Assembly (NCBI GenBank): GCA_008802785.1
Contig: VUYT01000008.1
Coordinates: forward strand, 558,001 to 622,000
Source: Symmetrospora coprosmae
Taxonomy: Eukaryota > Basidiomycota > Cystobasidiomycetes > Symmetrosporaceae
DNA: 64,000 nt
Reading direction: 5' to 3'
Shown here: positions 1 to 64,000 of the stretch, one piece after another
Position numbering within the stretch: position 1 is the stretch's first letter
How the letters are laid out: each line of letters starts with the position of its first letter
Notes under the pieces: generated by a model
What the model saw: only the letters and a program-made list of their open reading frames with translations
Database searches by the model: none
Told to the model about the DNA's origin: nothing
Position numbers and translations under genes: made by a program

Positions 1-141
1 AGCCCTTGCAAATGTGGCGTCCAATCCTGCGCGCGCCGACTCTCGGTCTAGACTATGCACGCGGCCCAGATAGCGGTACACGAGCTGCAGGACGCTCGAC
101 TGAGATATGCTGATGGTGTCGTTCGGGATGTGCCTGGACAT
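1..141 (-). CDS. N-terminal part of an unidentified gene, cut by the window edge
   Basis: Reading the minus strand, an ATG at 141 opens a frame that stays open to the window edge (47 codons). It begins MSRHIPNDTISISQ and continues through a helical-looking stretch containing LQLVYRYLGRVHSLDRES. Third codon positions are G/C-rich like the neighbouring genes and the composition looks like protein. It lies divergently from the GDP-mannose pyrophosphorylase gene, with about 360 bp between the two starts, so it is probably a real first exon. I do not recognise the family from so short a piece. It could also be a chance open frame. Confidence 0.4.
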   Translation of the reverse strand, partial: MSRHIPNDTISISQSSVLQLVYRYLGRVHSLDRESARAGLDATFARA

Positions 142-500
142 ACAAGGATCGCATCGTTAGGGAGTTGGGCCGTGCGCCAGACGGATTAGGCAGGAGGAAG
201 TAGCGGTTTGCAGAGAGCAAACGTTAGTATGCTGGTCATTGGCACGTCTGTCAGTGGGACTCTGTTGTGTTGGTATCACTTCTGTATCGTGTGCGTGTTG
301 ACGTGCAGCCCTGTGCGCCTCTGCTGGTGGGTGCGGTGCCGCCCTCTCGCTCGCTGTGCCCCTTGCCCTCGCTGCCCTTGCCCTTGCCCTGGCCGCCTGC
401 CTTTCCTCCCTTCGACCCATCCTCATCCATCCCAGCTTAGCTTGAACGCCAGTAGCTCTTCCACGCTCTCCATCTTCACCACCAACTCCTCACCACCACC
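142..500. promoter_or_regulatory. Divergent intergenic region upstream of GDP-mannose pyrophosphorylase
   Basis: This stretch separates the left-edge minus-strand gene from the start codon at 501. The last 150 bases are pyrimidine-rich (CCCTTGCCC and CTCCATC runs, then CACCACCACC just before ATG), typical of a 5' leader for a highly expressed fungal gene. I see no clear TATA box and no other gene. Confidence 0.45.
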
Positions 501-2512
501 ATGAAGGCTTTGATTCTTGTCGGAGGTGAGTGTGTCCTCCCCTGGCTCGCCTCTGTGTGTGCCTGGACGCGCGCAGGCTGACCGGGCATGATTCGCGGTC
601 GCGCGCTCTGAATTGGACAGGCTTCGGCACTCGGTAGGCTTGCCCGGACAGCTGCAGACGATGCACATGCATGAGCTGAACTATCACTCGACTATCGCAG
701 TCTTCGCCCGCTCACCCTGACGCTGCCGAAGCCGCTCGTCCAGTTCTGCAACAAGGTGCGGCCAGCGCGCGTCGAGCCAACAGGAGCGAGAACGTGTCGG
801 AGGGGATCAACTGACGCGCTGCAATTGTCGTATCCACTGCAGCCCATGATCCTGCACCAGATCGAGGCCCTCGTCAAGGTCAGCCTGCTTCGCGTCTTGC
901 TGTCGTGTCTGGTCTGTGTTGCTGCTGCACCTGCCCTCCTCCGCCCCCGTTGGTCGCGCTGCTGCGGCCTTGCCCGCTTCGGCCCCGGCACGCAACGCAA
1001 ATCTCCCAAAGGCGACCAGAGCGCGGGGTGTGGGAGGGGAGCAGATAGGGCGCAGACAGCCAACCCTTGCAGCAATACGGCACTGCCTACAATGCCATGC
1101 CATGCTCACACCCATATCCTGATTCCTGCAGGCCGGCGTCAAGGACATTGTCCTGGCCGTCAACTACCGTCCAGAGGTCATGGTCGCACTCCTCAGCAAG
1201 TGCGAGGAGCAGTACGGCATCAAGATCACCTTCAGCGTAGAGTCAGAGCCGCTAGGAACTGGTGCGCAACTCTCCTTGCTTTCTCTCGTAGCATGCTGGC
1301 TGAGCTGATGCCCACTTCGCCTCGCCTATCTCGACCACCCGCTCGCACCCACTCGACCCACCGACGATCCCATTCTCGGTCAATTCATCCAAAACCTGTG
1401 TCTGACAACGCTTCAACGCCATGTCGATGCTGCACCACAGCTGGACCGCTTGCGCTTGCCCGCGAAGTGCTGGCCAAGGACGACTCGCCCTTCTTTGTCC
1501 TCAACTCGGATGTCATCTGCTCGTACCCCTTCGAGGAGCTGCGCGACTTCCACACGGCCCACGGCGGCGAGGGAACCCTCCTCGTCACCAAGGTCGACGA
1601 GCCGAGCAAGTACGGTGTCGTCGTCTCGATGCCAAACTCGAGCGCCATCGACAGGTTTGTCGAGAAGCCCGTCGAGTTTGTCGGGAACCGCATCAATGCC
1701 GGTATCTACATCTTCAACCCTTCGGTCCTCGACCGCATTGAGGTGAGACTGGGCCATGCTCATTTGACGGTCCACGCAGCGCCCTGATGCCAGACTGTGT
1801 CCGACCCTCCCACCCACAGCTCAAGCCCACATCCATCGAGAAGGAGACGTTCCCAGAGATGGCCGGCGAGCGCCAGCTGCACTGGATGGACCTCCCTGGC
1901 TTCTGGATGGATGTCGGACAGCCAAAGGACTTCATCACGGGAACCTGCCTCTACCTCTCGTACCTCTCTGCGCAAAAGAGCAAGCAGGTCGTCGACCCCA
2001 GCCAGAACCCTTGGGTCCACGGCGGGAACGTCATGGTCGACCCGGTGCGTCGCTTCTCTAGCTCTGCACCACAGACTGGGCTTGTTCATACAGGGAAAGG
2101 CTGACCTATCCGCCTGTGTACCTCCGCAGACCGCGCAAATCGACCCGTCAGCCGTCATCGGACCCAACGTCGTCATTGGTCCCCGATGCGTCATTGGCAA
2201 GGGTGTCCGCCTTCAGCGATGCGTCATCATGGAGGGCGCTCGCGTCAAGGACCACTCGTGGGTCCACTCGTCGATTGTCGGATGGAACTCGACTGTCGGC
2301 CGATGGGTCCGCCTCGAGAACATTTCCGTTCTCGGTGACGATGGTGAGTGCCAGGCTGCTTCTCACTGCGCGCCCACGTCTACCTGTGCGGTCACTGACA
2401 CGCATGCTCGCACACAGTCTCGATCAAGGACGAGCTCCTCGTCAACGGTGCTTCTGTCCTTCCCCACAAGAGCATCAGCAGCTCCATCCTCACTCCGTCC
2501 ATCGTCATGTAG
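501..2512 (+). CDS. MPG1: Mannose-1-phosphate guanylyltransferase (GDP-mannose pyrophosphorylase)
   Basis: It makes GDP-mannose from mannose-1-phosphate and GTP in the cytosol, feeding N- and O-glycosylation, GPI anchors and wall mannans. Nine exons fit: 501-525, 621-633, 701-755, 843-878, 1132-1261, 1441-1742, 1820-2044, 2130-2343, 2418-2512. Together they give 364 residues, the usual family length. The N-terminal nucleotidyltransferase signature [17 protein letters not shown] is assembled across exons 1-3. [11 protein letters not shown] and [13 protein letters not shown] follow, then [21 protein letters not shown]. The C-terminus is a left-handed beta-helix of hexapeptide repeats ([20 protein letters not shown]) ending in [10 protein letters not shown]. 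Exon 2 is only 13 nt yet encodes part of the GTP-binding loop. The start is fixed by the conserved MKALILVGG opening. Orthologues are yeast PSA1/VIG9 and filamentous-fungal mpg1. Confidence 0.95.
621..633 (+). other. MPG1: 13-nt micro-exon (exon 2) of MPG1
   Basis: Flanked by GGACAG on the left and GTAGGC on the right, these 13 bases supply the residues FGT plus parts of two codons. They join exon 1 (MKALILVG) to exon 3 (LRPLTL). Leaving them out would shift the frame and remove part of the universally conserved nucleotide-binding loop. Confidence 0.85.
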
Positions 2513-3760
2513 ATGCGGTTTCCTGCATCGCATTCGCTTGGCCGGAGATCGCACGCAGCAGGTCGATCTCCACCCTTTCCGTCCTGCTGCGTCCCCTGAA
2601 CAAGCCTTCTTCTCGAGTCATTCGCGCCCCTTTTGGCGCATCGCAAACCTTCTTCAGCCTTCTCGTACCTCTCGGTGGCATCAATCCCGTATCATAGCTC
2701 GAGCTGCATGGCACCTCACCCACCGCATTCAGTGGTCTGGTCGCCCTCATGTAACGGGCTCGGGCACTATGCTTCTCGAGACGTAGAAGCCCTCACACCC
2801 TTTTCGTTCCCCCTTGAAAAAGAGAAATACCTTAGACGTACATACAGAACCCCCTTGTCGTTTCGTCAATGCCACAGAGTGTGTCGCTGTGCCTGGTTGA
2901 ATTCGCCAGGAGACGCATCGGTGTTATTGCTTCGGTTTGGAAGAGCCACCTAGCCCAGCCAGGCAAGGCCAGGCAAGGCCAGGTCGCGGTTCAGTCTCGT
3001 CCAACCGCACACTGCGATGGCAGCCAACACAGGTCAGCGCTGAGCGGCGCTGATAACACAAGCAAGCCCGCGGACGACGCGTCGCCATACTTGTGCCGAT
3101 GCTTTGGCGCTCCATATCGTTGGACGCCGTCTGCATGGCTGCCTGCGACATGCTAGATGGGCTCTAGCGGCCAGCCGACCCGCAGCTCGTCGCCGTCTAT
3201 AGGCGCCCTCGCACGCAGACCACCGCCGTGACTCGCACTTCGCCCCTTGCTGAACAGCTCTGGTCTCTGCGCTGACCGCGTGCGCTCTCCTTCTGGCTGA
3301 AGCCACGCCATGTCGCCTTTTCTTGCGCGCTTTCGGATCAGCTCGCCCGCCCGGAACCGCCGCGGCGCTCATTATTCGACTTGCACTTCTGAACTCGATG
3401 GCGGCACACCAGGTCAGAGAATTGCAGGACATGTGCGCTGAGTACAATGATCCACAACAGCAGCATCGTCACATGCGCTATGCCTACTGGCTTGACCTCC
3501 GTCAGCACACGCGTAGAGCCGACAACCCTGCCGGTACCGATGGCCAACCCTCTCGGTCACGAGCCATACGCATGACTGGGAACAGCGGGATTGACAGTGC
3601 CGGGAGCTTACATACGCGTTCGCGCGCTGATCAACAGCCGCCAATCCTCAAAGAATGCCCATATCCCTCCGTTTGTTGTCTCCTCTAACTTTTACAGACG
3701 TGCTTTCACGCCAGGCCAGGCCATGATTACCTTGCAGTTGTACGACACGACACGGAAACA
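2513..3760. other. Intergenic region, no gene recognised
   Basis: About 1.25 kb between the end of MPG1 and the flavoprotein start. Open frames here (for example minus strand 3034-3447) are rich in Arg/Ala/Ser with no domain pattern, and no splice-linked chain of frames stands out. A short direct repeat of the unit GCCAGGCAAG lies near 2959-2982. The first 200-300 bases are probably the MPG1 3' UTR, and the last few hundred the promoter of the next gene. Confidence 0.5.
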
Positions 3761-5057
3761 ATGACCATGTACGACGTCCTGGTGCTCGGCGGCGGGCCTG
3801 CAGGTCTGCAGGCTGCCCTGTCTATATCGAGGCACTTCCGCACCGTAGCCCTGATCTATGCGGACCCAGCGACGATGCCATTCCGCAACGCTGCGGCATC
3901 CCACATGCACAACGTGCTGGGGTACGACCACACCCCACCGGAGGAGTACCGTGCGGCCGCGCGCGCACAGCTGGTGGACAGGTACAGCCAGACGCTGCGC
4001 GTCTTTGGGCAGAATAGGATCGTGGCCGCGAGCAAAGTCGACAGGCTGCACGAGAGCTCGCAGCTCCAGCTGCCGACCGCCTTTCAGGTCCAGGATGAGT
4101 ATGGACAGACGTGGCTCGGTAGAAAGCTGGTGCTCGCCACGGGCTGTCAGGACAGGCTGCCTGAATATATCGTGGGTTTCAACGAGGCGTGGGGTAAGGC
4201 AATGTGAGTATGACGGCGGTGGTGATAGGTGCGGGCCCCGGCGATGCTGCTCTAGCTAGCGGTGGAGCCGCTGCCTGCTTGTTCCCTATGCGGCTGACCA
4301 CCAAGCACGCTTTCAATCGCCCCGCAGATATCACTGCCTCTTCTGCCATGGGTTCGAGGAGCGGGGCGCCGCACGGAATGGGTCATTGATCACCGTGCAC
4401 GAGTCAGCGACCATCCCTCCCGTCGTCCACACCCTGGCAATGGCGCTCCGCTTCGCTCGGCACCATACCCTCTTCACGAATGGCGCGCCGCCCAACTTCC
4501 TCGCTGAGCTCGCCGCCCAGCCAGACGTCGCGCACATGCTGACGACGGGCAAGACGCGCATCGACAACCGGAAGATTGCCGCATTCCGCCTGATGGAAGG
4601 CGAGAAGGTCACGAAGGACGATGACGGGCACGAGCTCGAGATCACATTTGACGATGGCGACCATGGCGGCGATGCGAGTCATGCGACGGTCGTCAAGTTC
4701 CTCTCGTACCTCGCCACGCCCGTCCTCTCGCCCACCTCGCAGATGCTCGCCGCCGCACTCGGTGTGAAAGTCTCGGCCAAGCAGGACGCTATGCTCGTCA
4801 GGGATTTCCTGTGCGAAACGTCATGCCCGGGCGTCTTTGCCGCTGGGGATGTCGGCGGTCCGGCCAAAGCCGTCGTCAATGGTCTCTTGCAGGGCGCAGG
4901 GGCCGGCGCGGGGGCATGCATGCAGCTGGCCCTTGAGGACGTCCGGCTGCAGCGCATGTCGGCGCCAGACGTGCTCTCTTCGGAGGCACTCGGCATTACT
5001 GGTGCAGGAGCTCGCCTCGAGACGGCTCCAGCAACTGGAGAGCAAAGCCGGGCGTGA
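3761..5057 (+). CDS. Thioredoxin-reductase-like FAD-dependent oxidoreductase (GliT-like family)
   Basis: Two exons, 3761-4203 and 4328-5057, encode 390 residues. The N-terminus has the FAD-binding Rossmann motif VLVLGGGPAGLQAAL (residues about 6-20). The redox motif is YHCLFCHGFEE around residue 150, so the CxxC pair is CLFC, created across the splice junction. A second nucleotide-binding segment follows. The C-terminal FAD motif is GVFAAGDVGGPAKAVVNGLLQGAGAGA. This layout matches the fungal thioredoxin-reductase-like class, which includes dithiol oxidases of epidithiodiketopiperazine clusters and many stand-alone reductases. No biosynthetic genes lie beside it, so a general disulfide oxidoreductase role is likelier than toxin synthesis. 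The acidic segment KVTKDDDGHELEITFDDGD is longer than usual. A second in-frame ATG at 3767 is a possible start. Confidence 0.85.
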
Positions 5058-5368
5058 ACGAACTCGGGATGTTTGCGGGCCTCGAAAGGAGCAGGCCATG
5101 CTTGTTTGGTCTTGTCTCTAACTGTTGTACAACAACGCTACTTCGTATTGGTAGTAGAGAAGCAAGTGCAACCCGTGTATGTTTGAATTTGCTGGTGCGC
5201 TTGGCGCCTGGCGCTCGCGAGCTCGCCGCCCCGCCTCCTTGCAAACGCTTACCCGACGGGTAAGCCATCCTTTTCTCTCTTGGCTTGCCCGACGGGTGAG
5301 CCATCCTTTTCTTTCTCTCCCTCCCTCTCCCTTCGACTCGGTCGACTCTATGTGGCGCCACTGCGCAC
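5058..5368. other. Convergent 3' intergenic region with a direct repeat
   Basis: This is the shared 3' flank of two converging genes. It contains two near-identical copies of a 33-bp unit (5247-5279 and 5283-5315) sharing the core CCCGACGGGT(A/G)AGCCATCC. Pyrimidine-rich sequence follows. No coding potential is evident. Confidence 0.6.
5247..5315. repeat. Tandem direct repeat, 2 x 33 bp
   Basis: Copy 1 at 5247-5279 and copy 2 at 5283-5315 differ at only a few positions. Each includes an imperfect palindrome around CCCGACGGGT, so each could fold a small hairpin near the 3' ends of the two converging transcripts. Confidence 0.75.
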
Positions 5369-6632
5369 CTACTCGACCACCTCGAATTCCTTCGTGTCGT
5401 CGACTAGCTCACCTGCTGCACTGGGATCCAGCGTCTCCCTGAATGTGATGCTGTCCTTGCCGACGATGACCGTCTCGCTGGGGACGTCGCTGACCTCTTT
5501 AAGCGTGCTGTTGGCCTTCCCTCCAGGCCTCCTCCAGTCGTCCGTGATCCACGCGAGGATGTAAGCGACCGCGGCCGCCTTGAACCCGTTCTCGATGCCG
5601 ATGGTGGACGCCGCCTCGAACTTGACGGGGAGGATGTTGTAGACGGTGAGCGCGTTGCTGGGCGCGACGAGGGCGAAGAGCAGGGCTGCGAGCCCTGCAG
5701 GCGCCTTTTGCGGGAGGTAGACGAGGGCGAGGGCGGCAATGCCGAGGGAGAGCGGGATGGCGTGGACGAGGTGCGCGGGCATGGTGAGTGGCTGCATGGC
5801 CGAGCGCAGGATGGGGACCGCGATGGTCGGGTGCGCCATGGCCTCTGCGGCTGCAGGTTTGAGGGCAGAGAGGTAGGCGGGGATGTGCGTCTCTACGACG
5901 TCCCGGCGGATGAGCTCGGTCAGGTACGCGCGCTCGGCAATGTACGAGTAGAGCGCGTTGGCTAGCGTCGCGGTGCCCACGGCGTAGAAGGCCATCTCGA
6001 GCTTGGAGCGCTCGGCGGGCGACGAGCGGAGGCGGGCAACGTCGAGGTTGATGAGCGAGTCCGGGCCATGGCCTGGCGGGGCGCGGAAGAAGGACGTGCG
6101 CTTTGGCTCGACCTGGCTGATGATCCACATTGCGACGGCGGACGCGAATACGTCCGTGACGAGGAGCTGGGAGAGCGTCTTGTAGCTGAGCAGGAAGTGG
6201 TGCGAGAGGAGCAGGTACAGCGGCACGCGCGAGACGAGCGACAGGAGCATCCCTAGCAAAGGTGCGTCCGCCCGAGCGCGGTGCCCGCCCGCTTCACGGC
6301 GCCAGACGTAGATTGCGGCGACGAGGTCGATGAGGCGGACGCCGAGGATGTAGCCGTAGCTGATGTCGCTGCGCTCGAGGGGTGCGAGGTTCTGCGTTTC
6401 CACGGTGCAAGATCAGTAGGGGGAGCCACGCACATGGGCAGGAGCTGCGCAGGAATGCCGGCAGGACAGGATACAAGGGTGCACACACCTCTCGCAGGTC
6501 ATCCCCAAAGACGTAGCTGGATGTGATGCAGAAGGAGCGCAGCCAGCTCTGGACGAAGAAGGCCGTCCCCAGTGCGACCCAGTGCCTGGCTGTTGGGTGG
6601 AGACGGTCGAGCTGGAGTCGGAGCGAGTCCAT
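5369..6632 (-). CDS. Multi-pass membrane protein of unknown function
   Basis: Two exons on the minus strand, 6632-6489 and 6391-5369, joined by a 97-nt intron, give 388 residues. The N-terminus (MDSLRLQLDRLHPTARHW) leads into several hydrophobic segments: WVALGTAFFVQSWL, GYILGVRLIDLVAAIYVW, PLLGMLLSLVSRVPLYLLL, LLVTDVFASAVAMWII, IPLSLGIAALALVYL, GLAALLFALVAPSNALTVY and AAAVAYILAWI. That makes about six to eight predicted membrane spans. The C-terminal tail is hydrophilic and acidic (LVDDTKEFEVVE), so it probably faces the cytosol. I see no transporter or enzyme motif and cannot name the family. The start is well supported, because the first exon encodes a plausible cytosolic lead and first membrane helix. 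Confidence 0.75.
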
Positions 6633-7528
6633 GATATCGACGTGTGACTGCTACGCTGTTCCGAGTTGCGCTCTGACGGTGTTGACGGTGCTCTGTGTGT
6701 ATGTATGTATTGATGGTTGCTGTGGACGTGGATGGATGGATGGATGGAGGGAGGGAGGAAACGCGGAATCCCGTGCCGCATCCCATCCAGTGTAGCATAG
6801 CAGGCAGAGATGGTAGACCCAATCGAGGGGGCCGACGTCATCGGAGGGTGTCTCTCAGTCCAAGCCCATGGCCACGTCTTGCATCTTGACGGAGCAGTTG
6901 AGCATGCATGTGTCCTGCAGCTCCAGTGAGTACTGGGTGCAATATATAGTCGCCATGTTGCGGCGCGGTCTAGGTTACCGGACGAGACGAGAGCGGGTCC
7001 GACTTCAACATACCGTATGCCCCTGTATGCATATGATAGCTGCATAGCAACCCTATATTGTATGGTCATGCGCTCCTTTATTACGCAGTGGTCTGGCCCT
7101 CTCCCATGGTTTGACTGACCCCAGCCAGCTCAGCGCGTCGACGTCCCCGCGTCGAGGAGCGAGGGGATGTCACTGGATCCGAGCCAGAGTTCATTGGGGA
7201 CCCACTGGTACACACCATCACCTGCAGATCTGCGTGTGTAATGCACACAGACATGCAGTCCATGACACAAGGATGGATGCATGCATGTGGGCGGGGGAAG
7301 CCTCTGACGGCACAGAGTATCCGTATAACTGTACCCGTCCGCATGTCCTCCTTCCTCCCTCCCCCCGAGACTGCAGCGAGAGCTAAATCCGGGTACAGCG
7401 TACTCGTAGGGACAACGGCCACAGCCGCAGCTCTACCTTCTGCCTAAATACTGCATGTCCATAGACATTTGCTTGATTGGCACTCCCACGACGACCACTA
7501 CTATCCGTCCTGTCTTGTCTTGTCCAGC
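6633..7528. other. Intergenic region between divergent genes, with microsatellites
   Basis: About 0.9 kb without a convincing gene. It carries a (GTAT)n/(GATG)n microsatellite with GGGA repeats around 6697-6762 and purine/pyrimidine tracts. It should contain the promoters of the membrane protein (minus) and the Ser/Pro-rich protein (plus). Open frames such as minus 7081-7422 have no domain pattern. Confidence 0.5.
6697..6763. repeat. Tetranucleotide microsatellite (GTAT)n then (GATG)n/(GGGA)n
   Basis: The run reads TGTATGTATGTAT, then GATGGATGGATGGATGG, then GAGGGAGGGAGG. It lies upstream of the membrane protein gene, in its promoter or leader. Confidence 0.8.
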
Positions 7529-9518
7529 ATGGATGCACCCTCGTCGTCCACCTCTGCCCTTGATGCCGTCAGCAACCCCGGCCCGGGAAGGACCACAGTG
7601 CATGCTGGATCCGATAGTGAAGCTGCAGCTCCATCTGCACAGATGACCTCAGCATCGCCTGCACGCTCGTCGCATGCCACTGCACCTTCGCCTGTGGGTC
7701 ATGCAGCGGGTGCTGCTCCTCCCCGGCAGACCGTCCTGCACGGCGACCCGTCCGAGGCGGGTGGGATACACACGCCAAGCAGCAGAGGCAGCATCCTCCT
7801 CCCTCCTCCAGCTGCCCTGTCTCCCGCTCCATCTCCTGCCACACGAAGCGGCCATCAGACGCCCACAAAGGCATCCTCGTCATCCTCGTCCGACCTCCTG
7901 CTCGGTCTCACCGCACCGGCCTCGCCAGTTCCCGAGCAGAATAGCTCGCACTCGCACTCGCCTCTCCAGTCCAGGTCCGCCTCGCCCGTCGCGGCAGTCA
8001 GGCGCAGGAGGCTGTCTTCCAGGGCAGCATCGCCCCAGCCCGTCACTCGGCCGACGTCCCTCTACGCTGCGTCTCCACGCCCGGACCTCTCCACAGCCTC
8101 GGCAATCTCCCCAGCCGCCGCCCTGAACGAGGGCGCCCTGTTTGAGAGAGACGTTGAGCACACCCAGGAGCATCTTCTGTGTGAGTGCTGGCCCACATCT
8201 CGCCTGTCGCAGCCGCCTGCAGTCGCCCTGCTGCGTGCGGCCCTGAGACACCCGAACACGCGCATTGGTCTGACACGTCGTCCACTCGCACGCAGCCGGA
8301 AGCGAGGCCATTGACCTCGCAGCCGCGCCGGTCCTCTCCGAGGTTGCCACGGCGGTCCACGACGATGTCCCCATCGACACGTCGGCCGCTATCGCCTCTG
8401 GCCTTAGCCTCGGCCTGGGTATCGCCGGGAGCGATCCTTCTGCTGCTCCTCCCTCCGCAAGCATCGCCTCGGCGCTCGAGTCGGTTTTTGCTCATTCGCG
8501 CGCTCAGCCTCCGCCGTCTTCAATCACGTCCCCTTCTCCGCTCGCATCGGGCACACCGGCAGCTGCAGCCAATCCTGGATCAGCGAGCCTCTTCACCCCC
8601 GAGCGCATGCGCCGCTCCGCTTCATCCACAAGCGGGATGACGGCCCCACAGAGCGACCTGTCGCCCCCTCCCAGCCTGAGCCTCTCCCCCTCGGCAGCTG
8701 GGAGCCCCGTCAGCTCTACCCCAGGCTCGCCTGTCACGTCCATGCACGGCGTTCACCATCATGCCCAGTCGCACCCGATCGATCGGGTGGTCAAGGAGCA
8801 CTCCGCCGAGGACAGCGTCATCAAGCGTCGACTCAGCTTTGTCAGGTAAGCGCTCGTGCCTCCCGAGGAGGGAGTTCAGGGATGCTGCTGATCCTGCCTC
8901 GATGCCTTATAAAGCTACGCCGACATCATCAACGCAGAACGGGCAGCAGGCACGGACGCCCACTCGGCCCTCTCGTTGCCTGGGCCGGGTGCAGGTGCTT
9001 CCGCAGCAACAGGAACCGACTCGCCGCCCGTGGTGCTGCGTGCCCTACCAGCTGGATCTGCACTGGCGGGGCTCCCTAACCCGTCAAGATCGTCTGGGTC
9101 TAATCCCACAACTGTCTCGGACGCCACGTCCGGCGCTTTCACTCCTTCCGACGAGGCCCTGTCCTCCGCACCTCTGCGGCAGCACGCCCACTCCCAGCGT
9201 CCGAAGTCGCCCTCGCCGCTCGGAGAGTTCGGCAAGCTGGGCTCGACAGAGACGGTCACTCAGGCACGCCTCGCCGCTGCCGCTGCCGCTGCCGCTGCTG
9301 CCGGCGGGTCGGAGGGCAGCGCTCACTACAGTGTGGGTGACGAGGTCGATAGACAGACCCAGACAGAGCAGACGAGACAAGGAGCAGCGCCACCCAAATC
9401 TGCGTGGGACCTGTTTGGCATCAGTGCCGCGCTGGGAAGTGCAGCGGGCGCGATTAGCGGGATTGTAGGGGGCGGGCTTGACACGCCCGTCGACGAGAAG
9501 GAGCAGAGGCCAGAGTAG
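7529..9518 (+). CDS. Ser/Pro/Ala-rich low-complexity protein with a conserved-looking core motif
   Basis: Three exons, 7529-8180, 8296-8845 and 8915-9518, give 601 residues. The first 210 residues are disordered and rich in SP dipeptides (SPARSSH, ASPVAAVRRRRLSS), which could be proline-directed kinase sites. After the first intron comes a more ordered block (GSEAIDLAAAPVLSEV, DTSAAIASGLSLGLGIAG). Around residues 385-410 lies HPIDRVVKEHSAEDSV followed by KRRLSFVSYADIINAE, formed across the second intron. This RRLSFxSYxDxxxxE block looks like the conserved signature of a fungal family whose name I cannot recall. The C-terminus has a poly-Ala stretch (residues about 520) and the glycine-rich SAAGAISGIVGGGLDTP. 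Function is unknown. A signalling or regulatory role is plausible but only inferred from the disorder and SP content. Confidence 0.75.
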
Positions 9519-10306
9519 GCTGGCTCGAAGACACTCGACGAAGAGTCAGGAAACGTACGATGAGAGACGGCTATACGAATATTCAAGAAAACGGAGCGCC
9601 AGGCTGCGCAAATGCTCACGACATGCCATTGAAAGACGAGCGGGGATCAAAACGCAAATGAACGCGAACGGCTCGAAGACAGGAAACGATGGATAGTTTG
9701 CGGGCGAGAGGGGTTCCTACGGGGATTGGAGCAAATTGGGGCGACAGATACAGGTCATTATGGTCTTCAATATCGCAAACTGCGACGAGCTTAGCAGGCA
9801 TTTGACCGATCCGATTTAGGAGAGTTGGGGGTCTGCCGGAAAGCAATCGGCTACCGCTCATCGGAACCCGAAGCATGTATCGTTACGTTCTGTGGGAAGA
9901 CGGCTCTGTAGTCGCAGAAGTCGTCCAAGAATGCGCAGAGTACCACGGACGACAAGATGTCCCAGGCGGCCCTGCATCTGGGACCCGGACTCCTCCGCTG
10001 GACGACGATAGCACAATCGCCTCTCCTGATGGTGGAATTGTCATAATGGTTGCGTCTCGTCTCGTCTCCCTCCCTTTTTCAGCATAGCACGGTGACCTGC
10101 CTCAGGCTGCAGCCACTGCCACCCGCGAAGACTGGAGACCATGACGACCTCGGGCGCCCGGGCCACCCTCCTGACCCTGCAATTCGCTGCCGCGGTCGTT
10201 GCCGTCATCTGCCTACACGGACCAAGGGTCGACTGCAAGGCCGCATCGATGTCGTCGTGCGTGCCGGACTAGCCCTCATTTGTGCCGGTGGTGCTTGGCC
10301 GACCCG
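9519..10306. other. Intergenic region, nothing recognised
   Basis: About 0.8 kb between the 3' ends of two converging genes. Short frames exist on both strands, but none is joined by good splice sites into a protein-like chain. Confidence 0.4.
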
Positions 10307-10853
10307 TCACTTCAGGCTCAGTGTAGATGACAATGATGTGCCATTGTTCCCGGTAGGCTGTGTAGGCTCGACAGTCACGGTCGAGGTGGGCTCGAAGGTC
10401 GGGCGGGTGCTGAGCGTGCTCGTCCCGAAGGCAGAGGAAGATCCGTGTCCTGCGGTGACTGTAGCAGCAGAGGAGCTTGACCCAGAGAAGGCCGAGGACG
10501 GCTTTCTGCCGGCTGTACGGAGTCGATTCTAAGGCCGAGCTTGACGATCCACCCGTGAGGACCGACGAGACGACAGAAGAGACCTCCGAGTCGATGGATG
10601 AGACGATCGATGAGATGGGGTCAAGTAAGCCCGAGCTCGAGCTCGAGATCGAGATCGATGCGGGCTCTGACGAGCTGCCCGACGCTGCCGATGAGCTGAT
10701 CCGTTCGAGAGGCAGTCGCGTGGTCGTGCCGGCAGCACTGCCGCTCTCGCTCGTCGGCAGAGATGAGGACGAGGGGAAGTCGACGATGTTGAACGTGACG
10801 GCCGTCGGTGCCGTTGAGGAGGCAGACGATGTGCTGTCGAGGACATTCGACAT
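10307..10853 (-). CDS. Probable Ser/Thr-rich gene fragment (surface-protein-like composition)
   Basis: Two minus-strand exons, 10853-10553 and 10458-10307, join in frame through a 94-nt intron to give about 150 residues. Exon 1 is serine-rich (ISSSAASGSSSEPASISIS, ISSIVSSIDSEVSSVVSS). Exon 2 switches to a Thr/Pro/Ser stretch (GTSTLSTRPTFEPTSTVTVE, GNNGTSLSSTLSLK) typical of O-glycosylated fungal surface proteins. No signal peptide is visible from the ATG at 10853 and no GPI signal at the end, so an upstream exon may be missing. The opposite strand over the same stretch reads as an Asp/Glu-rich open frame. I judge that the shadow, because the composition change across the intron makes sense only on the minus strand. 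Confidence 0.4.
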
Positions 10854-11206
10854 CACGACTGAAGGAGCGGCTTCAGCCGAGCGCCGCAGTAGTCTTGTCT
10901 TGTGCGCCCAATACGTGCTGACTCTGCAAGCCGTCTTCCCAGCTGCAAAAGCTCGCTGCAGGCCATCCTGAGTACAGTGAAGAGCTGGTAACGCGCTATG
11001 CCCAGGAGAGAAGCAGTTCCGAGTCTCCTCGCGAGCGTGATTAAGGAGCAACTGGGAATGATATATGGCCCATGACTCGGTAATGGGCGCGCTTGGGATT
11101 AAGAGCCACGGAGATTCAAGGACGATGTCAGATAGTTAATTCGTGGAGGCCGGCTCAGCGCAGGGCGTATTGGGAACGATCGATGCGCTTGTTGCAGTTC
11201 AACACA

Positions 11207-13020
11207 TCACCGAGAACCTGCTACAACTCCAGACTTGCCCGCAGACTGGTATAGCGTCTCGTCGTCCGGGAGCGCCCGTGTCCGCGCGAGACGTCTACCC
11301 GGGTAGACGAGTGTATCCGTAGGCAACTCGCCTGCCCCCTGTCCATGCGTGCTATCGGCGTCCTCCGGGGCCAGGAGGGGTCTGGCGCTCGGGCTGAGGT
11401 ATATCCTGCGGAGTGCGTCCTCGTTCGCGCGGAACTCGCTCATCTTGAGGCTGCTCCCGAACCCTTCACCGAGCTTGCGTGCCCCGCTGTATACGCCGCT
11501 CACGAAGATGGGCGAGATCGACAGCCGGCCCGTCTCGGCTACCAGGCGCGTCACGGGTGCCTCGAGCCCTTGCCCCGCGTACTTGCTCAGCGTGTGCGTG
11601 AGCGTCGCTTTTGGGTTGGCAAACTTGAGCAGCGTTGTGAGGTCCGCTTGGCGCGACAAGAAGACGGAGTGGACAAAGGTGCGGACGGCGCCGAAGCCCT
11701 GTACGGACGGACAGGCGTTCAAGGCGGTGTCAGTAGAGTCGTTAAGGATTGGCTCGCAGAGAAAGAACGGCGTTACTCACATGTTCCTGATAGACCAGTC
11801 CGACAATGGCCCTAGCGGATGCCGCAAGTGCTTCTTCCAAAGGCAGCAAGTTTGTCGATCTGCTGTCGTCCCCTTCGGCGTGACTCTTCTTGACAGCCTC
11901 CAGTGCCGCCTGTTCGCTCCGTCCCCACCTCAGCAAGCCCGCGCCAGACCTGTTCCCTTCTCCGACACCTCGCAGCGGCTGGCCAGGCTTGTGTGACGGC
12001 GAGACACCACCAGCTGGGAAATCAAGGAAGGCTGTGCGAGCAGAATGCCCCGATGTGATGCCCCACGACTTAGAAGCGACATCGGCGCACGTCCGTGGCC
12101 CGACAAAGAGCGTGAGCGCGGCTTTGGCGGCTCTGTGAAGGATTGACGGACACACGGTAGGTTCAGCAATTGTACGATGCCGAGATTATCAAAAGACGGG
12201 TCACTCACTGCGCAGGCAGATTCGGATATTTTGCTTCGAGCCACTCTGTCGCGAATGTCCCAAGTAGATGGTTTCCCAGCACTGCGAGGCTCTCGTTGTC
12301 GTCCCTCTGGGCATCGAGAAAGTTGGTGTATTGCTTCTCGGCGGCATCATTGACCGATGCGGCGTCTTCAGCCTGTGCTTTACGCTGTAGGACCGCCTCC
12401 TGCTCGGCGACGACCTGCCAAAATGTCTTTGAGGTGCAGCACAGCTCTACGAGTCGGAGGATGTGCTCTGCGTCTTTTCCCGATCTCCTCCCTAGGAGAT
12501 CTGGCGATATGCGGTTGGCGAGCGCAGACAGGGCTGTGCGTGATGGGATTGCCTCGAGCGCGTAGAGCTTTGCGATCTGTTGCTCGCGGTATGTGGGCTG
12601 GACACTGCCGGCTCCGCCTTTTCGGACGAGGGCGCGGTTCTGCTTGACCTGGCTCGCCGAGGGCGGCAGCGAGGTGACGGACGCGCTTGCTGATGGGACG
12701 ATGCGCATTGGCCGTATCAGGTTGCCAGAGCTACCGTTGCGCAGGGCGTTGCCTGACAGTCCTGAAGGTTTGGGATTTGCAAGGGTCGTGGACGCTGACC
12801 CTGCTGATACCGTCGCGGCAGAAGGGCCAGCAGAGGTGGAAGCAGCGGCGGCGGCGGACGACGACGTGCAGAAGCCACATGCATGCTGCTGAGCAGCTCC
12901 TGCTACTGCTTGTGCGACGACATTCGTCTGTCGCTGCTTTCCCTTTACGGCTCCTCCTCCCCCTCCTGCACAGCGCGCGATGGCCGCCCTGGCCGCACTG
13001 GACGAGCTTCGCAAGCTCAT
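11207..13020 (-). CDS. MRPL3: Mitochondrial large ribosomal subunit protein mL44 (RNase III-like)
   Basis: Three minus-strand exons, 13020-12209, 12132-11781 and 11698-11207, give 551 residues. The first 130 residues are Ala/Ser/Gly-rich with Arg (MSLRSSSSAARAAIARCAGG), consistent with a mitochondrial presequence plus spacer. The RNase III-like domain follows: DNESLAVLGNHLLGTFATEWLEAKYPNLPAQ, then AALTLFVGPRTCADVASKSWG. The C-terminal part (GFGAVRTFVHSVFLSRQADL; KATLTHTLSKYAGQGLEAP; FVSGVYSGARKLGEGFGSSL) corresponds to the double-stranded-RNA-binding half of mL44. The catalytic acidic residue of the RNase III signature (LGD) is replaced (LGN), as known for mL44, so it is structural rather than a nuclease. 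It is divergently paired with the uL5m gene. Yeast orthologue MRPL3, human MRPL44. Confidence 0.9.
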
Positions 13021-13330
13021 GGCTACGCCTACGCTGGTTGCGGGTTCCTGCTATGTCGCGTATATCCACCCTGTGTGTAGGTGTATCCTGCTAGCCAAGT
13101 GAAGCTGGTTGGTCGCGGAAAGAGCGAGCGAGCCCTGCCCATGGCCAGGGCAAAAAAGTGGCCTCCACCGAGGGAGAGACGGGGACAGAGGGACGAGGAC
13201 AGCTTCGCATTCGCCCAACAGTTGGCACTGTCCCATAATCCACACATCACATCTTCCCACCGCATCGCATCGCATCCCTCATCTCATCTCATACCATCCC
13301 ATCCCATCCCATTCCATTCCATCGCCGTCC
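13021..13330. promoter_or_regulatory. Bidirectional promoter between two mitochondrial ribosomal protein genes
   Basis: 310 bp separate the mL44 start (minus) from the uL5m start (plus). The uL5m side ends in a pyrimidine-rich, CATCC/CATTC-repeat leader (about 13255-13325) directly before the ATG. The head-to-head arrangement suggests co-expression of the two mitoribosomal subunits. Confidence 0.6.
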
Positions 13331-14269
13331 ATGGCCGCCGCCGCGTCCACCTCGGCCCTCCTGCGGCCTGCAGCGCTGCGCTCCCTTACAAGCAGTCTGT
13401 CACCACATCGATACGCCGAGCACTACAGCCGCGTACTCGCTCCGGACCTCCTCTACATGACGTACGACCACTCTCCTGCCATGAGCCACCTCACCCCGCC
13501 CCACCTCAAGAAAGCCAGCCAGATCACCTGGGATCCCAGCAACCCGTACACAAAGAACCGGCCCGCAAAGCAACCAAAGGGCAACAACACCTCGCTGCAG
13601 CCCGCAGTCAGGCGCATAAAGCCCGACACGGTCGTGCGGCTCGAGCGCATAGTCCTCGACACGTTCGTAAAGGAAGCAGCAACGTCGAAATCCGCCCTCC
13701 TCAGCGCAATCGCTGGCTTCCAGGCAATCACCGGCGAGCCGATACCAGGGTACGCGAGCGACGGGAACACGGATCCAGACGGGAGCGGGCTCAAGGTGAC
13801 GCGCACGGGCAAAGGGAGCTCGAGCTTCAAGATCAGGTCGGGCCAGACATGCGGAGTCAAAGTCGAGCTGCAAGGGGAGGCAATGTGGACGTTTCTAGAG
13901 ACGCTCGTCGAGCTAGTCCTGCCTCGCATGAAGGACTGGAACGGCGTCAAACTCCCTCCGCCGTCAGTCAATCGCAGGTCACCCTCGTCAGCCAGCGGCG
14001 TCGTCGCTTTCGGCCTGCCTGCCAACGCAATGGGTCTCTTCCCCGCGGTCGAGGTCAATCTTGAGCAATACCCCCGGTTGCACGGCTTCAACATCCACTT
14101 CATCACCAACGCAAAAGGTTTGGGAGCGCAAGATCAGGCTAGAGCGCTAATGAGCGGGTTCAGGATCCCCTTGTGGGTTTCATGCAGCCGAGACAGGAGT
14201 GACCCAACGATGGCACACACTGACCTGGTTCGCTTCCATCCTATCCTTCCTCTCAGCGTGGCGGCGTAA
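13331..14269 (+). CDS. MRPL7: Mitochondrial large ribosomal subunit protein uL5m
   Basis: Two exons, 13331-14172 and 14257-14269, give 284 residues. The N-terminus (MAAAASTSALLRPAALRSL) looks like a mitochondrial targeting peptide. Central features of the L5 fold are GFQAITGEPIPGYA, SSFKIRSGQTCGVKVELQG, MWTFLETLVELVLPRMKDW and FPAVEVNLEQYPRLHGFNIH. The C-terminus HFITNAKGLGAQDQARALMS ends GFRIPFVAA once the last intron is removed. That intron (14173-14256, 84 nt, GTGGGT to CTCTCAG) is a multiple of three and has no stop. Retention would add 28 residues and still use the same stop codon. I prefer the spliced form because MRPL7 proteins end shortly after the SGFxIPF block. The start is the ATG after the CATCC-rich leader; an upstream in-frame ATG at 13109 is unlikely. 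Confidence 0.9.
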   Translation: MAAAASTSALLRPAALRSLTSSLSPHRYAEHYSRVLAPDLLYMTYDHSPAMSHLTPPHLKKASQITWDPSNPYTKNRPAKQPKGNNTSLQPAVRRIKPDTVVRLERIVLDTFVKEAATSKSALLSAIAGFQAITGEPIPGYASDGNTDPDGSGLKVTRTGKGSSSFKIRSGQTCGVKVELQGEAMWTFLETLVELVLPRMKDWNGVKLPPPSVNRRSPSSASGVVAFGLPANAMGLFPAVEVNLEQYPRLHGFNIHFITNAKGLGAQDQARALMSGFRIPLWVSCSRDRSDPTMAHTDLVRFHPILPLSVAA

Positions 14270-14439
14270 TCCTGCATTCTTTGCAAATCATGAGCTTCAT
14301 TGCGAGATGCTCTGTAATGTTGTAGCCCTACATGACGAGATCCGAGGGCTGCGCCGCCCTATGTATGCAGCACCGAGAAGCAATCTCGCATAACAATGGC
14401 ATGCTATGAATGCGCACACACCAAGGAGCGACCCACTAT

Positions 14440-17400
14440 TTACATGTCTTCTTCGCCGTCCCCGTCAATGCCAGCAGCAGCACCAGCAGCGAGCACGTCC
14501 TCCTCTGCCTCTTGCGCCGAGACCACAGCGGCGGGAGCCTTGAACTTGAACTGTTCCAACTTGCTCAAGCCGTCGTTGCGCGATGGTAGCATGGCGGCCG
14601 CCTTCTTCTTTTTCGGCGAGACGGGCTCGAGCGGTTCTTCCTCGTCTTCCTCCGCTGTCGGACTGAGACGTGCAGGATCCGGCTCTTCCGTCTCTCGGTC
14701 ACTATCAGCTGCAGTGGCCATCTGAGTCTGTATCCATAGCCTTGTCATCAGCGCAATCTCGACGCCAGCATCTTGGGACGCAAGCGCCTACCTCCTCGAC
14801 GTCCTCCTCTGCCGAGTCGGCAGAGACAACCGCGGAAGACAACTTCGACGGTGTTCTCTTGAGACCGTTCGAGTTGCTGTTGCTAGATGACGACGCCACT
14901 GGCCCTTTGCTAAAGAAGCTGTCTAGCTTCTTGGGGATCTTGCGCGTCACGCTTGACGACACCTCTACGCCATCATCGCCATCGTCTGCGCCGTCCCCCT
15001 CTGCATCATTAGGCACCGCGCCTGCCCCACTCTTGCGCTTCTTGCCTCGCGCGGACTTCTTTTCCGGAATGACCTTGCCATTGCTCGATCCGGCTGGCAG
15101 ACCAAACAGCGTCGACTGCTTACTGCCGCTGCCGCTGCCGCTGCCGCTGCCTGTGCTTGACCCGCTCCCGCTGCTGCCCGCTACAGCGTTGCCCGTCCCG
15201 TTCGAGGCGTCCACGCGATCAAAGAACGAGCCGGTCTTCTTCAGGCCGTGCCCGCCGGGCGCAGCCTTCTTGGCGAACGGGTTCATCGGGCCAGAGGAGA
15301 CTGGGTTGGATGGCCCAGCTGAAGAGCTTGCCTTGATTGGCTGCGCTGACTTTGCGAAGGGGTTCAGGCCTGTTGAACACTCGAAGCGAATCAGCTCGCC
15401 ATCAAAGACACATGAGCAGGCCGATGTAGCACCTGACTTACGTGGTTTTGAAATTGGTCCAGCCGATACGCTAACGCTGCCATCCGCATCATCATTGAAC
15501 GTGCTTCCAGCCCGCATGCTGTCCTGACTTTCATCCATCACATCTCCGTCGGCCTCATCGTAGCGATAGCTGCTCTCATCGTCCTGCATCTCGCTGTCTT
15601 GCGTCGGTGTAGGGAGGGGCGCGCGCGGCTTCTCTGGAATGGCAGAAAAGACGTTCCGTGCCGTCTTCTTTGGCTTTGCGCGAACAGAGCTGTTGTCGAA
15701 TGGCATGGAGAGCAGGTTGGCGCCGCTGGCACCGTTGGCATGCCCTTGACCGTGCGGATGGCCGTTTGTGAGCCCGCCGGCCGGAATCTGCAGTGCCGAG
15801 TCCGGCACGGTAGCGAAATCGGCCAAGTGTGCGTACTTCCCTTCTCGTTTCTTCTGTGCCTCGCGGTCGCGCCACGCCGAGCTGCCATATAGGCCCTCCT
15901 TGACATCGCGCAAGTTCTCAAACTTCTGCACAAGTCCAGCGAGCGAATACAAGCTCGCAATCTTGATGGCGCCGCTCAGGCCAGCAGAGGTGCTCAGCGA
16001 GCGCGCAAGATCGAGCGCCTGCTGCTGCCTTTCAGACTTGCATGCGAGCTGCACGAGCTTGAGCACGCTCTTGTCCATCTCGAGGTCGTACGCCGACACG
16101 CGCGCCTTCAGCTCCATCGCCTCGCTCGACAGGGAGACAGAGCTGCCGGAGGTGCCGGGCAGACAGTCCCGTGCGTGCGAGCAGAAGAGCTGCGTCTGCA
16201 GAAGCTTGCTCTCGATCTCCGTCTTGGCGCCTGAAGGCTCGAGGAGTGGCAGAGACACGGGCAGATCGGTCGTAATAGGCGTAGGAAAATACGGGAACTT
16301 CTCCTCTCCCTGTCCGAAACGCGCGCAGCGACATCAGCTCAAGCGGCAGACCTCCACGCTAGTGCAATCTGCCCACCTTCAAGATGATGCACATAAAGTT
16401 GGCTTCGCTGACACCGACTGGCCAGTACGATTCCTGCTTCCCTTCGCGCCTTGCCATCGTCATGGTGTCTAGCACAGGCACCCATCGTCCCTGGAACGGT
16501 CTGCGCGATCGCTCAAGAGCGGACAGCAGGCCTGTGCTGTCGAAGATGTATGGCATCTGATCCTCGGAAAAGCCAGCCCAAGCTAGTTTTGCGCCTTTGA
16601 GAAGCGGAAGGGGGCCACGCTGCAAGATCTCGTAGTTGTCCAGATCCAAAAGAGTGTATGACAGCTCTTGATAGCCTGATGTCCGTGGATGGAGGTAAGC
16701 TGGTGTGCTACCACCGGGTTGTCAGCGGGACAGCAAGTACATACCTGGCTTGACAATCTCGTGTGCTCGGTGCACAATCAAGAGCATCTCCTTCCCGCCT
16801 GTCATCGTAACGATTTCCTCGCCGAAGTTCATCAGGTACTTCTGCATACCAGACCCACTCAAGAAGCGCAGGAAGCGCCTGTTCGTTGCCACGACGACCG
16901 TACCCGACCCAGCAATCTCATCCAACCGCTCGCCATCAAGCATGTCGTCTTCTGCCGATGCAGAATTGTTCCCTCCACCCACTGCAAGCGCCGTGACTGT
17001 CTCGCCGACAGGGAGGTCGATGGTCCACTCGGCACTGATCGAATTCCACGTCTGGAATGGACGGTACTTGACGCTACTGCTCTCAAGCTTGGATGCGGGC
17101 GACGAGGCATACACGGCTCCTCCGGTGCCGAGAGCGCCCATGTCGTACTTTGTATAGTCGTCAAAGTGGTCCGAAGCCTGGCTGGACTGGTCGTGGAAAT
17201 CGATGGTGACGATGTTGTGCGTCTCGCGCTCGACAATGTGCAGCACCCCGATCATGTTGAAGGCTGTGAGAGGAGGACGTGTCAGCCTGCCAGAGCTAGT
17301 CGCGATAGCGCGTCACCGGCCAGCTCACCGAGATATCGCCGTTTCTCTTTGAGCGGCGTGGCTCCGGGCTGGAAAGGATCTTGGCCCCGGACGAGGCTCG

Positions 17401-19268
17401 CTGCGTGCACGTCACGTCCCGTCGTCAGCTTATGAGGGTACGCGGTGATCGGTACCACCTACAGGAAGTGCCATAGCTTGTGGCGACCGTCACACTCTTC
17501 TCGCGACCGTCTTTCCGCCCTGTGCTCAGTGGAGGGGGCATACGGAACTCGCTCTCGCCCTTTCTGCTGCTCTGCTTGCTCTGGTATACATTCTCATCGT
17601 CGTCGTCCTCGATGAAGTCGTCGACCTCGCCATCGTCGATGAGGTCTGCAAGGTCGCCTGCGAGATCATCATCGTCGTCGTCCTCTTTCTCGTCTGCGCT
17701 CGCATCGCCCTCGACTTCCACATCCCCGTCAAAGAGGCTGGGCCCGCCACCATTCTGCCTCTGCTTGTCCTTCTTGCTCTTCTCCCGGTGCCTGTCCGGG
17801 TTGGCCTCAGAAGGGCCTCCGCGCCCGCCTTCTATAGCGCTGGTTGGACGGACCGCGCCAGATTGCGGGGCGTCGTTCGGGTGGGCAAGAGGCGTTGAGA
17901 TCACGTCATCCCATCGCGAGACGTAGCCGGAGGTCTCGATGAATGTGATGCTGTTTGAGCCCGCGCCAGGCCGCCATGCTGCAGATGTGACCAGACCGTG
18001 CAGACTCTCGCGCAAGATTGGCTTCCGAGCTGTGCAGTCCCATACAATCATGCTGGAGTCGCGGCTCGCCGAGCAGAGGTAGCGTCCATTCGGCGAGAAG
18101 GTCAACGTGGAGATGTCCTATAGCTGAGGCGTCAGCTAGTATGCCAGACGTGTGGAGCAAATGCGAGAGTGGCGCACCCCATTGTGACCGTCTTTCTCGA
18201 AGGCACCTTCTCGCTCCCATGTCTCCTTCGAGACGACCGCGATCTCTATCCTCGCGGCGTCGAGAGGGTCAGCGAGAGTGCGCAGTGGGTAAGCCTGCAT
18301 GACCGCCACTCACCGTGCGATTTTGTCCCGACCACAAAATATCTCCCACTGGGGTGCCAGACGGCTTCGCACTGCATCTCGCTCTCTGGCTCTTCGGCGG
18401 CAATGAGACCATCGAGGACCTTGATGCAGGTCGGCTCCTGCTCGTTCGGGTTCGACACGTCCCAGACGCGTATTGTGCCGTCCGAGCTGGAGGTCGTCTG
18501 CGAGCGGGGCAGACGATACACGAGCTCTTCCCGTCAGACGCATCGAGCAACCATAGGCGCATAAGTAGACTGACAATGAGCTGGCCGTCTGGAGACCAGG
18601 TCAGTCCGCGGACGCCTTTGGTGTGACCTTCGAGGACCTGCATCTTGCTCGTGTCTCGGACGTCGACGACCTTTACGATGAGCTCGCTGGGTGGGTCGGA
18701 ACGCGCGAGGTAGGTCAGTGGGACACTCCAGAGCAGCCAGCTGTCTCTTGCAGTACAGGCGCTTGTCCAGCCATGCGGGGCGTTACGCACTCGGAAGCGA
18801 CTGCGACGCGTTGACCATTCGGGCTGAAGCGGACGCTTCGGATGGGCATGCCCATGACTGAGCGTGTGAGGAGGCCAGCAAAGTCGCGTGTGCCGTGGTG
18901 GAAGAGGGCGACCTGACCATCCTCGCAGCCCGTGACGAGGCTTTCCATCTGTCTCGTCGCAGGCGTCGGCATCAACAGGGACAGCAGAGCATCAGCTCCA
19001 CCTCCAAGCAGCAGCAGCAGCCGCCAGCAGTCAGACTGCGCCTCCTCACCGAGCAGTCCAGAGTGAGTGTGGCCTCCTGGTGGTAGTCAATCGTCCCCAG
19101 CGCTTCTGCAGCATTGTCCTTCGGGTCCCCGGACCAGACGCGTAGAAAGTCGCCCGCCGTCGTGTACAGGACAGCACCGTCCGGCGAGTAGGCGACCCGC
19201 GACACTCCTCCCGAGTGCACCCATTTGCGCAGTATCCCATTCCTGCTGCTGCTGCTGCCCTCGTCCAT
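14440..19268 (-). CDS. CTF4: Ctf4/Mcl1/AND-1 replisome adaptor (WD40-SepB protein)
   Basis: It links the CMG helicase to DNA polymerase alpha-primase and is needed for sister-chromatid cohesion. Twelve minus-strand exons fit: 19268-19050, 18948-18791, 18686-18575, 18497-18314, 18245-18178, 18117-17494, 17458-17329, 17263-16745, 16675-16377, 16309-15442, 15369-14792, 14721-14440. They total about 1,350 residues. The N-terminal WD40 domain has GVSRVAYSPDGAVLYTTAGD, VRGLTWSPDGQLI, DGTIRVWDVSNP and LTFSPNGRYLCSASRDSS. A highly acidic linker (DDDDDLAGDLADLIDDGEVD) follows. The second beta-propeller/SepB region includes DPFQPGATPLKEKRRYLGEA-like residues, WNSISAEWTIDLPVGETVTA and WVPVLDTMTMARREGKQESY. 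The C-terminal tail has NPFAKSAQP and NPFAKKAAP repeats and KKLDSFFSK, a PIP-box-like motif. The exon 6/7 junction is uncertain, since a 35-nt intron is implied. Exon 10/11 intron (15441-15370) is 72 nt and in frame. Confidence 0.85.
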
Positions 19269-19458
19269 GCTGCTGTCGCTGCTGCTATTGCGTAGGCGAG
19301 GCGTGGTGCTGGCCTAAAGAAGCAGGCAGCGGCAGAAGAGGAGGAACGCGTCTCCGAGCGGGACCCACGGTGGCAAATGGTCCATCCTCCTTTGCAGCTC
19401 ACTGGGCTATATACACAACAACACTCGCACTGACTTTTCCCATTCGCATCTAAGGAGA

Positions 19459-21757
19459 TCAGTCCCTGTCCCGCTCGGCTCTCGTAGGGAGGGTGCTCGC
19501 ATCAGGCCACGTATTGATGCTAGGCAGCGTCTCGAGGACAAAGATATCCCGGTCGATCCTCTCTTGGGCGACTCCCAAGCTCTCGAGCTTCCACTTGAGG
19601 TCGGCCAAGCTGTTGCGGTCAGCCAGGTCCAGGAGCTCGAGGTTATCGCGCACGTCTCGCCGCTCGCTCTTGCGGATCAGGGCGCGATTGTCCGCCTTTT
19701 CCTTCTCGCGCCGAACAGAAATGTTCACGAGCGCGTCGTAGAACAGGTTCAGGAGCATCCCATAGCACTGCGGCCGGGAGACGTGCCACACAAAGAACGC
19801 TTTTCCTGGAGCCCGGTCCTGCGTGCGCGGAATATCTTGCTGGACCAGCAGGCCGGCGGATGTCAGCACGCCAATGACCTCGCGAATGCTGCTCGGCGGT
19901 GTCATGATGGTCTTGCCGATCTGATGCGTGTAAAAGCAGGCCACGTCCAGATTGTCAGCGAGACTTGCGTAGCCGTTGGCTGCCCACCCGCTGCACTCAC
20001 CGTCTTTTCGTCCATCTTCCCCTTCTCATCCATGACCCTCCACACACGCAGCGCAATCTTGCCGTACTTCTTGCCAATGTAGCTCTCGACAAGAGCCACC
20101 TTCATCATCTCCATGGAGCTGGCAAAGTCGACAGCCCAGGCGGCGACGTGCTTCCTCGAGTTGCCGCTCTGGTCAGTGGCCAGCCAGCAATTGGCCCGGA
20201 GCTCGCCTCTGTCAAGCCGGGCGCGGGTCATCTCCTCCTTTGACTTGACCTCCGAGGGTGTTGGCCGCACGTCTGATGTGGCTGCGAGCGTGTGCAGGAC
20301 CTCCACGACCAGGTCGATCGGCTCCTTGTGCTCGACATCCCAGTACCCGCTTGGCTCGAGGCCGTACGTTGCGATGGCAGGCGTCGTCGGAAAGAGGCTG
20401 AAGAAGGCGTGCGGTTCGTGCGAGTTTTCTGTGTCCATGCCATCGTGTCCATTCACGTCAGGGAGAGGGATATTGCTCCGTGTTGGCGACCGCTTGTTGG
20501 CCGGTTCGACGAGTCTGCTGGCGGCGACAAAGGCTGGAAGCGTGCAATTGATCAGCTGCAGACCAACGAGGCGGCCTTTACCAGTGTTGCCGATCGCGCA
20601 CCTGTCCTGACTTCGTCAAGTGTGTATTGCTCTGCAATCGTGTCATTCAGGATGCCCTGTACGAGCCGAGCAGCCGCACCGCCTCGGTGTATCCGCACAG
20701 CCTTGACGATGGCTTCGTTGCGCAAGCGGATGTCGAACGGAGTAAATACGACCCTGACCCATGCATTCGGCTGGTCAGGACAATTGCAGATATCAGCTTG
20801 TTCAACCAGACCACAGCAGGTTTGCAGCAGACCGGCTTACATCGAAAGGGAGATGAAGGCGCTGCGACGAGAAGAGAGGCGACATTGAGACAAGTCAGCG
20901 TGTGCGGCGCCAGGACCACAGCTTGCACTCACAGCTGCTTTGGAGGTGGACGCCCTGCCCAAGCCGGTCGCCTTTCGCTTGCTCGGGACCGATGTCTCCT
21001 CATCCATCTCATCGCCATACCCGTTCGCAGCGGCGTGAGATCCTTCAAAGACGACCTCTTCGTAGTCCTCGTTGTTGATCTGCTCGCACAGCACATCGTA
21101 TGCCGCCGCGTCTTGACCCCACGGTCTCGGCTCGCTCTCTATCTTGTTACGCCTTGCCTCGACTTCGGCCTTGATGCCGCGAAGGTCCTTAGGCGTAAGA
21201 GGGCCTTTTGCTCGACGAATGAGTTCGCGCTCAAATTGGAGGTCCTGGTCGACCGACGGGTGCTGGTCCGTGTTCTTGACCGGTCGCAGGACGCCAGCGT
21301 GCAGCAGGTCGTAGATGGCTTTCACGCTCGCTCGGTCATCGAGGGCAGACCGGCGCGTCGGCGCTTCCTGGCAGTCCTGCACCAGCGTCGCGAGCTGGAT
21401 CTTTCCTTCATTGAGAACACGCCCAAGCACCTCTCCTGCCTTTCTGCCCCACGTGTCCTTTGCGAGTCCCATGAGGGTGCCGTACCTCCTTCGCTGGAGG
21501 ACCTCTCCGACGTCAATCTCAAAGTACTCGAGGCCGTCCTCGTCGTCCTGGACGTGGAAGAGGCAGTTGTGCTGGATGAGGACGATGAGCGACGCCATGA
21601 CGTTCCGCTGCGACAGCATCTTGCTTGGGATCAGGCGGACGAGCGTCTCGTAGGACAGCCGCCCGCGAGCGAGCAGGACGCTCCCGACCCGCCCGACGGC
21701 CGAGCCAAAGTGCTCGAACAGGATGTGCTCGCATAGCGTCACCCGTGAGCTCGTCAT
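19459..21757 (-). CDS. RPC82: DNA-directed RNA polymerase III subunit RPC3 (Rpc82)
   Basis: A subunit of the Pol III-specific Rpc82/34/31 trimer that helps open promoters of tRNA and 5S genes. Five minus-strand exons, 21757-20933, 20861-20841, 20770-20602, 20533-20001 and 19920-19459, give 669 residues; yeast Rpc82 is 654. The N-terminal winged-helix domain has LCEHILFEHFGSAVGRVGSV, RNVMASLIVLIQHNCLFHVQ and GRRKAGEVLG-type residues. The middle reads RLHLPFDPNAWVRVVFTPFD, assembled from exon 2 (21 nt) and exon 3. The C-terminal winged helix is KTIGKTIMTPPSSIREVIGV, LTSAGLLVQQDIPRTQDRAP and GKAFFVWHVSR. The last intron's acceptor at 19921 was chosen because only it keeps both the frame and this domain. 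RPC82 and the F-box gene are divergent, 185 bp apart. Confidence 0.88.
20841..20861 (-). other. RPC82: 21-nt micro-exon of RPC82
   Basis: It is flanked by CGTCGCAG and GTAAGC on the minus strand. It encodes RLHLPFD in phase 0 and restores the conserved DPxxWVRV block when joined to the next exon. Confidence 0.75.
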
Positions 21758-21942
21758 TGTCGCTGTAGCCGTCGTTGGGAGCTCATGGAAGGGATGCGAC
21801 GAGGCAAAAGGCGAAGAGCCTCTCTCTGCACGTTTTCCCCGACGCGCGTAAGGTCAATCGAGTACAGAGGACTTCGCGCAGCTCTGCTTCACTCCCATAT
21901 CACATATTCAAACAGCGCCGCTAGAGGATTGCTGAGCACGCC

Positions 21943-23377
21943 ATGATGAAGCTCAGCATTGCGCAGACGATGCCTCCTGAGCTCCTCGAGCTCATTTTCA
22001 ACACAGTCGTCAAGCTGCGGTCTGCGGAAGCACGGGCCGAGATGCTCGAGGAGGAAGGACCGCCCGATCCGCCCACAGCGATGCAAGCCGGTCCTCGCAT
22101 GGACGAGATCCATGAGGACTTCTTCGTGGGAGTTTCGTATGCTGTTGCGCCCTTCCTACGCGTCTGCAGGAATTGGTACAGGTGCGCCGGCATCACGTTG
22201 GGTCGAGCTGGGGCGGATCTCTTAGCAGCCCAAGGCTGACAGGAGCCAGCTACTGACAGGACTGCAATCAAGCTCCTCTATGCCGAGATGTGCCTGACGC
22301 CGGCACACAGCTACTTCAAGGAGCTCCACGACCGCACAACCACTCTCCTTCACAAGACCATCTCGATCCAACCGAGTCTCGCAGGCCTAATCACCTCGCT
22401 TATCCTCGGGTTCAGGATGTCCCTCAAATACACTGTCGAGGCTGTCGAGGCCTTCATCACGTACTCCAATCTCTGCGTGGCCATTCTCGCGTGCTGTCCC
22501 AACGTCGAGCGCTTCATGGTCTTCGGCCTCGCCAGAGCCAGCAAGTGCCTCCTTTTGCAGACAATCAAGACGCGCCCACAGCTCCGCATCCTCCACATGA
22601 CCCTCCGCAACGGCTGGGAGCGAGACACGGGTCCGCTCATCACCGAGTATGACTTCACGGACTTCCAAGACATCCTCGCGTCCTGCAGACAGCTTCAGCT
22701 CCTCAGCTTCTTCGATGTACCCTTTACGCCGTCAGCTCCTGCAGCCTGCACCGTCGGCGGTCATCTAAAGCGCCTCAATCTCGAGAAGGTGGCTATGTCA
22801 GATGCGCAGATTGTCGGACTCATGGCAACACTCGCAGAGAGCCTGGAGACCCTGCACATCTCTCACGACATCACCAATTGGGAATACAAGCGCGCAGAGT
22901 ACTCATACTCTGCATTGAAGGAAGCACTCGCTCTTCTCAAGAAGCTCAAATACCTACACCTCAATATTGAGCAGAACTACCCTCTCAACGATCTGGACGA
23001 GACTCTACTCCTTCCGCTCACAGAGCTTCGTACCGTCTACATCACTCCGCTCCTCCTCCCCTTTCAGCGGCCTGGCTCACCCTGCGTCGCTGCATCTCGA
23101 GCACTTTCACATCTGGGCAGTCTCGGGTGTGGCCGACCCGCACAATGTTGCGCTGGTCATCCTACCTGCCGTCGCAGCCATGCTTCCCGCCCCGCAATTC
23201 TGCCCGAAGGTGCTGTCGATAGCTCACCAGATTCGCAACGAGGAGGACCCAGACATACCGATGGAGACGGTCCTGTCCCTTAACGAGGACCTTGTCGCAG
23301 ATCTGACATCGCGCTGCGCTGCAGTAGGCGTACACTTCGAGTACATGCCGTTCCTCGATATGTTTGATCCTAATTAG
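21943..23377 (+). CDS. F-box/leucine-rich-repeat-like protein
   Basis: Exon 1 is 21943-22181 and exon 2 starts at 22260. A third exon follows an intron near 23033-23125 and ends at 23377. The start MMKLSIAQTMPPELLELIFN resembles a fungal F-box (PxEllelIf), with VAPFLRVCRNWYRTAIKLLY completing the F-box-like helix across the first intron. Leucine-rich segments follow: GLITSLILGF, NVERFMVFGLARASKCLLLQ, PQLRILHMTLRNGW, QLQLLSFFDVPF, LKRLNLEKVAMSDAQIVGL, LAESLETLHISHD and LKKLKYLHLNIEQNYPLND. These suggest an SCF substrate receptor or a related basidiomycete F-box-like protein. The frame changes near 23040-23110. Two donors (GTACCG, GTCTAC) and two acceptors (after CTCGAG or GGGCAG) each restore the downstream frame (HNVALVILPAVAAML, RNEEDPDIPMETVLSL), so that junction is uncertain. 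Confidence 0.65.
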
Positions 23378-24023
23378 CGATGAGAGCGACGGGAGTGCCT
23401 TACAACACTCTCCGCCAGGCATGTCCGAATCGCATTGTATACTTTTGTGTAGTCGAAACGCGGGAACTAGCCAAGCAGATGGCGGCACAAGCCGCTCTGT
23501 ATAGGGTCATACTCCCCACTGCGCTTACTGCGCACTGGATGAACTGCCCTGACCAGACCCTCCAGTAATGAGCACTACGTCCTGGCTGATTGTAGGCATC
23601 GCAGGGCAGAAGGCAGCGTGCCTTTTCCGGTCAGCCATGCTTTCGTATCTAGTACGGTTTTCCTCGCTGGAGAAAATGCCGGCCGTGTCAGCATTGTCAC
23701 ACCGGGCATCACGGCGGATACCGATCCCACGTACCAAGCTGTTTCGGCGCATCTGTTACGAACGCGGGATGTACCAGACAATCTCAGCTAGGTCCGTACC
23801 CAGAACTTGGAAGAGCAGTATGCATACCTGGATTCCTCCGTGAAGCCGCAATGTTTAAGATCCATATGTTCATTGTGGATATGAGTGACCATGTGGTACG
23901 GAGCTGCTCCTGTGTACGCTGTATTCTTCTTGGCACCATGCGTGCTTTCGAAATAAGGTGAAGTCAGCAGAGTATTGCCACGGCACGTCCAGATTCTCGT
24001 CAATCATCCAAGACGATTGTGTC
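23378..24023. other. Convergent 3' intergenic region, nothing recognised
   Basis: About 0.65 kb, more AT-rich than the surrounding genes. It probably holds the 3' UTRs of the converging F-box-like gene and the minus-strand gene to its right. Confidence 0.5.
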
Positions 24024-25709
24024 TCACCATCCTACGATCTTGCACCTGCGATCGCATGGCACAATCAGTATTGGTTCGCTAAGCCGTCAAGCAATGATGC
24101 CGATCTCACCTGTAGCATGTGATTGCGTGCTTGTTGCCTACTGCATTCTTGCGCTCCCTGCGTACAGTGAGCCAGAGTGCGCGACTGGTCGTGTAATACT
24201 CGCCGTCCTGCAAAATGGTCTTTAGGGATGCCGCGTCGGACGTTATGATCTGCAGCTCCGCTGTGCCTCCCGATTGATTTGATGCTGAAATGTTCTGTGC
24301 TGGTCTTGCGCCCACATCCGTGAAAGGGGAGCTGGCCTGACGAACAAACTGCTGGCTCGGAGGTGTAGGTCTAGGCCGACGGTCAGAAACGTTGGGTGTT
24401 CTGGTAGCCTCAGGAGCGTGCGGAAGCAGAGGCTCTGAGGCGGAGCGCTTTCGCTTAAGCTGCTGAGGGGAAGAAGCAGACGTTGTCAGTGGTCGAGCTG
24501 TGCCTACATGGGACGCAGAGTCCACGAGGAACCGATTGGGCTGCCGAGATCGAGGAGTACGAATGCCTGGAGGTCGAGGAGAGCTCTGTCGGGCTAGCAA
24601 GGACGAAGATGTCGTTTCTCTCGAGGGCTGAGGTGGCTGGGACGGAGGACCTGTCAGAAGAGGCCGAGAGGCTGGAGATTGGACTGAGGAGCCCGTGTGC
24701 ACTCGTTTAGGCTGCTGAGGCGGAACAGGACGAGGCGAGCTCCCACGGGACGGCAAGGCCGAGGCTGAGAGTCCTCTTGAGGGCAGAGGTGGCCGCTCTG
24801 CAGTCACCGACGCCGGCAGTACAACTCGCACCGACAAGTCCGCATGAGTTGCGGTGGTTGACGCTGAAGGCGAAACCGTGCCCTTCTTCGGCGGGGGTAC
24901 AAAGCGCTCCAAACCGAAACTTAGAGGTCTGCTTGGCGGAAGCGTCGGAGCTTTGGGCGCATCCAAAAAGCGCGAACCCTTCAAGGGGCGCACGGTCGCG
25001 CCTTTGGGTCGCTTGAAGGAGCCGGGTAGCTCGAAGAACATGGAAGGCTTTGGTTCTGCCGAATGACTGACAACGAGGGCTGTGCTTAGTGATCCCGGGC
25101 AAGAAAGAGATCCTTTACTTACGTCTTAGCAACCGTGCAGACGTGTGGCTGTTCTTGATGGACCGGCTGTCCGCTGGAAGGGTTTCATTGTCAGGTCCGT
25201 TTCGAGCTCTGCGACGTCGTACGGCAGGGAGTCATGCATGCACGAGCTCACCATCCGTAGCAGATTCCCTTCATGATCTGGTTCTTCGAGGTTCGGTTTG
25301 AGGACATGTCTCGAGACGTACTGCTGTTGATATCCGGAGCAGAGGGGCAGCGGGGCGACTTGACCTGCGTCTATACCCTAAGTCGGCACAGCCTGGTCAC
25401 TCCTGCATTGTATGAAGATACGGCGAGCAGTTGCGGCGGTGTCGTGCAGCTAGACATGTTTTCCCAGGTCGTCAGCTGCAGCTCGAGTCTAAGGCCGGAG
25501 TCAGCGGAGGGGACAAAGGCAAGGATGTCGAGTGCGAGAGCAGAGACCGGCAGCGAACAAGTGGTGGATCTGAGGCATTGATTCATGCGTAGCCCGAAGA
25601 CCTTCAGCGAGGCATATCGTATCGAGGCCAAGGCATATTCTTCGGTTGGGCTTCGACCAGCGAATCGGAGCGCTGTACTCTGGAAAGAGCTCAGGTCAAT
25701 ATGCAGCAT
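24024..25709 (-). CDS. Unidentified protein with basic, Ser/Pro-rich C-terminal half (exons partly unresolved)
   Basis: The largest exon, 25055-24121, begins in the frame of SMFFELPGSFKRPKG. It runs through a disordered region (KGSRFLDAPKAPTLPPSRPL, RFVPPPKKGTVSPSAS, QQLKRKRSASEP, RTPNVSDRRPRPTPPSQ) and ends LQIITSDAASLKTILQDGEY, then KHAITCYR. A last intron, GTGAGA to GATCGCAG, leads to a short end at 24024. Upstream minus-strand frames give a more ordered N-terminal part starting MLHIDLSSFQSTALRF at 25709, with LPVSALALDILAF and LRLELQLTTWENM, then YVSRHVLKPNLEEPDHEG after a likely intron. One or two junctions between 25300 and 25060 could not be resolved. KRKRSASEP could be a nuclear localisation signal. 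I do not recognise the family. Confidence 0.5.
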
Positions 25710-26066
25710 CTCCCTGCCTGCGATGACGGTGCATTCACGAGCGTTGTCGCATCATTGACCGCTGTTAAAACGACGACGACGACAATCTTGCGAGTGACTC
25801 ACCTGGATGTTGAGTCGCGTACGCGTCTCAGGTCCCGAAATCCCGCTCGGCCCTCCGCTCCGCCTTGTTTGGTGCGCGTGACATCACCGGGGGGGGACAG
25901 CTCTGAGCCCCTGTCGACGCAATGCTTTGGCTTGGGACCTTCTCGACGGTCGGACGTCATTGACGAATATGCACTGCGTCTCTTCTCCTCGCTCGCGTCT
26001 GCTCTCCTTGCCTTCCTGCTGCTCGCTCTTCTCCATCCACATCCATCCCAACGCAAACCCGCCACC
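25710..26066. promoter_or_regulatory. Divergent promoter region
   Basis: This lies between the unidentified minus-strand gene and the secreted protein gene. A run of eight G occurs near 25889-25897. A pyrimidine-rich leader (TCTTCTCCTCGCTCGCG to CATCCACATCC) precedes the ATG at 26067, whose context GCCACCATGA is close to an optimal start context. Confidence 0.5.
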
Positions 26067-26930
26067 ATGAAAAGCGCAACCACGTCCGCCTCCACCGTCG
26101 TCCTCTTCGCCCTCTCGAGCCTCGCTGGAACAGTCACAGCGCAGTGGGAGGATACAGGATGCGTCATGGACCCTGATTCAGATCTGATGCGGTGCCTTGG
26201 TAGCTATGCGTAGGTCAACGTCCTGGCTCGTCCTATCGCGTCGAACCCCTCAATAGGCGCACGTGCCGCCTCATCGTCTCTGTACCTGACGTTGCTCCCT
26301 CATGCACGCACACAGCTCGGTCCCTCCAGCGGCCCCGTCCGGCCTCGCCAACAACGACCAAGCTGCCTACTACTGCAACATGTATCAGCAGCTCGCCAAC
26401 TGCTGGGCTCCCGGGCTGTACTGCCGCGAGTGGCTGCCTCTCCAGACGGCCGCAGACAAGTTCTGCGCGCTCGCCAACGGAACACTCGACGCGACGTCCA
26501 TGCCCCCCGTGCCACTACCGGAGCCCATCACCACGCCCATCGTACCTGCTGCTGCAGCCACCGGCACGTCGTCGGTTGTTGCAGCTGTCCCAGCGGCGAG
26601 CGTCACCGAGGTCGCAACGGAGACGCTTTCGTCGGTAATCGCCGAGGCGAGCAACGTCGTCACTTCCATCTGGTGAGCATCTGCCTTGCTCTCTCTTACC
26701 AGATCGGACACGTGCTGACATGCTCCTCTTTATCCAGGAACAACGACGTCGGGACGGCCATCCCGCTCATCTCGAACGAGTTCGCAACCGACACCAGAGC
26801 GACGTGGACACATGTCACGACTGCGACCGCAGAGCTAGCGTCAGACCCCATCACACCCGGCATGACTGCCATTCCAGCACCCACTGCTCTCCGCCGGCGT
26901 CTCGTCACTTTTGCTCGAGAGGAGCAGTAG
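26067..26930 (+). CDS. Secreted Cys-containing protein, function unknown
   Basis: Three exons, 26067-26209, 26316-26672 and 26738-26930, give 230 residues. A clear signal peptide (MKSATTSASTVVLFALSSLA, cleavage after GTVTA) is followed by a mature chain starting QWEDTGCVMDPDSDLMRC. Cysteines continue in YYCNMYQQLANCWAPGLYC and KFCALANG, so six or so Cys fall within the first 70 mature residues, likely as disulfides. The rest is Pro/Val/Ala/Thr-rich (PVPLPEPITTPIVPAAAATG) and should be extended and perhaps O-glycosylated. The C-terminus (LRRRLVTFAREEQ) is charged, with no GPI signal. Such small secreted proteins can be wall proteins or effectors; the sequence alone does not decide. Confidence 0.75.
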
Positions 26931-27186
26931 CATGCAATGGAGAGAAAGCGATCAATACACGTTTCAGCCTGAGGATTAATGACCAGTCAGCATGAGCGTC
27001 CACGCTCCCGTGTAGCAGATAGTAGAACAGCATGCGTCGCCTTCAGCGTGAGAAGACGATGGTCAGACATCAGGTTGAGCCGTATTCATCACTCTGCGAC
27101 AGCCTTGTCCTTCGGAGCAATTGCAAGCGTTTGCCATTGCACTCGACACACGGCCAGTCAGCTATTCCATTACACCGCATCTCAGT

Positions 27187-28740
27187 TCACTGATCCGACA
27201 CAGCCTCCTCTGGCTTCTTTGCCACTCCGCACTTCTCCAGGAGAGCATCGAGCTCCTTGTGCGTAAGAATCTGCGCAATGGGCTGCTTGAGCTCTTCCGA
27301 GTACGTGATTGTGGCGATCTCGACTGCAGGGTCAGGGCAGAACAGGCAAAGTCAGCAGTCCAGACGACGGCAAGCCAGCCGTGAGAGGGGGAAGCTCGCC
27401 CACCTTTCTCGTGGTCAAGCGTCGTGCTATCCATGGTCTTGCTGAGCACCTTTACAGCAAGCTCGAGCGCGTCTTCGAGGCCAATGTCCTCCTTGTAGTC
27501 CTGCTTGAGCAAGCTAGTGGCGGTGCTGTTGTTGGCTCCGATGCAGTGGGCCCTCCATCCGCTGTAGTTTCCCGAAGGGTCGCTGCTGTACAGCTGGAAC
27601 TGGTGCATGGGATCGTGCCCGGCAAAGAGGAAGCTGACGCCAAACGGGCGCAGCCCGCCGTACTGCGTGTACCCCTGCTTCATGTCGCACACGCGCTTGA
27701 CGAGCTGCTCGACAGGCATGTTCTCGTTGTACTGCGACAGGTGCGTCTGCGCGGCGTTCCGGCAGTAGTTGACGAGCGAGGACGCGTCGGCCGTGTAGCC
27801 CGCGACGGCCGAGATGATGTTCCTGCAGGGATATCTCCCGTCAGTATGGCTGTTCCGTACCGGACAAGGACCAGAGCGCGGCGGTGACGCACTCGTTGAT
27901 GGCAAAGACCTTCTCGTCCGGTCCACCGCCCGCCTTGTCGAGCAGCTTGGACGTGACCTTCTTCTCTGCTGCGAGGACGACTCCCTGTCTCTTCTTTGCA
28001 GATGTTGCGGGCGCCGCTGATGACGTCGCGGCTGACGCGTCCTTTCCTTCGCTCGTTGTTGCCTCCGACATGGTCACGTCTTCCCCTGCGGTGCCCCTGC
28101 TCGGGGCAGGCGCAGACGTGCCCGCGCCCGGGTCTGCGGAGGTAGTCGCTGCCGTCGTCGACCCTTCTGCTGTCGGCGGTGCGAGGTCGTCCTCCTTCTT
28201 CTCGGCCTGGAACGGCGCATGACGGATGGGCGCTGAGCGTCAGCATGTGCGTAGTGGTTGCGCAGACGGAAACACCGAGCGAGGAGTCACATACCGTCAC
28301 CAGCTCCTTGCCGAGCGACGAGCCCGCTTCGCCCGGTGCGAGGATGCCAATCACGCAGCCTGCGTGCGAGACGGACTCCATGGCGTATTCGACCTGCAGC
28401 GGCGCAATGGGCGCATGAGCGACTCATCCGAAATAGCGAAGTGGCAGGATGTGCGCGCGGGCCTCACCTGATACAGGCGCCCTTCTGGGCTGAAGGTAGT
28501 CGTGCGTGAGTCTGCGTCAGGACCATCGGACAGGCCCAAGATGTCAGCACAGGCCATCCACCAGCAGCAGCTGCTGCAGCAACGCCGAGAAGGCGATCAG
28601 CGCTGCGATATAGCGAGGAGCTTACCATATCTGCAGTCGTGTCGAGAGTAGGCCGGGCAGAAGGACGCCGTAACGCGTCAGCGATGATGCGGCTCTCCGT
28701 GTCCAAGGCACTGCTGCGCGCGCGCGCACCTCCGAGCCAT
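27187..28740 (-). CDS. PRE9: 20S proteasome subunit alpha-3, with a large low-complexity insert
   Basis: An outer-ring subunit of the 20S core. Seven minus-strand exons fit: 28740-28730 (11 nt), 28630-28626 (5 nt), 28511-28468, 28393-28295, 28206-27893, 27822-27404 and 27323-27187. They give 342 residues against about 250 in relatives. The N-terminus [20 protein letters not shown] is the alpha-subunit gate signature, followed by [75 protein letters not shown] and [20 protein letters not shown] identify alpha-3 (PSMA4). Between GILA and GVVLAAEK, where relatives have a tight two-residue turn, about 85 Ala/Ser/Thr/Glu-rich residues are inserted, encoded partly in exon 4 and mostly in exon 5. 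Exon 2 supplies only the Tyr codon and parts of the Arg and Asp codons of the RRYDSR motif. Confidence 0.9.
28626..28630 (-). other. PRE9: 5-nt micro-exon (exon 2) of PRE9
   Basis: On the minus strand the five bases ATATG lie between CTGCAG and GTAAGC. They are the only way to join exon 1 (ATGGCTCGGAG) to exon 3 so that the conserved start MARRYDSRTT is produced: CGG AG|A TAT G|AC TCA. Skipping them would break the frame. Confidence 0.75.
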
Positions 28741-29036
28741 GATGGGCGAGCTGCAGGCAGCGAGTCAATCTGTGTGTACTGTGCAATGTGCTGCTCTGTG
28801 GTCCTTGTGCTATCCTGATGCAGTGATGAGTGATGAGTGAGAGCGAGAACAGCGTGGACCTGCAGCGACGTCGTCAGCGGGCGAGCTGAGGGGACCAGGC
28901 ACGGGCAAGGGACAGACACGCTCTTGGATCGACACTTTCGTCTAAAAAGCAGCGAAATGTCCTCTTGTATTTCCCTCTGTACATAGATACAGCATGGCGT
29001 CCGATACGTCCATCTGACACACTCCCCCAACGCATA

Positions 29037-30374
29037 TCATTCCGTCGTCTCGGCGCCACCCACAATCTCCCATCTGACTGTCCGTCCCGCGTAGAATGGC
29101 CTCACATACTCCTGCTCTCCGTCCTCTGCCACAAACGAGTAACCCTGCGGGAGTCTGCGCCCGCTGCCCCTGCGCAGCCTGAGGCTCTTCTCGCCCGCGC
29201 GCACCGGTTCCTGGTAGAAGCGTCTCCCAAACGCCGACACGAATTCGTTCAACCGCTCGAGCGGGATCTGCGTGCCATAGGATGCGTCCTCAAACAGCTC
29301 TGCGACGAGCGGGACGAGCTCCGAGCTCGAGTAGATGCCCGCTGCGCAGCTTGGGCACTCGCTGCCCGCTCCTCCTTGCTCTTGCTCCTGTTCCTGGCCC
29401 TGCCCGCCGGACGAGCGACTGCGGTTCGCGAGCGCATGAACGTGATCATGAGCGCTCGGCAGCTTCTTGCGCAGCGTGTGCGGGGCCGAGTCGCTGCCCA
29501 GGAAGAATTTTGGGTTCCCTTCCGCAATGACACGGCGGAGCGCTTCCCGGTCCGAAGCGTGTTTCGCGACGGGCTTGCAGAAGTTGAGCGGCTGCCCTGC
29601 CCACGCGTCGACGGTGAGCGCGAGGTGGTGCGGCGTGATTGTGCAGCCGACGGTCGGCCCGCACTGCTTGACGGCCTCCACGGCGGAGGCGGACGTCGCA
29701 TGCTCGAGAACGATGCGCAGTTTCGGGAAACGGGCGTGCAAGGAATGAAGATGGGGCAGGAAGCTGGCTTCGGCATTGAGCACGCTGATGTCCTGGTGGC
29801 AAGAGAATTGTCGGCAGCTTTCCAGAGTTCAGCGCGTCACTTGCATGTGCGGAGAGCTTGCGTGTTACGTCACGCACATCAGCAGCCGAGCTGGGAACCT
29901 CGCCGTGCAGGTTGAGCACCAAGCCGAGCTTCTCCATCTCCTCAAAGACTTCATAGTAGACCTCGTAGCTCTCGACGCCGGCGCCCGAGTTGGTCGTGAC
30001 GCCTCTCGGGTAGCTCTTGACGCCCTTTACGCCCGCTGCGTGCGCTTTGCGGACCTCTTCGACAGTGAGCTCTGGACTGAGGAAGAGCGTGACGAGAAAG
30101 TGGGTGGAGGGGCACAGCTTCTGCAGCGTCTCGCGGTACGACACGGCAGCGGCGGTGGTTGTGAGAGGTGGGACGAGGTTCGGCATGACGTAGCACAGCG
30201 ATATGCCGCCCTGCTGGACCTGAGGTGCGACGAGCTCGCATAGCTTGCCCTGTCGGAGGTGGACGTCTGTCGCGGCCGACGAGGTGGTCAGCTCCGAGTC
30301 CTGCTAGCTGCAACATGTGACATGAGCGCACGGAAGTCTGCAGGAGCGTCGAGTGTGACTGTGTCCTGCGCCAT
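29037..30374 (-). CDS. URA4: Dihydroorotase
   Basis: It cyclises carbamoyl-aspartate to dihydroorotate in de novo pyrimidine synthesis. Three minus-strand exons, 30374-30332, 30266-29878 and 29792-29037, give 395 residues. The metal-binding motif is spliced together as ADFHVHLRQGKLCELVAPQ. It is followed by YVMPNLVPPLTTT, GVKGVKSYPRGVTTNSGAGV (the region of the carbamylated Lys), LNLHGEVPSSAAD, IVLEHATSASAVEAVK, CTITPHHLALT and FFLGSDSAPHTLRKK (catalytic Asp). These are all class signatures of the yeast-type (PyrC) enzyme. An extra Gly/Gln/Glu-rich segment (SSGGQGQEQEQEQGGAG) sits before the Cys-containing loop CPSCAAGIYSSSELVP. It is divergent from the EED-like gene, with 160 bp between starts. 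Confidence 0.93.
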
Positions 30375-30534
30375 TGTGCCGTATGTGTCCCCTGTACGCT
30401 GATGGAGTAGGGAGGAAGGAGAAGGAGAAGGAGAAGCGCGTCCCCTGCTCTGGCACAGAACCGTGTTCGCAGCTCTCCCTCTCGCCAGCATCATGCACCA
30501 GCTTGCTGCATAATATCACACACAACCTATCAGC

Positions 30535-33500
30535 ATGGCCATCACGGATCACACCACGGCCGTCGTGCGCAGCGTCACAAAGGGCAAGGGAAGAGCGTCC
30601 GTCAGCTCGCAGGCCGAATTCAAGGCGTCGCACGACAGGATGAACCGGGAACACGTCGAGCTCGTCCAGGCCTGTCAGTCAAGGAACGGGAGCGATGTAC
30701 CATCATGGCGACCTAATTGACGCGTTTACCCTGTTCCGGACGATGCTTTCCTCCCTCCCCTCGTGCCGCACGCCAACAGTCCTCTCCGTCATCGGAGACG
30801 GGAGGCTGTATCGCATCGATGTAGCCATGCAGTACGCCGAACCCAAAGGAGTAATCGGTAAGCTCGTTCGCCTGCTGTGGGCCATTCGAGAAGCGGACAT
30901 TTGACGCGCACGCGCGGAATCCGGCTTCCTCATGCGCCGCCATCGCCGCACCGCACCCACAGAGCGTCTCAACCTAAAGATCTCGGATAAAGACATCAAG
31001 GGCATCTTGATGCAAGCCAGCGAGATCCGCGTTATTGACTCGAACAAGAAATCGGGCAACGGGAAGCCGTACATCTGTCTCGAGAGCGCAGCAGCGGCAG
31101 CGGATGCAAACAGGAAGGCAAAGATGAGCGGTCCAGCTGGGACGCGCTCTCCGAGCGTCAATACAAACACGCCTGCCAACGGCAGAGGCGGAGGCGGCGG
31201 CAAAGGGAAGGAGCGCGAGCGGACAGACAGCGTCGATGTTACGCGCCACGGCCGCACGTATTCCGATGCGTCCTCCATGGGTCGGCCACCGAGCGCAAGG
31301 ATGCCCGGCCCAGACGCTCCACCCGTTTCTCCATGGGCCATGCAGAGGCCTGAGAAAAGCTCGAGAGGGACTCAGCTCGACCTCGCGAGCGCAACAAAGC
31401 CGAGCGGCTCCAAGCTGTCCGAAGCCGCTAGAAGCCAGGGCCTGCGGCCCTCGCATGAGGAAGGGAGCAGACGCCATTCCATGCCTGCTTTCCCGAACCT
31501 TGGTCGGCCTGCTATGCGCTCCGACGCGGAGGGCAGTTCGTCGAGGAGGAAAACAATGCTGGCTGAGCGCGTGGACGCTCAGCCGGCAGACGGCCACGCG
31601 GGCGATGACGATCTCTTCGGACCGAGCGACTCTGCCTCTGATGTCGAGGCCGGCAGCAATGCCATCGAGAGTCAGTACGATGATACGCATGCGCAATCGT
31701 CATCGGCATCGAGGACAGAGCCGCCTCATCCAGCTACCGGCCGGATCCCCTCGAAGCACAAGGGACGCTCGAACTCGCCCATCTCCATTCGTGATTCTGC
31801 GTCTGGCTCTGATGGCGAGCGGGGCCTCTTCCGGGAGGATTCGATGACTCCAGAACCCGACATCCAGCTGCCTCCAGCTCTGTCTGGCGCAAGCAAGGAG
31901 ACTCAGCCTCGCAGAAACGCTGCTGGCAATGGCAATGGCACTGGCACAGCGGGAGATACCTCGAGGCCGTCGCCAGCAGCAGCGAGTGGTGCGGTTGACG
32001 GCCACGCACACGCACACAAAGGAGACGTGTCCAGTTATCACGACTATGGAAACGACTACCAGAACGATGCAGACATGACCATCCAGGCAGACCCATCGCC
32101 CGAGAAGGCGGCTGCAGCTGCACAACCAGAAGAGTACCACATCCTCGTGGACAGCTCGGATGGCGAGAGTGCAGCGGACGTCGCAGAAAAGCTCGAGCGG
32201 ACGAAACATGCGCGCCGCTTCTCGATGAGCGCGAGCAGCCGTCGCTTGCGCCAGGTCCCAGATGACGTCGCCACGATGGATATTGACGATGTGGTGCCGG
32301 GTGGCCTGGATGAAGATGACGTTCAGCTCATCGGGGAGATTGCGAGCGGCAGTGGGGCCGCACATCCTCGTGCAGAGAGGATGCCTGCGCCACTGCTGGA
32401 CGGGTTCAGGCCCGCTCGGTCAGGTGGCGCCGGGCCGCCCGGCATGACAGAAAAGAACAGCCGTGACTCGTCCGCTGTGGATGAGGAGGATGACAATGAT
32501 GGCGACGTGGAGCAGCTGCATGTCAGCTCGGTCACCCTGGACGACGGCGATGATCAGGAGGAAGAGGAGGTCGCAAGAGGGCGGAAAGGCGGGCCAACGA
32601 GGCCGAGAGGGAAGAGCAGTCGGCCGCTGAGCCGCAATGCGACGGATGACTCGGACGACGAGGATGTCGTGTACGTCACTGCGGGCCGAGCTGGTGCATC
32701 CCCCCCCAGGCCGCGCAAGAGCAAAGAGCAGCGCGAGGCGGAGCGCGAGGCTCGGCGCAGGGAGAAAGAGATGGAGCGGGAGAAGCGCCGCAGCGCTCGG
32801 CGGAAGAAGGCACTGCCATCTTTCCGGAACACGGCAGACGAGGAGGATGCCGAACTGCTCGCTGCATATGAGCGGCGGAAGGAGCGCCTAGGGGGCATTG
32901 CGGTCGCGGAGGAGGACTCGCCCTGGAAGCTCTTCGAGACCTACGAAGGTCCTCGAGGGAGGGCCAACCGCCCAGACTGGAACAGCGTCAAGTTCTGGCC
33001 GTACAGCATGCCCTTCCCGGGACGACAAGAGGGTGAAGCCATTGTTGCTGTTGCGGGTGGATGGAGCGTGCGCTGCTTCAAGCTGTCACCTACCACTGGC
33101 GTGACAGAGCTGTGGAACGCGGTCGACGAGAGCACCAGTTGGTCAAAGGACGAAGATCGGGAGGTCTTTCAGGCGCTGGCATGGACCTACGAGGAGCGGA
33201 AGGAGTCGTCCATCGCGCCGGTGTGGCGCCGCTGGCCAGTCCTCCTGCTTGGCGGAGACAGCAAAGAGCTCAAGGTACTCGACGGCTATACGGGCACCAC
33301 AATGAAGATCGTTCAAGGCCATGGATTCGTGAGGAGTCTCCGTCTTTCGGTCCATTAACGAATGCGCTGCGGCTTGAGCTGACTAGCAAGGTCATCTGTC
33401 TCTAGGGCATCACATCGATAGCTGTGCATCCCACCCTGCCGCATGTTGTGGCCACAGCCTCTCAGGACGAGAGCATTTGCTTGTGGGACATCAGCGTGCC

Positions 33501-34579
33501 CATATCCAAGCCGGAGACTCTTGGAAAGAGTGCCAATAGCCTCGAAGAGGATAAGCGCAGGAAAGGCTACGCCGAGGGCGAGCGTTTGTGCATATTCGGT
33601 GGTATCGGCGGGCACATTGAGGCAGTTGTGTCCATCGTAAGCTGCAGCCGCCGCGCTGTCCGCAAGCAAACCCGGTGCTGACGATGACTGCTTCTTGCCA
33701 CAGGCTATGCACCCGACTCTCCCGCTGCTGGTGTCAGGCGGCATAGACTGCAAGCTGCGCATATGGCGCCTTCCGGACGACCTGCCCCGCTACCCAACCT
33801 CGTACCTCTTCCGGCCCGTGGTCATCCCGCCTCCCAGAGAGTCGCACCGGCCGCCAGCGATCACCTACCCCGTCTTTACGCACGAGTCCCTGCACTCGCA
33901 TCACATCGACCATGTCTCGTGGATCGGGAAGCGCGGGCATCTTCTAACACGCTCGCTGTGCTTCGACTCGCCGGGCAAGCGCGTCGTGCGCGTCTTTCGT
34001 CCGACCTTTTTCGACATGTTAGCGGACCGTCACGCCAAAGCGCAGGATGTATTCGGGCACCACATCGAGTACCCTCCGGAGGTGGAAATGCTCGCGCGAT
34101 GGACGGTAGCGGCAGCGTCCGAGTCGATCGGCGACGGCGTCATTTGCGAGGACGTCTCGCTGGCATGGGAGCAGCCTACGGATGAAGGCGGGCCGCCGAG
34201 GCCTGTCGCACAGAGGACGCTCTTCTTCCCCACGGTCGAGCCCGCCGTGCACAGCTTTCCCATCCGCCTCAACAAGAGGCAGGCGAACGTGGACCAGCTC
34301 AAGCAGACGTATGCAATCGATCTGGGAGAAGACATTCTCGTGGAGCCGGAGAAGCGCAAGGGAGGGCAACTCCGCGCTATCGACTGCCAGTCTGCAGGCA
34401 GCGGGTGGCTCATCGCGGTCGGCGAGCACGAGAAGCTCATGGTCTGGCGCAAGACCGATCAGATCGATATCGAGGCCATCAGCGCTTTCGTGAAGGCAGG
34501 CGAAGCCGGCGGTGAAGCTGAGGAGGAGGAGCGCGTTGGGGAGAATGATGATCGGAGAAGAGGGCAAGGGGAAAGGTAA
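30535..34579 (+). CDS. EED: EED-like WD40 protein (candidate PRC2 subunit) with a very long N-terminal extension
   Basis: In PRC2 the EED propeller supports the H3K27 methyltransferase and reads methylated Lys27. Five exons, 30535-30673, 30780-30857, 30963-33328, 33406-33636 and 33704-34579, give about 1,230 residues. The propeller occupies the last 480 or so: SVKFWPYSMPFPG, VFQALAWTYEERKESS, LGGDSKELKVLDGYTG, GHGFGITSIAVHPTLPHVVA, QDESICLWDIS, CIFGGIGGHIEAVVSIAMHP, GGIDCKLRIWRL, HHIDHVSWIGKRGHLLTRSL and KRVVRVFRP. These match EED in order and spacing (GHGNAI, DHALRLWNI, AIFGGVEGHRDEVLS, CGMDHSLKLWRI). The first 750 residues are mostly disordered, with acidic (DEEDDNDGDVEQ) and basic (RRREKEMEREKRRSARRKK) tracts, after a more ordered start (MNREHVELVQAFLSVIGDGR). 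The 3' end is uncertain: GAAAG|GTAAGA at 34576 could splice to a further exon ending by about 34733. Confidence 0.75.
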
Positions 34580-34888
34580 GAGTCGAATCCGTACGGGGCG
34601 GAAGACGACGAAGATGACGAGGATGAGCTACATATGGGAACGGCGCCATGCGTCCGGTACCAGCGCAGACAGGGGAAGACGAGGAGATGGCCGATCAGGA
34701 TCAGCGGATCTACGAGAATGCACCGCCCCTCTAAGTACCGCGCTAGCTTCTTCCTTGTATTGGTGTTCCGTGCCAAGCATTGCAGAACTGCCTTGGGTGG
34801 GTGCCAGATCCCTCCTGGCAAGTCGCCGCAGCCATGCGACCAGATTGCAGCACCACGGACACTATACACACTCTGACGACATGGAACA
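34580..34888. other. Convergent 3' region, possible last exon of the EED-like gene
   Basis: It contains an acidic open stretch (GAEDDEDDEDEL on the plus strand near 34600) and a frame ending NAPPL-stop near 34733. Either could be a terminal exon of the EED-like gene, but no splice choice keeps the frame convincingly. The remainder should be 3' UTR of this gene and of PRP46. Confidence 0.4.
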
Positions 34889-36965
34889 CTACGATGTCTC
34901 GCTAAAGATCTTGATGGTCTTGTCCGCGCATCCGGTGATAAGCCTCGATCCAGACCGGTCGAACGTCGAGCAGAAGACGCCAGATTCTGCATCGAGCGAT
35001 CCTGCTTGCGCCTTGTCCTGGATCGTCTGGAATGGTAGTCCGGTCTTCCAGTCCCAAAACGTCTGCACGAGGGGTAGAGTTGTCAGCTTGGGTGCTTGTT
35101 GGACCCTCCAGCACAGAAAGGGGTCGACTCACTTGACTCCCGTTGTCTGCGCCCGTGTAGAAGACGCCATCCTCGTTGACTGAGCAGGTGTTGATGAGTG
35201 CATCGTGCCCGCTGTGAAAGCGCAATACGCAACAGCGTCAGTCCCTCATCGATGGAGGGCGAGCAAGCAGCATACGCAGCGGCAGCAGCACGACTCACGC
35301 AAAGTTGAAGACGAAATCTCCGTTCGGGAACGCCCACTTCTTGATGTTGTTCCCGCCTGCCGACCCGGACGCAAAGCTGAACTCTGTCGGGTGGACGGCC
35401 AGCGCTCGCACAGATTTATGGTGGTGCGTGAGCTGGGCCATCGTCTTTCCTGCGACAATGTCCCACAGCCGAATCGTGCTGTCCATGCTGCCCGTGATGA
35501 CCTGGGGGTCGGACGCCTGGCACTTTACGTCTGCAATGGTCGCCGTGTGCCCCGTCATGACGTGTATGCACTGCTTTGTGCGCATGTCCCACACGCGCGC
35601 CGCGGCGTCTCGCCCGCCCGTGACGAGGAGGTCGAGCGTGGGGTGCAGCGCCAGGCTGTACACTGCGCTCAGGTGCCCGTGGTAGTGCCGGATCACCTTG
35701 TTCTGCTCGAGATCCCAGCACTTGACCATCTTGTCTTCGCCTGCGGAAAACATGTACGGATGCCGCGGCGAGATGGCGAGCCCGCGGACGGTGGAAATGT
35801 GTCCTGTCAGCGAGAGCTTGAGCTCGCCAGATGCAAGATCCCAGATCTAGGAGTCGGGGGTAGAGAGACAGGCAGAAGACCCTACGTCAGACATCTGCAC
35901 GATGAGACTTGCATAGATGGTAGGGATTTGCCCCACTTTGATAACTCGGTCGCCTGCACCCGTCGCAAACCACTGGTTTCCTGGCTCGACGGCCACGCTC
36001 CGGACCCAGCCCAGGTGGCCCGAGATGACGCGCGTCAGCTTCCATTGCGGGTGGTAGTCGGGTTTGATGGACCGCGCTTCTTTCCGCTTGATGAGAGATT
36101 GTGAGAGGAGGGTTGGCTTCTGATGCGCGGCGTGCGTGTTGGCTTGCCGGACGAGGCTGTGATGAATGGGGGAGGGTTAGCAGGCGTTAGGAGTCGGGGG
36201 AGGACGGGCCTCATAACGCAGCCGACGCACGCTTTGTTGGCTGCGATATCATCTATGGACGCAGAGCTCGAGGATCCTGCCGGGCCTGCAGTCCAACTCA
36301 GCTTGCTGCCTTTCCCAGCCTAATGGCGAAAGCTCGCAGCAGTAACGCACCCTCGATGAGCTTCCGCTTTGTCCCCTGAGGCCCTGTAGGTGCTGACGGC
36401 CCTGCTGCGGGTCTCGGTCCCGCCCCTCCGCCCTGCTGTGCTGCCAGTGCCGCTGGTAGTGTCGTGAGATCTCTGTATTCGCTTTCGAGCTTGCTCGACA
36501 TGAGTGCGCGCGAGCTGGAGGGGAGCGTCATGCCATCGCATTAGAGAAGCGTAGCGGAGGCATAGCAAAGCGTCAGCTCCAACGCTCCAGCTCTGCCACC
36601 AGCTATAGCCATCCCCTCTGCTGTTCGGGAGCTGCAGCCGTCGCTATGGCCGAGCCTTGCCGTCGAAAGCGGCCACTCCCAAGCAGCAGCAGCAGCAGCC
36701 CGCTACAGGATGGCCCAACCACGGCATAGCAATGTGACACCATCCGCACTCACGCATCGCTTCCACCGCTCTCGTGCAACATCAGGGGCGAGCTCATTGC
36801 GAAGAGCGCCTTTGAACGCAGGTGAGATTTGCGAATGAGGGCGTCCAGGGACGGCAGCCCCGTCTCGCTCGCGGTCGAGGTCGAGCCATTGCTCTTGCCG
36901 TTGCTGCTGCCATTTGCGTATATCCCAGATGACGATGACGATGCTGCTGCTGCTGTTGCTGCCAT
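34889..36965 (-). CDS. PRP46: Pre-mRNA-splicing factor PRP46 (PLRG1), NTC complex WD40 protein
   Basis: A core component of the Prp19-associated complex of the spliceosome. Six minus-strand exons, 36965-36754, 36514-36351, 36142-35937, 35846-35299, 35211-35133 and 35062-34889, give 460 residues. The N-terminus ([31 protein letters not shown]) and the connecting [20 protein letters not shown] precede a seven-bladed propeller: [114 protein letters not shown] and [10 protein letters not shown]. These are nearly diagnostic of PRP46. The acceptor of exon 3 was placed after GGCAAG because only that keeps the frame; a nearby acceptor after CATCACAG would not. Ser/Ala/Gly-rich low complexity extends the first 35 residues. 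Confidence 0.92.
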
Positions 36966-37266
36966 GGCGTATATGCGCGTCAGCGTGGCTTCCTGTCGAG
37001 AAGGTGCTGAGGCAAGGGAGGGAGGGAGCCACCACTGGCAAGGGCAGGCAGCATCGCAAAGTCACGGGTCTGCATGAAGCCAACTGTGAGGAGGACGCGA
37101 GGAACGGCATGGACGCATGCGCGCTGTGCTCTTCTACGGCTACAGGAGACACAGATGAACGACTCGGGAGCGATGTGCGCGAGAACGGATAGCGAGAACG
37201 ACTGATTGATGCGTGCGGGCGGTGTGTCCAGCGAGCGGCGAGCTAGGCAGAGAAAATGGGAGTACC
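36966..37266. promoter_or_regulatory. Region upstream of PRP46 and downstream of the BCS1-like gene
   Basis: Both neighbours run on the minus strand. This 300-bp stretch therefore holds the 3' UTR of the BCS1-like gene and the promoter and leader of PRP46. No coding frame is supported. Confidence 0.45.
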
Positions 37267-39293
37267 CTACTCGGCGACTGCCGCCGGTGTCGCTTTAACC
37301 TTCTTGGGCGCGAGGACTGTCGCCTCTTCCTCTTTGTCCTCCTCTGGCGCTTCCGCCGCGGCCTCCTTCTCAACCTTCCGCTTCTCGAGCTCGGCCTGCT
37401 CTCTCGACGCCAGCTCCTTCGCAACCCAACCCGGCATGGCCTGCACCGCCAGCTCTGGCTCCTTCTTGTAGCAGAGGAGCATGCCCTGCAGCTCGGCAAT
37501 GGTAAAGATTTCGTCCCCGACGCATCCGCTCCACTCTTTCGCCCAAGAAGCAATGTCGCGCTCGGTGATATGCCCGGGAAGCTCGAATGGGTGCAGCGGC
37601 ACGCGCTCGAGACCGATGTGGTGGTGGTGTTTGCTCGCAGCCGACACGGAGCTCTTCGTTCCCACTGAAGGCTTCTTCTCACTGTCCACGTCGTCGAGCA
37701 GCTCCTCGCCGCTGGGGGTGACCGTGTAGAAGCTGTTGAAGAGCTCTTCGGCCTGCGCGGTCGTAGCCCGCTTGTAGTGGACAAAGAGATCGACACGCCC
37801 TGGTCGAACGAGGGCTGCATCGAGGTCGTGCAGCGCATTCGTCGTGAGGAAGAGCAGGCGCCCCTCAGTCGCTTCCACCCCGTCGATGGCGTTGAGCATG
37901 GCCGAGAGCGAGATATTGCTCCCGCCGCCGCTGCCAGCCATGTAGCCGGGATACATGTGCACCGTGCCCCGCATCCCGCGCATGGGCATGGGGATCTGCG
38001 CAACCGCTGCCTGGTGCTGCTGGTATGCCTTCGCCTTTGCGTCCGCGCCGCCGGCAGCCTTATCGAGGTCGCGCTTCTGCGACGAGAACGACACGTCCAC
38101 GTCCTCCATGCACACGATTGAGCGCGCAGGGATGCTCCGCAGCGCATTCGAGAGGACGCTGTCGTTCATCGTCGGCGAGTTGATCCCGATAATGTACACG
38201 TCCAGCTTGATCTCGGACGCCAGCGCCTGGATCGTCGAGCTCTTGCCGGATCCTGGGCAGCCGTGCAGAAGATAGCCCTGTGTTGAAAGGCGGAAGGCTC
38301 AGTGTCGGCACAGCAGGCACCACTGCAAGCCCAACGCACCCTCTTCCACGCGATGCCCCGCTGATTGTACCACGCTTGGCTGCGCAGAAACTCCTGACAG
38401 TCCGCAAGCAGCTCGTCCCGCTTCTCTCCATCCATGATGATGCTCGACAATGGTCTTCGATGCCGGTGGCTGACGACCCTCCACGCTCCACGCTGATCGA
38501 GCACTTTCACAGTGACCATGGGCGCTTTGGTCTTGTCATAGACGTCTTTGGCCCTTTCGAGAAGCTGGAAGAGCGGCTGGCGGGTTAAGGAGTAACTGCG
38601 GACCGTAATGTAGGACGTGTCGGCGCCCTCGGGAGGGTAGCCGTACGCCGAGTTGCCCAATCCGAGGCTCTGGCGACGCCTGAAGTGGAAGAGCGTGCCT
38701 TGATTCCAGACTGGTTACAGAAGCGCAGGGTCAGCCAGCCGTCGTGATGGCGGGACCGTCGATAGCGAGCTTACTCCACTGGTCCGCATCTAGTGCGGGT
38801 GGACGTAGCAAGCGTCAGCGAAGGTTTCACTTTGCATGCACAGATTCTCGAGCTCCAAATGCACTCACTCTCCTTGGGAGCTAGACGCGTCTCGACCTCC
38901 TCCTCGTCTTTCTTGGTCTGCGGTACGTGAGCATCGTAGCTGCAGACCGTACGACCCCATTAGATGCGAGACGGACAGGTGGTCTTCAGCAATGAACCAC
39001 GCACATGCTCTGCACGCCGCCAAAAGCCCTGTGCATCCCGCGTTTCGTCCTCGTCTTCTGTCCCGTCTCGATGACAAAGTCGCGGCTGCGCTTCTTGAAG
39101 GCGCTCGAGTGCTCCCAGAATGCGAGTATCCAATCGTATGCCTCGTCGCTGGGCGAGAGCTGCGCATCAATGTAGAAGACTGTGTCGACGTGGACGAGCA
39201 TTACGCGTCGAGGAGCGGTCCGAGCGTCATGAGTGAGACGAGTGGAGTGGCAGTTAGGAGACAGGGAAAGAGAGAGAGACAGAGAGAAAGAGA

Positions 39294-39377
<84 letters not shown>

Positions 39378-39477
39378 NNNNNNNNNNNNNNNNNNNNNNN
39401 NNNNNNNNNNNNNNNNNNNNNNNNNNNNNNNNNNNNNNNNNNNNNNNNNNNNNNNNNNNNNNNNNNNNNNNNNNNNN

Positions 39478-39559
<82 letters not shown>

Positions 39560-39912
39560 CATCAGTGGGTGGAGGAGACACCTCACACCAGTTGCGCTGG
39601 GCCCTCACACTGCGTCACCGAGTCGACGACGCTGAACGACCGCCACAATCCACGGACACGCTCGAATGAGACGACGAGAGCCGCGAGCCAGAGGTATCTT
39701 CTGAGGAGGACGCGCAGCTGCTTTGAGCGGATGAGGCCGACGACGCCGAGCTGGTGGTACCCCTGTGCCACCGTGGTCGCGCTCTCGGTGAGCAGGCCGT
39801 GGAGCTGCGTCGAGAGGTAGTTGAGCAGGAGGAAGGCTCCCCCCATCTGGCCCATTCCCATTCCCATCCCTAGCGAGCTCATTGCTCCTCCTCCTCCTCG
39901 AGAGTACTGCAT
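37267..39912 (-). CDS. BCS1-like AAA ATPase (mitochondrial chaperone family)
   Basis: Six minus-strand exons, 39912-39609, 39179-39005, 38939-38869, 38789-38775 (15 nt), 38710-38340 and 38277-37267, give 648 residues. The N-terminus has a hydrophobic segment (GGAFLLLNYLSTQLHGLL), then RYLWLAALVVSFERVR. The BCS1-specific region has FFYIDAQLSPSDEAYDWILA and WNQGTLFHFRRRQS. The AAA module has Walker A HGCPGSGKSSTIQALA, Walker B RSIVCMEDVDVSF, sensor LLFLTTNALHDLDAALVRPG and an Arg-finger-like RPGRVD. Between Walker B and SAMLNAIDGVEATEG is an inserted Gln/Met/Gly-rich stretch (MPMRGMRGTVHMYPGYMAGS). The C-terminus is Lys/Glu-rich. BCS1 proper inserts the Rieske protein into complex III. Many basidiomycetes carry BCS1-like paralogues, and this divergent one with a long insert may be such a paralogue. 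Its first intron holds a GA microsatellite and an assembly gap. An alternative start is Met at 39882. Confidence 0.8.
38775..38789 (-). other. 15-nt micro-exon of the BCS1-like gene
   Basis: It is flanked by GCACTAG and GTAAGC on the minus strand. It carries ATGCGGACCAGTGGA and supplies NADQW plus one base. It is required to link APKE to IWNQGTLFHF in frame. Confidence 0.7.
39270..39557. repeat. (GA)n/(CT)n microsatellite inside the first intron of the BCS1-like gene
   Basis: An almost pure GA dinucleotide run from about 39270 to 39377 continues on the other side of a 100-N gap at 39478-39556. Read on the transcribed (minus) strand it is (CT)n, an extreme polypyrimidine tract within an intron. 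The true length is unknown because of the gap. Confidence 0.95.
39378..39477. other. Assembly gap (100 N)
   Basis: Exactly 100 unspecified bases, the conventional placeholder for a gap of unknown size. It falls in the middle of the GA repeat, so the assembly very probably broke on this repeat. Confidence 0.97.
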
Positions 39913-40886
39913 CTCTCTTCCGTCGGCATGGAGCTGGGCGAAGCAGAGCGGGAGAGGCCTCGTCCGTCACGCCTGTTCCTGGCCTGACTCGGACTGCATC
40001 GACGGGGATGACCATGGCATGACGGCGAACGAGCGAGTCGACGATGAACCTGACTAGAGGGACTTGGCCAGCTCGTCGTCACCTGAAATCGCCCGACGCT
40101 GCAATGCGATGCGATGCGAGTACTGTATGCGAACCGAACTGCACACGTGCCGCGACGTCGACGGACCTCCGCCAGCAGATCCCGTCAACGAAGAACGCGA
40201 CAGCTCGGACGTCGTTAGGGAGACGACCGCTGCGAGACTATGCTGGTCCTGCTGTTACCAATCTCCTGGCGCTCGTCCGGCAGCAGATTGCTAAGTTGCG
40301 GGGGCCTGTTGGACCGGATGGCCCCATCGACATCTATAGCCCTCCTCAAATTTGCCAGACATCTATAGCCCTCCTCAAATCTGCCGCCGGATACCACAAG
40401 ATACTGCGGCCCTGCCTGCCACTCCTGAGCTATCGCGGACTATTGAACGGCATAGGTTCTCGACCCTCACCGTGTGGCACTCGCCTGGACCGTGTTGCCG
40501 TCAGGACTGGCTGGCGTGCCAGCCGGTCGCGATGCGAATGCAACCCGACAGACAATCAACAAGCACGGCTGACCCTATCCTGAGAGACTACATAAGAACC
40601 CACTGCGCGTAGCTCCTTCCCTTCTCTCATTCCTGTCATTAGCAGCAACACCCCCACAACCCGGCCCCTCCTCAGCAAATCCTCAAGACACACACTCGTT
40701 TCAACCGACAGATACAGTCACACATTCTCGCTAGCAGCACCTCACACTCTTTCAAGCGCACCGAATCTCCCACCCTCACCCAAGCTACGCTCCCTACGAC
40801 AACACACTCCCTAATTCCCCTTCCCTACACCCACTTTCGCTAAGCACATCCGATACCACCCGCTCAATACCACACTCGCAGTCATC
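39913..40886. promoter_or_regulatory. Divergent intergenic region between the BCS1-like gene and the secreted repeat protein
   Basis: About 1 kb with no supported gene. It contains a perfect-looking tandem duplication (40331-40387). From about 40600 to 40880 there is a long C-rich, pyrimidine-dominated leader (CACCCCCACAACCC, CCCTTCCCTACACCC), characteristic of strongly expressed fungal secreted-protein genes. CTACATAAGAAC near 40590 could serve as a TATA-like element. Confidence 0.5.
40331..40387. repeat. Tandem duplication, 2 x 29 bp
   Basis: The unit starting CATCTATAGCCCTCCTCAAA occurs at 40331-40359 and again at 40360-40387 with about one base difference. The near identity indicates a recent slip or duplication in the promoter region of the secreted repeat protein. 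Confidence 0.85.
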
Positions 40887-42662
40887 ATGAAGACATCTAC
40901 CGTCCTCCTCTCCTCTATCATCGCCGCCGGCGCCACGGGCGTCCAGGCCCGGCCCTTCTTCGGCAATCCCGTCGACCTCGCTCTGGACGGCCTGCTCGGC
41001 CGACGCGACCTCGATTCCACCCTCGGCAAGGTCGAGGACCACACTGCACACGGTCCGAAGGCGTCGATCGATCTTACGGGCGACAGCAAGGTCGAGCTGT
41101 CCGACGCTGGCAAGGCCGAGGTCAGCACCGCCGACAAGGCCGCTGTCAAGGTCTCAACTGGTAACGACCTATGCCTCGAGGTCCTCACCGATGGTGCCCT
41201 CACCCGAGACTGCAAGGTCAGCAAAGGCAAGATGGCCGACGAGACCCGCAAGGACATCGGCAAAGTCAAGACCGTCGCGCAGCAGAACGGCCTGCTGGTG
41301 AGGCGTCGCATCTTCCAGCGTATCAGCCGATATCTGCTGACAAATCCTCTCACTCTCTCGCAGCAGAAGCCACAGAACAGCAACACCAACCACAGCGGCG
41401 GCGGCGGCAGCGGCGGCGGCAATTCCCAGCACGCGCCGAGCAACGACTGCCATCCGACCAGCGAGGTTGAGGCCCTCCGCGCCAAGTACCTCGACACGCT
41501 CCTGCAGAACAAAAAGTTGCAGGAGGCCATCGTCGGGTACAAGCATCGCATGCTCGACTACGAGCACAAGATCTCGGAGTTTGCCTCGGAGGATCACAGC
41601 GTGACCATGGGCACCGAGACGGTCGGGCGCGTCCTCGCGGCGCGTAGCAGCAGGTCGAGCACTACCGACATCGACTACGACAGGCACCACCACGATTCTA
41701 ATACGGGCCACGATCACGATGACAGCTACCACTACTCGCACTCTGACCACCACGAGGACGACCGCCACCGCCAAGGCAATGACGAGCACCATCACCACGA
41801 CGACAGCAAGCCCGTCAAATCATCGGGAGGTCAGCGCCAGGGTAATGGCAGCGGCAATGGCAAGAAGCCCGGAAAGAAGCATCAAGGTGGCAACAACCAG
41901 AGGCCTCCCACACAGAACCGCACCAAAAATACCCGCCCTCAGCAGCAGCAGCAGCACTCCCAATCTCAGTCGTCTGACAAGGGGCAGGACTATCGCACCG
42001 GCAAGGCCGTTAAGAACGAGCTGCACCGCGACGGAAAGCAGACCGAGCAGGATCTGCGGACCGACTTGAAGTTCGCGCAGCAGGATGTGCAACACGGCGG
42101 CAAGGAGGTGCACCACGCACTCTCTGACGATGGCCGTGCCATCAAGGACAGCCGCACCGGCTCGCAGCTTCGCAAGGACGGCAAGCAGCTCAAGGGCGAC
42201 GCCATGCTGACCGGCAGCGATCTCGATGACGAGGTGCACCACTCTGGCAGCAAGCTCGACAAGGAGCTCCACCGCAACGCCAAGAACTTCGACGAGGAGT
42301 ACCAGTCGGACGCGCACAACTTTGACAAGGAGGTGCACCGCGGCGCGGCCGACCTCGAGAAGGAGATGCACCGCGATGGCGGGGAGCTGGACAAGGGCGC
42401 ACACGACCTCGGCTGGCAGGGCGACCAGCTTGCTCGGGCGCACGCGAGCGATGTCGATGACGACCTGCACGATGGAGGCAGGAAGGTCGACTACACTCTC
42501 CACGGCAAGGACGGCGGTGTCGACGACCCAGTCAAGGATAGCCTCTTTGTCGACCACGTCATCGAGGCTGTTGTTGGAGACAACGGCTCGAAGCAGCTCA
42601 AGCAGGAGGGCAAGACTCTCGACAAGGGCGTCAACAAGGCTGGGAAGGAAATTCTGGCTTGA
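40887..42662 (+). CDS. Secreted His-rich protein with about 15 undecapeptide repeats
   Basis: Two exons, 40887-41297 and 41364-42662, are split by a 66-nt intron (GTGAGG to CTCGCAG, CTGAC branch) that is in frame. They give 569 residues. A signal peptide (MKTSTVLLSSIIAAGATGVQ, then A) is followed by RPFFGNPVDLALDGLLGRRD, possibly a propeptide with a Kex2-like RR site. A Gly/Asn-rich linker and a coiled helix (EVEALRAKYLDTLLQNKKLQ) precede a His/Asp-rich block (DRHHHDSNTGHDHDDSYHYS). The last 230 residues are tandem 11-mers with an xxhDxEhHxxx pattern, for example GSKLDKELHRN, AHNFDKEVHRG, AADLEKEMHRD and ASDVDDDLHDG. Eleven-residue periodicity gives an amphipathic 11/3 helix, as in LEA group 3 proteins, apolipoproteins and synuclein. 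The gene lies alone with a long promoter. Function is unknown. Metal binding (His block) and membrane or desiccation protection (11-mers) are inferences. Confidence 0.8.
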   Translation: MKTSTVLLSSIIAAGATGVQARPFFGNPVDLALDGLLGRRDLDSTLGKVEDHTAHGPKASIDLTGDSKVELSDAGKAEVSTADKAAVKVSTGNDLCLEVLTDGALTRDCKVSKGKMADETRKDIGKVKTVAQQNGLLVRRRIFQRISRYLLTNPLTLSQQKPQNSNTNHSGGGGSGGGNSQHAPSNDCHPTSEVEALRAKYLDTLLQNKKLQEAIVGYKHRMLDYEHKISEFASEDHSVTMGTETVGRVLAARSSRSSTTDIDYDRHHHDSNTGHDHDDSYHYSHSDHHEDDRHRQGNDEHHHHDDSKPVKSSGGQRQGNGSGNGKKPGKKHQGGNNQRPPTQNRTKNTRPQQQQQHSQSQSSDKGQDYRTGKAVKNELHRDGKQTEQDLRTDLKFAQQDVQHGGKEVHHALSDDGRAIKDSRTGSQLRKDGKQLKGDAMLTGSDLDDEVHHSGSKLDKELHRNAKNFDEEYQSDAHNFDKEVHRGAADLEKEMHRDGGELDKGAHDLGWQGDQLARAHASDVDDDLHDGGRKVDYTLHGKDGGVDDPVKDSLFVDHVIEAVVGDNGSKQLKQEGKTLDKGVNKAGKEILA

Positions 42663-43147
42663 TCGCTACACTTCCTGCGCCTATACCTTCGATGCGTCTG
42701 TCGGTATGTCAATTTGCCTCATCCCCATCGCGCTCCCAATGCCCGTACCATGCTCACGATGTTGTAGCGATGTGGACCTGTTGTACGTCCGTATCATTGT
42801 AATCTAAGCCACGTTGTACCTAGCGCCTGTTGTATTTGCGTTGGCTATTGTGCGAGAACTGTCATCACTCTCTCCCCATGAATGTTCGAGTTCAATGCTG
42901 TATCTGTCAATATCTTTGCGTTGACTACGTCGGTTGCGAATGGTTACATAGGCTTGAGGCGGTCTCCGGTCTTTGTCTATGCACACACTAAGGGAAGGCA
43001 ATCAAGCCTACTCCATGACACAGTACGGACGGCACGAATGGGGTAATCGATAGATACAAGCATTGTTCTAGCTCTGTTTTCCGCTGCTCCTGAGTGTCTT
43101 CCTCCGCGTCTGAAAGCCCCCGCACACACAGCCACAGGCGCGCCAGC
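42663..43147. other. Convergent 3' region
   Basis: 3' flanks of the secreted repeat protein and of the deubiquitinase gene. It is more AT-rich than the genes, with TTGTA and TGTAA motifs that could serve in polyadenylation (for example TTGTATTTGCG near 42830). No gene is recognised. Confidence 0.5.
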
Positions 43148-46100
43148 TCAGACACGTTGGTAGAAGAGGAGATAGGCTGATTTTTCGGGGACACCCCGCA
43201 AATTGCTCGCGCTCGGCAGGCTGAGGCGCATGTTTTCGCGGTCGCGGTCGACAACGACCTCCTCGACGGGAACGGGCGTGATGGTACTGTGTAGACAGAC
43301 GACGGAATGAGCATGTGTCTGTCATTTGTTGCATCTGTGGGCAGCAGTGGCACTCACGTATCGTCAATGTTGAGCCACCGCCCATTGTTCTGCCGCTGCA
43401 GGACCGTGTAGTGTCCTCCCGCTGCGGACTTGCCGTGGTGGAACACGACGCCGTTGAGCCTGTAGTGATTCTTGCGTGCCATTTGCGCCGAGGTGCGCTT
43501 GGCGGGTGCGAGGCAGTCCTTGGGCACCTCGAGCTCGGTGCCGTACGAGACGACCTTGTGAGACTTGAGCACGCCGCCCGCGCGAGAGTCATACACAAAG
43601 CGCTTCAGGTGCAGAATGAGCACGGGAGGCAGCGTGTCGATGAAGAGCTGCTTTGTCGCGTCTCCTTTGAGGTTGTTGCGGTTCGCCACATCGCTCAGTG
43701 TCTCGGGCTTTGAGATGAAGGAGAGGGCGTCTTCGATCGTGTACACATTCGGTTGCTAGGGTTGGCGGAAAAGGAGGAGAGAGACAGGACCGCGCATCAG
43801 CCCATCTGTGGCCACCCAACCGTTGCGGACTGCCTGGAACTCACCTCGATCTCAAGCTGCAAGCTCATGAAGGGTTCGAGCGTGACGCTGTCCTTTTGTC
43901 CCGGGCAGCGAAGGACGCTGCGCAGCTGCCCGCCGAAGATCTTGGTGATCGCCGACTCCTGGTGCTCGGTCGTGCGCGTGTTGGCCGTCCGGCCCTTCTG
44001 GCCGACCTCAAGCCACTCATCATCCTCTGCGCCCCCGTTGGCAGTGTTGCTAGCGCTGCGGACTGACGCGCTCGATGCACCAACAGCTGGCTGTTGCCCC
44101 GCGCCCGCAGGTGCGGTGATGGCGTCGTACGCCGCCGCGCTGTTGACGCTCTGCCGGGTTAAGCTGTCCATGCCCGCTCGGTAGCCCTTGCTCGCGCGCT
44201 CCCAGTTCTGCTTGTCGAACTGGTCGATCTTGATAAGGAGCTCTTCGTGGATCGTGTCGAGGAAGAAGCCGAGGAACTCTTGCGCGTCCTCCTGCGAGAG
44301 GTATCCGCCCGCCCCGTGTTGATGCTTGACCGACGGTGGCCGGTACACGTGCGAGCCTAATCCCGATCCCGCTCCCACCGCACTCCCGCTGCCGTATGCG
44401 CCGTTCGAGAGTGACGTACCCCTCGATGACGCCGACGACGGGTTCGCAAAGCCCATCTGGGCAAAGCGCGCATTCTTGTTCAGGGCGTGGTAGATGATGC
44501 TGGGGATGAAGGCGTCGTTGCGATTGAGCTCCTGCTCGTAGCTCTCGCCGCTGCGCAGCTGATGCTCATGCGCAGAGTCGTGCGTGCGGAACTCAGCCAG
44601 GTACGAGACCATGGCGTCGAGCAGCGGTGTTTTGCCGCTAAGGTCCTCGGCCGTGTTGCTGCCAATCAGGTTGATGAGGTTGTAAAAGGGTGCGGTGAAA
44701 AGCAAGGTCTGCAGGATCGAGTTCATGAAGCACGCATTGCCCGTGTTGACGAGGCCGCGCGGGTACAGGAGCACCGTCGAGCGCGAGTTCTCAACGCCTG
44801 CGAGAATCTCCTCGAGATTCTTCTTGCGCGACATGACGTTGCTGAAGAGCGCAGAGCCGCCCGTAGCGTTCGAAGCGAGTGAGCGCGTGTCGGTCGTGTC
44901 TTTGGCCGCCGCAGGCTGAGCGGCTGCCTCTGCGGATACCGGGACGGCAGCATCGCCAGTTCCCGTGCCAGACGGCCCTGCGGGCGGCGGCGACGAGTGT
45001 CTGGGGACCTTGTCGCTCACTGCCGTAGTGGAGGCCGGGGCTGTAGTGGCAGGGGAGGCCGCGGTGCCTGGCAGAGCGATGCTGACGCGCTTCTTCTTCG
45101 CCGCCTCGTTGGCAGCTTTCGCTTCCTGCTGCATCCTCTCCCTCTCGCTGACCTCCGTCTGCTCCTTGTCCCTTGCGCTGATCTCTGCGTCCGTCAGACC
45201 AATGTTCTTTACCGCCTGTTCGGCGAGCTGAACGTGGCTCATTGGTCGCACGAGGTCGGCCCACGAGCGTGCCTGCGCCTGGCTGTTCCCGCCCTTCATT
45301 GCAGACTTGGTGGGCTGCTTTGACGCTGCCGAAGGGGACGTGACGACGATGGTGTTGCCGGCCGTCAGGACGCCCGAGGGCTCGTGCTCCTGCCGCCACT
45401 CTGCGAGGTGCTCCTGGTCGATCTGCGTCGCTTTGCGCGACTGGCCCGTCACGACCGGCGCTGTAACGGTGAGCGGGGCGGACGGGGTGAAGAGCGTCGT
45501 CGACGGCGCTGGTGCCGGGTGCGGTTGGCCTGCCGAAGCTGACGAAGCGACCGTGACGAGGTTGTAGTCGTTGCTCCCGGCATTCCGGGACGTGTTCTCC
45601 TGCAGTGCTCGCTTATTCTCCATGACGCCCTCCTGCCCTGGGATCTTGCGAATGCCTGTGTGCGCATCACTTGGGGTGAATACCTTTGCCCGGCTGGACT
45701 TTGTGCTCGCTGCTCTGCTTCCTGCGACCGAGGCGATGGACCCGCTCGACTTGCGTGGCAGGGGGCCTCGACCCTGTCCGTATGGTATGTCGGGTATTGC
45801 GAGGCCCGAAGGCGGGCTGAGGCTGCTTCTGAACGTGACTGCTGGTGCGTCGAATGGATCGACAGGTGCCCGCTTTGACTGGGGCACCCTGCCGCTTCTC
45901 GAGCCATCTTGGCTCCCGTTGACAGAGGAAGGTGCTGCGGGCGCGGAACCGTTCGACAGCTTGTGCTGATGTGGAGATGTGAAGGAAGCGTGGGGGATGT
46001 CTGCCATTTGCTGGGACGGGCCGGGCAGCGGGGCGGGTATGGCGTCCTTTGTGGCGATGTAGGCTGGATGGGGGTGAGTGTGCGATGGATTTGTGGAGGA

Positions 46101-46412
46101 TTTGCTGCTTGTTAGCGAGGCATATTGTCTCGATGGCAAGCCTAGGTCGGAGGAGGCCGCTGTCGATTTTGAGGGATGTGTGGAGGCGTCCGTGGAGAGG
46201 CCTGAGAGTGCCCCTGGTGCGTGTTGTGGGGGAGGCTGTTGCTGCGATGAGGATGAGGATGATGTTGCCTGTATTGAGCCATTGTTGCTGGCTGTCATGA
46301 GCGTTGATGAGCCGGCCATGGCGTTGCTGCTGCTCGGCGTGCGCAGGCTGACCATGTTGGCGGGCGCGGAGAACTTGGCTGTGGTGGGCGGCGGGCGGCC
46401 ATTCGCGCGCAT
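43148..46412 (-). CDS. UBP3: Ubiquitin carboxyl-terminal hydrolase, USP10/Ubp3 family
   Basis: Three minus-strand exons, 46412-43845, 43755-43358 and 43286-43148, give 1,034 residues. The first 570 are disordered and Ser/Pro/Thr/Ala-rich. The catalytic domain starts LYPRGLVNTGNACFMNSILQ, with the active-site Cys in NACF. It has TPLLDAMVSYLAEFRTHD and GGYLSQEDAQEFLGFFLDTI, with a helical insert, then TLPPVLILHLKRFVYDS. The catalytic His is in HHGKSAAGGHYTVL and the acidic residue in RWLNIDDT; the chain ends SAYLLFYQRV. The Cys box resembles the USP10/Ubp3 type rather than the common NLGNTCYMNS. Yeast Ubp3 with Bre5 acts in secretion, ribophagy and stress-granule control. Start: Met at 46412 is the first ATG in the frame. 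An upstream exon ending SAQQTT with a GTGAGT donor does not keep the frame. It is divergent from NOP16. Confidence 0.88.
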
Positions 46413-46832
46413 GGACGAGGCAGTCGACGTCAGTCGCTCCTGCGTGCACGTTGATCCAGTATGCTTCAATCCATCACAGTCCACCTGCGACTCACGTAGT
46501 TTGTTGCGCTGAATCCACCGAGGGAGCAATCATGCGGGATCGGGGAGGGAGAGCATCGATATCAGCGGGACAGGCTGGCCGCAGCAAAGGAACGGGGGAC
46601 AAGGGCGCACCTCCTTCTTTGACGACACTTGCTGTTGAAACATGGGACGTGTGCGTAGGTGTCCTTCCCTGACTATGTCCTGCTCTGCTCTGCTCTCCTG
46701 GCTGGCTATGGCAGAGTGACGTCTCTCCCTCTCTCCCTCCGAGTGCGCTCCCTCGCTCCCTCGCTGCAGCGTGACCCTCTACCGTGCCGGGCTGCAGTAC
46801 TTGCAGCTGCTCTGCTCTGGTCCTCGCAGTGA

Positions 46833-46866
<34 letters not shown>

Positions 46867-47094
46867 TGCTGTGTCCTGCTCTGCTATGCTGCCGAGTTGG
46901 TGGAAGCGAGAGGGAGAGGCAGGGTCGCCGCATGGGGAAGGAGGGGAGGGATTGCCACCAAGGATGGGATGGAGCACCTTCTTCACCTCGAACCAACCCA
47001 TCGCCATCACATATCAGACATCAGAGCATACACAGCTGCTGCGTACAGGCCTGCTATAGCGTAGGATCGCCCCCCCTTCTCACCCGCACACACA
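46413..47094. promoter_or_regulatory. Divergent promoter region between UBP3 and NOP16
   Basis: About 680 bp. It includes a hexanucleotide-like (CTCCTG)n run at 46829-46866, CTCTGCTCTG repeats near 46681-46700 and pyrimidine-rich leaders facing both genes. A possible upstream exon for the deubiquitinase (minus strand near 46490-46530) was considered but does not splice in frame. Confidence 0.5.
46829..46868. repeat. (TGCTCC)n simple repeat
   Basis: About six consecutive copies of the hexamer TGCTCC/CTCCTG in the intergenic region between the divergent UBP3 and NOP16 genes. Confidence 0.9.
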
Positions 47095-48091
47095 ATGGCA
47101 AACCCACGCCAGCGCAGAAAGGCAAAATCTGGGACCAACAAGGTCCGACAGTCGCGAAGGCAGCAGGACAAGCTCAAGAAGATCATCGTGCAGGGTGCGC
47201 CCATCGTCCTGTGTCTGCAATAGCCATGGTTGGCTCTGACCCGTTCGCCTCTCTCTCTCTCTCACGCACGCCGAAAAGGCCCGCCGTCACTCGTAAAGCA
47301 GTGGGATGTACGGAAGACGGCAAGGCAGAACTACGACACCTTGGGTCTATCGATCAAGCGCCCGCTTGCGCTGAGGCAGTCTGGAGGGACGGAGAAGCAC
47401 GACGAGGACCTCTCCCTCTTTGGCAAGATGGACGAAGATGCTAACGACGAGTCTTCAGAGGAGGAGGAGGAGGAGGATGACAACAACGACGACGAAGACG
47501 AGAAGGCAGCCAAAGAGGCAGCCGCAGCGAGGCCACCCAGCAACACGACAAGCAGGGACATTCCAAAAGGCTTTGCCCGGATAGAGCGCGATGCCCAGGG
47601 GAACGTCATCCGGGTCGTCATGTCTGCGTTTGACGAAGACGATGACGACGGGCAGCTGAACGAAAGCGGGCATGGCGCGCAGCAGCACCAGGAAGATACA
47701 CCCTGGGGTGTGCCGCTCAATCGGGAAGACGACGCCAGGCGCGCAGCGGCGCCCGTCCAGCCAGTCATTGCAAAGAACGCCGCCATCCGAGGTGGGCATC
47801 TCCGCCTCTCCCAGAAGAGGCGCGTCTCTCTAAGTGTTCGCTAATCCTGCCCGATGCCACATTGCAGAGCTCGAGCTCGCAGCAGAAGAGGAGGCCAAGA
47901 ATAAGGCCCCTCGCTTCTCGTCCAACGGCGAGGCTGACGTCCTTGCCCGCCTCGTCCGCAAGTACGGCGACGATATCGGCGCAATGAGCCGGGACATCAA
48001 GCTCAACAGGGACCAGCGCACGGCTGGCCAGCTCAAGAAGGCTATTGTGAGGGCAGGGGGGATTGACAAGCTGAAGCAGGTCCCAGTCTAG
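47095..48091 (+). CDS. NOP16: Ribosome biogenesis protein NOP16
   Basis: A nucleolar factor for 60S pre-ribosome assembly. Three exons, 47095-47194, 47279-47791 and 47868-48091, give 278 residues. The N-terminus MANPRQRRKAKSGTNKVRQS and RRQQDKLKK is the typical basic start. SLVKQWDVRKTARQNYDTLG (WDxxKTxRQNYxxLGL) is the family hallmark. A very acidic tract (EEEEEEDDNNDDEDEKAA) and PKGFARIERDAQGNVIRVV follow. The C-terminal ADVLARLVRKYGDDIGAMSR and DIKLNRDQRTAGQLKKAI is the conserved NOP16 end, which interacts with pre-rRNA particles. The CTCTCT run before exon 2 is the polypyrimidine tract of intron 1. Confidence 0.93.
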
Positions 48092-48216
48092 AGCGTTAGC
48101 CAGCCAGACTCTGCCCCGCCATGCACGACCATTTCAGACACGCTTGTTGTTGTGCTGCTGCAGATTACGATATTGTTCGTTTCGACACAACGACATTTCA
48201 CGGACCCTCTGCTATC

Positions 48217-49700
48217 CTAGATCGCTAACCGTGGCTCGCTTTTGGTTGTGGATGGTGGGCGCTGCGCAGCTCCCTCAGACAATGCATGCGCGTCCAGAGA
48301 CAGCAGCAAAGGCGCATGGTCGCTCTTGTACCGCCACTTGATGTCTTCCAAGTACTCGATGCTGCGCACGGCTTGCTGAAGCTTGCGCGACACGAGCGCA
48401 TAATCGACGCGATATCCCTGCCCGCTCGCAAACCACTTCGAAGCACAGCGGGGAAAGCGCTGTCAGCTCAGACATCCGATGGGCAAGGTAGCAAGCAGCA
48501 CGCACGACGCACACTGTAAGCCTTCTTCTCCGGATGCAGCTCACGGAAGACGTCTACCAAGTCGAGCGTGGGCATGAAGACGTCGTTGAACTCCCTCCTC
48601 GCGGTCGCATGCGGTTCCTCCGTCCTCAGGCGCGGAAAGCAGTCGGCGTGGGTGCGCGTAATGTTCCAGTCGCCGATGGCGACGACGCGCATCCCTCTCT
48701 CCTGCAGCTGCGCCACCTCGCGCATGAGCAGGCGGTTGAAGGCGCGCTTGCGCTCGTTCCGCGTCCCGCTCACGGCGCCCGTGCGCGGATCGCGGTACGC
48801 GTACTCTGTCCCGTTCAGCGCGTACACGTTCACCACCGCCAGGGCCAGGCTCGGCACCTCGAGCACCACAACCCGACCTTCGCCGTCCCAGGCCACCTCG
48901 CGCGCCGTGCAGCCCTCGCCGTGCAAGGCGGAGAAGCGCGAAGACACGTACGTCGCTACCCCGAACCGCTTGCCGCCGCTCGTGGCCTGGCACAGCGAAA
49001 AGTGCGCCGTGTAGGTCGGCCCGACGTCCGTCTCCGTCTCCGTGTGCGTCTTTGCTCCCGGTGTGTGCCCAGACTGTTCTCCCGCTCGCTGATGAGGCCG
49101 CTCCTCCTCCGAATCGCCAGACGTGCTCGTCGAGTGCGAGTCTGCGTCAGCGTTCGGCCGAGCCTTACCGCGCGACTGTATAGCTCGTGCTTCTGCTCCT
49201 GTTCGGACCCAACGAGCTATAGGCGCCGGGTTGGCGGAAGCCCGGAGGAGGCGCTGCATCTCCTTGTCCTTCGCGAGCGCGCGGACCTCCTGCAGGCAGA
49301 CGATATCCGGAAAGCCATGTGCCGCAAAGACTTGCCGCAGCGAGACGTGCGCAGGAGGAGCCGCATTAGCGGGAGTCGACGCCGCCTTCGCCTTGAGCCT
49401 CGCGCCTCGCGCCCGCTTGGCTGGAGATGGGGACGGTTTGGGGATAAAATAGTTTGAGAGGGGGTTCGCGGAGGAGGGAGCGGACGATGAGGAGGGGAAG
49501 AGGTACGGCGCAGGGTTCTCGATATTCCAGTTCAGAATCCGGATGGCCGATGGAGGGCCGCTGGACGTGGCGGTGTCGACGATATCGACATCTGTCTCGA
49601 CGAGCGCCTGGTGGGCGGACGGTGAACAACAACGGCCAGGGGAGCATGCGGCTTTGGCCGGAGCCGGCGCCGGAGACAGAGAGCGAACGCGCTTTGCCAT
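48217..49700 (-). CDS. Exonuclease III/AP-endonuclease-like EEP-family phosphodiesterase
   Basis: Two minus-strand exons, 49700-48513 and 48435-48217, give 468 residues. The EEP-fold landmarks are present in order: AIRILNWNIENPAP (Asn metal site), GFPDIVCLQEVRALAKDKEM (catalytic Glu), GKRFGVATYVSSRF, VVVLEVPSLALAVVNVYALN, VVAIGDWNITRTHADC (D-N pair), DVFRELHPEKKAYSWFASGQ and GYRVDYALVSRKL, with KSDHAPLLLSL (final DH). This matches exonuclease III/APE1-type base-excision-repair nucleases (yeast Apn2, human APEX). Extra disordered segments are inserted, including SSSSAPSSANPL and HSTSTSGDSEEERPHQRAGE. There is no C-terminal Zf-GRF domain as in Apn2. Substrate is therefore inferred only at family level. 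The start MAKRVRSLSPAPAP gives a possible nuclear localisation signal. Confidence 0.85.
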
Positions 49701-49876
49701 CTCTGCACAAGTCGGCATCGGTGAGAGCACGCGGGCGGGCGAGGCAACTTGAAACCAGCGCCAACGTCTCGGACTGGAAAGCGCTCCACGCTTGCAGGTT
49801 CCGCAACAGACGGCAGGTATCCAAGTGATACATGCGAAGATGCAAGGCCACAGAAATAGAAAGAAGCGCGCCGAGC

Positions 49877-52032
49877 CTAGACCATCCAGCTCTGCGATAC
49901 GAGGAGCTGGACCACAACCAGTGCACGATATCGGACGTCCGGGTCCGGGCTGCCGCTGAGGAGCTCGAGGACCCTCGTCTTTCCTCCCAGGCGCTGAATA
50001 TCCTTCTTGGCCTGCTCGTGGTGCTTGATGAGCATGGCGAGGTCGCTGCAGACAATCGTGTACGTGAGGGGCGGGTTGCCCGGCTCGAGCAAGGCGAGGA
50101 GCTTCTTGAGCGCCGCGGCATTGCCCTCGCACAACCTGCGCGCATTCTCCGTCCAGAACTCGTCGTCCGTGTGCGGCGGCGTCCACGAGACGTGCTTGCT
50201 CTCGAGCTCGGCAACGTACTCGTCCCACGTCGTGAGCTCCCGGCTCGCTGCGCGCAGGTAGTCGCGAAGCCACTCGGTGTCCTCGCGCACCTCGTCGTCG
50301 CCGAAGAACCGCTTGCTCGCAATCAGGGACTGGGTGAAGGGCAAGATCCCGCTCGAGGCCATGAGGAGAGCAGGCCTGTTGGCGGCGGGCGCCAGGTTGA
50401 GCAGGTTCTGCGGGCGCAAACACCCACGGATCAGATTGGAGAATTTTCTGTCTCTAATAGAAGCTCAACCTGCACTCACTCTAAACGTAGAAAAGATGAC
50501 TCGGACAACCTTTTCCTTGACTGCCCGCCGCGCTACCTCTGACAGCAGCGGGATCACGCCAAACTTGCTGCGTACCAGAACGGCGCGAGGGTCAGTTTCT
50601 GATATCTGAGGTCCACTGACAGGCTCAAGACATACGAGGCAAGCTTCTCGCACACATTCTGCTCGAAGGTAAAGAGCCAGAAGCACAGGGCGACCTGGTA
50701 CTGCGTCTGTGGCGAGACAGGGGTGGACGAGTCGGTGAGGTGTTCGAGCAGCTTTGTGAGGCTGCGTTGGACAAAGCGCCAAGACGAGCGTGTCAGCTCA
50801 TCTGCAATCTCTGCGATCAGTGTCGCGTACGGCACGACACCCACCCATCGATAACCTTGCCTTCGCCCGCCTCGGTCGATGCTTGTCCCTTGCCCTTTTC
50901 GCTCGTCTCGCTCGTCCAGATGGTCTGTCGGATGCTGTGAGAGCGCAGTACCTCCCCGAGGCACTGCAAAGCTATATCCTGGTTCTCAAAGGTTTGGCCT
51001 GGTGGTCGGTGACATTTGTCGGGCGGTGAGACAGGGTGTCAGATCGCAGGCGCGCGGGGCCAAGCCGCGGGAGGCTGTGTTCGGAGCCTCACGTAGCAGC
51101 TTGCCTAGGGTCTTGATGAGCTTGTTGGACACTTTGATCGGCGGAGAAGGGTCGGATCTGGCGCATGTGTGCATGGTGCCTCCGTGAGCGAGCGTGCGCA
51201 CAAGGGACAGTGGAGGGATCTCATGAACGAGCTTACGGCAGGAGGAGAGAAACCAGTGTCGCGCTCTTGAGCTGGCAGAACTCGCCCTGCGAGTCCATGT
51301 GCCTGTGCGTGTTTCCAGGTCGGGTACCAAAGTGCGGGTTAGCGGGCATGTGACGATGGCGATGGGGCGGGCTGACACCTCACCGCAGGAGGGCATCCCA
51401 GGGCGCAGCTTCGAGGACAGCCTGTGCCTTTGCCTCGTCCTTGCCTGCGGGTGTGACGATGGACAGGTCGCGCAGGCGGTCAGCCAGTTCCTTGGAGTTG
51501 GCCAGGGCTCTGGAGCAGCGGGCGCGGGCAGGCGGCGGCGAGCGAGCGCTCACCAATGACGATATCGCCCAGCATGACGAGGGCCCACTGGAGTGCGTCG
51601 ACCCTGTTGCTCTTTGCGAGGAGCTTGACGATCAGCGGGGCATACGTGGCCGTGTCCTGTCGGTGTTGCCGGTCTCAGCTCAGCTCAGCTCCTGTCGGCT
51701 ATGCTGCTACACCTGCAGCAGTGCTGCAGCAGCACCACCGCAATACCCGGACTGACATTGGCGAGGATGGCATCGCTGCTCTGCTTGGGCTGCTTGGATA
51801 TCTTCTGGATGAGAGAGAGCTCCTCCTGCGTAATGTCGCCTGCCCGGCAGTATCCCTGAGGTCATCGCACCGCATCCATCGCGACGTCAGCCTCAGCCTC
51901 AGCACGGAGTTCCCCGATGGACGGACGGCGCGACGTGGCTGCGTTCATCGATATATATATATGCACCTCCCATCCTATGGCCCTCGCCCTGAGCTTCTCC
52001 GATGCGCTCTCGAGCTTGCGTGAGCTGGCCAT
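49877..52032 (-). CDS. VMA13: V-type proton ATPase subunit H
   Basis: A regulatory subunit of the peripheral V1 sector that activates the vacuolar proton pump. It is built of several small minus-strand exons. The first is 52032-51967 (MASSRKLESASEKLRARAIG, WE). The next starts at 51825 (EELSLIQKISKQPKQSSDAI, LAN). Then come YAPLIVKLLAKSNRVDALQW, ALVMLGDIVIG, SLTKLLEHLTDSSTPVSPQT, QYQVALCFWLFTFEQNV and SKFGVIPLLSEVARRAVKEK, VVRVIFSTFR. The last exon (50419-49877) carries the C-terminal HEAT domain: SWTPPHTDDEFWTENARRLC, ALKKLLALLE, LGGKTRVLELLSG and DVRYRALVVVQLLVSQSW, closely matching Vma13/ATP6V1H. Junctions between 51700 and 50430 were not all fixed. The start is only 101 bp from that of the divergent COG0523 GTPase gene. 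Confidence 0.85.
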
Positions 52033-52133
52033 CCTTGTGCGATGTGGGTGGTGCGAGTGGATCCAAGGGAGGGAACGTGACACTGACTGCAGAGCAGAGG
52101 TTGGCCCCAGCACCACCACGATATCCAACAGAA
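52033..52133. promoter_or_regulatory. Compact bidirectional promoter between VMA13 and a COG0523 GTPase gene
   Basis: Only 101 bp separate the two divergent start codons. Leaders and promoter elements of both genes must therefore overlap this stretch or each other's coding and intronic sequence. No TATA box is visible. Confidence 0.6.
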
Positions 52134-54181
52134 ATGGCACAGGAAGAGAGTCTTCCTCCCAGCAAAGGCAAAGGAAAGGAGATCCCAGTCTCCATCTTTA
52201 CCGGGTTGTGGGTGCGAGCTGGCGGGCGGGCGACTGGCTGCTATATGCATGTGTCTGACGTCTCTATACATCCCTACATCCCCCTCCCCGAAAAGCCTCG
52301 GAGCCGGCAAGACTACCGCGAGTCTCTACGCGCGAATCGGTTTCGCACATTGGTTGCGGATTAGAACGGCTGGCTCACACCCTCTCCCCCTCCTTCCCCC
52401 GCGCACCGCAGATCATCCTCTCCTTGCTGAAGCAGCTCCCGAAAGACTACAAAGTGAGGCAGCCCGTTCACCGGCCAGACCAGGCCTCCCAGTAGTTGTG
52501 CAAATCTCGTCGAACGCTTTCTCCATTGCCAACCCGCCAGGTCTGCCTGCTCAAGAACGAGTTCGGCGATGTCCAAGTCGACTCCGAGCTCGCAAAGGAG
52601 TCCAACATCGAAGCCGTCTCGGAGATTCTCAGTGCGCCTCTGGTTCCTCAGCGGGACCACATATAGAGTTCGCTACACGTACTGAGAGCTCACATGCGAC
52701 GCGAGTGCAGACGGATGCATGTGCTGCGTGTGGGCCGCCCGCCCGGCTCGCGACGCGTCCGCAGTCGGACCGCACCGAAACAGAAAGCTAATGCGCCCTC
52801 ATGCCTCCCAGGCTAGTAGGACAGATGCGGAGCGCCCTCTTGGAGATCCAAGGTGTGCACATCGCTACTTCCGTGGCTGAAGGTCCGGCGAACGCGCAAG
52901 CTGACCGAGCTGATATGGCCCGGGTATGCACGCTGCCCAGAGCAATACGCCCCAGATCGCATCATCATTGAATCCTCAGGAAGCGCCTTCCCCGCGACTC
53001 TGGCATGGCAGGTCCGCCAGCTCGAGGAAGAAGGCCTGCTCCTCGACGCGGTCGTCAGTGCGTCTTCTCGGTCGTCCGCCCTCTGCTCCTGCGCCCTGAT
53101 ATGCACGTCCGCTCCTGCTACATACTTCCACGACGCTGATTGCAACGCATGCTCCGGTTGTCTTGCTCCGCCTCAGCTGTGATTGACTGCGTCAACTTCA
53201 AGGGATACGAGGACACAAGTCCGACGTGAGTCCCGCCCCGAACTAACGTAAAGCGCGAAATCCGTCTCAGCAGGCCTAACATACATGCCGTTGGGGCTTG
53301 CCCACAGCGCAAAGATGCAGGCGAAATACACGGACCTACTCCTGCTCGTACGCGTACCATCCTCCGCTGCGCGCACAACCAGGCTGCATGCCCGACGAAG
53401 GAAGAACAGGCTGACCGCTGCAAGCGCTTGTCCGCCCCCGCAGAACAAGCACGAGCTCACCACAGAGCGGCAACTCGACTCTGTCCTCGACGCGCTGTAC
53501 GAGCTGAACCCGGAGACGCCCAAGCTGCGCATCTCGCGGGACAGCCCGCCCGAGCCATCGCTCGTCTTTGGCCTGCTCGCCGTCGGGGAAGACTCCGGCA
53601 ACGTCAGCGCGAGCGCGAATGCGAATGCGAAGGCGAAGGAGAGTCGCGTGTTTGGCATGCGCGAGGACGAGGTGCAGGAACGCAAGCGCATGGGCCTGAT
53701 TGACGGCGAGCATGCAAGCGGGCAGAAGGGCGAGGTCGAGACGGTCACGGTGTGGAGCGGGGGCGAGCGCCCCGGGCAGTCACACGCGCACGAGCATGCA
53801 CACGCGGATGCTGTAGATGCGCACGCGCACCGTGAAGCGACTGCAGTGCAGTTGACCACCCAGACCGCACTCGAGGAGCTGCTCGCCAAGCTGCCCAGCG
53901 AAGATGTTTGGCGCGTCAAGGGCTTCCTCCGGCTCTCGGCTCCCGGAGACACGAACACGGAGACTGATAGCGGCGAAAAGGGAACGCCAGCAGGCGAGCG
54001 ATACTTTATCCTCAACTGGGCATTCGGGCGGCACGAGCTCGTCCCTGCGAGTTCGGCAATGTCGAAGAGACTGGACAGCCAGAGCGTCCGCGTCAAATTG
54101 ACAATCATGGGCGCCAGAGGGGAAGTCAAGAAGCGTGCGCGGACGTTAGCAGTAGGCTTGGGTGCGGACTTGGCGCAGTAA
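52134..54181 (+). CDS. COG0523 (CobW/YjiA/Zng1-type) metallochaperone GTPase
   Basis: G3E-family GTPases of this group hand zinc or other metals to client proteins. Ten exons fit: 52134-52207, 52296-52317 (22 nt), 52412-52453, 52541-52631, 52711-52729 (19 nt), 52812-52852, 52941-53057, 53177-53225, 53308-53347 and 53444-54181. They give 410 residues. Walker A is IFTGFLGAGKTT (residues 21-32). LLKNEFGDVQVDSELAKE follows. The metal motif NGCMCC (77-82) comes from the 19-nt exon. Next are PDRIIIESSGSAFPATLAWQ, VVTVIDCVNFKGYEDTSPTA and QAKYTDLLLLNKHELTTERQ. A His-rich loop SHAHEHAHADAVDAHAHRE is near residue 275, and the CobW C-terminal domain (DVWRVKGFLRL, YFILNWAFGRHELVP) closes the protein. 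No CPxLVP client-binding motif is seen in the first 20 residues. The intron after exon 2 starts GCGAGT, so it appears to be a GC-AG intron. Confidence 0.9.
52318..52411 (+). other. Putative GC-AG intron in the COG0523 GTPase gene
   Basis: The only way to join GAGKTT to IILSLLKQLPKDYK in frame is a junction ACTACC|GCGAGT to CACCGCAG|ATCATC. The 5' end GCGAGT matches the usual GTGAGT consensus except for C at position 2. The nearby GT (GAGTCT) gives the wrong frame. A GGCTCAC sequence about 40 bases before the AG may be the branch site. Confidence 0.7.
52711..52729 (+). other. 19-nt micro-exon encoding the metal-binding GCMCC motif
   Basis: Flanked by GAGTGCAG and GTGGGC, it reads ACGGATGCATGTGCTGCGT. 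It encodes NGCMCC plus two bases of the following Val. All cysteines of the COG0523 metal site come from this exon. Confidence 0.8.
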
Positions 54182-54640
54182 AACGTCAGGCAGGCGACTG
54201 TGACTAGCTGGATCGTTTGTCTTGACATTGCGTGGAATCCAGCAGCTGCTGCCCAGCAGCACATCGCAATGCGTCTGACGGGTCTTGGTGAGCACCTCGA
54301 CATGCTGAGGCATGTGTCAGGATGCCACACGCCAGCGAGCTTGGCTTGTCACGTCCTTGGACCTCCACTGCCTGTTCCGGAGGCGCGTATATCAATCGTA
54401 ACTGGGTTGTTTGCATTGCAAGAATGACGACAACGCAGACTGCTGGAGACGATCCAATGGTAGCGGTTCCGACCGACTCGAGGTGACAAGACAGGCACTG
54501 CCGATGACTGCGTGTTGCACGCACTGCCACCGCGTACCAGTAGCCCGTGCTGCCCCTTCGTGCTCAATCCTCCTGCTCCGGCAAGCCTAACTTGCAGACT
54601 GCATAGTGCGCCAGCCTAACTCTGCGCACGGTGTGGACGC
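54182..54640. other. Convergent 3' intergenic region, nothing recognised
   Basis: About 460 bp between the 3' ends of the COG0523 gene and the eS25 gene. No supported frame or repeat. Confidence 0.5.
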
Positions 54641-55439
54641 CTATTCCGAGGCGGTGGCACGGGTGTAGATGAGCTGTCCGCGTGCGTGAACGATGGGCTT
54701 GATGAGGCTGCCAAATGCGGGGAAGAAGCCGTGTCAGCCTCAAAACGCTCGAGATGCGCGGACGGTGCGCAGGGCTGGCCGGTGAGACGCACCCCTCCTT
54801 CTCGAGCGTGCGGATTGCCTTCCGTGCCAGAGATCCGTTGATCTTCATCCGGTCAATGAGGACCGAGACGGAGATGAACTTGTAGGTTGGGACCTCCTTG
54901 AAGACGCTGTGCGTGTGGGCGCAAAGCAGAGGCGAGGCGAGTGAGCCGCTGTTCCCTGACTCTGGCTGCGCGGCGGCGCGCTCCTAATCCAGAACGGAAT
55001 GGGCGCCTCACCGGTCGTAGGTCGGCTTGTCACACGACACAGCGTTCTGTGCCTTGTCCTTCATCTTTCCCTTGGACCACTTCTTCTTCTGCAGGCGCCA
55101 AGGTCGGTCACAGGCGGTGGTGATTGGCGGGCGAGCACGATGTCAGCGCTCCATCCTGCTCGCTGCTTGCAGAGCCCCGGCGGGCACACCGGAACGGCAA
55201 GACTGACCTTTCCCTTTGAGGAAGAAGCGGCGGCTGCCGCCTTCTGGGCCTTGGTTTTCTGTGGATGCGAGCACGTCCAGGGTCAGCTGTGCTCTGCGAC
55301 CACGGCTTCGTCGCAGCAGCTCACCGTCTAGGCATCGCAGGAACGCCGCGGAGGAGGAAGGGGGGGGGCAGAGCACAGCATCAGCATGCTGCGTGTATCC
55401 TGTGTGGCAGCAGAGTGCACTGACTGGTGCCGCCGGCAT
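54641..55439 (-). CDS. RPS25: 40S ribosomal protein eS25
   Basis: A small-subunit protein of the cytosolic ribosome. Five minus-strand exons, 55439-55425 (15 nt), 55258-55208, 55088-55012, 54906-54793 and 54707-54641, give 107 residues, the normal family length. The chain reads [60 protein letters not shown] and [20 protein letters not shown], then [20 protein letters not shown] with RATASE at the end. It matches eS25 throughout. The first exon holds just MPAAP. It was placed at 55439 because a nearer ATG (55337) leaves the frame out of phase, while this one joins in phase 0 with a GTCAGT donor. High intron density in a short ribosomal protein gene is common in fungi. Confidence 0.92.
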
Positions 55440-56114
55440 GATTGTCGATGGTTCTCCTAAGGTCAGAGAGGGGGGGGTTTCGCTGAGGTCGACCTCTGCC
55501 CTCCCTGGCGAAGGGGGGACGATCGGGAATTTCGAAAGTTTCGGGAAGGCCTCGGTGGCAAATCCTGGCGACGACGACGACGACGACGAACATCGCAGCC
55601 AGCGAACGGGCACAGCGTGTGCGCAGCAGCAATAGCGGCTGCTGTCATCATCAGATCGCCATCCGGCGTGCTCTGAGTCTTGGGTCGCATCGGAGGTCGC
55701 GAACGAGAAGGCACAAACGCGGTGCAGGATCCTCGCAAAATCAGGTCCAATGAGCGCTCAAAGGGCATTTCTTGTCAGACAACGACGGTAGGGAAGCTTT
55801 CGAGGTATGAGAGAGAAGAGACAGCTATGATACAGCCAGAGAGAGAGAGGAGGCTGCGCTTTCCTCCCTGTTTATCGATTCCATCGCTTCGCCTTCGCTT
55901 TTATGCCTGCCGTTCTCCTCGAGAACCAAGCTTGTCCGCTAATCCGCTCCGCTTCGCATTCGCTTTCGCTCGTCTCTTTTCGTTCTTTTCACTGGGTTCG
56001 CTCTCTTGGGATTTGGGTGAAAGGGGGTGATGTGTCTTCGTCGGTCTTGGGAGTACGTGGTCAGATGGGCACAAGAGAGTGGTGGGACCCTCTCGCGCTC
56101 AGCGCAACGCCCGC
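55440..56114. promoter_or_regulatory. Upstream region of eS25 and 3' region of the CCHC protein gene
   Basis: About 675 bp between two minus-strand genes. It has a (CGA)n run (55570-55590), a short GA-rich tract (AGAGAGAGAG near 55840) and G-runs. It should contain the eS25 promoter. No gene is recognised. Confidence 0.45.
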
Positions 56115-57579
56115 TTAGGCGTTGGCAGTGGGGCACTCTCGCGAGATGTGGCCGGGCTGGCCACAGTTGTAGCAGCTTCGGCCACCGCCGCCGCCGCCGG
56201 AGCCTCGCTCAGCTCGGGGCTCGGTGCAGTCTCGGCTGATGTGGCCCTCGCCGCCGCCTAGAACACACGAATGACAATTTCGGGCATCAGCGGTGTACAC
56301 TGGCGACCCTCTGATCGCAAGAAGCGGCACCCACAGTTGTAGCAGCTGCGGTTGCCGCCGTAGCTGCCGCCGCCGGAGCCTCGCTCAGCCCGGGGAGCGG
56401 TGCAGTCTCGGCTCAGGTGTCCGGCCTCGCCACAGTTGTAGCACTGCGTCGCAAGGAAGTACTCAGAATGGTGCACGAGCAACAATGGACGATGCATAGG
56501 TGACGCCTCACGTTGCCAGACGATCCACCACCGTAGCCGGACGAGCCGCCGTAGCCGCCAGCCTGCTTGGTGGGGCAGTCTCGGGAGAGGTGACCAGACT
56601 GTCCGCAGTTGTAGCACGAGCGGGTGTCCGGGCGGGTGTAGCCAGAGTTGTCGTTGGTGCAGTCTCGGCTCATGTGGCCCTCCTCACCGCATTTGTAGCA
56701 TGCGGTGTTCCTAGGCTTGCGGGGCTCCGGGCAGTCTGTTGGACGATAAGAGAGATTATTATGCTGACCCAGGCGGACGACAGACAGCTCAGGAAGCACG
56801 AACCAGCCGATCGGTGACCCTGGTGGTAGTGAAGGATAGGGATGACCAGAGCAGGAGGGTAGGTGGATCAGTCAAAGGCTCAATCGCAATGCGAAACACG
56901 CTGCTTCAAACAAGTCCGAAGATAATCTGTGAGATGTATCGGTGCGAGAGGAAGGGCTCATGGGAAGCGGGCGCTTGAGACTGAGATCCATCTGCGCCCG
57001 GCCACCTGCCGTCTCTCTGAATCTGCCACCTGGGCCCGCCGGTGCCGCGCTGCACCCCACGACGACGACTGAGCGACGAAATTGGTAATTGCATTGCACG
57101 GCTCGCGTCCTTCTGTCTCTCGACGACAGCGACAAGCGTCTGCACCTCTTCTCTCGTCTTCTCTCCTTGCGTCTCCGACACGAGATGTCTCGCGCATATC
57201 TGGAAGGCTGGAGGCCCTAGACGAGGTCTTTCAGAGGAGAAGCTGTACCCTTTCGATGACAGCGTAGTCTTGATTGTTCCAGCGGCGGCGAGTGATACAG
57301 AGGGCAGGGGTAGGGAAATGAGCAAGCCAGAAAGCGGTCTCACCTCTGCATAAACGGGCAAGGCGCCGGGGGCGGGCCATGGTCAGCTTAAGAAGCCATA
57401 GTAACGCGTAAGCAAGGGGCCGCAAACACACCCTGTCCACAGTTGAAGCAGCCGGTCGATCGCTGCTGTCCGCCGTAGCCGCCAGACTGCTGGCCGTAGC
57501 CGCCTCGAGCGCCTCCGGCGTTACCCCAGCTGTCGTTGCCTCCAGCGCCGCCGGCGTTTCCCCATCCGTCAGATGCCAT
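56115..57579 (-). CDS. GIS2: CCHC zinc-knuckle nucleic-acid-binding protein (Gis2/CNBP/Byr3 type)
   Basis: Proteins of this family bind single-stranded nucleic acid and mRNA and act in translation and stress granules. Five minus-strand exons, 57579-57430, 56819-56804 (16 nt), 56735-56512, 56443-56335 and 56257-56115, give 213 residues. A Gly/Ser/Trp-rich start (MASDGWGNAGGAGGNDSWGN) is followed by six C-x2-C-x4-H-x4-C knuckles: CFNCGQGGHRSADC, CYKCGEEGHMSRDC, CYNCGQSGHLSRDC, CYNCGEAGHLSRDC, CYNCGGEGHISRDC and CYNCGQPGHISREC. Knuckle 1 is split over exons 1-3, its His coming from the 16-nt exon. Knuckle 5 is split by the last intron in the codon for its second Cys. Linkers are RGG-like (RAERGSGGGSYGGNR). 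The first intron is about 610 nt, by far the longest resolved here apart from the gap-containing one. Confidence 0.9.
56804..56819 (-). other. GIS2: 16-nt micro-exon completing the first zinc knuckle of the Gis2-like gene
   Basis: On the minus strand GGTCACCGATCGGCTG lies between CCACCAG and GTTCGT. It supplies GHRSA plus one base. Without it the first knuckle would lack its zinc-binding His and x4 spacing; with it the C-x2-C-x4-H-x4-C pattern is exact. Confidence 0.75.
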
Positions 57580-58053
57580 TGTGTATGGTGTATAAGTGGT
57601 TGCTGGTGAAAGTATTGAGTTGCTTCGCTGTTTGCTTTGCGTTTGGATGAGAAGGGAGGAGAGCAGCAGTGTCTGCAGGATCCCAGCCTGACCAGCCCCA
57701 GGGACGGGCGAAATTTGCGGGATGGGGGAAACGCTGCGGGCCTGGGCCCTGGCGGGAGAAGGGATGGTGGCGTCCAGGCGGTGATGACGATAGAGGGCGA
57801 AGCAGAGACAAGGACAGGCCAGAGGCACAAGATGCATCGATGGATGGAGCTCGCTCGCTGGCTGTGCTTCGCCAACGCGCTCTGTTTCCTTGTCTCTCCG
57901 CCAGGGACAACGGCGAGCCATCGTGCGACGGGCCTCGTCAATGCATCACAAACGGTTACACATGTACGACTATGCTACAGATTTGCATTCATCTCTACTA
58001 TCTTCGGCCCCTCCTCCACTTGTCACTCTGTCTCCCTTTGCGACACGGCGCGT
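57580..58053. promoter_or_regulatory. Upstream region of the Gis2-like gene and 3' region of the MFS gene
   Basis: About 470 bp between two minus-strand genes. Open frames here on both strands are short and compositionally odd. The part next to 57579 should be the leader and promoter of the CCHC gene. Confidence 0.45.
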
Positions 58054-60931
58054 CTACAGATGGTATCGGAACGACACATTCTGGAGAAAGACGCATCGGC
58101 AAGCTCGTCAGCTCGACATCCCTGTCGCACGCCATGGAATGGTGCTCACCTCCAAATCGGTAACGTCAGTGAAGTCTGCCGCTTTCGCCTCGCCCGTCTC
58201 GGCCTGCAGCTTGTCGCGTCGCCTGTTCTCGCGGATATACCACAGCCTGCGAGCGCGCCAGAGGCACTGTCAGCCGAATATAGGAGTTCTGCAGACACAG
58301 TCGTCACTCACCTCAGAACACTGAGGAGAACGATGGCGAAGGAGAAGCAGATAATGCAGGCTAGCATTCCGTCGCGATAAGGCGGCGTCTGCCCGCTGTG
58401 CCAGAATTGGGGGCCGCTGTGGAGCAGGGCGACGCATGAGAGGTCAGCCTGCGCGCAGTGCAAGGCTCGCCGTCACCCCGGCTCACATAGCATTACCAGA
58501 TCCATAAGCGAAGAACACCATGCCTTGAATGGTGATGCGCTTCGTGCTGAAGCAGCGCAGCAGACGCTGTCAGAAAGGTTACTGCCTTCAACGTGGAGTG
58601 GCCCAAAACTCACTACCCCGTAACATTCGCCGCCGGGAACGAGAAGAGTTGGGCCAATGCCGGAACGAAGCATACGATAATGTAGTATCCAAAGAGGCGG
58701 GCGCCATCGTTCGTGGTGAGGTACTGAATGACCAGACCCGTAAGCGAGATGGCAATCTGTTGCGATGCGACGCTCAGTCGGAGGGTACGGTAAGCGCGTC
58801 AAGCTGTCCAGCCACTCACGCCAACGATTCCAACGTAAACTGGGTGATTGCAAAAGGCCAGTGTACCTCAGCATCGGCAGAGGTAGATACGAGACAGAGC
58901 TATGAGCCCTCACTGCGCATATTCTTGTAGACACGGGAGATCCAGCCGCCGAGCAGGACTGCTACCACTTGTACCGCACCGGTGGGGATGCCGAGCAGGA
59001 GCTGCGATCGGTAGGACAAGATGGTGAGCCCGGCTCATCTGATCCGCAACACTTCGCACGCACCGTCTGGAATGGGTTATACCCGTAAGACTGCAGAATG
59101 AGGTTAAACTGAAGTACGCGACGGGAGAGGGTCAGCCAGCGGCGCGGTCAGCGCTGACGGGGCCGCCTCACGTAGTTGCCGAGGCCTCCATTCGGGATTG
59201 TGAGCGAGAAGGTGGCAAAGAAGAGGAGCCAGCCCTGCGGATCCTCGAAAGGGTTCAAGGCCTGTCGGACCTGCTTCCAATTGCTGCGGATGCCAAAGTA
59301 AATGCCTCAGCTTGGAAGGCCACGCCTCGAATGGAATCGACACTCACGTCTTTTTGCTGTGCAGCACAGACTGGTTGGCTCGGACCCGCTCGATCGCGAT
59401 CTTGCGCTCGTCGAGCGAGAGGAACTTGGCTACCGCTGGCGAGTTCGGGCAGACTACAAAGAAGCCTAGACCGGCCAGAATGGTGACTCTGTTGGTATCG
59501 TCAGAGTGAGCATCGGCACGAATACGGAGAGGATATTACGATCTGTACTGACAGTCCGTTGACGCTATCGATGGGAAGGGTGGAAGGACGTCCATCAGCC
59601 CGATGCCAGCAAGATGAGCCGTTGGAACCCAACGCACATGAAGATCCAGGCCCAGTTCTCAATCCGCGTGTTGTTGATGAAGCCTACGCCGTACCCTAGT
59701 AGCCCGCCGAGCATGCTTCCGAGCCCGTTCATGCTGTACCAGATGGCGAACCTGAAAGGCTGTTCCCGCCGAGTGTAGAACCGTGCCGTAATGAGAGTAA
59801 AGCCGGGCGTGATGACGGACTCGGCAGCGCCGAGCAGAGTCCGGACAGTGACCAGGCCTCTGAAGCGTTGCGGGAATGCCATGGCGAGACTAGCGAAAAG
59901 TGGAGGATGTCAGAGGGACTCGGATTTCCGCATCGGCGGCCTTGAAGGGAACTCACACCATTCCGCCCCATACGACGACTGTAGCGCCCATGTAGTAGTT
60001 CGTCCTGGTCTTCTGCAGGAGCCAGCTAGAGAAGGCGCCAACCGCTGTCAGCATGATGCGGAGATTCCGCAGCCGGCAAGGAACGCCTCGCCTTCCAAGA
60101 GGCTCAAAGGCCGTGTAGCCAAGATAGAATGCTGTGCCTAGCCATGAGTAATCACGGCTGCTCAAATTGCGGTCCTGCGGCGTAACAAACGAGCAGAGAA
60201 TGAGGGTGAGTCGCTGCGGACATACGCGAGCCTGGCCAGCCTGAAGGTCTTACCTGGCGGAAGGTGTAGACGGCCGCATAGGCTGTTAAAAGTATATCTG
60301 ACTATTAGAACAGCTCTCTAGCTTCTGCACCCGCAAATCTACCCACTTACACATGGCACTTTTGTCGATGTCTACGAGTTGCACCCTCGACGAGTCAGCT
60401 TGACTCTCCGCACGTAGTCAAGCGCTATACGGCAAGACCTCCGCACTCACATTGCAGCATATATATAACACACATGATGGGCATCAACCACCTGTCGATC
60501 TTTCGGAGCACTCTCGCGCCGTCTTTCGGGTCGACTGGAAGGAGGCATAGGTAAGTGGCAATGAGCGCGTGCTCCGGCCTGTGTACGCCCAACAGCAACC
60601 TACTCTTGATCGCAGCTGACTCCTCTGACCCATCCTTCGAGGGCGTTCGCGATTGCAGGGGCGCATCCACCTCGTCCGCGGGTGTGTCCGGCAGACGCGT
60701 AGATTTCCCGTCGCCCGCTTCCTCCTCTCCCTTCCTGGACTCGGTCAAGCTGCCGCGGCGCCGCTCGTCTACTTCCGAGATGCACTGCAGCGGCAGCTCC
60801 TCTGGCGAAGGATGCCGCCTGCGCAGGTGCTCGCCGTTCTGGTGTGACGCCGAAGCGGGCGGCCGGACAAAGCGGATAAGGTGGCCTGGCAAGGCGTGCT
60901 CGGCGCTGACGCCCAGCTGCGGCGAGGTCAT
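58054..60931 (-). CDS. MFS transporter, anion:cation symporter family (Dal5/TNA1-like)
   Basis: A plasma-membrane permease for an organic anion such as allantoate, nicotinate or related vitamins; the substrate cannot be told from sequence. Over ten minus-strand exons run from 60931 to 58054. The cytosolic N-terminus is long (about 150 residues, Ser/Glu/Arg-rich). It is followed by VLRKIDRWLMPIMCVIYMLQ, YIDKSAMSYAAVYTFRQ and DRNLSSRDYSWLGTAFYLGY. Then come VTVRTLLGAAESVITPGFTL and ITARFYTRREQPFRFAIWYS, with MNGLGSMLGGLLGYGVGF, the family's characteristic membrane loop. The end reads LWYIRENRRRDKLQAETGEA, then FTDVTDLENVSFRYHL, matching the typical DLTDxxNxxFRYxL C-terminus. Exon 2 (60371-60351) is only 21 nt. 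Middle exon borders between 59590 and 58300 were not all resolved. Confidence 0.8.
60351..60371 (-). other. 21-nt micro-exon of the MFS transporter gene
   Basis: It is flanked by CTCGTAG and GTAAGT on the minus strand. It encodes YIDKSAM with partial codons at both ends and joins CVIYMLQ to SYAAVYTFRQ. The YxDKxxM motif at the end of the first membrane helix is conserved in this family. Confidence 0.75.
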
Positions 60932-61537
60932 ATCGTGCTAGCTAGCTAGTAGCTGGTGTTCCGCCTATGGACTACGTCGACTGTGAGAAGAGCGTCGCGC
61001 CCAGGCGTGTGCCATGGGACTGGGAAGGTCCTACCGGCCGCTCGCTCTCGAAGCTCTTTCGTGGCGGATTTGGAGCGCACGAGCACCGAGCGGGGCCGGG
61101 GCTGGGGCTGGCTGGTTGTCGATGGCCCTGGTGGCCTGTGCAGGAGTCGTTTCTGCAGCAGTTTCTCGCTGTCTGCGGCGATGACTGGCGTCTGACCAAA
61201 ATGGGAGAGCTACTCTAAGCTAAGCTGGGAAGAACAGTCACAGCGAGTCATCCCACATCTTCGCGCCGAAGCAAGGCAGCAGCAGCCAAGTCGATCGGTG
61301 ACAGATTGCCGTTGCAGGCCAGAGAAGCTTCGCGGCAGAGAGGGAGCAGCAAGGCCTGCTGCATTACAATTGTGCACGACACGACCATGGTACACTACTG
61401 TCACAGTGAGGCCGCCAGAGCAGCTATTGCGGGCGCTAGCGAAGGGTATGACCTGGAAGGTAGGTAGGATCGGCACTGCTGCAGCTGTGCGAGAGAATGG
61501 GAAAGAGAACAAAGACCGTGCATCGCCCGGCACCAGG
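60932..61537. other. Intergenic region between MFS and uL14m genes
   Basis: About 600 bp. A plus-strand frame of 83 codons (60967-61218, Trp-rich) is open, but I cannot link it to other exons or a family. The rest holds the MFS promoter and the uL14m 3' end. Confidence 0.4.
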
Positions 61538-62383
61538 CTATGCCACCTTTGGCGCAAGCGAGCATATCCGTGACCAGCCCTTTTCGCGCAGCTCGGCCGC
61601 CACCACGCCGTTCACTCTTGTCCCTAGGAGCTCTCGCTGTACATGATAAGACCTGATCAGCATGCTGCAGGGGGCAGCTGAGAGATAGAAGAGGCCTCGC
61701 ACCTTGTTGTTGAGCAGGCAGATGGCATTGTCGTCAAAGCGTATCCACCGCCCGTCAGGTCTCCGCGTCTCCTTCTTTGTGCGCACTACGACGGCTCTGC
61801 GGACGTCTCCCCGTCGCACTGCGGGACAGGAAGTCGTCAGGCTATTGGCCTAGTCTCGAACAGGAGACTGCCGTACACCAGGCCAGGCAGCCCATCGAGC
61901 AACGGCCAGGCTAACCTTTGTTGGCAGCAGCAGGCGAATTTGTCGGAACGTTAAGCGCAACCGGACGCGCCTTCTTGACGACCACGACGATCTCGTCGCC
62001 TGGAGGAAGAGACAGCGTCGCATCAGATGGCGTGTCCGTATCTGGCGGTATCCGTGTGTCGCTTACGCACCGACGCGAGCAAGGCCGTGACCGGTCGTCG
62101 TTTTCAGGACGTTCACGCAGGTTGCGAGCAGCGCGCCCGAGTTCTGTGGGTGTGGGCGCGAGAGGGAGAGGAAAGGTGTCAGGCTCTGCATTTGGTTGCG
62201 AGCTGCTCTTCGTCTCCCCGGTTGTGCGCGAGAAGCGTGCTGGGAAAGACGAGGCGTTCTGGGAAGACAAGCTCACGTCGATGACGGTCTGTCGGGGAAC
62301 GCGAGCGACAGCATCAGCGCAGCTGCGGAACACCTACATCAATCGCCAGCCTGGCTTACCATTGTCGCCTTGAGGCCCAGCAT
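61538..62383 (-). CDS. MRPL38: Mitochondrial large ribosomal subunit protein uL14m
   Basis: Six minus-strand exons, 62383-62360, 62288-62277 (12 nt), 62143-62071, 61999-61916, 61818-61703 and 61636-61538, give 135 residues; the yeast protein is 138. The chain begins [20 protein letters not shown] and continues [17 protein letters not shown]. Next come [37 protein letters not shown] and [18 protein letters not shown]. It ends [20 protein letters not shown] and [12 protein letters not shown]. All are signature blocks of L14. The 12-nt exon encodes exactly TVID of the conserved xVIDNSGA motif. There is no separate targeting presequence, as in yeast. It is divergent from the next gene, with 520 bp between starts. 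Confidence 0.93.
62277..62288 (-). other. MRPL38: 12-nt micro-exon of MRPL38
   Basis: ACCGTCATCGAC lies between CCCGACAG and GTGAGC on the minus strand, in phase 0 on both sides. Its length is a multiple of three, so skipping would delete TVID without breaking the frame. Confidence 0.85.
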
Positions 62384-62903
62384 CGCGTCGAGTTGCTTAT
62401 ATCTATCGACGAAGTGAGGAGTGCGGTCGGGATGGTGAAAGAGCAACCCTGAGAGTCCGGAGGTCTTCGTCACGCCGACTCGAAAAGAGAATCGCAATTA
62501 GAGAGCATGCCGCGCTACAGCAGGCATGGCATGACTGCTATCTCCTCCTTCATGGGGTAGCTCTGCACCTCGCCGTCCGCTGCCTCATCGCTCGGCTGCC
62601 CTTGTAGCATCGCTGTTCGACCTCGACCGACCGCACGAGCCTGACCGGGACGGAGAGGCTTGAGCTCAGCGAGCCAGCCGACCGACTGTCAGGCGCACAC
62701 TCATCCGTTCTACTCGCTTCTCTCTGCCTCCTCGCTATCGGCGCGCCCGAGTCGGATCCGTTGGGGCTGTCCATCACGTCTGACGAGGCAGGCCGACTCG
62801 ACTAGATGCACCCTGACAGACTGCGCAGCGAGGCGATTGAGCGGTCCGTCTGACTTTCCTCTCAGCTCCCAAGCGCATGCTTCGAAGTTCATCTCAAGAC
62901 GAA
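62384..62903. promoter_or_regulatory. Divergent promoter region
   Basis: 520 bp between the starts of MRPL38 (minus) and the unrecognised plus-strand gene. Small open frames (for example minus 62550-62777) have no supported splice partners or domains. Confidence 0.45.
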
Positions 62904-63941
62904 ATGAGCCTCACCATCGAACCGCTCGGGTACGACATCCGCCTAAAGCCCTGGTCGCAGGTCATCGCCGAAGCAGAGACAAAGAAGCTCTCTCAGGTGA
63001 GCTGCCTACCAAACAGAGCATTTCCGGCGTCTGGAACAGCTCGGGTGCTAAAGTCCAGGACTGCCAGTCCATTTTCGCCAATGCCGTCACACCGAAACCT
63101 GCCGTCAATGCATTCGGCGGACCGCTGTCCCCGCCGGGCAGCCCTTCCCATTCGCCCTGGTTCATTCCACAAGCGGCTACCCCGGTAGTGGCACCACTTG
63201 TGCTCCCATCTGAGGCGCCTGAAGAGCTAGACTTCAACTACTTTGGCCCGTTCAGGCACCCGACGCTGGCAGCCGATGCAGCCGAATGGCTCCGCAAGAA
63301 CGGAGCAGAAGGCGATTGTTTCTCGCCTTTGGTCCGCTTCCTGGCGCTGTGCCGCACAAAGCACTTCCGCTTTGGCCAGGACGCTGTGGCTTTCACCGTG
63401 CGCATCGAGCGCGAGCGATCCGATTTCGACGTGCCCAGCCCGCATCACGACGGAGACGACGGGCGCTACTGGACAGTCGCGCCAGGACTCAATGGCCAGC
63501 CTGGCGAGGCGCCGTGCAAGCTCGGCATGGTCCTGCTCGGTCCCGGGACGGTCTTTTATCAAACCGACAACGAGGAGGCGCACATGGCTGTCACTCAGGG
63601 CAGACAGGAGAAGAAAGCACTCGGCTGGTCTGAGGAAGATATCAGGACGTGGCTCGATGAGGGCTTTGCACCAGTCGAGAAGATCTCACTGAGAGTCGGG
63701 GAGATCGCCAAGTGGAGAGTCGGCAATGATGGGCGGGGCACGATCCATTCTGAGCCCAGGATGAATCCCATGCCAGAGGGCCGGATATTGTGAGCATGGC
63801 CAAAGTGATACTTTGAATCTCTGCTGATGGTGTGACCGCAGCGTATCCCTTGTCCCTGGTACGAGCGAGCAGATCAAGACATTGGCCAGCAACTGGGGGA
63901 TGCCCTACCAGTCCGTCGATACAAGCATCAGAGTCAACTGA
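62904..63941 (+). CDS. Unrecognised, probably conserved protein
   Basis: Three exons, 62904-62996, 63059-63789 and 63842-63941, give 307 residues. The start reads MSLTIEPLGYDIRLKPWSQV. After the first intron comes SIFANAVTPKPAVNAFGGPL, then a Pro/Ser-rich spacer and ELDFNYFGPFRHPTLAADAA. The ordered core has CFSPLVRFLALCRTKHFRFG, TVRIERERSDFDVPSPHHDG, APCKLGMVLLGPGTVFYQTD and VEKISLRVGEIAKWRVGNDG. RGTIHSEPRMNPMPEGRIFV and SLVPGTSEQIKTLASNWGMP follow. The HHDG, LLGPGTxF and HSEP pattern faintly resembles DUF1826-like proteins with a cupin or Fe(II)-dioxygenase-like layout, but I cannot confirm that. An in-frame ATG at 62877 is an alternative start. Exon 2 could also begin at 63068 (acceptor after GACTGCCAG). 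Confidence 0.65.
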
Positions 63942-64000
63942 AGGCGAGATCGTCAAGAACACAATCGCGTGTGTCACGTCCTAGACCAACCAGGAGCAGT

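Follow-up and report, generated by a model that had tools for sequence, protein, structure and literature searches.

An orphan, apparently secreted 11-residue repeat protein of Symmetrospora coprosmae with an inverted helical charge layout

Within a 64,000-nucleotide stretch of the Symmetrospora coprosmae genome (contig VUYT01000008.1, positions 558,001 to 622,000; hereafter the window) lies a gene that a preliminary description, made from the sequence without database searches, had read as encoding a secreted protein made of about 15 undecapeptide repeats, comparable to LEA group 3 proteins, apolipoproteins and synuclein but of no described fungal family. The locus thus raises the questions of whether such an array exists, what kind of helix it would form, whether it belongs to any of the known 11-mer proteins, and what a protein of this design might do outside a fungal cell. 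The features on which the answers rest are collected in Table 1.

Table 1. Features of the gene and its predicted product; positions are those of the window, residues those of the spliced protein.
Feature	Position	Strand	Basis
Whole gene, ATG to stop	40887..42662	+	ORF; 591 aa unspliced / 569 aa spliced
Probable signal peptide, residues 1-21, V-x-A before RP	40887..40949	+	sequence, hydropathy
Possible short propeptide, residues 22-40, ends GRR (Kex2-type site)	40950..41006	+	dibasic scan
Probable intron, 66 nt, phase 0, in frame	41298..41363	+	GTGAGG...CTGAC...CAG
Charged segment, helical-looking, residues 166-217	41448..41603	+	weak moment near heptad angle
His/Asp-rich block, residues 242-300	41676..41852	+	14 His, 11 Asp in 59 residues
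Repeat block A, four 11-residue units, residues 351-394	42003..42134	+	block B profile score
16-residue register slip (one unit + 5), residues 395-410	42135..42182	+	shifts register
Repeat block B, ten 11-residue units in one register, residues 411-520	42183..42512	+	periodicity, profile, AlphaFold2 helix 421-516
Degenerate tail in block B register, residues 521-569	42513..42659	+	unit 554-564 still recognisable

The codon-position GC of the open reading frame (0.66/0.39/0.83) fits a coding frame. The 66-nt stretch is probably an intron, judging from the intron consensus, and its removal would give the 569 residues that had been reported for the protein, a length which is that of the spliced form. 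Exon 1 also holds a weak 12-nt tandem repeat (41105-41151; 3.9 copies, 60% match). Upstream of the gene, frames at 39233-39608 read as RERERE/SLSLSL simple repeats around a run of N (39378-39477), probably a microsatellite interrupted by a gap in the assembly. The neighbours with Pfam matches are BCS1-like AAA, deubiquitinase and Nop16 genes and give no functional hint.

The N-terminal part looks like that of a secreted protein. The 19-residue hydropathy maximum of the whole protein falls on the putative signal peptide (1.23, against 0.59 for the best window beyond residue 40), which presumably obeys the V-x-A cleavage rule, and the RR at residues 39-40, a putative Kex2-type site, is the sole RR or KR that a dibasic scan finds in the spliced protein; a signal peptide followed by an RR site, as first described, is thus plausible. 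Two cysteines lie in the region 41-137 and a third at residue 166. The moment of residues 160-217 is not above that of shuffles (1536 of 2000 reach it), which counts against a helical segment at 166-217, and a Gln/Gly/Lys-rich linker separates the His/Asp-rich block from the repeat. The AlphaFold2 prediction for exon 1 (mean pLDDT 42.7) was uninformative.

The 11-residue array proved to be real, with both lag-11 identity and profile score far beyond those of shuffled sequences. In residues 331-569, identities at lags 11, 22, 33 and 44 number 49, 32, 35 and 28, which add up to 144, against an average of 67.3 (SD 7.7, maximum 97) for 5000 composition shuffles; no shuffle attains the lag-11 count at any lag from 5 to 44 (highest 38). 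Among the 138 stop-to-stop frames of at least 150 aa in the window, this frame ranks first for 11-residue periodicity (z 2.68), the next three (z 2.31, 2.18 and 1.93) coming from this same DNA read in antisense or shifted frames and the best unrelated frame reaching 1.51. A profile built from residues 411-520 only gives the four units at 351-394, two of which had been picked by the unit fit, 16.6 bits in register, a score reached by 0 of 5000 shuffles (-12.9 +/- 4.7). Single units score weakly against the profile: in a scan of residues 22-410 unit 351 alone stands out (11.0 bits, with the 99% level of shuffles at 11.2), and in a leave-one-out test four of the fitted units score only -1.7 to 1.4.

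The array is nevertheless less uniform than it had been described. Its start had been put at about residue 345, and the units are found from residue 351 (nt 42003). Consecutive units in one register do run from 411 to 564 as fourteen slots, of which roughly three have decayed (a weak one at 521-531 and degenerate sequence at 532-553), but the 16-residue slip breaks the succession between the two blocks. The unit at 554 is the top tail match to the block B profile, at 4.0 bits, which is inside the range of shuffled sequences. Since the array makes up about 40% of the protein, the protein is not "made of" repeats.

Unit columns were counted over 14 of the 18 slots, the four tail slots being left out, with units cut by register rather than by a MAFFT alignment of three-unit segments, which was misregistered. 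Position 3 is hydrophobic in 12 of the 14 units and position 7 in all 14; positions 4 and 6 are each acidic in 10, position 8 is His in 8, and position 11 is Gly in 8 and Ala in 4. The recurring pattern xxhDxEhHxxx of the preliminary description holds in its strict form, hDx[DE]hH, for 4 units and in a looser form for 7, but not for every unit. At the DNA level a 33-nt spacing is visible across the array, and Tandem Repeats Finder at score 30 does not report it, which suggests that the repeats are old. Mismatch between units at the three codon positions is 0.53/0.44/0.59, position 2 being the most conserved, a contrast too small for proof of selection.

The hydrophobic positions follow a particular helical geometry. 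The hydrophobic moment has its maximum at 98.5 degrees both in residues 351-399 and in 411-530, where it is reached by 1 and 0 of 2000 shuffles, respectively, and this angle corresponds to about three turns per 11 residues. At the heptad angle the moment is 0.026 in 411-530 and 0.231 in the short 351-399. Residues 351-569 taken as one piece give a weaker peak at 97.5 degrees because the slip and the tail are then included. The amphipathic 11-mer helix geometry first proposed is thereby borne out as a 3-11 helix, and the hydrophobic 11-residue periodicity of hendecad coiled coils is present in the same peak. The 3-11 angle is described for apolipoproteins, synucleins and perilipins in excerpts of PMC6164224 and PMC5889406. 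AlphaFold2, run on the repeat fragment as a single sequence, predicts helices at 345-399 and 421-516 (mean pLDDT 66.5, pTM 0.28, block-mean pLDDT 51-86), a model that is consistent with the 3-11 geometry but short of proof. With glycine as residue 11 of 8 out of 14 units, a continuous helix is weakened.

Charged residues are unevenly placed around this helical wheel. Over the same 14 slots, the positions flanking the hydrophobic stripe (4, 6, 8 and 10) carry 25 D/E, 5 K/R and 10 His, and those at the polar centre (1, 2, 5 and 9) carry 11 D/E, 17 K/R and 4 His; the layout of acidic flanks and basic centre gives P = 0.0003 by within-unit permutation (20000 permutations). Register-free windows (n=87, overlapping) place 82% of K/R at the centre and 69% of D/E on the flanks. 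Apolipoproteins have basic residues beside the hydrophobic stripe and acidic ones at the polar centre. Likewise, a figure legend in PMC6164224 gives Hsp12 basic flanks and an acidic polar centre. Against a layout of this type, with basic boundary and acidic centre, the repeat shows the opposite at the same P = 0.0003.

Two further sets of loci in this genome allow a comparison. On the minus strand at G000:C5:405942-406052 (L011) lies a second 11-mer protein, Ala/Lys/Glu-rich and LEA-like, in whose open frame lag-11 identity is 73 against a mean of 42 and a hydrophobic segment comes next in the same frame. A search of the genome for LEA_4 (PF02987) gave a match on this contig only, at L011, with 16.8 bits, below the cut-off of 51.1. 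At the threshold of 0.2 used for the repeat, L011 has 0.75 of K/R on the flanks and 0.25 at the centre, and 0.57 and 0.34 of D/E (11 windows); at a lax threshold (63 windows) the values are 0.46 and 0.31 for K/R and 0.47 and 0.44 for D/E. Three HSP12 matches (L017-L019) lie adjacent within 0.7 kb at G000:C14:121841-122547, one with an internal TAG. In 18-residue windows, L018 alone leans to acid at the centre (0.65), with K/R at 0.33 on the flanks versus 0.41 at the centre, L017 has acid at the flanks (0.72), and L019 yields 3 windows only, so that the published Hsp12 layout is not cleanly reproduced by the three. The charge inversion is thus firm for the repeat protein itself and only partly calibrated against other proteins.

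Searches for relatives returned none. With the whole unspliced ORF, including 22 intron codons, as query, a protein database search found no match at E <= 10 among the 7988 candidates that shared most words with the query and were scored, and ORF residues 365-591 found none among 1240, in a search that relies on shared 5-residue words and may miss a fast-evolving repeat protein. Residues 430-910 of the neighbouring deubiquitinase served as a positive control: of 7994 candidates scored, 70 matched at E <= 0.001, and 11 of these show 47-64% identity across 97-98%. The lineage thus appears to be represented in the database, at any rate where a protein is conserved. The best match from a named species was Parajaminaea phylloscopi (39% over 68%); the deubiquitinase (43800-46529, minus strand) is USP10-like by its named relatives and the lineage apparently poorly sampled. 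Exon 1, the repeat, and the His block with the repeat, searched against the own genome, found the gene itself only and, within the reach of such a search, no paralogue. Prokaryote genomes and viral contigs gave no match and NCBIfam no significant one, both weak negatives for collections that are not meant for fungi and a library of prokaryotes. Pfam at E <= 1 gave no LEA_4, no HRXXH and nothing significant for the ORF, and the C-terminal part at E <= 10 again no LEA_4, in a search whose HMMER filters drop most weak matches. Two PDB sequence matches (E 1.6 and 2) were taken as chance. A match to Nbl1_Borealin_N (E 0.012, 15.6 bits vs a cut-off of 24.4) was discarded as a short helix match. The family model of the exchangeable apolipoproteins (PF01442) was likewise not matched (E 0.022, 14.9 bits vs a cut-off of 90). 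Among openly licensed papers retrieved with terms aimed at secreted fungal 11-mer proteins, some of these terms rather narrow, no title or abstract beginning describes such a protein. Within the reach of these searches, the lack of a known family suggested at the outset stands.

How, then, does the protein relate to known 11-mer and desiccation proteins? LEA group 3 proteins (LEA_4) share its hydrophilic 11-residue tandem units, of which they typically have 5 to 24 according to an excerpt of PMC3296651, but the fungal protein differs in lacking a LEA_4 match, in being rich in His and Asp, in its apparent secretion and in its basic polar centre. The hydrophilins, among them Sip18, Gre1 and Hsp12, are a class by composition, defined numerically in the same excerpt by Gly above 6% and a hydropathy below -1; residues 22-569 have 10.9% Gly and a GRAVY of -1.22 and fall within that class, to which the protein adds an apparent signal peptide and the 11-mer array. 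The analogy to LEA proteins thus survives in the sense of "works like", through the 11-mers and the hydrophilin composition, and fails as membership of the LEA_4 family. Taken together, the protein is an apparently secreted orphan whose 11-mers carry an inverted charge code, a variant of the known 11-mer proteins.

As to function, we tentatively favour a secreted hydrophilin in which drying or acidification would induce long helices outside the cell, a reading which is possible rather than probable. The protein would enter the secretory pathway and lose its signal peptide, the short propeptide would probably be cut off at Gly-Arg-Arg, and the product would act outside the cell, where its C-terminal units would be mostly disordered and soluble in water. 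Withdrawal of water or a falling pH might then trigger folding into long straight helices of 11 residues per three turns, whose narrow stripe (positions 3, 7 and 11) would be buried by packing of helix against helix or against the cell surface. By wheel arithmetic, one flank of the stripe would carry Asp4 and His8 and the other Glu/Asp6 and sometimes Asp10. Because of these acidic flanks neighbouring helices would repel each other at neutral pH; self-association might be allowed where acids pair with protonated His at low pH or are linked to His by a bound metal. In the end a protective matrix or wall coat would form, LEA- or Hsp12-like in function but located outside the cell. There is precedent for a hydrophilin outside the membrane, since an excerpt of PMC10146344 places Sip18, Gre1 and Hsp12 in the yeast spore wall and reports wall defects in mutants, and tardigrades secrete drying proteins of their own, SAHS, of another fold (excerpt of PMC7640644); with the composition and the acid/His flanks, these parallels make the secreted hydrophilin the best of the accounts considered. 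On the other hand, the genome has ordinary candidates for drying, the LEA-like 11-mer protein and the HSP12 matches, which count against this reading, as do the glycine at position 11 and the weaker moment over the whole of 351-569.

The main rival, somewhat unlikely in our judgement, is that the protein is a secreted metal binder, in which the His/Asp block and the pairs Asp4-x3-His8 would take zinc, copper or another metal, for extracellular scavenging or detoxification, and in which helix folding would be driven by the metal. The 14 His and 11 Asp within the 59 residues 242-300 speak for it, as do the 8 units out of 14 with His at position 8 and the 8 occurrences of [DE]xxxH in residues 351-530, against a shuffle mean of 3.2 and with 16 of 5000 shuffles reaching 8, though this excess is partly a consequence of the repeat itself. 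Against it, the genome already has HRXXH domain matches at two loci, and HRXXH (PF13933) is the Pra1 zincophore family. Pra1 is conserved in most fungi according to an excerpt of PMC12663325. The HRXXH matches (L012-L016) lie at G000:C62:25226-25854 and C33:530188-530921. It further counts against metal binding that, of the 20 neighbouring frames scanned, 6 have Pfam matches and none of these is a metal transporter.

A structural hendecad coiled coil, in which the repeats would build a stable oligomeric stalk within the cell wall or capsule around a core of positions 3, 7 and 11, seems quite unlikely. The moment at 98.5 degrees and the long predicted helix 421-516 agree with it, and a His/Asp flank could pair with a Glu/Asp flank between parallel helices. 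A stable core is however poorly served by the frequent glycine at position 11 (8 of 14 units), by a hydrophobic fraction of 0.28 and by acid facing acid at neutral pH.

Comparison with lipid-binding helices makes improbable a third reading, in which the repeat would bind extracellular lipid or an air-water surface through its helix, in the manner of perilipins, apolipoproteins or synucleins. Over residues 411-520, 33-residue windows give a mean moment of 0.318, a hydrophobic fraction of 0.28 and a charged fraction of 0.39, and the net charge is -13 over the 110 residues. In Table 1 of PMC5889406, moment and hydrophobic fraction are 0.257/0.35 for Plin4, 0.30/0.47 for alpha-synuclein, 0.35/0.37 for Plin3 and 0.39/0.40 for apolipoprotein A-I, and the lowest hydrophobic fraction among the nine rows is 0.32; with a Heliquest-like calculation whose windows may differ from those of the table, the amphipathicity of the repeat is thus in range, close to that of alpha-synuclein and Plin3, and its hydrophobicity under all rows. 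The helices of Perilipin-4, apolipoprotein A-I and alpha-synuclein share the 3-11 geometry and the moment range with the fungal repeat, but the latter is less hydrophobic, net negative and acidic at the flanks, where Hsp12 is basic (PMC6164224, figure legend), and has no significant Pfam match; the weak Apolipoprotein match noted above, slight evidence in favour, is far below its cut-off. A membrane helix of the apolipoprotein or synuclein type, to which the first reading had likened the units, is thus not supported, given the inverted charges, a hydrophobic fraction lower than in any row of that table, and the net negative charge.

A signal peptide, repeats and a lack of relatives are common among effectors. 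That the protein is a secreted effector on these grounds, or a Kex2-cut polyprotein like the secreted smut repeat proteins Rep1, Hum3 and Rsp1, is very improbable. Apparent secretion and repeats it would share with the latter, but its single RR lies ahead of the mature protein with no RR or KR between the 11-residue units, while those smut proteins have longer units (34-55, 31-36, and 18 or 21 residues, respectively) with Kex2 sites largely between them, as an excerpt of PMC4617103 has it.

Returning to the hydrophilin that would fold outside the cell, a wider and unlikely proposal is that the protein stands for an unrecognised class of secreted fungal 11-mers, in which acid and His would replace Lys at the boundary of the stripe, keeping the helices soluble at neutral pH and letting them assemble extracellularly upon acidification, metal binding or drying, as a LEA counterpart whose charge code is inverted. 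LEA group 3 proteins, perilipins, apolipoproteins and synucleins, the helical 11-mer proteins used for comparison, work on lipids or in cells that are drying. If the proposal is true, the same geometry with the opposite charge layout would mean that an 11-residue helix can be adapted to extracellular work, and the protein would make a small system for testing how the position of charges determines what triggers folding, be it lipid, water loss, pH or metal. The orphan gene further illustrates that some of what fungi secrete still goes without a name in family libraries.
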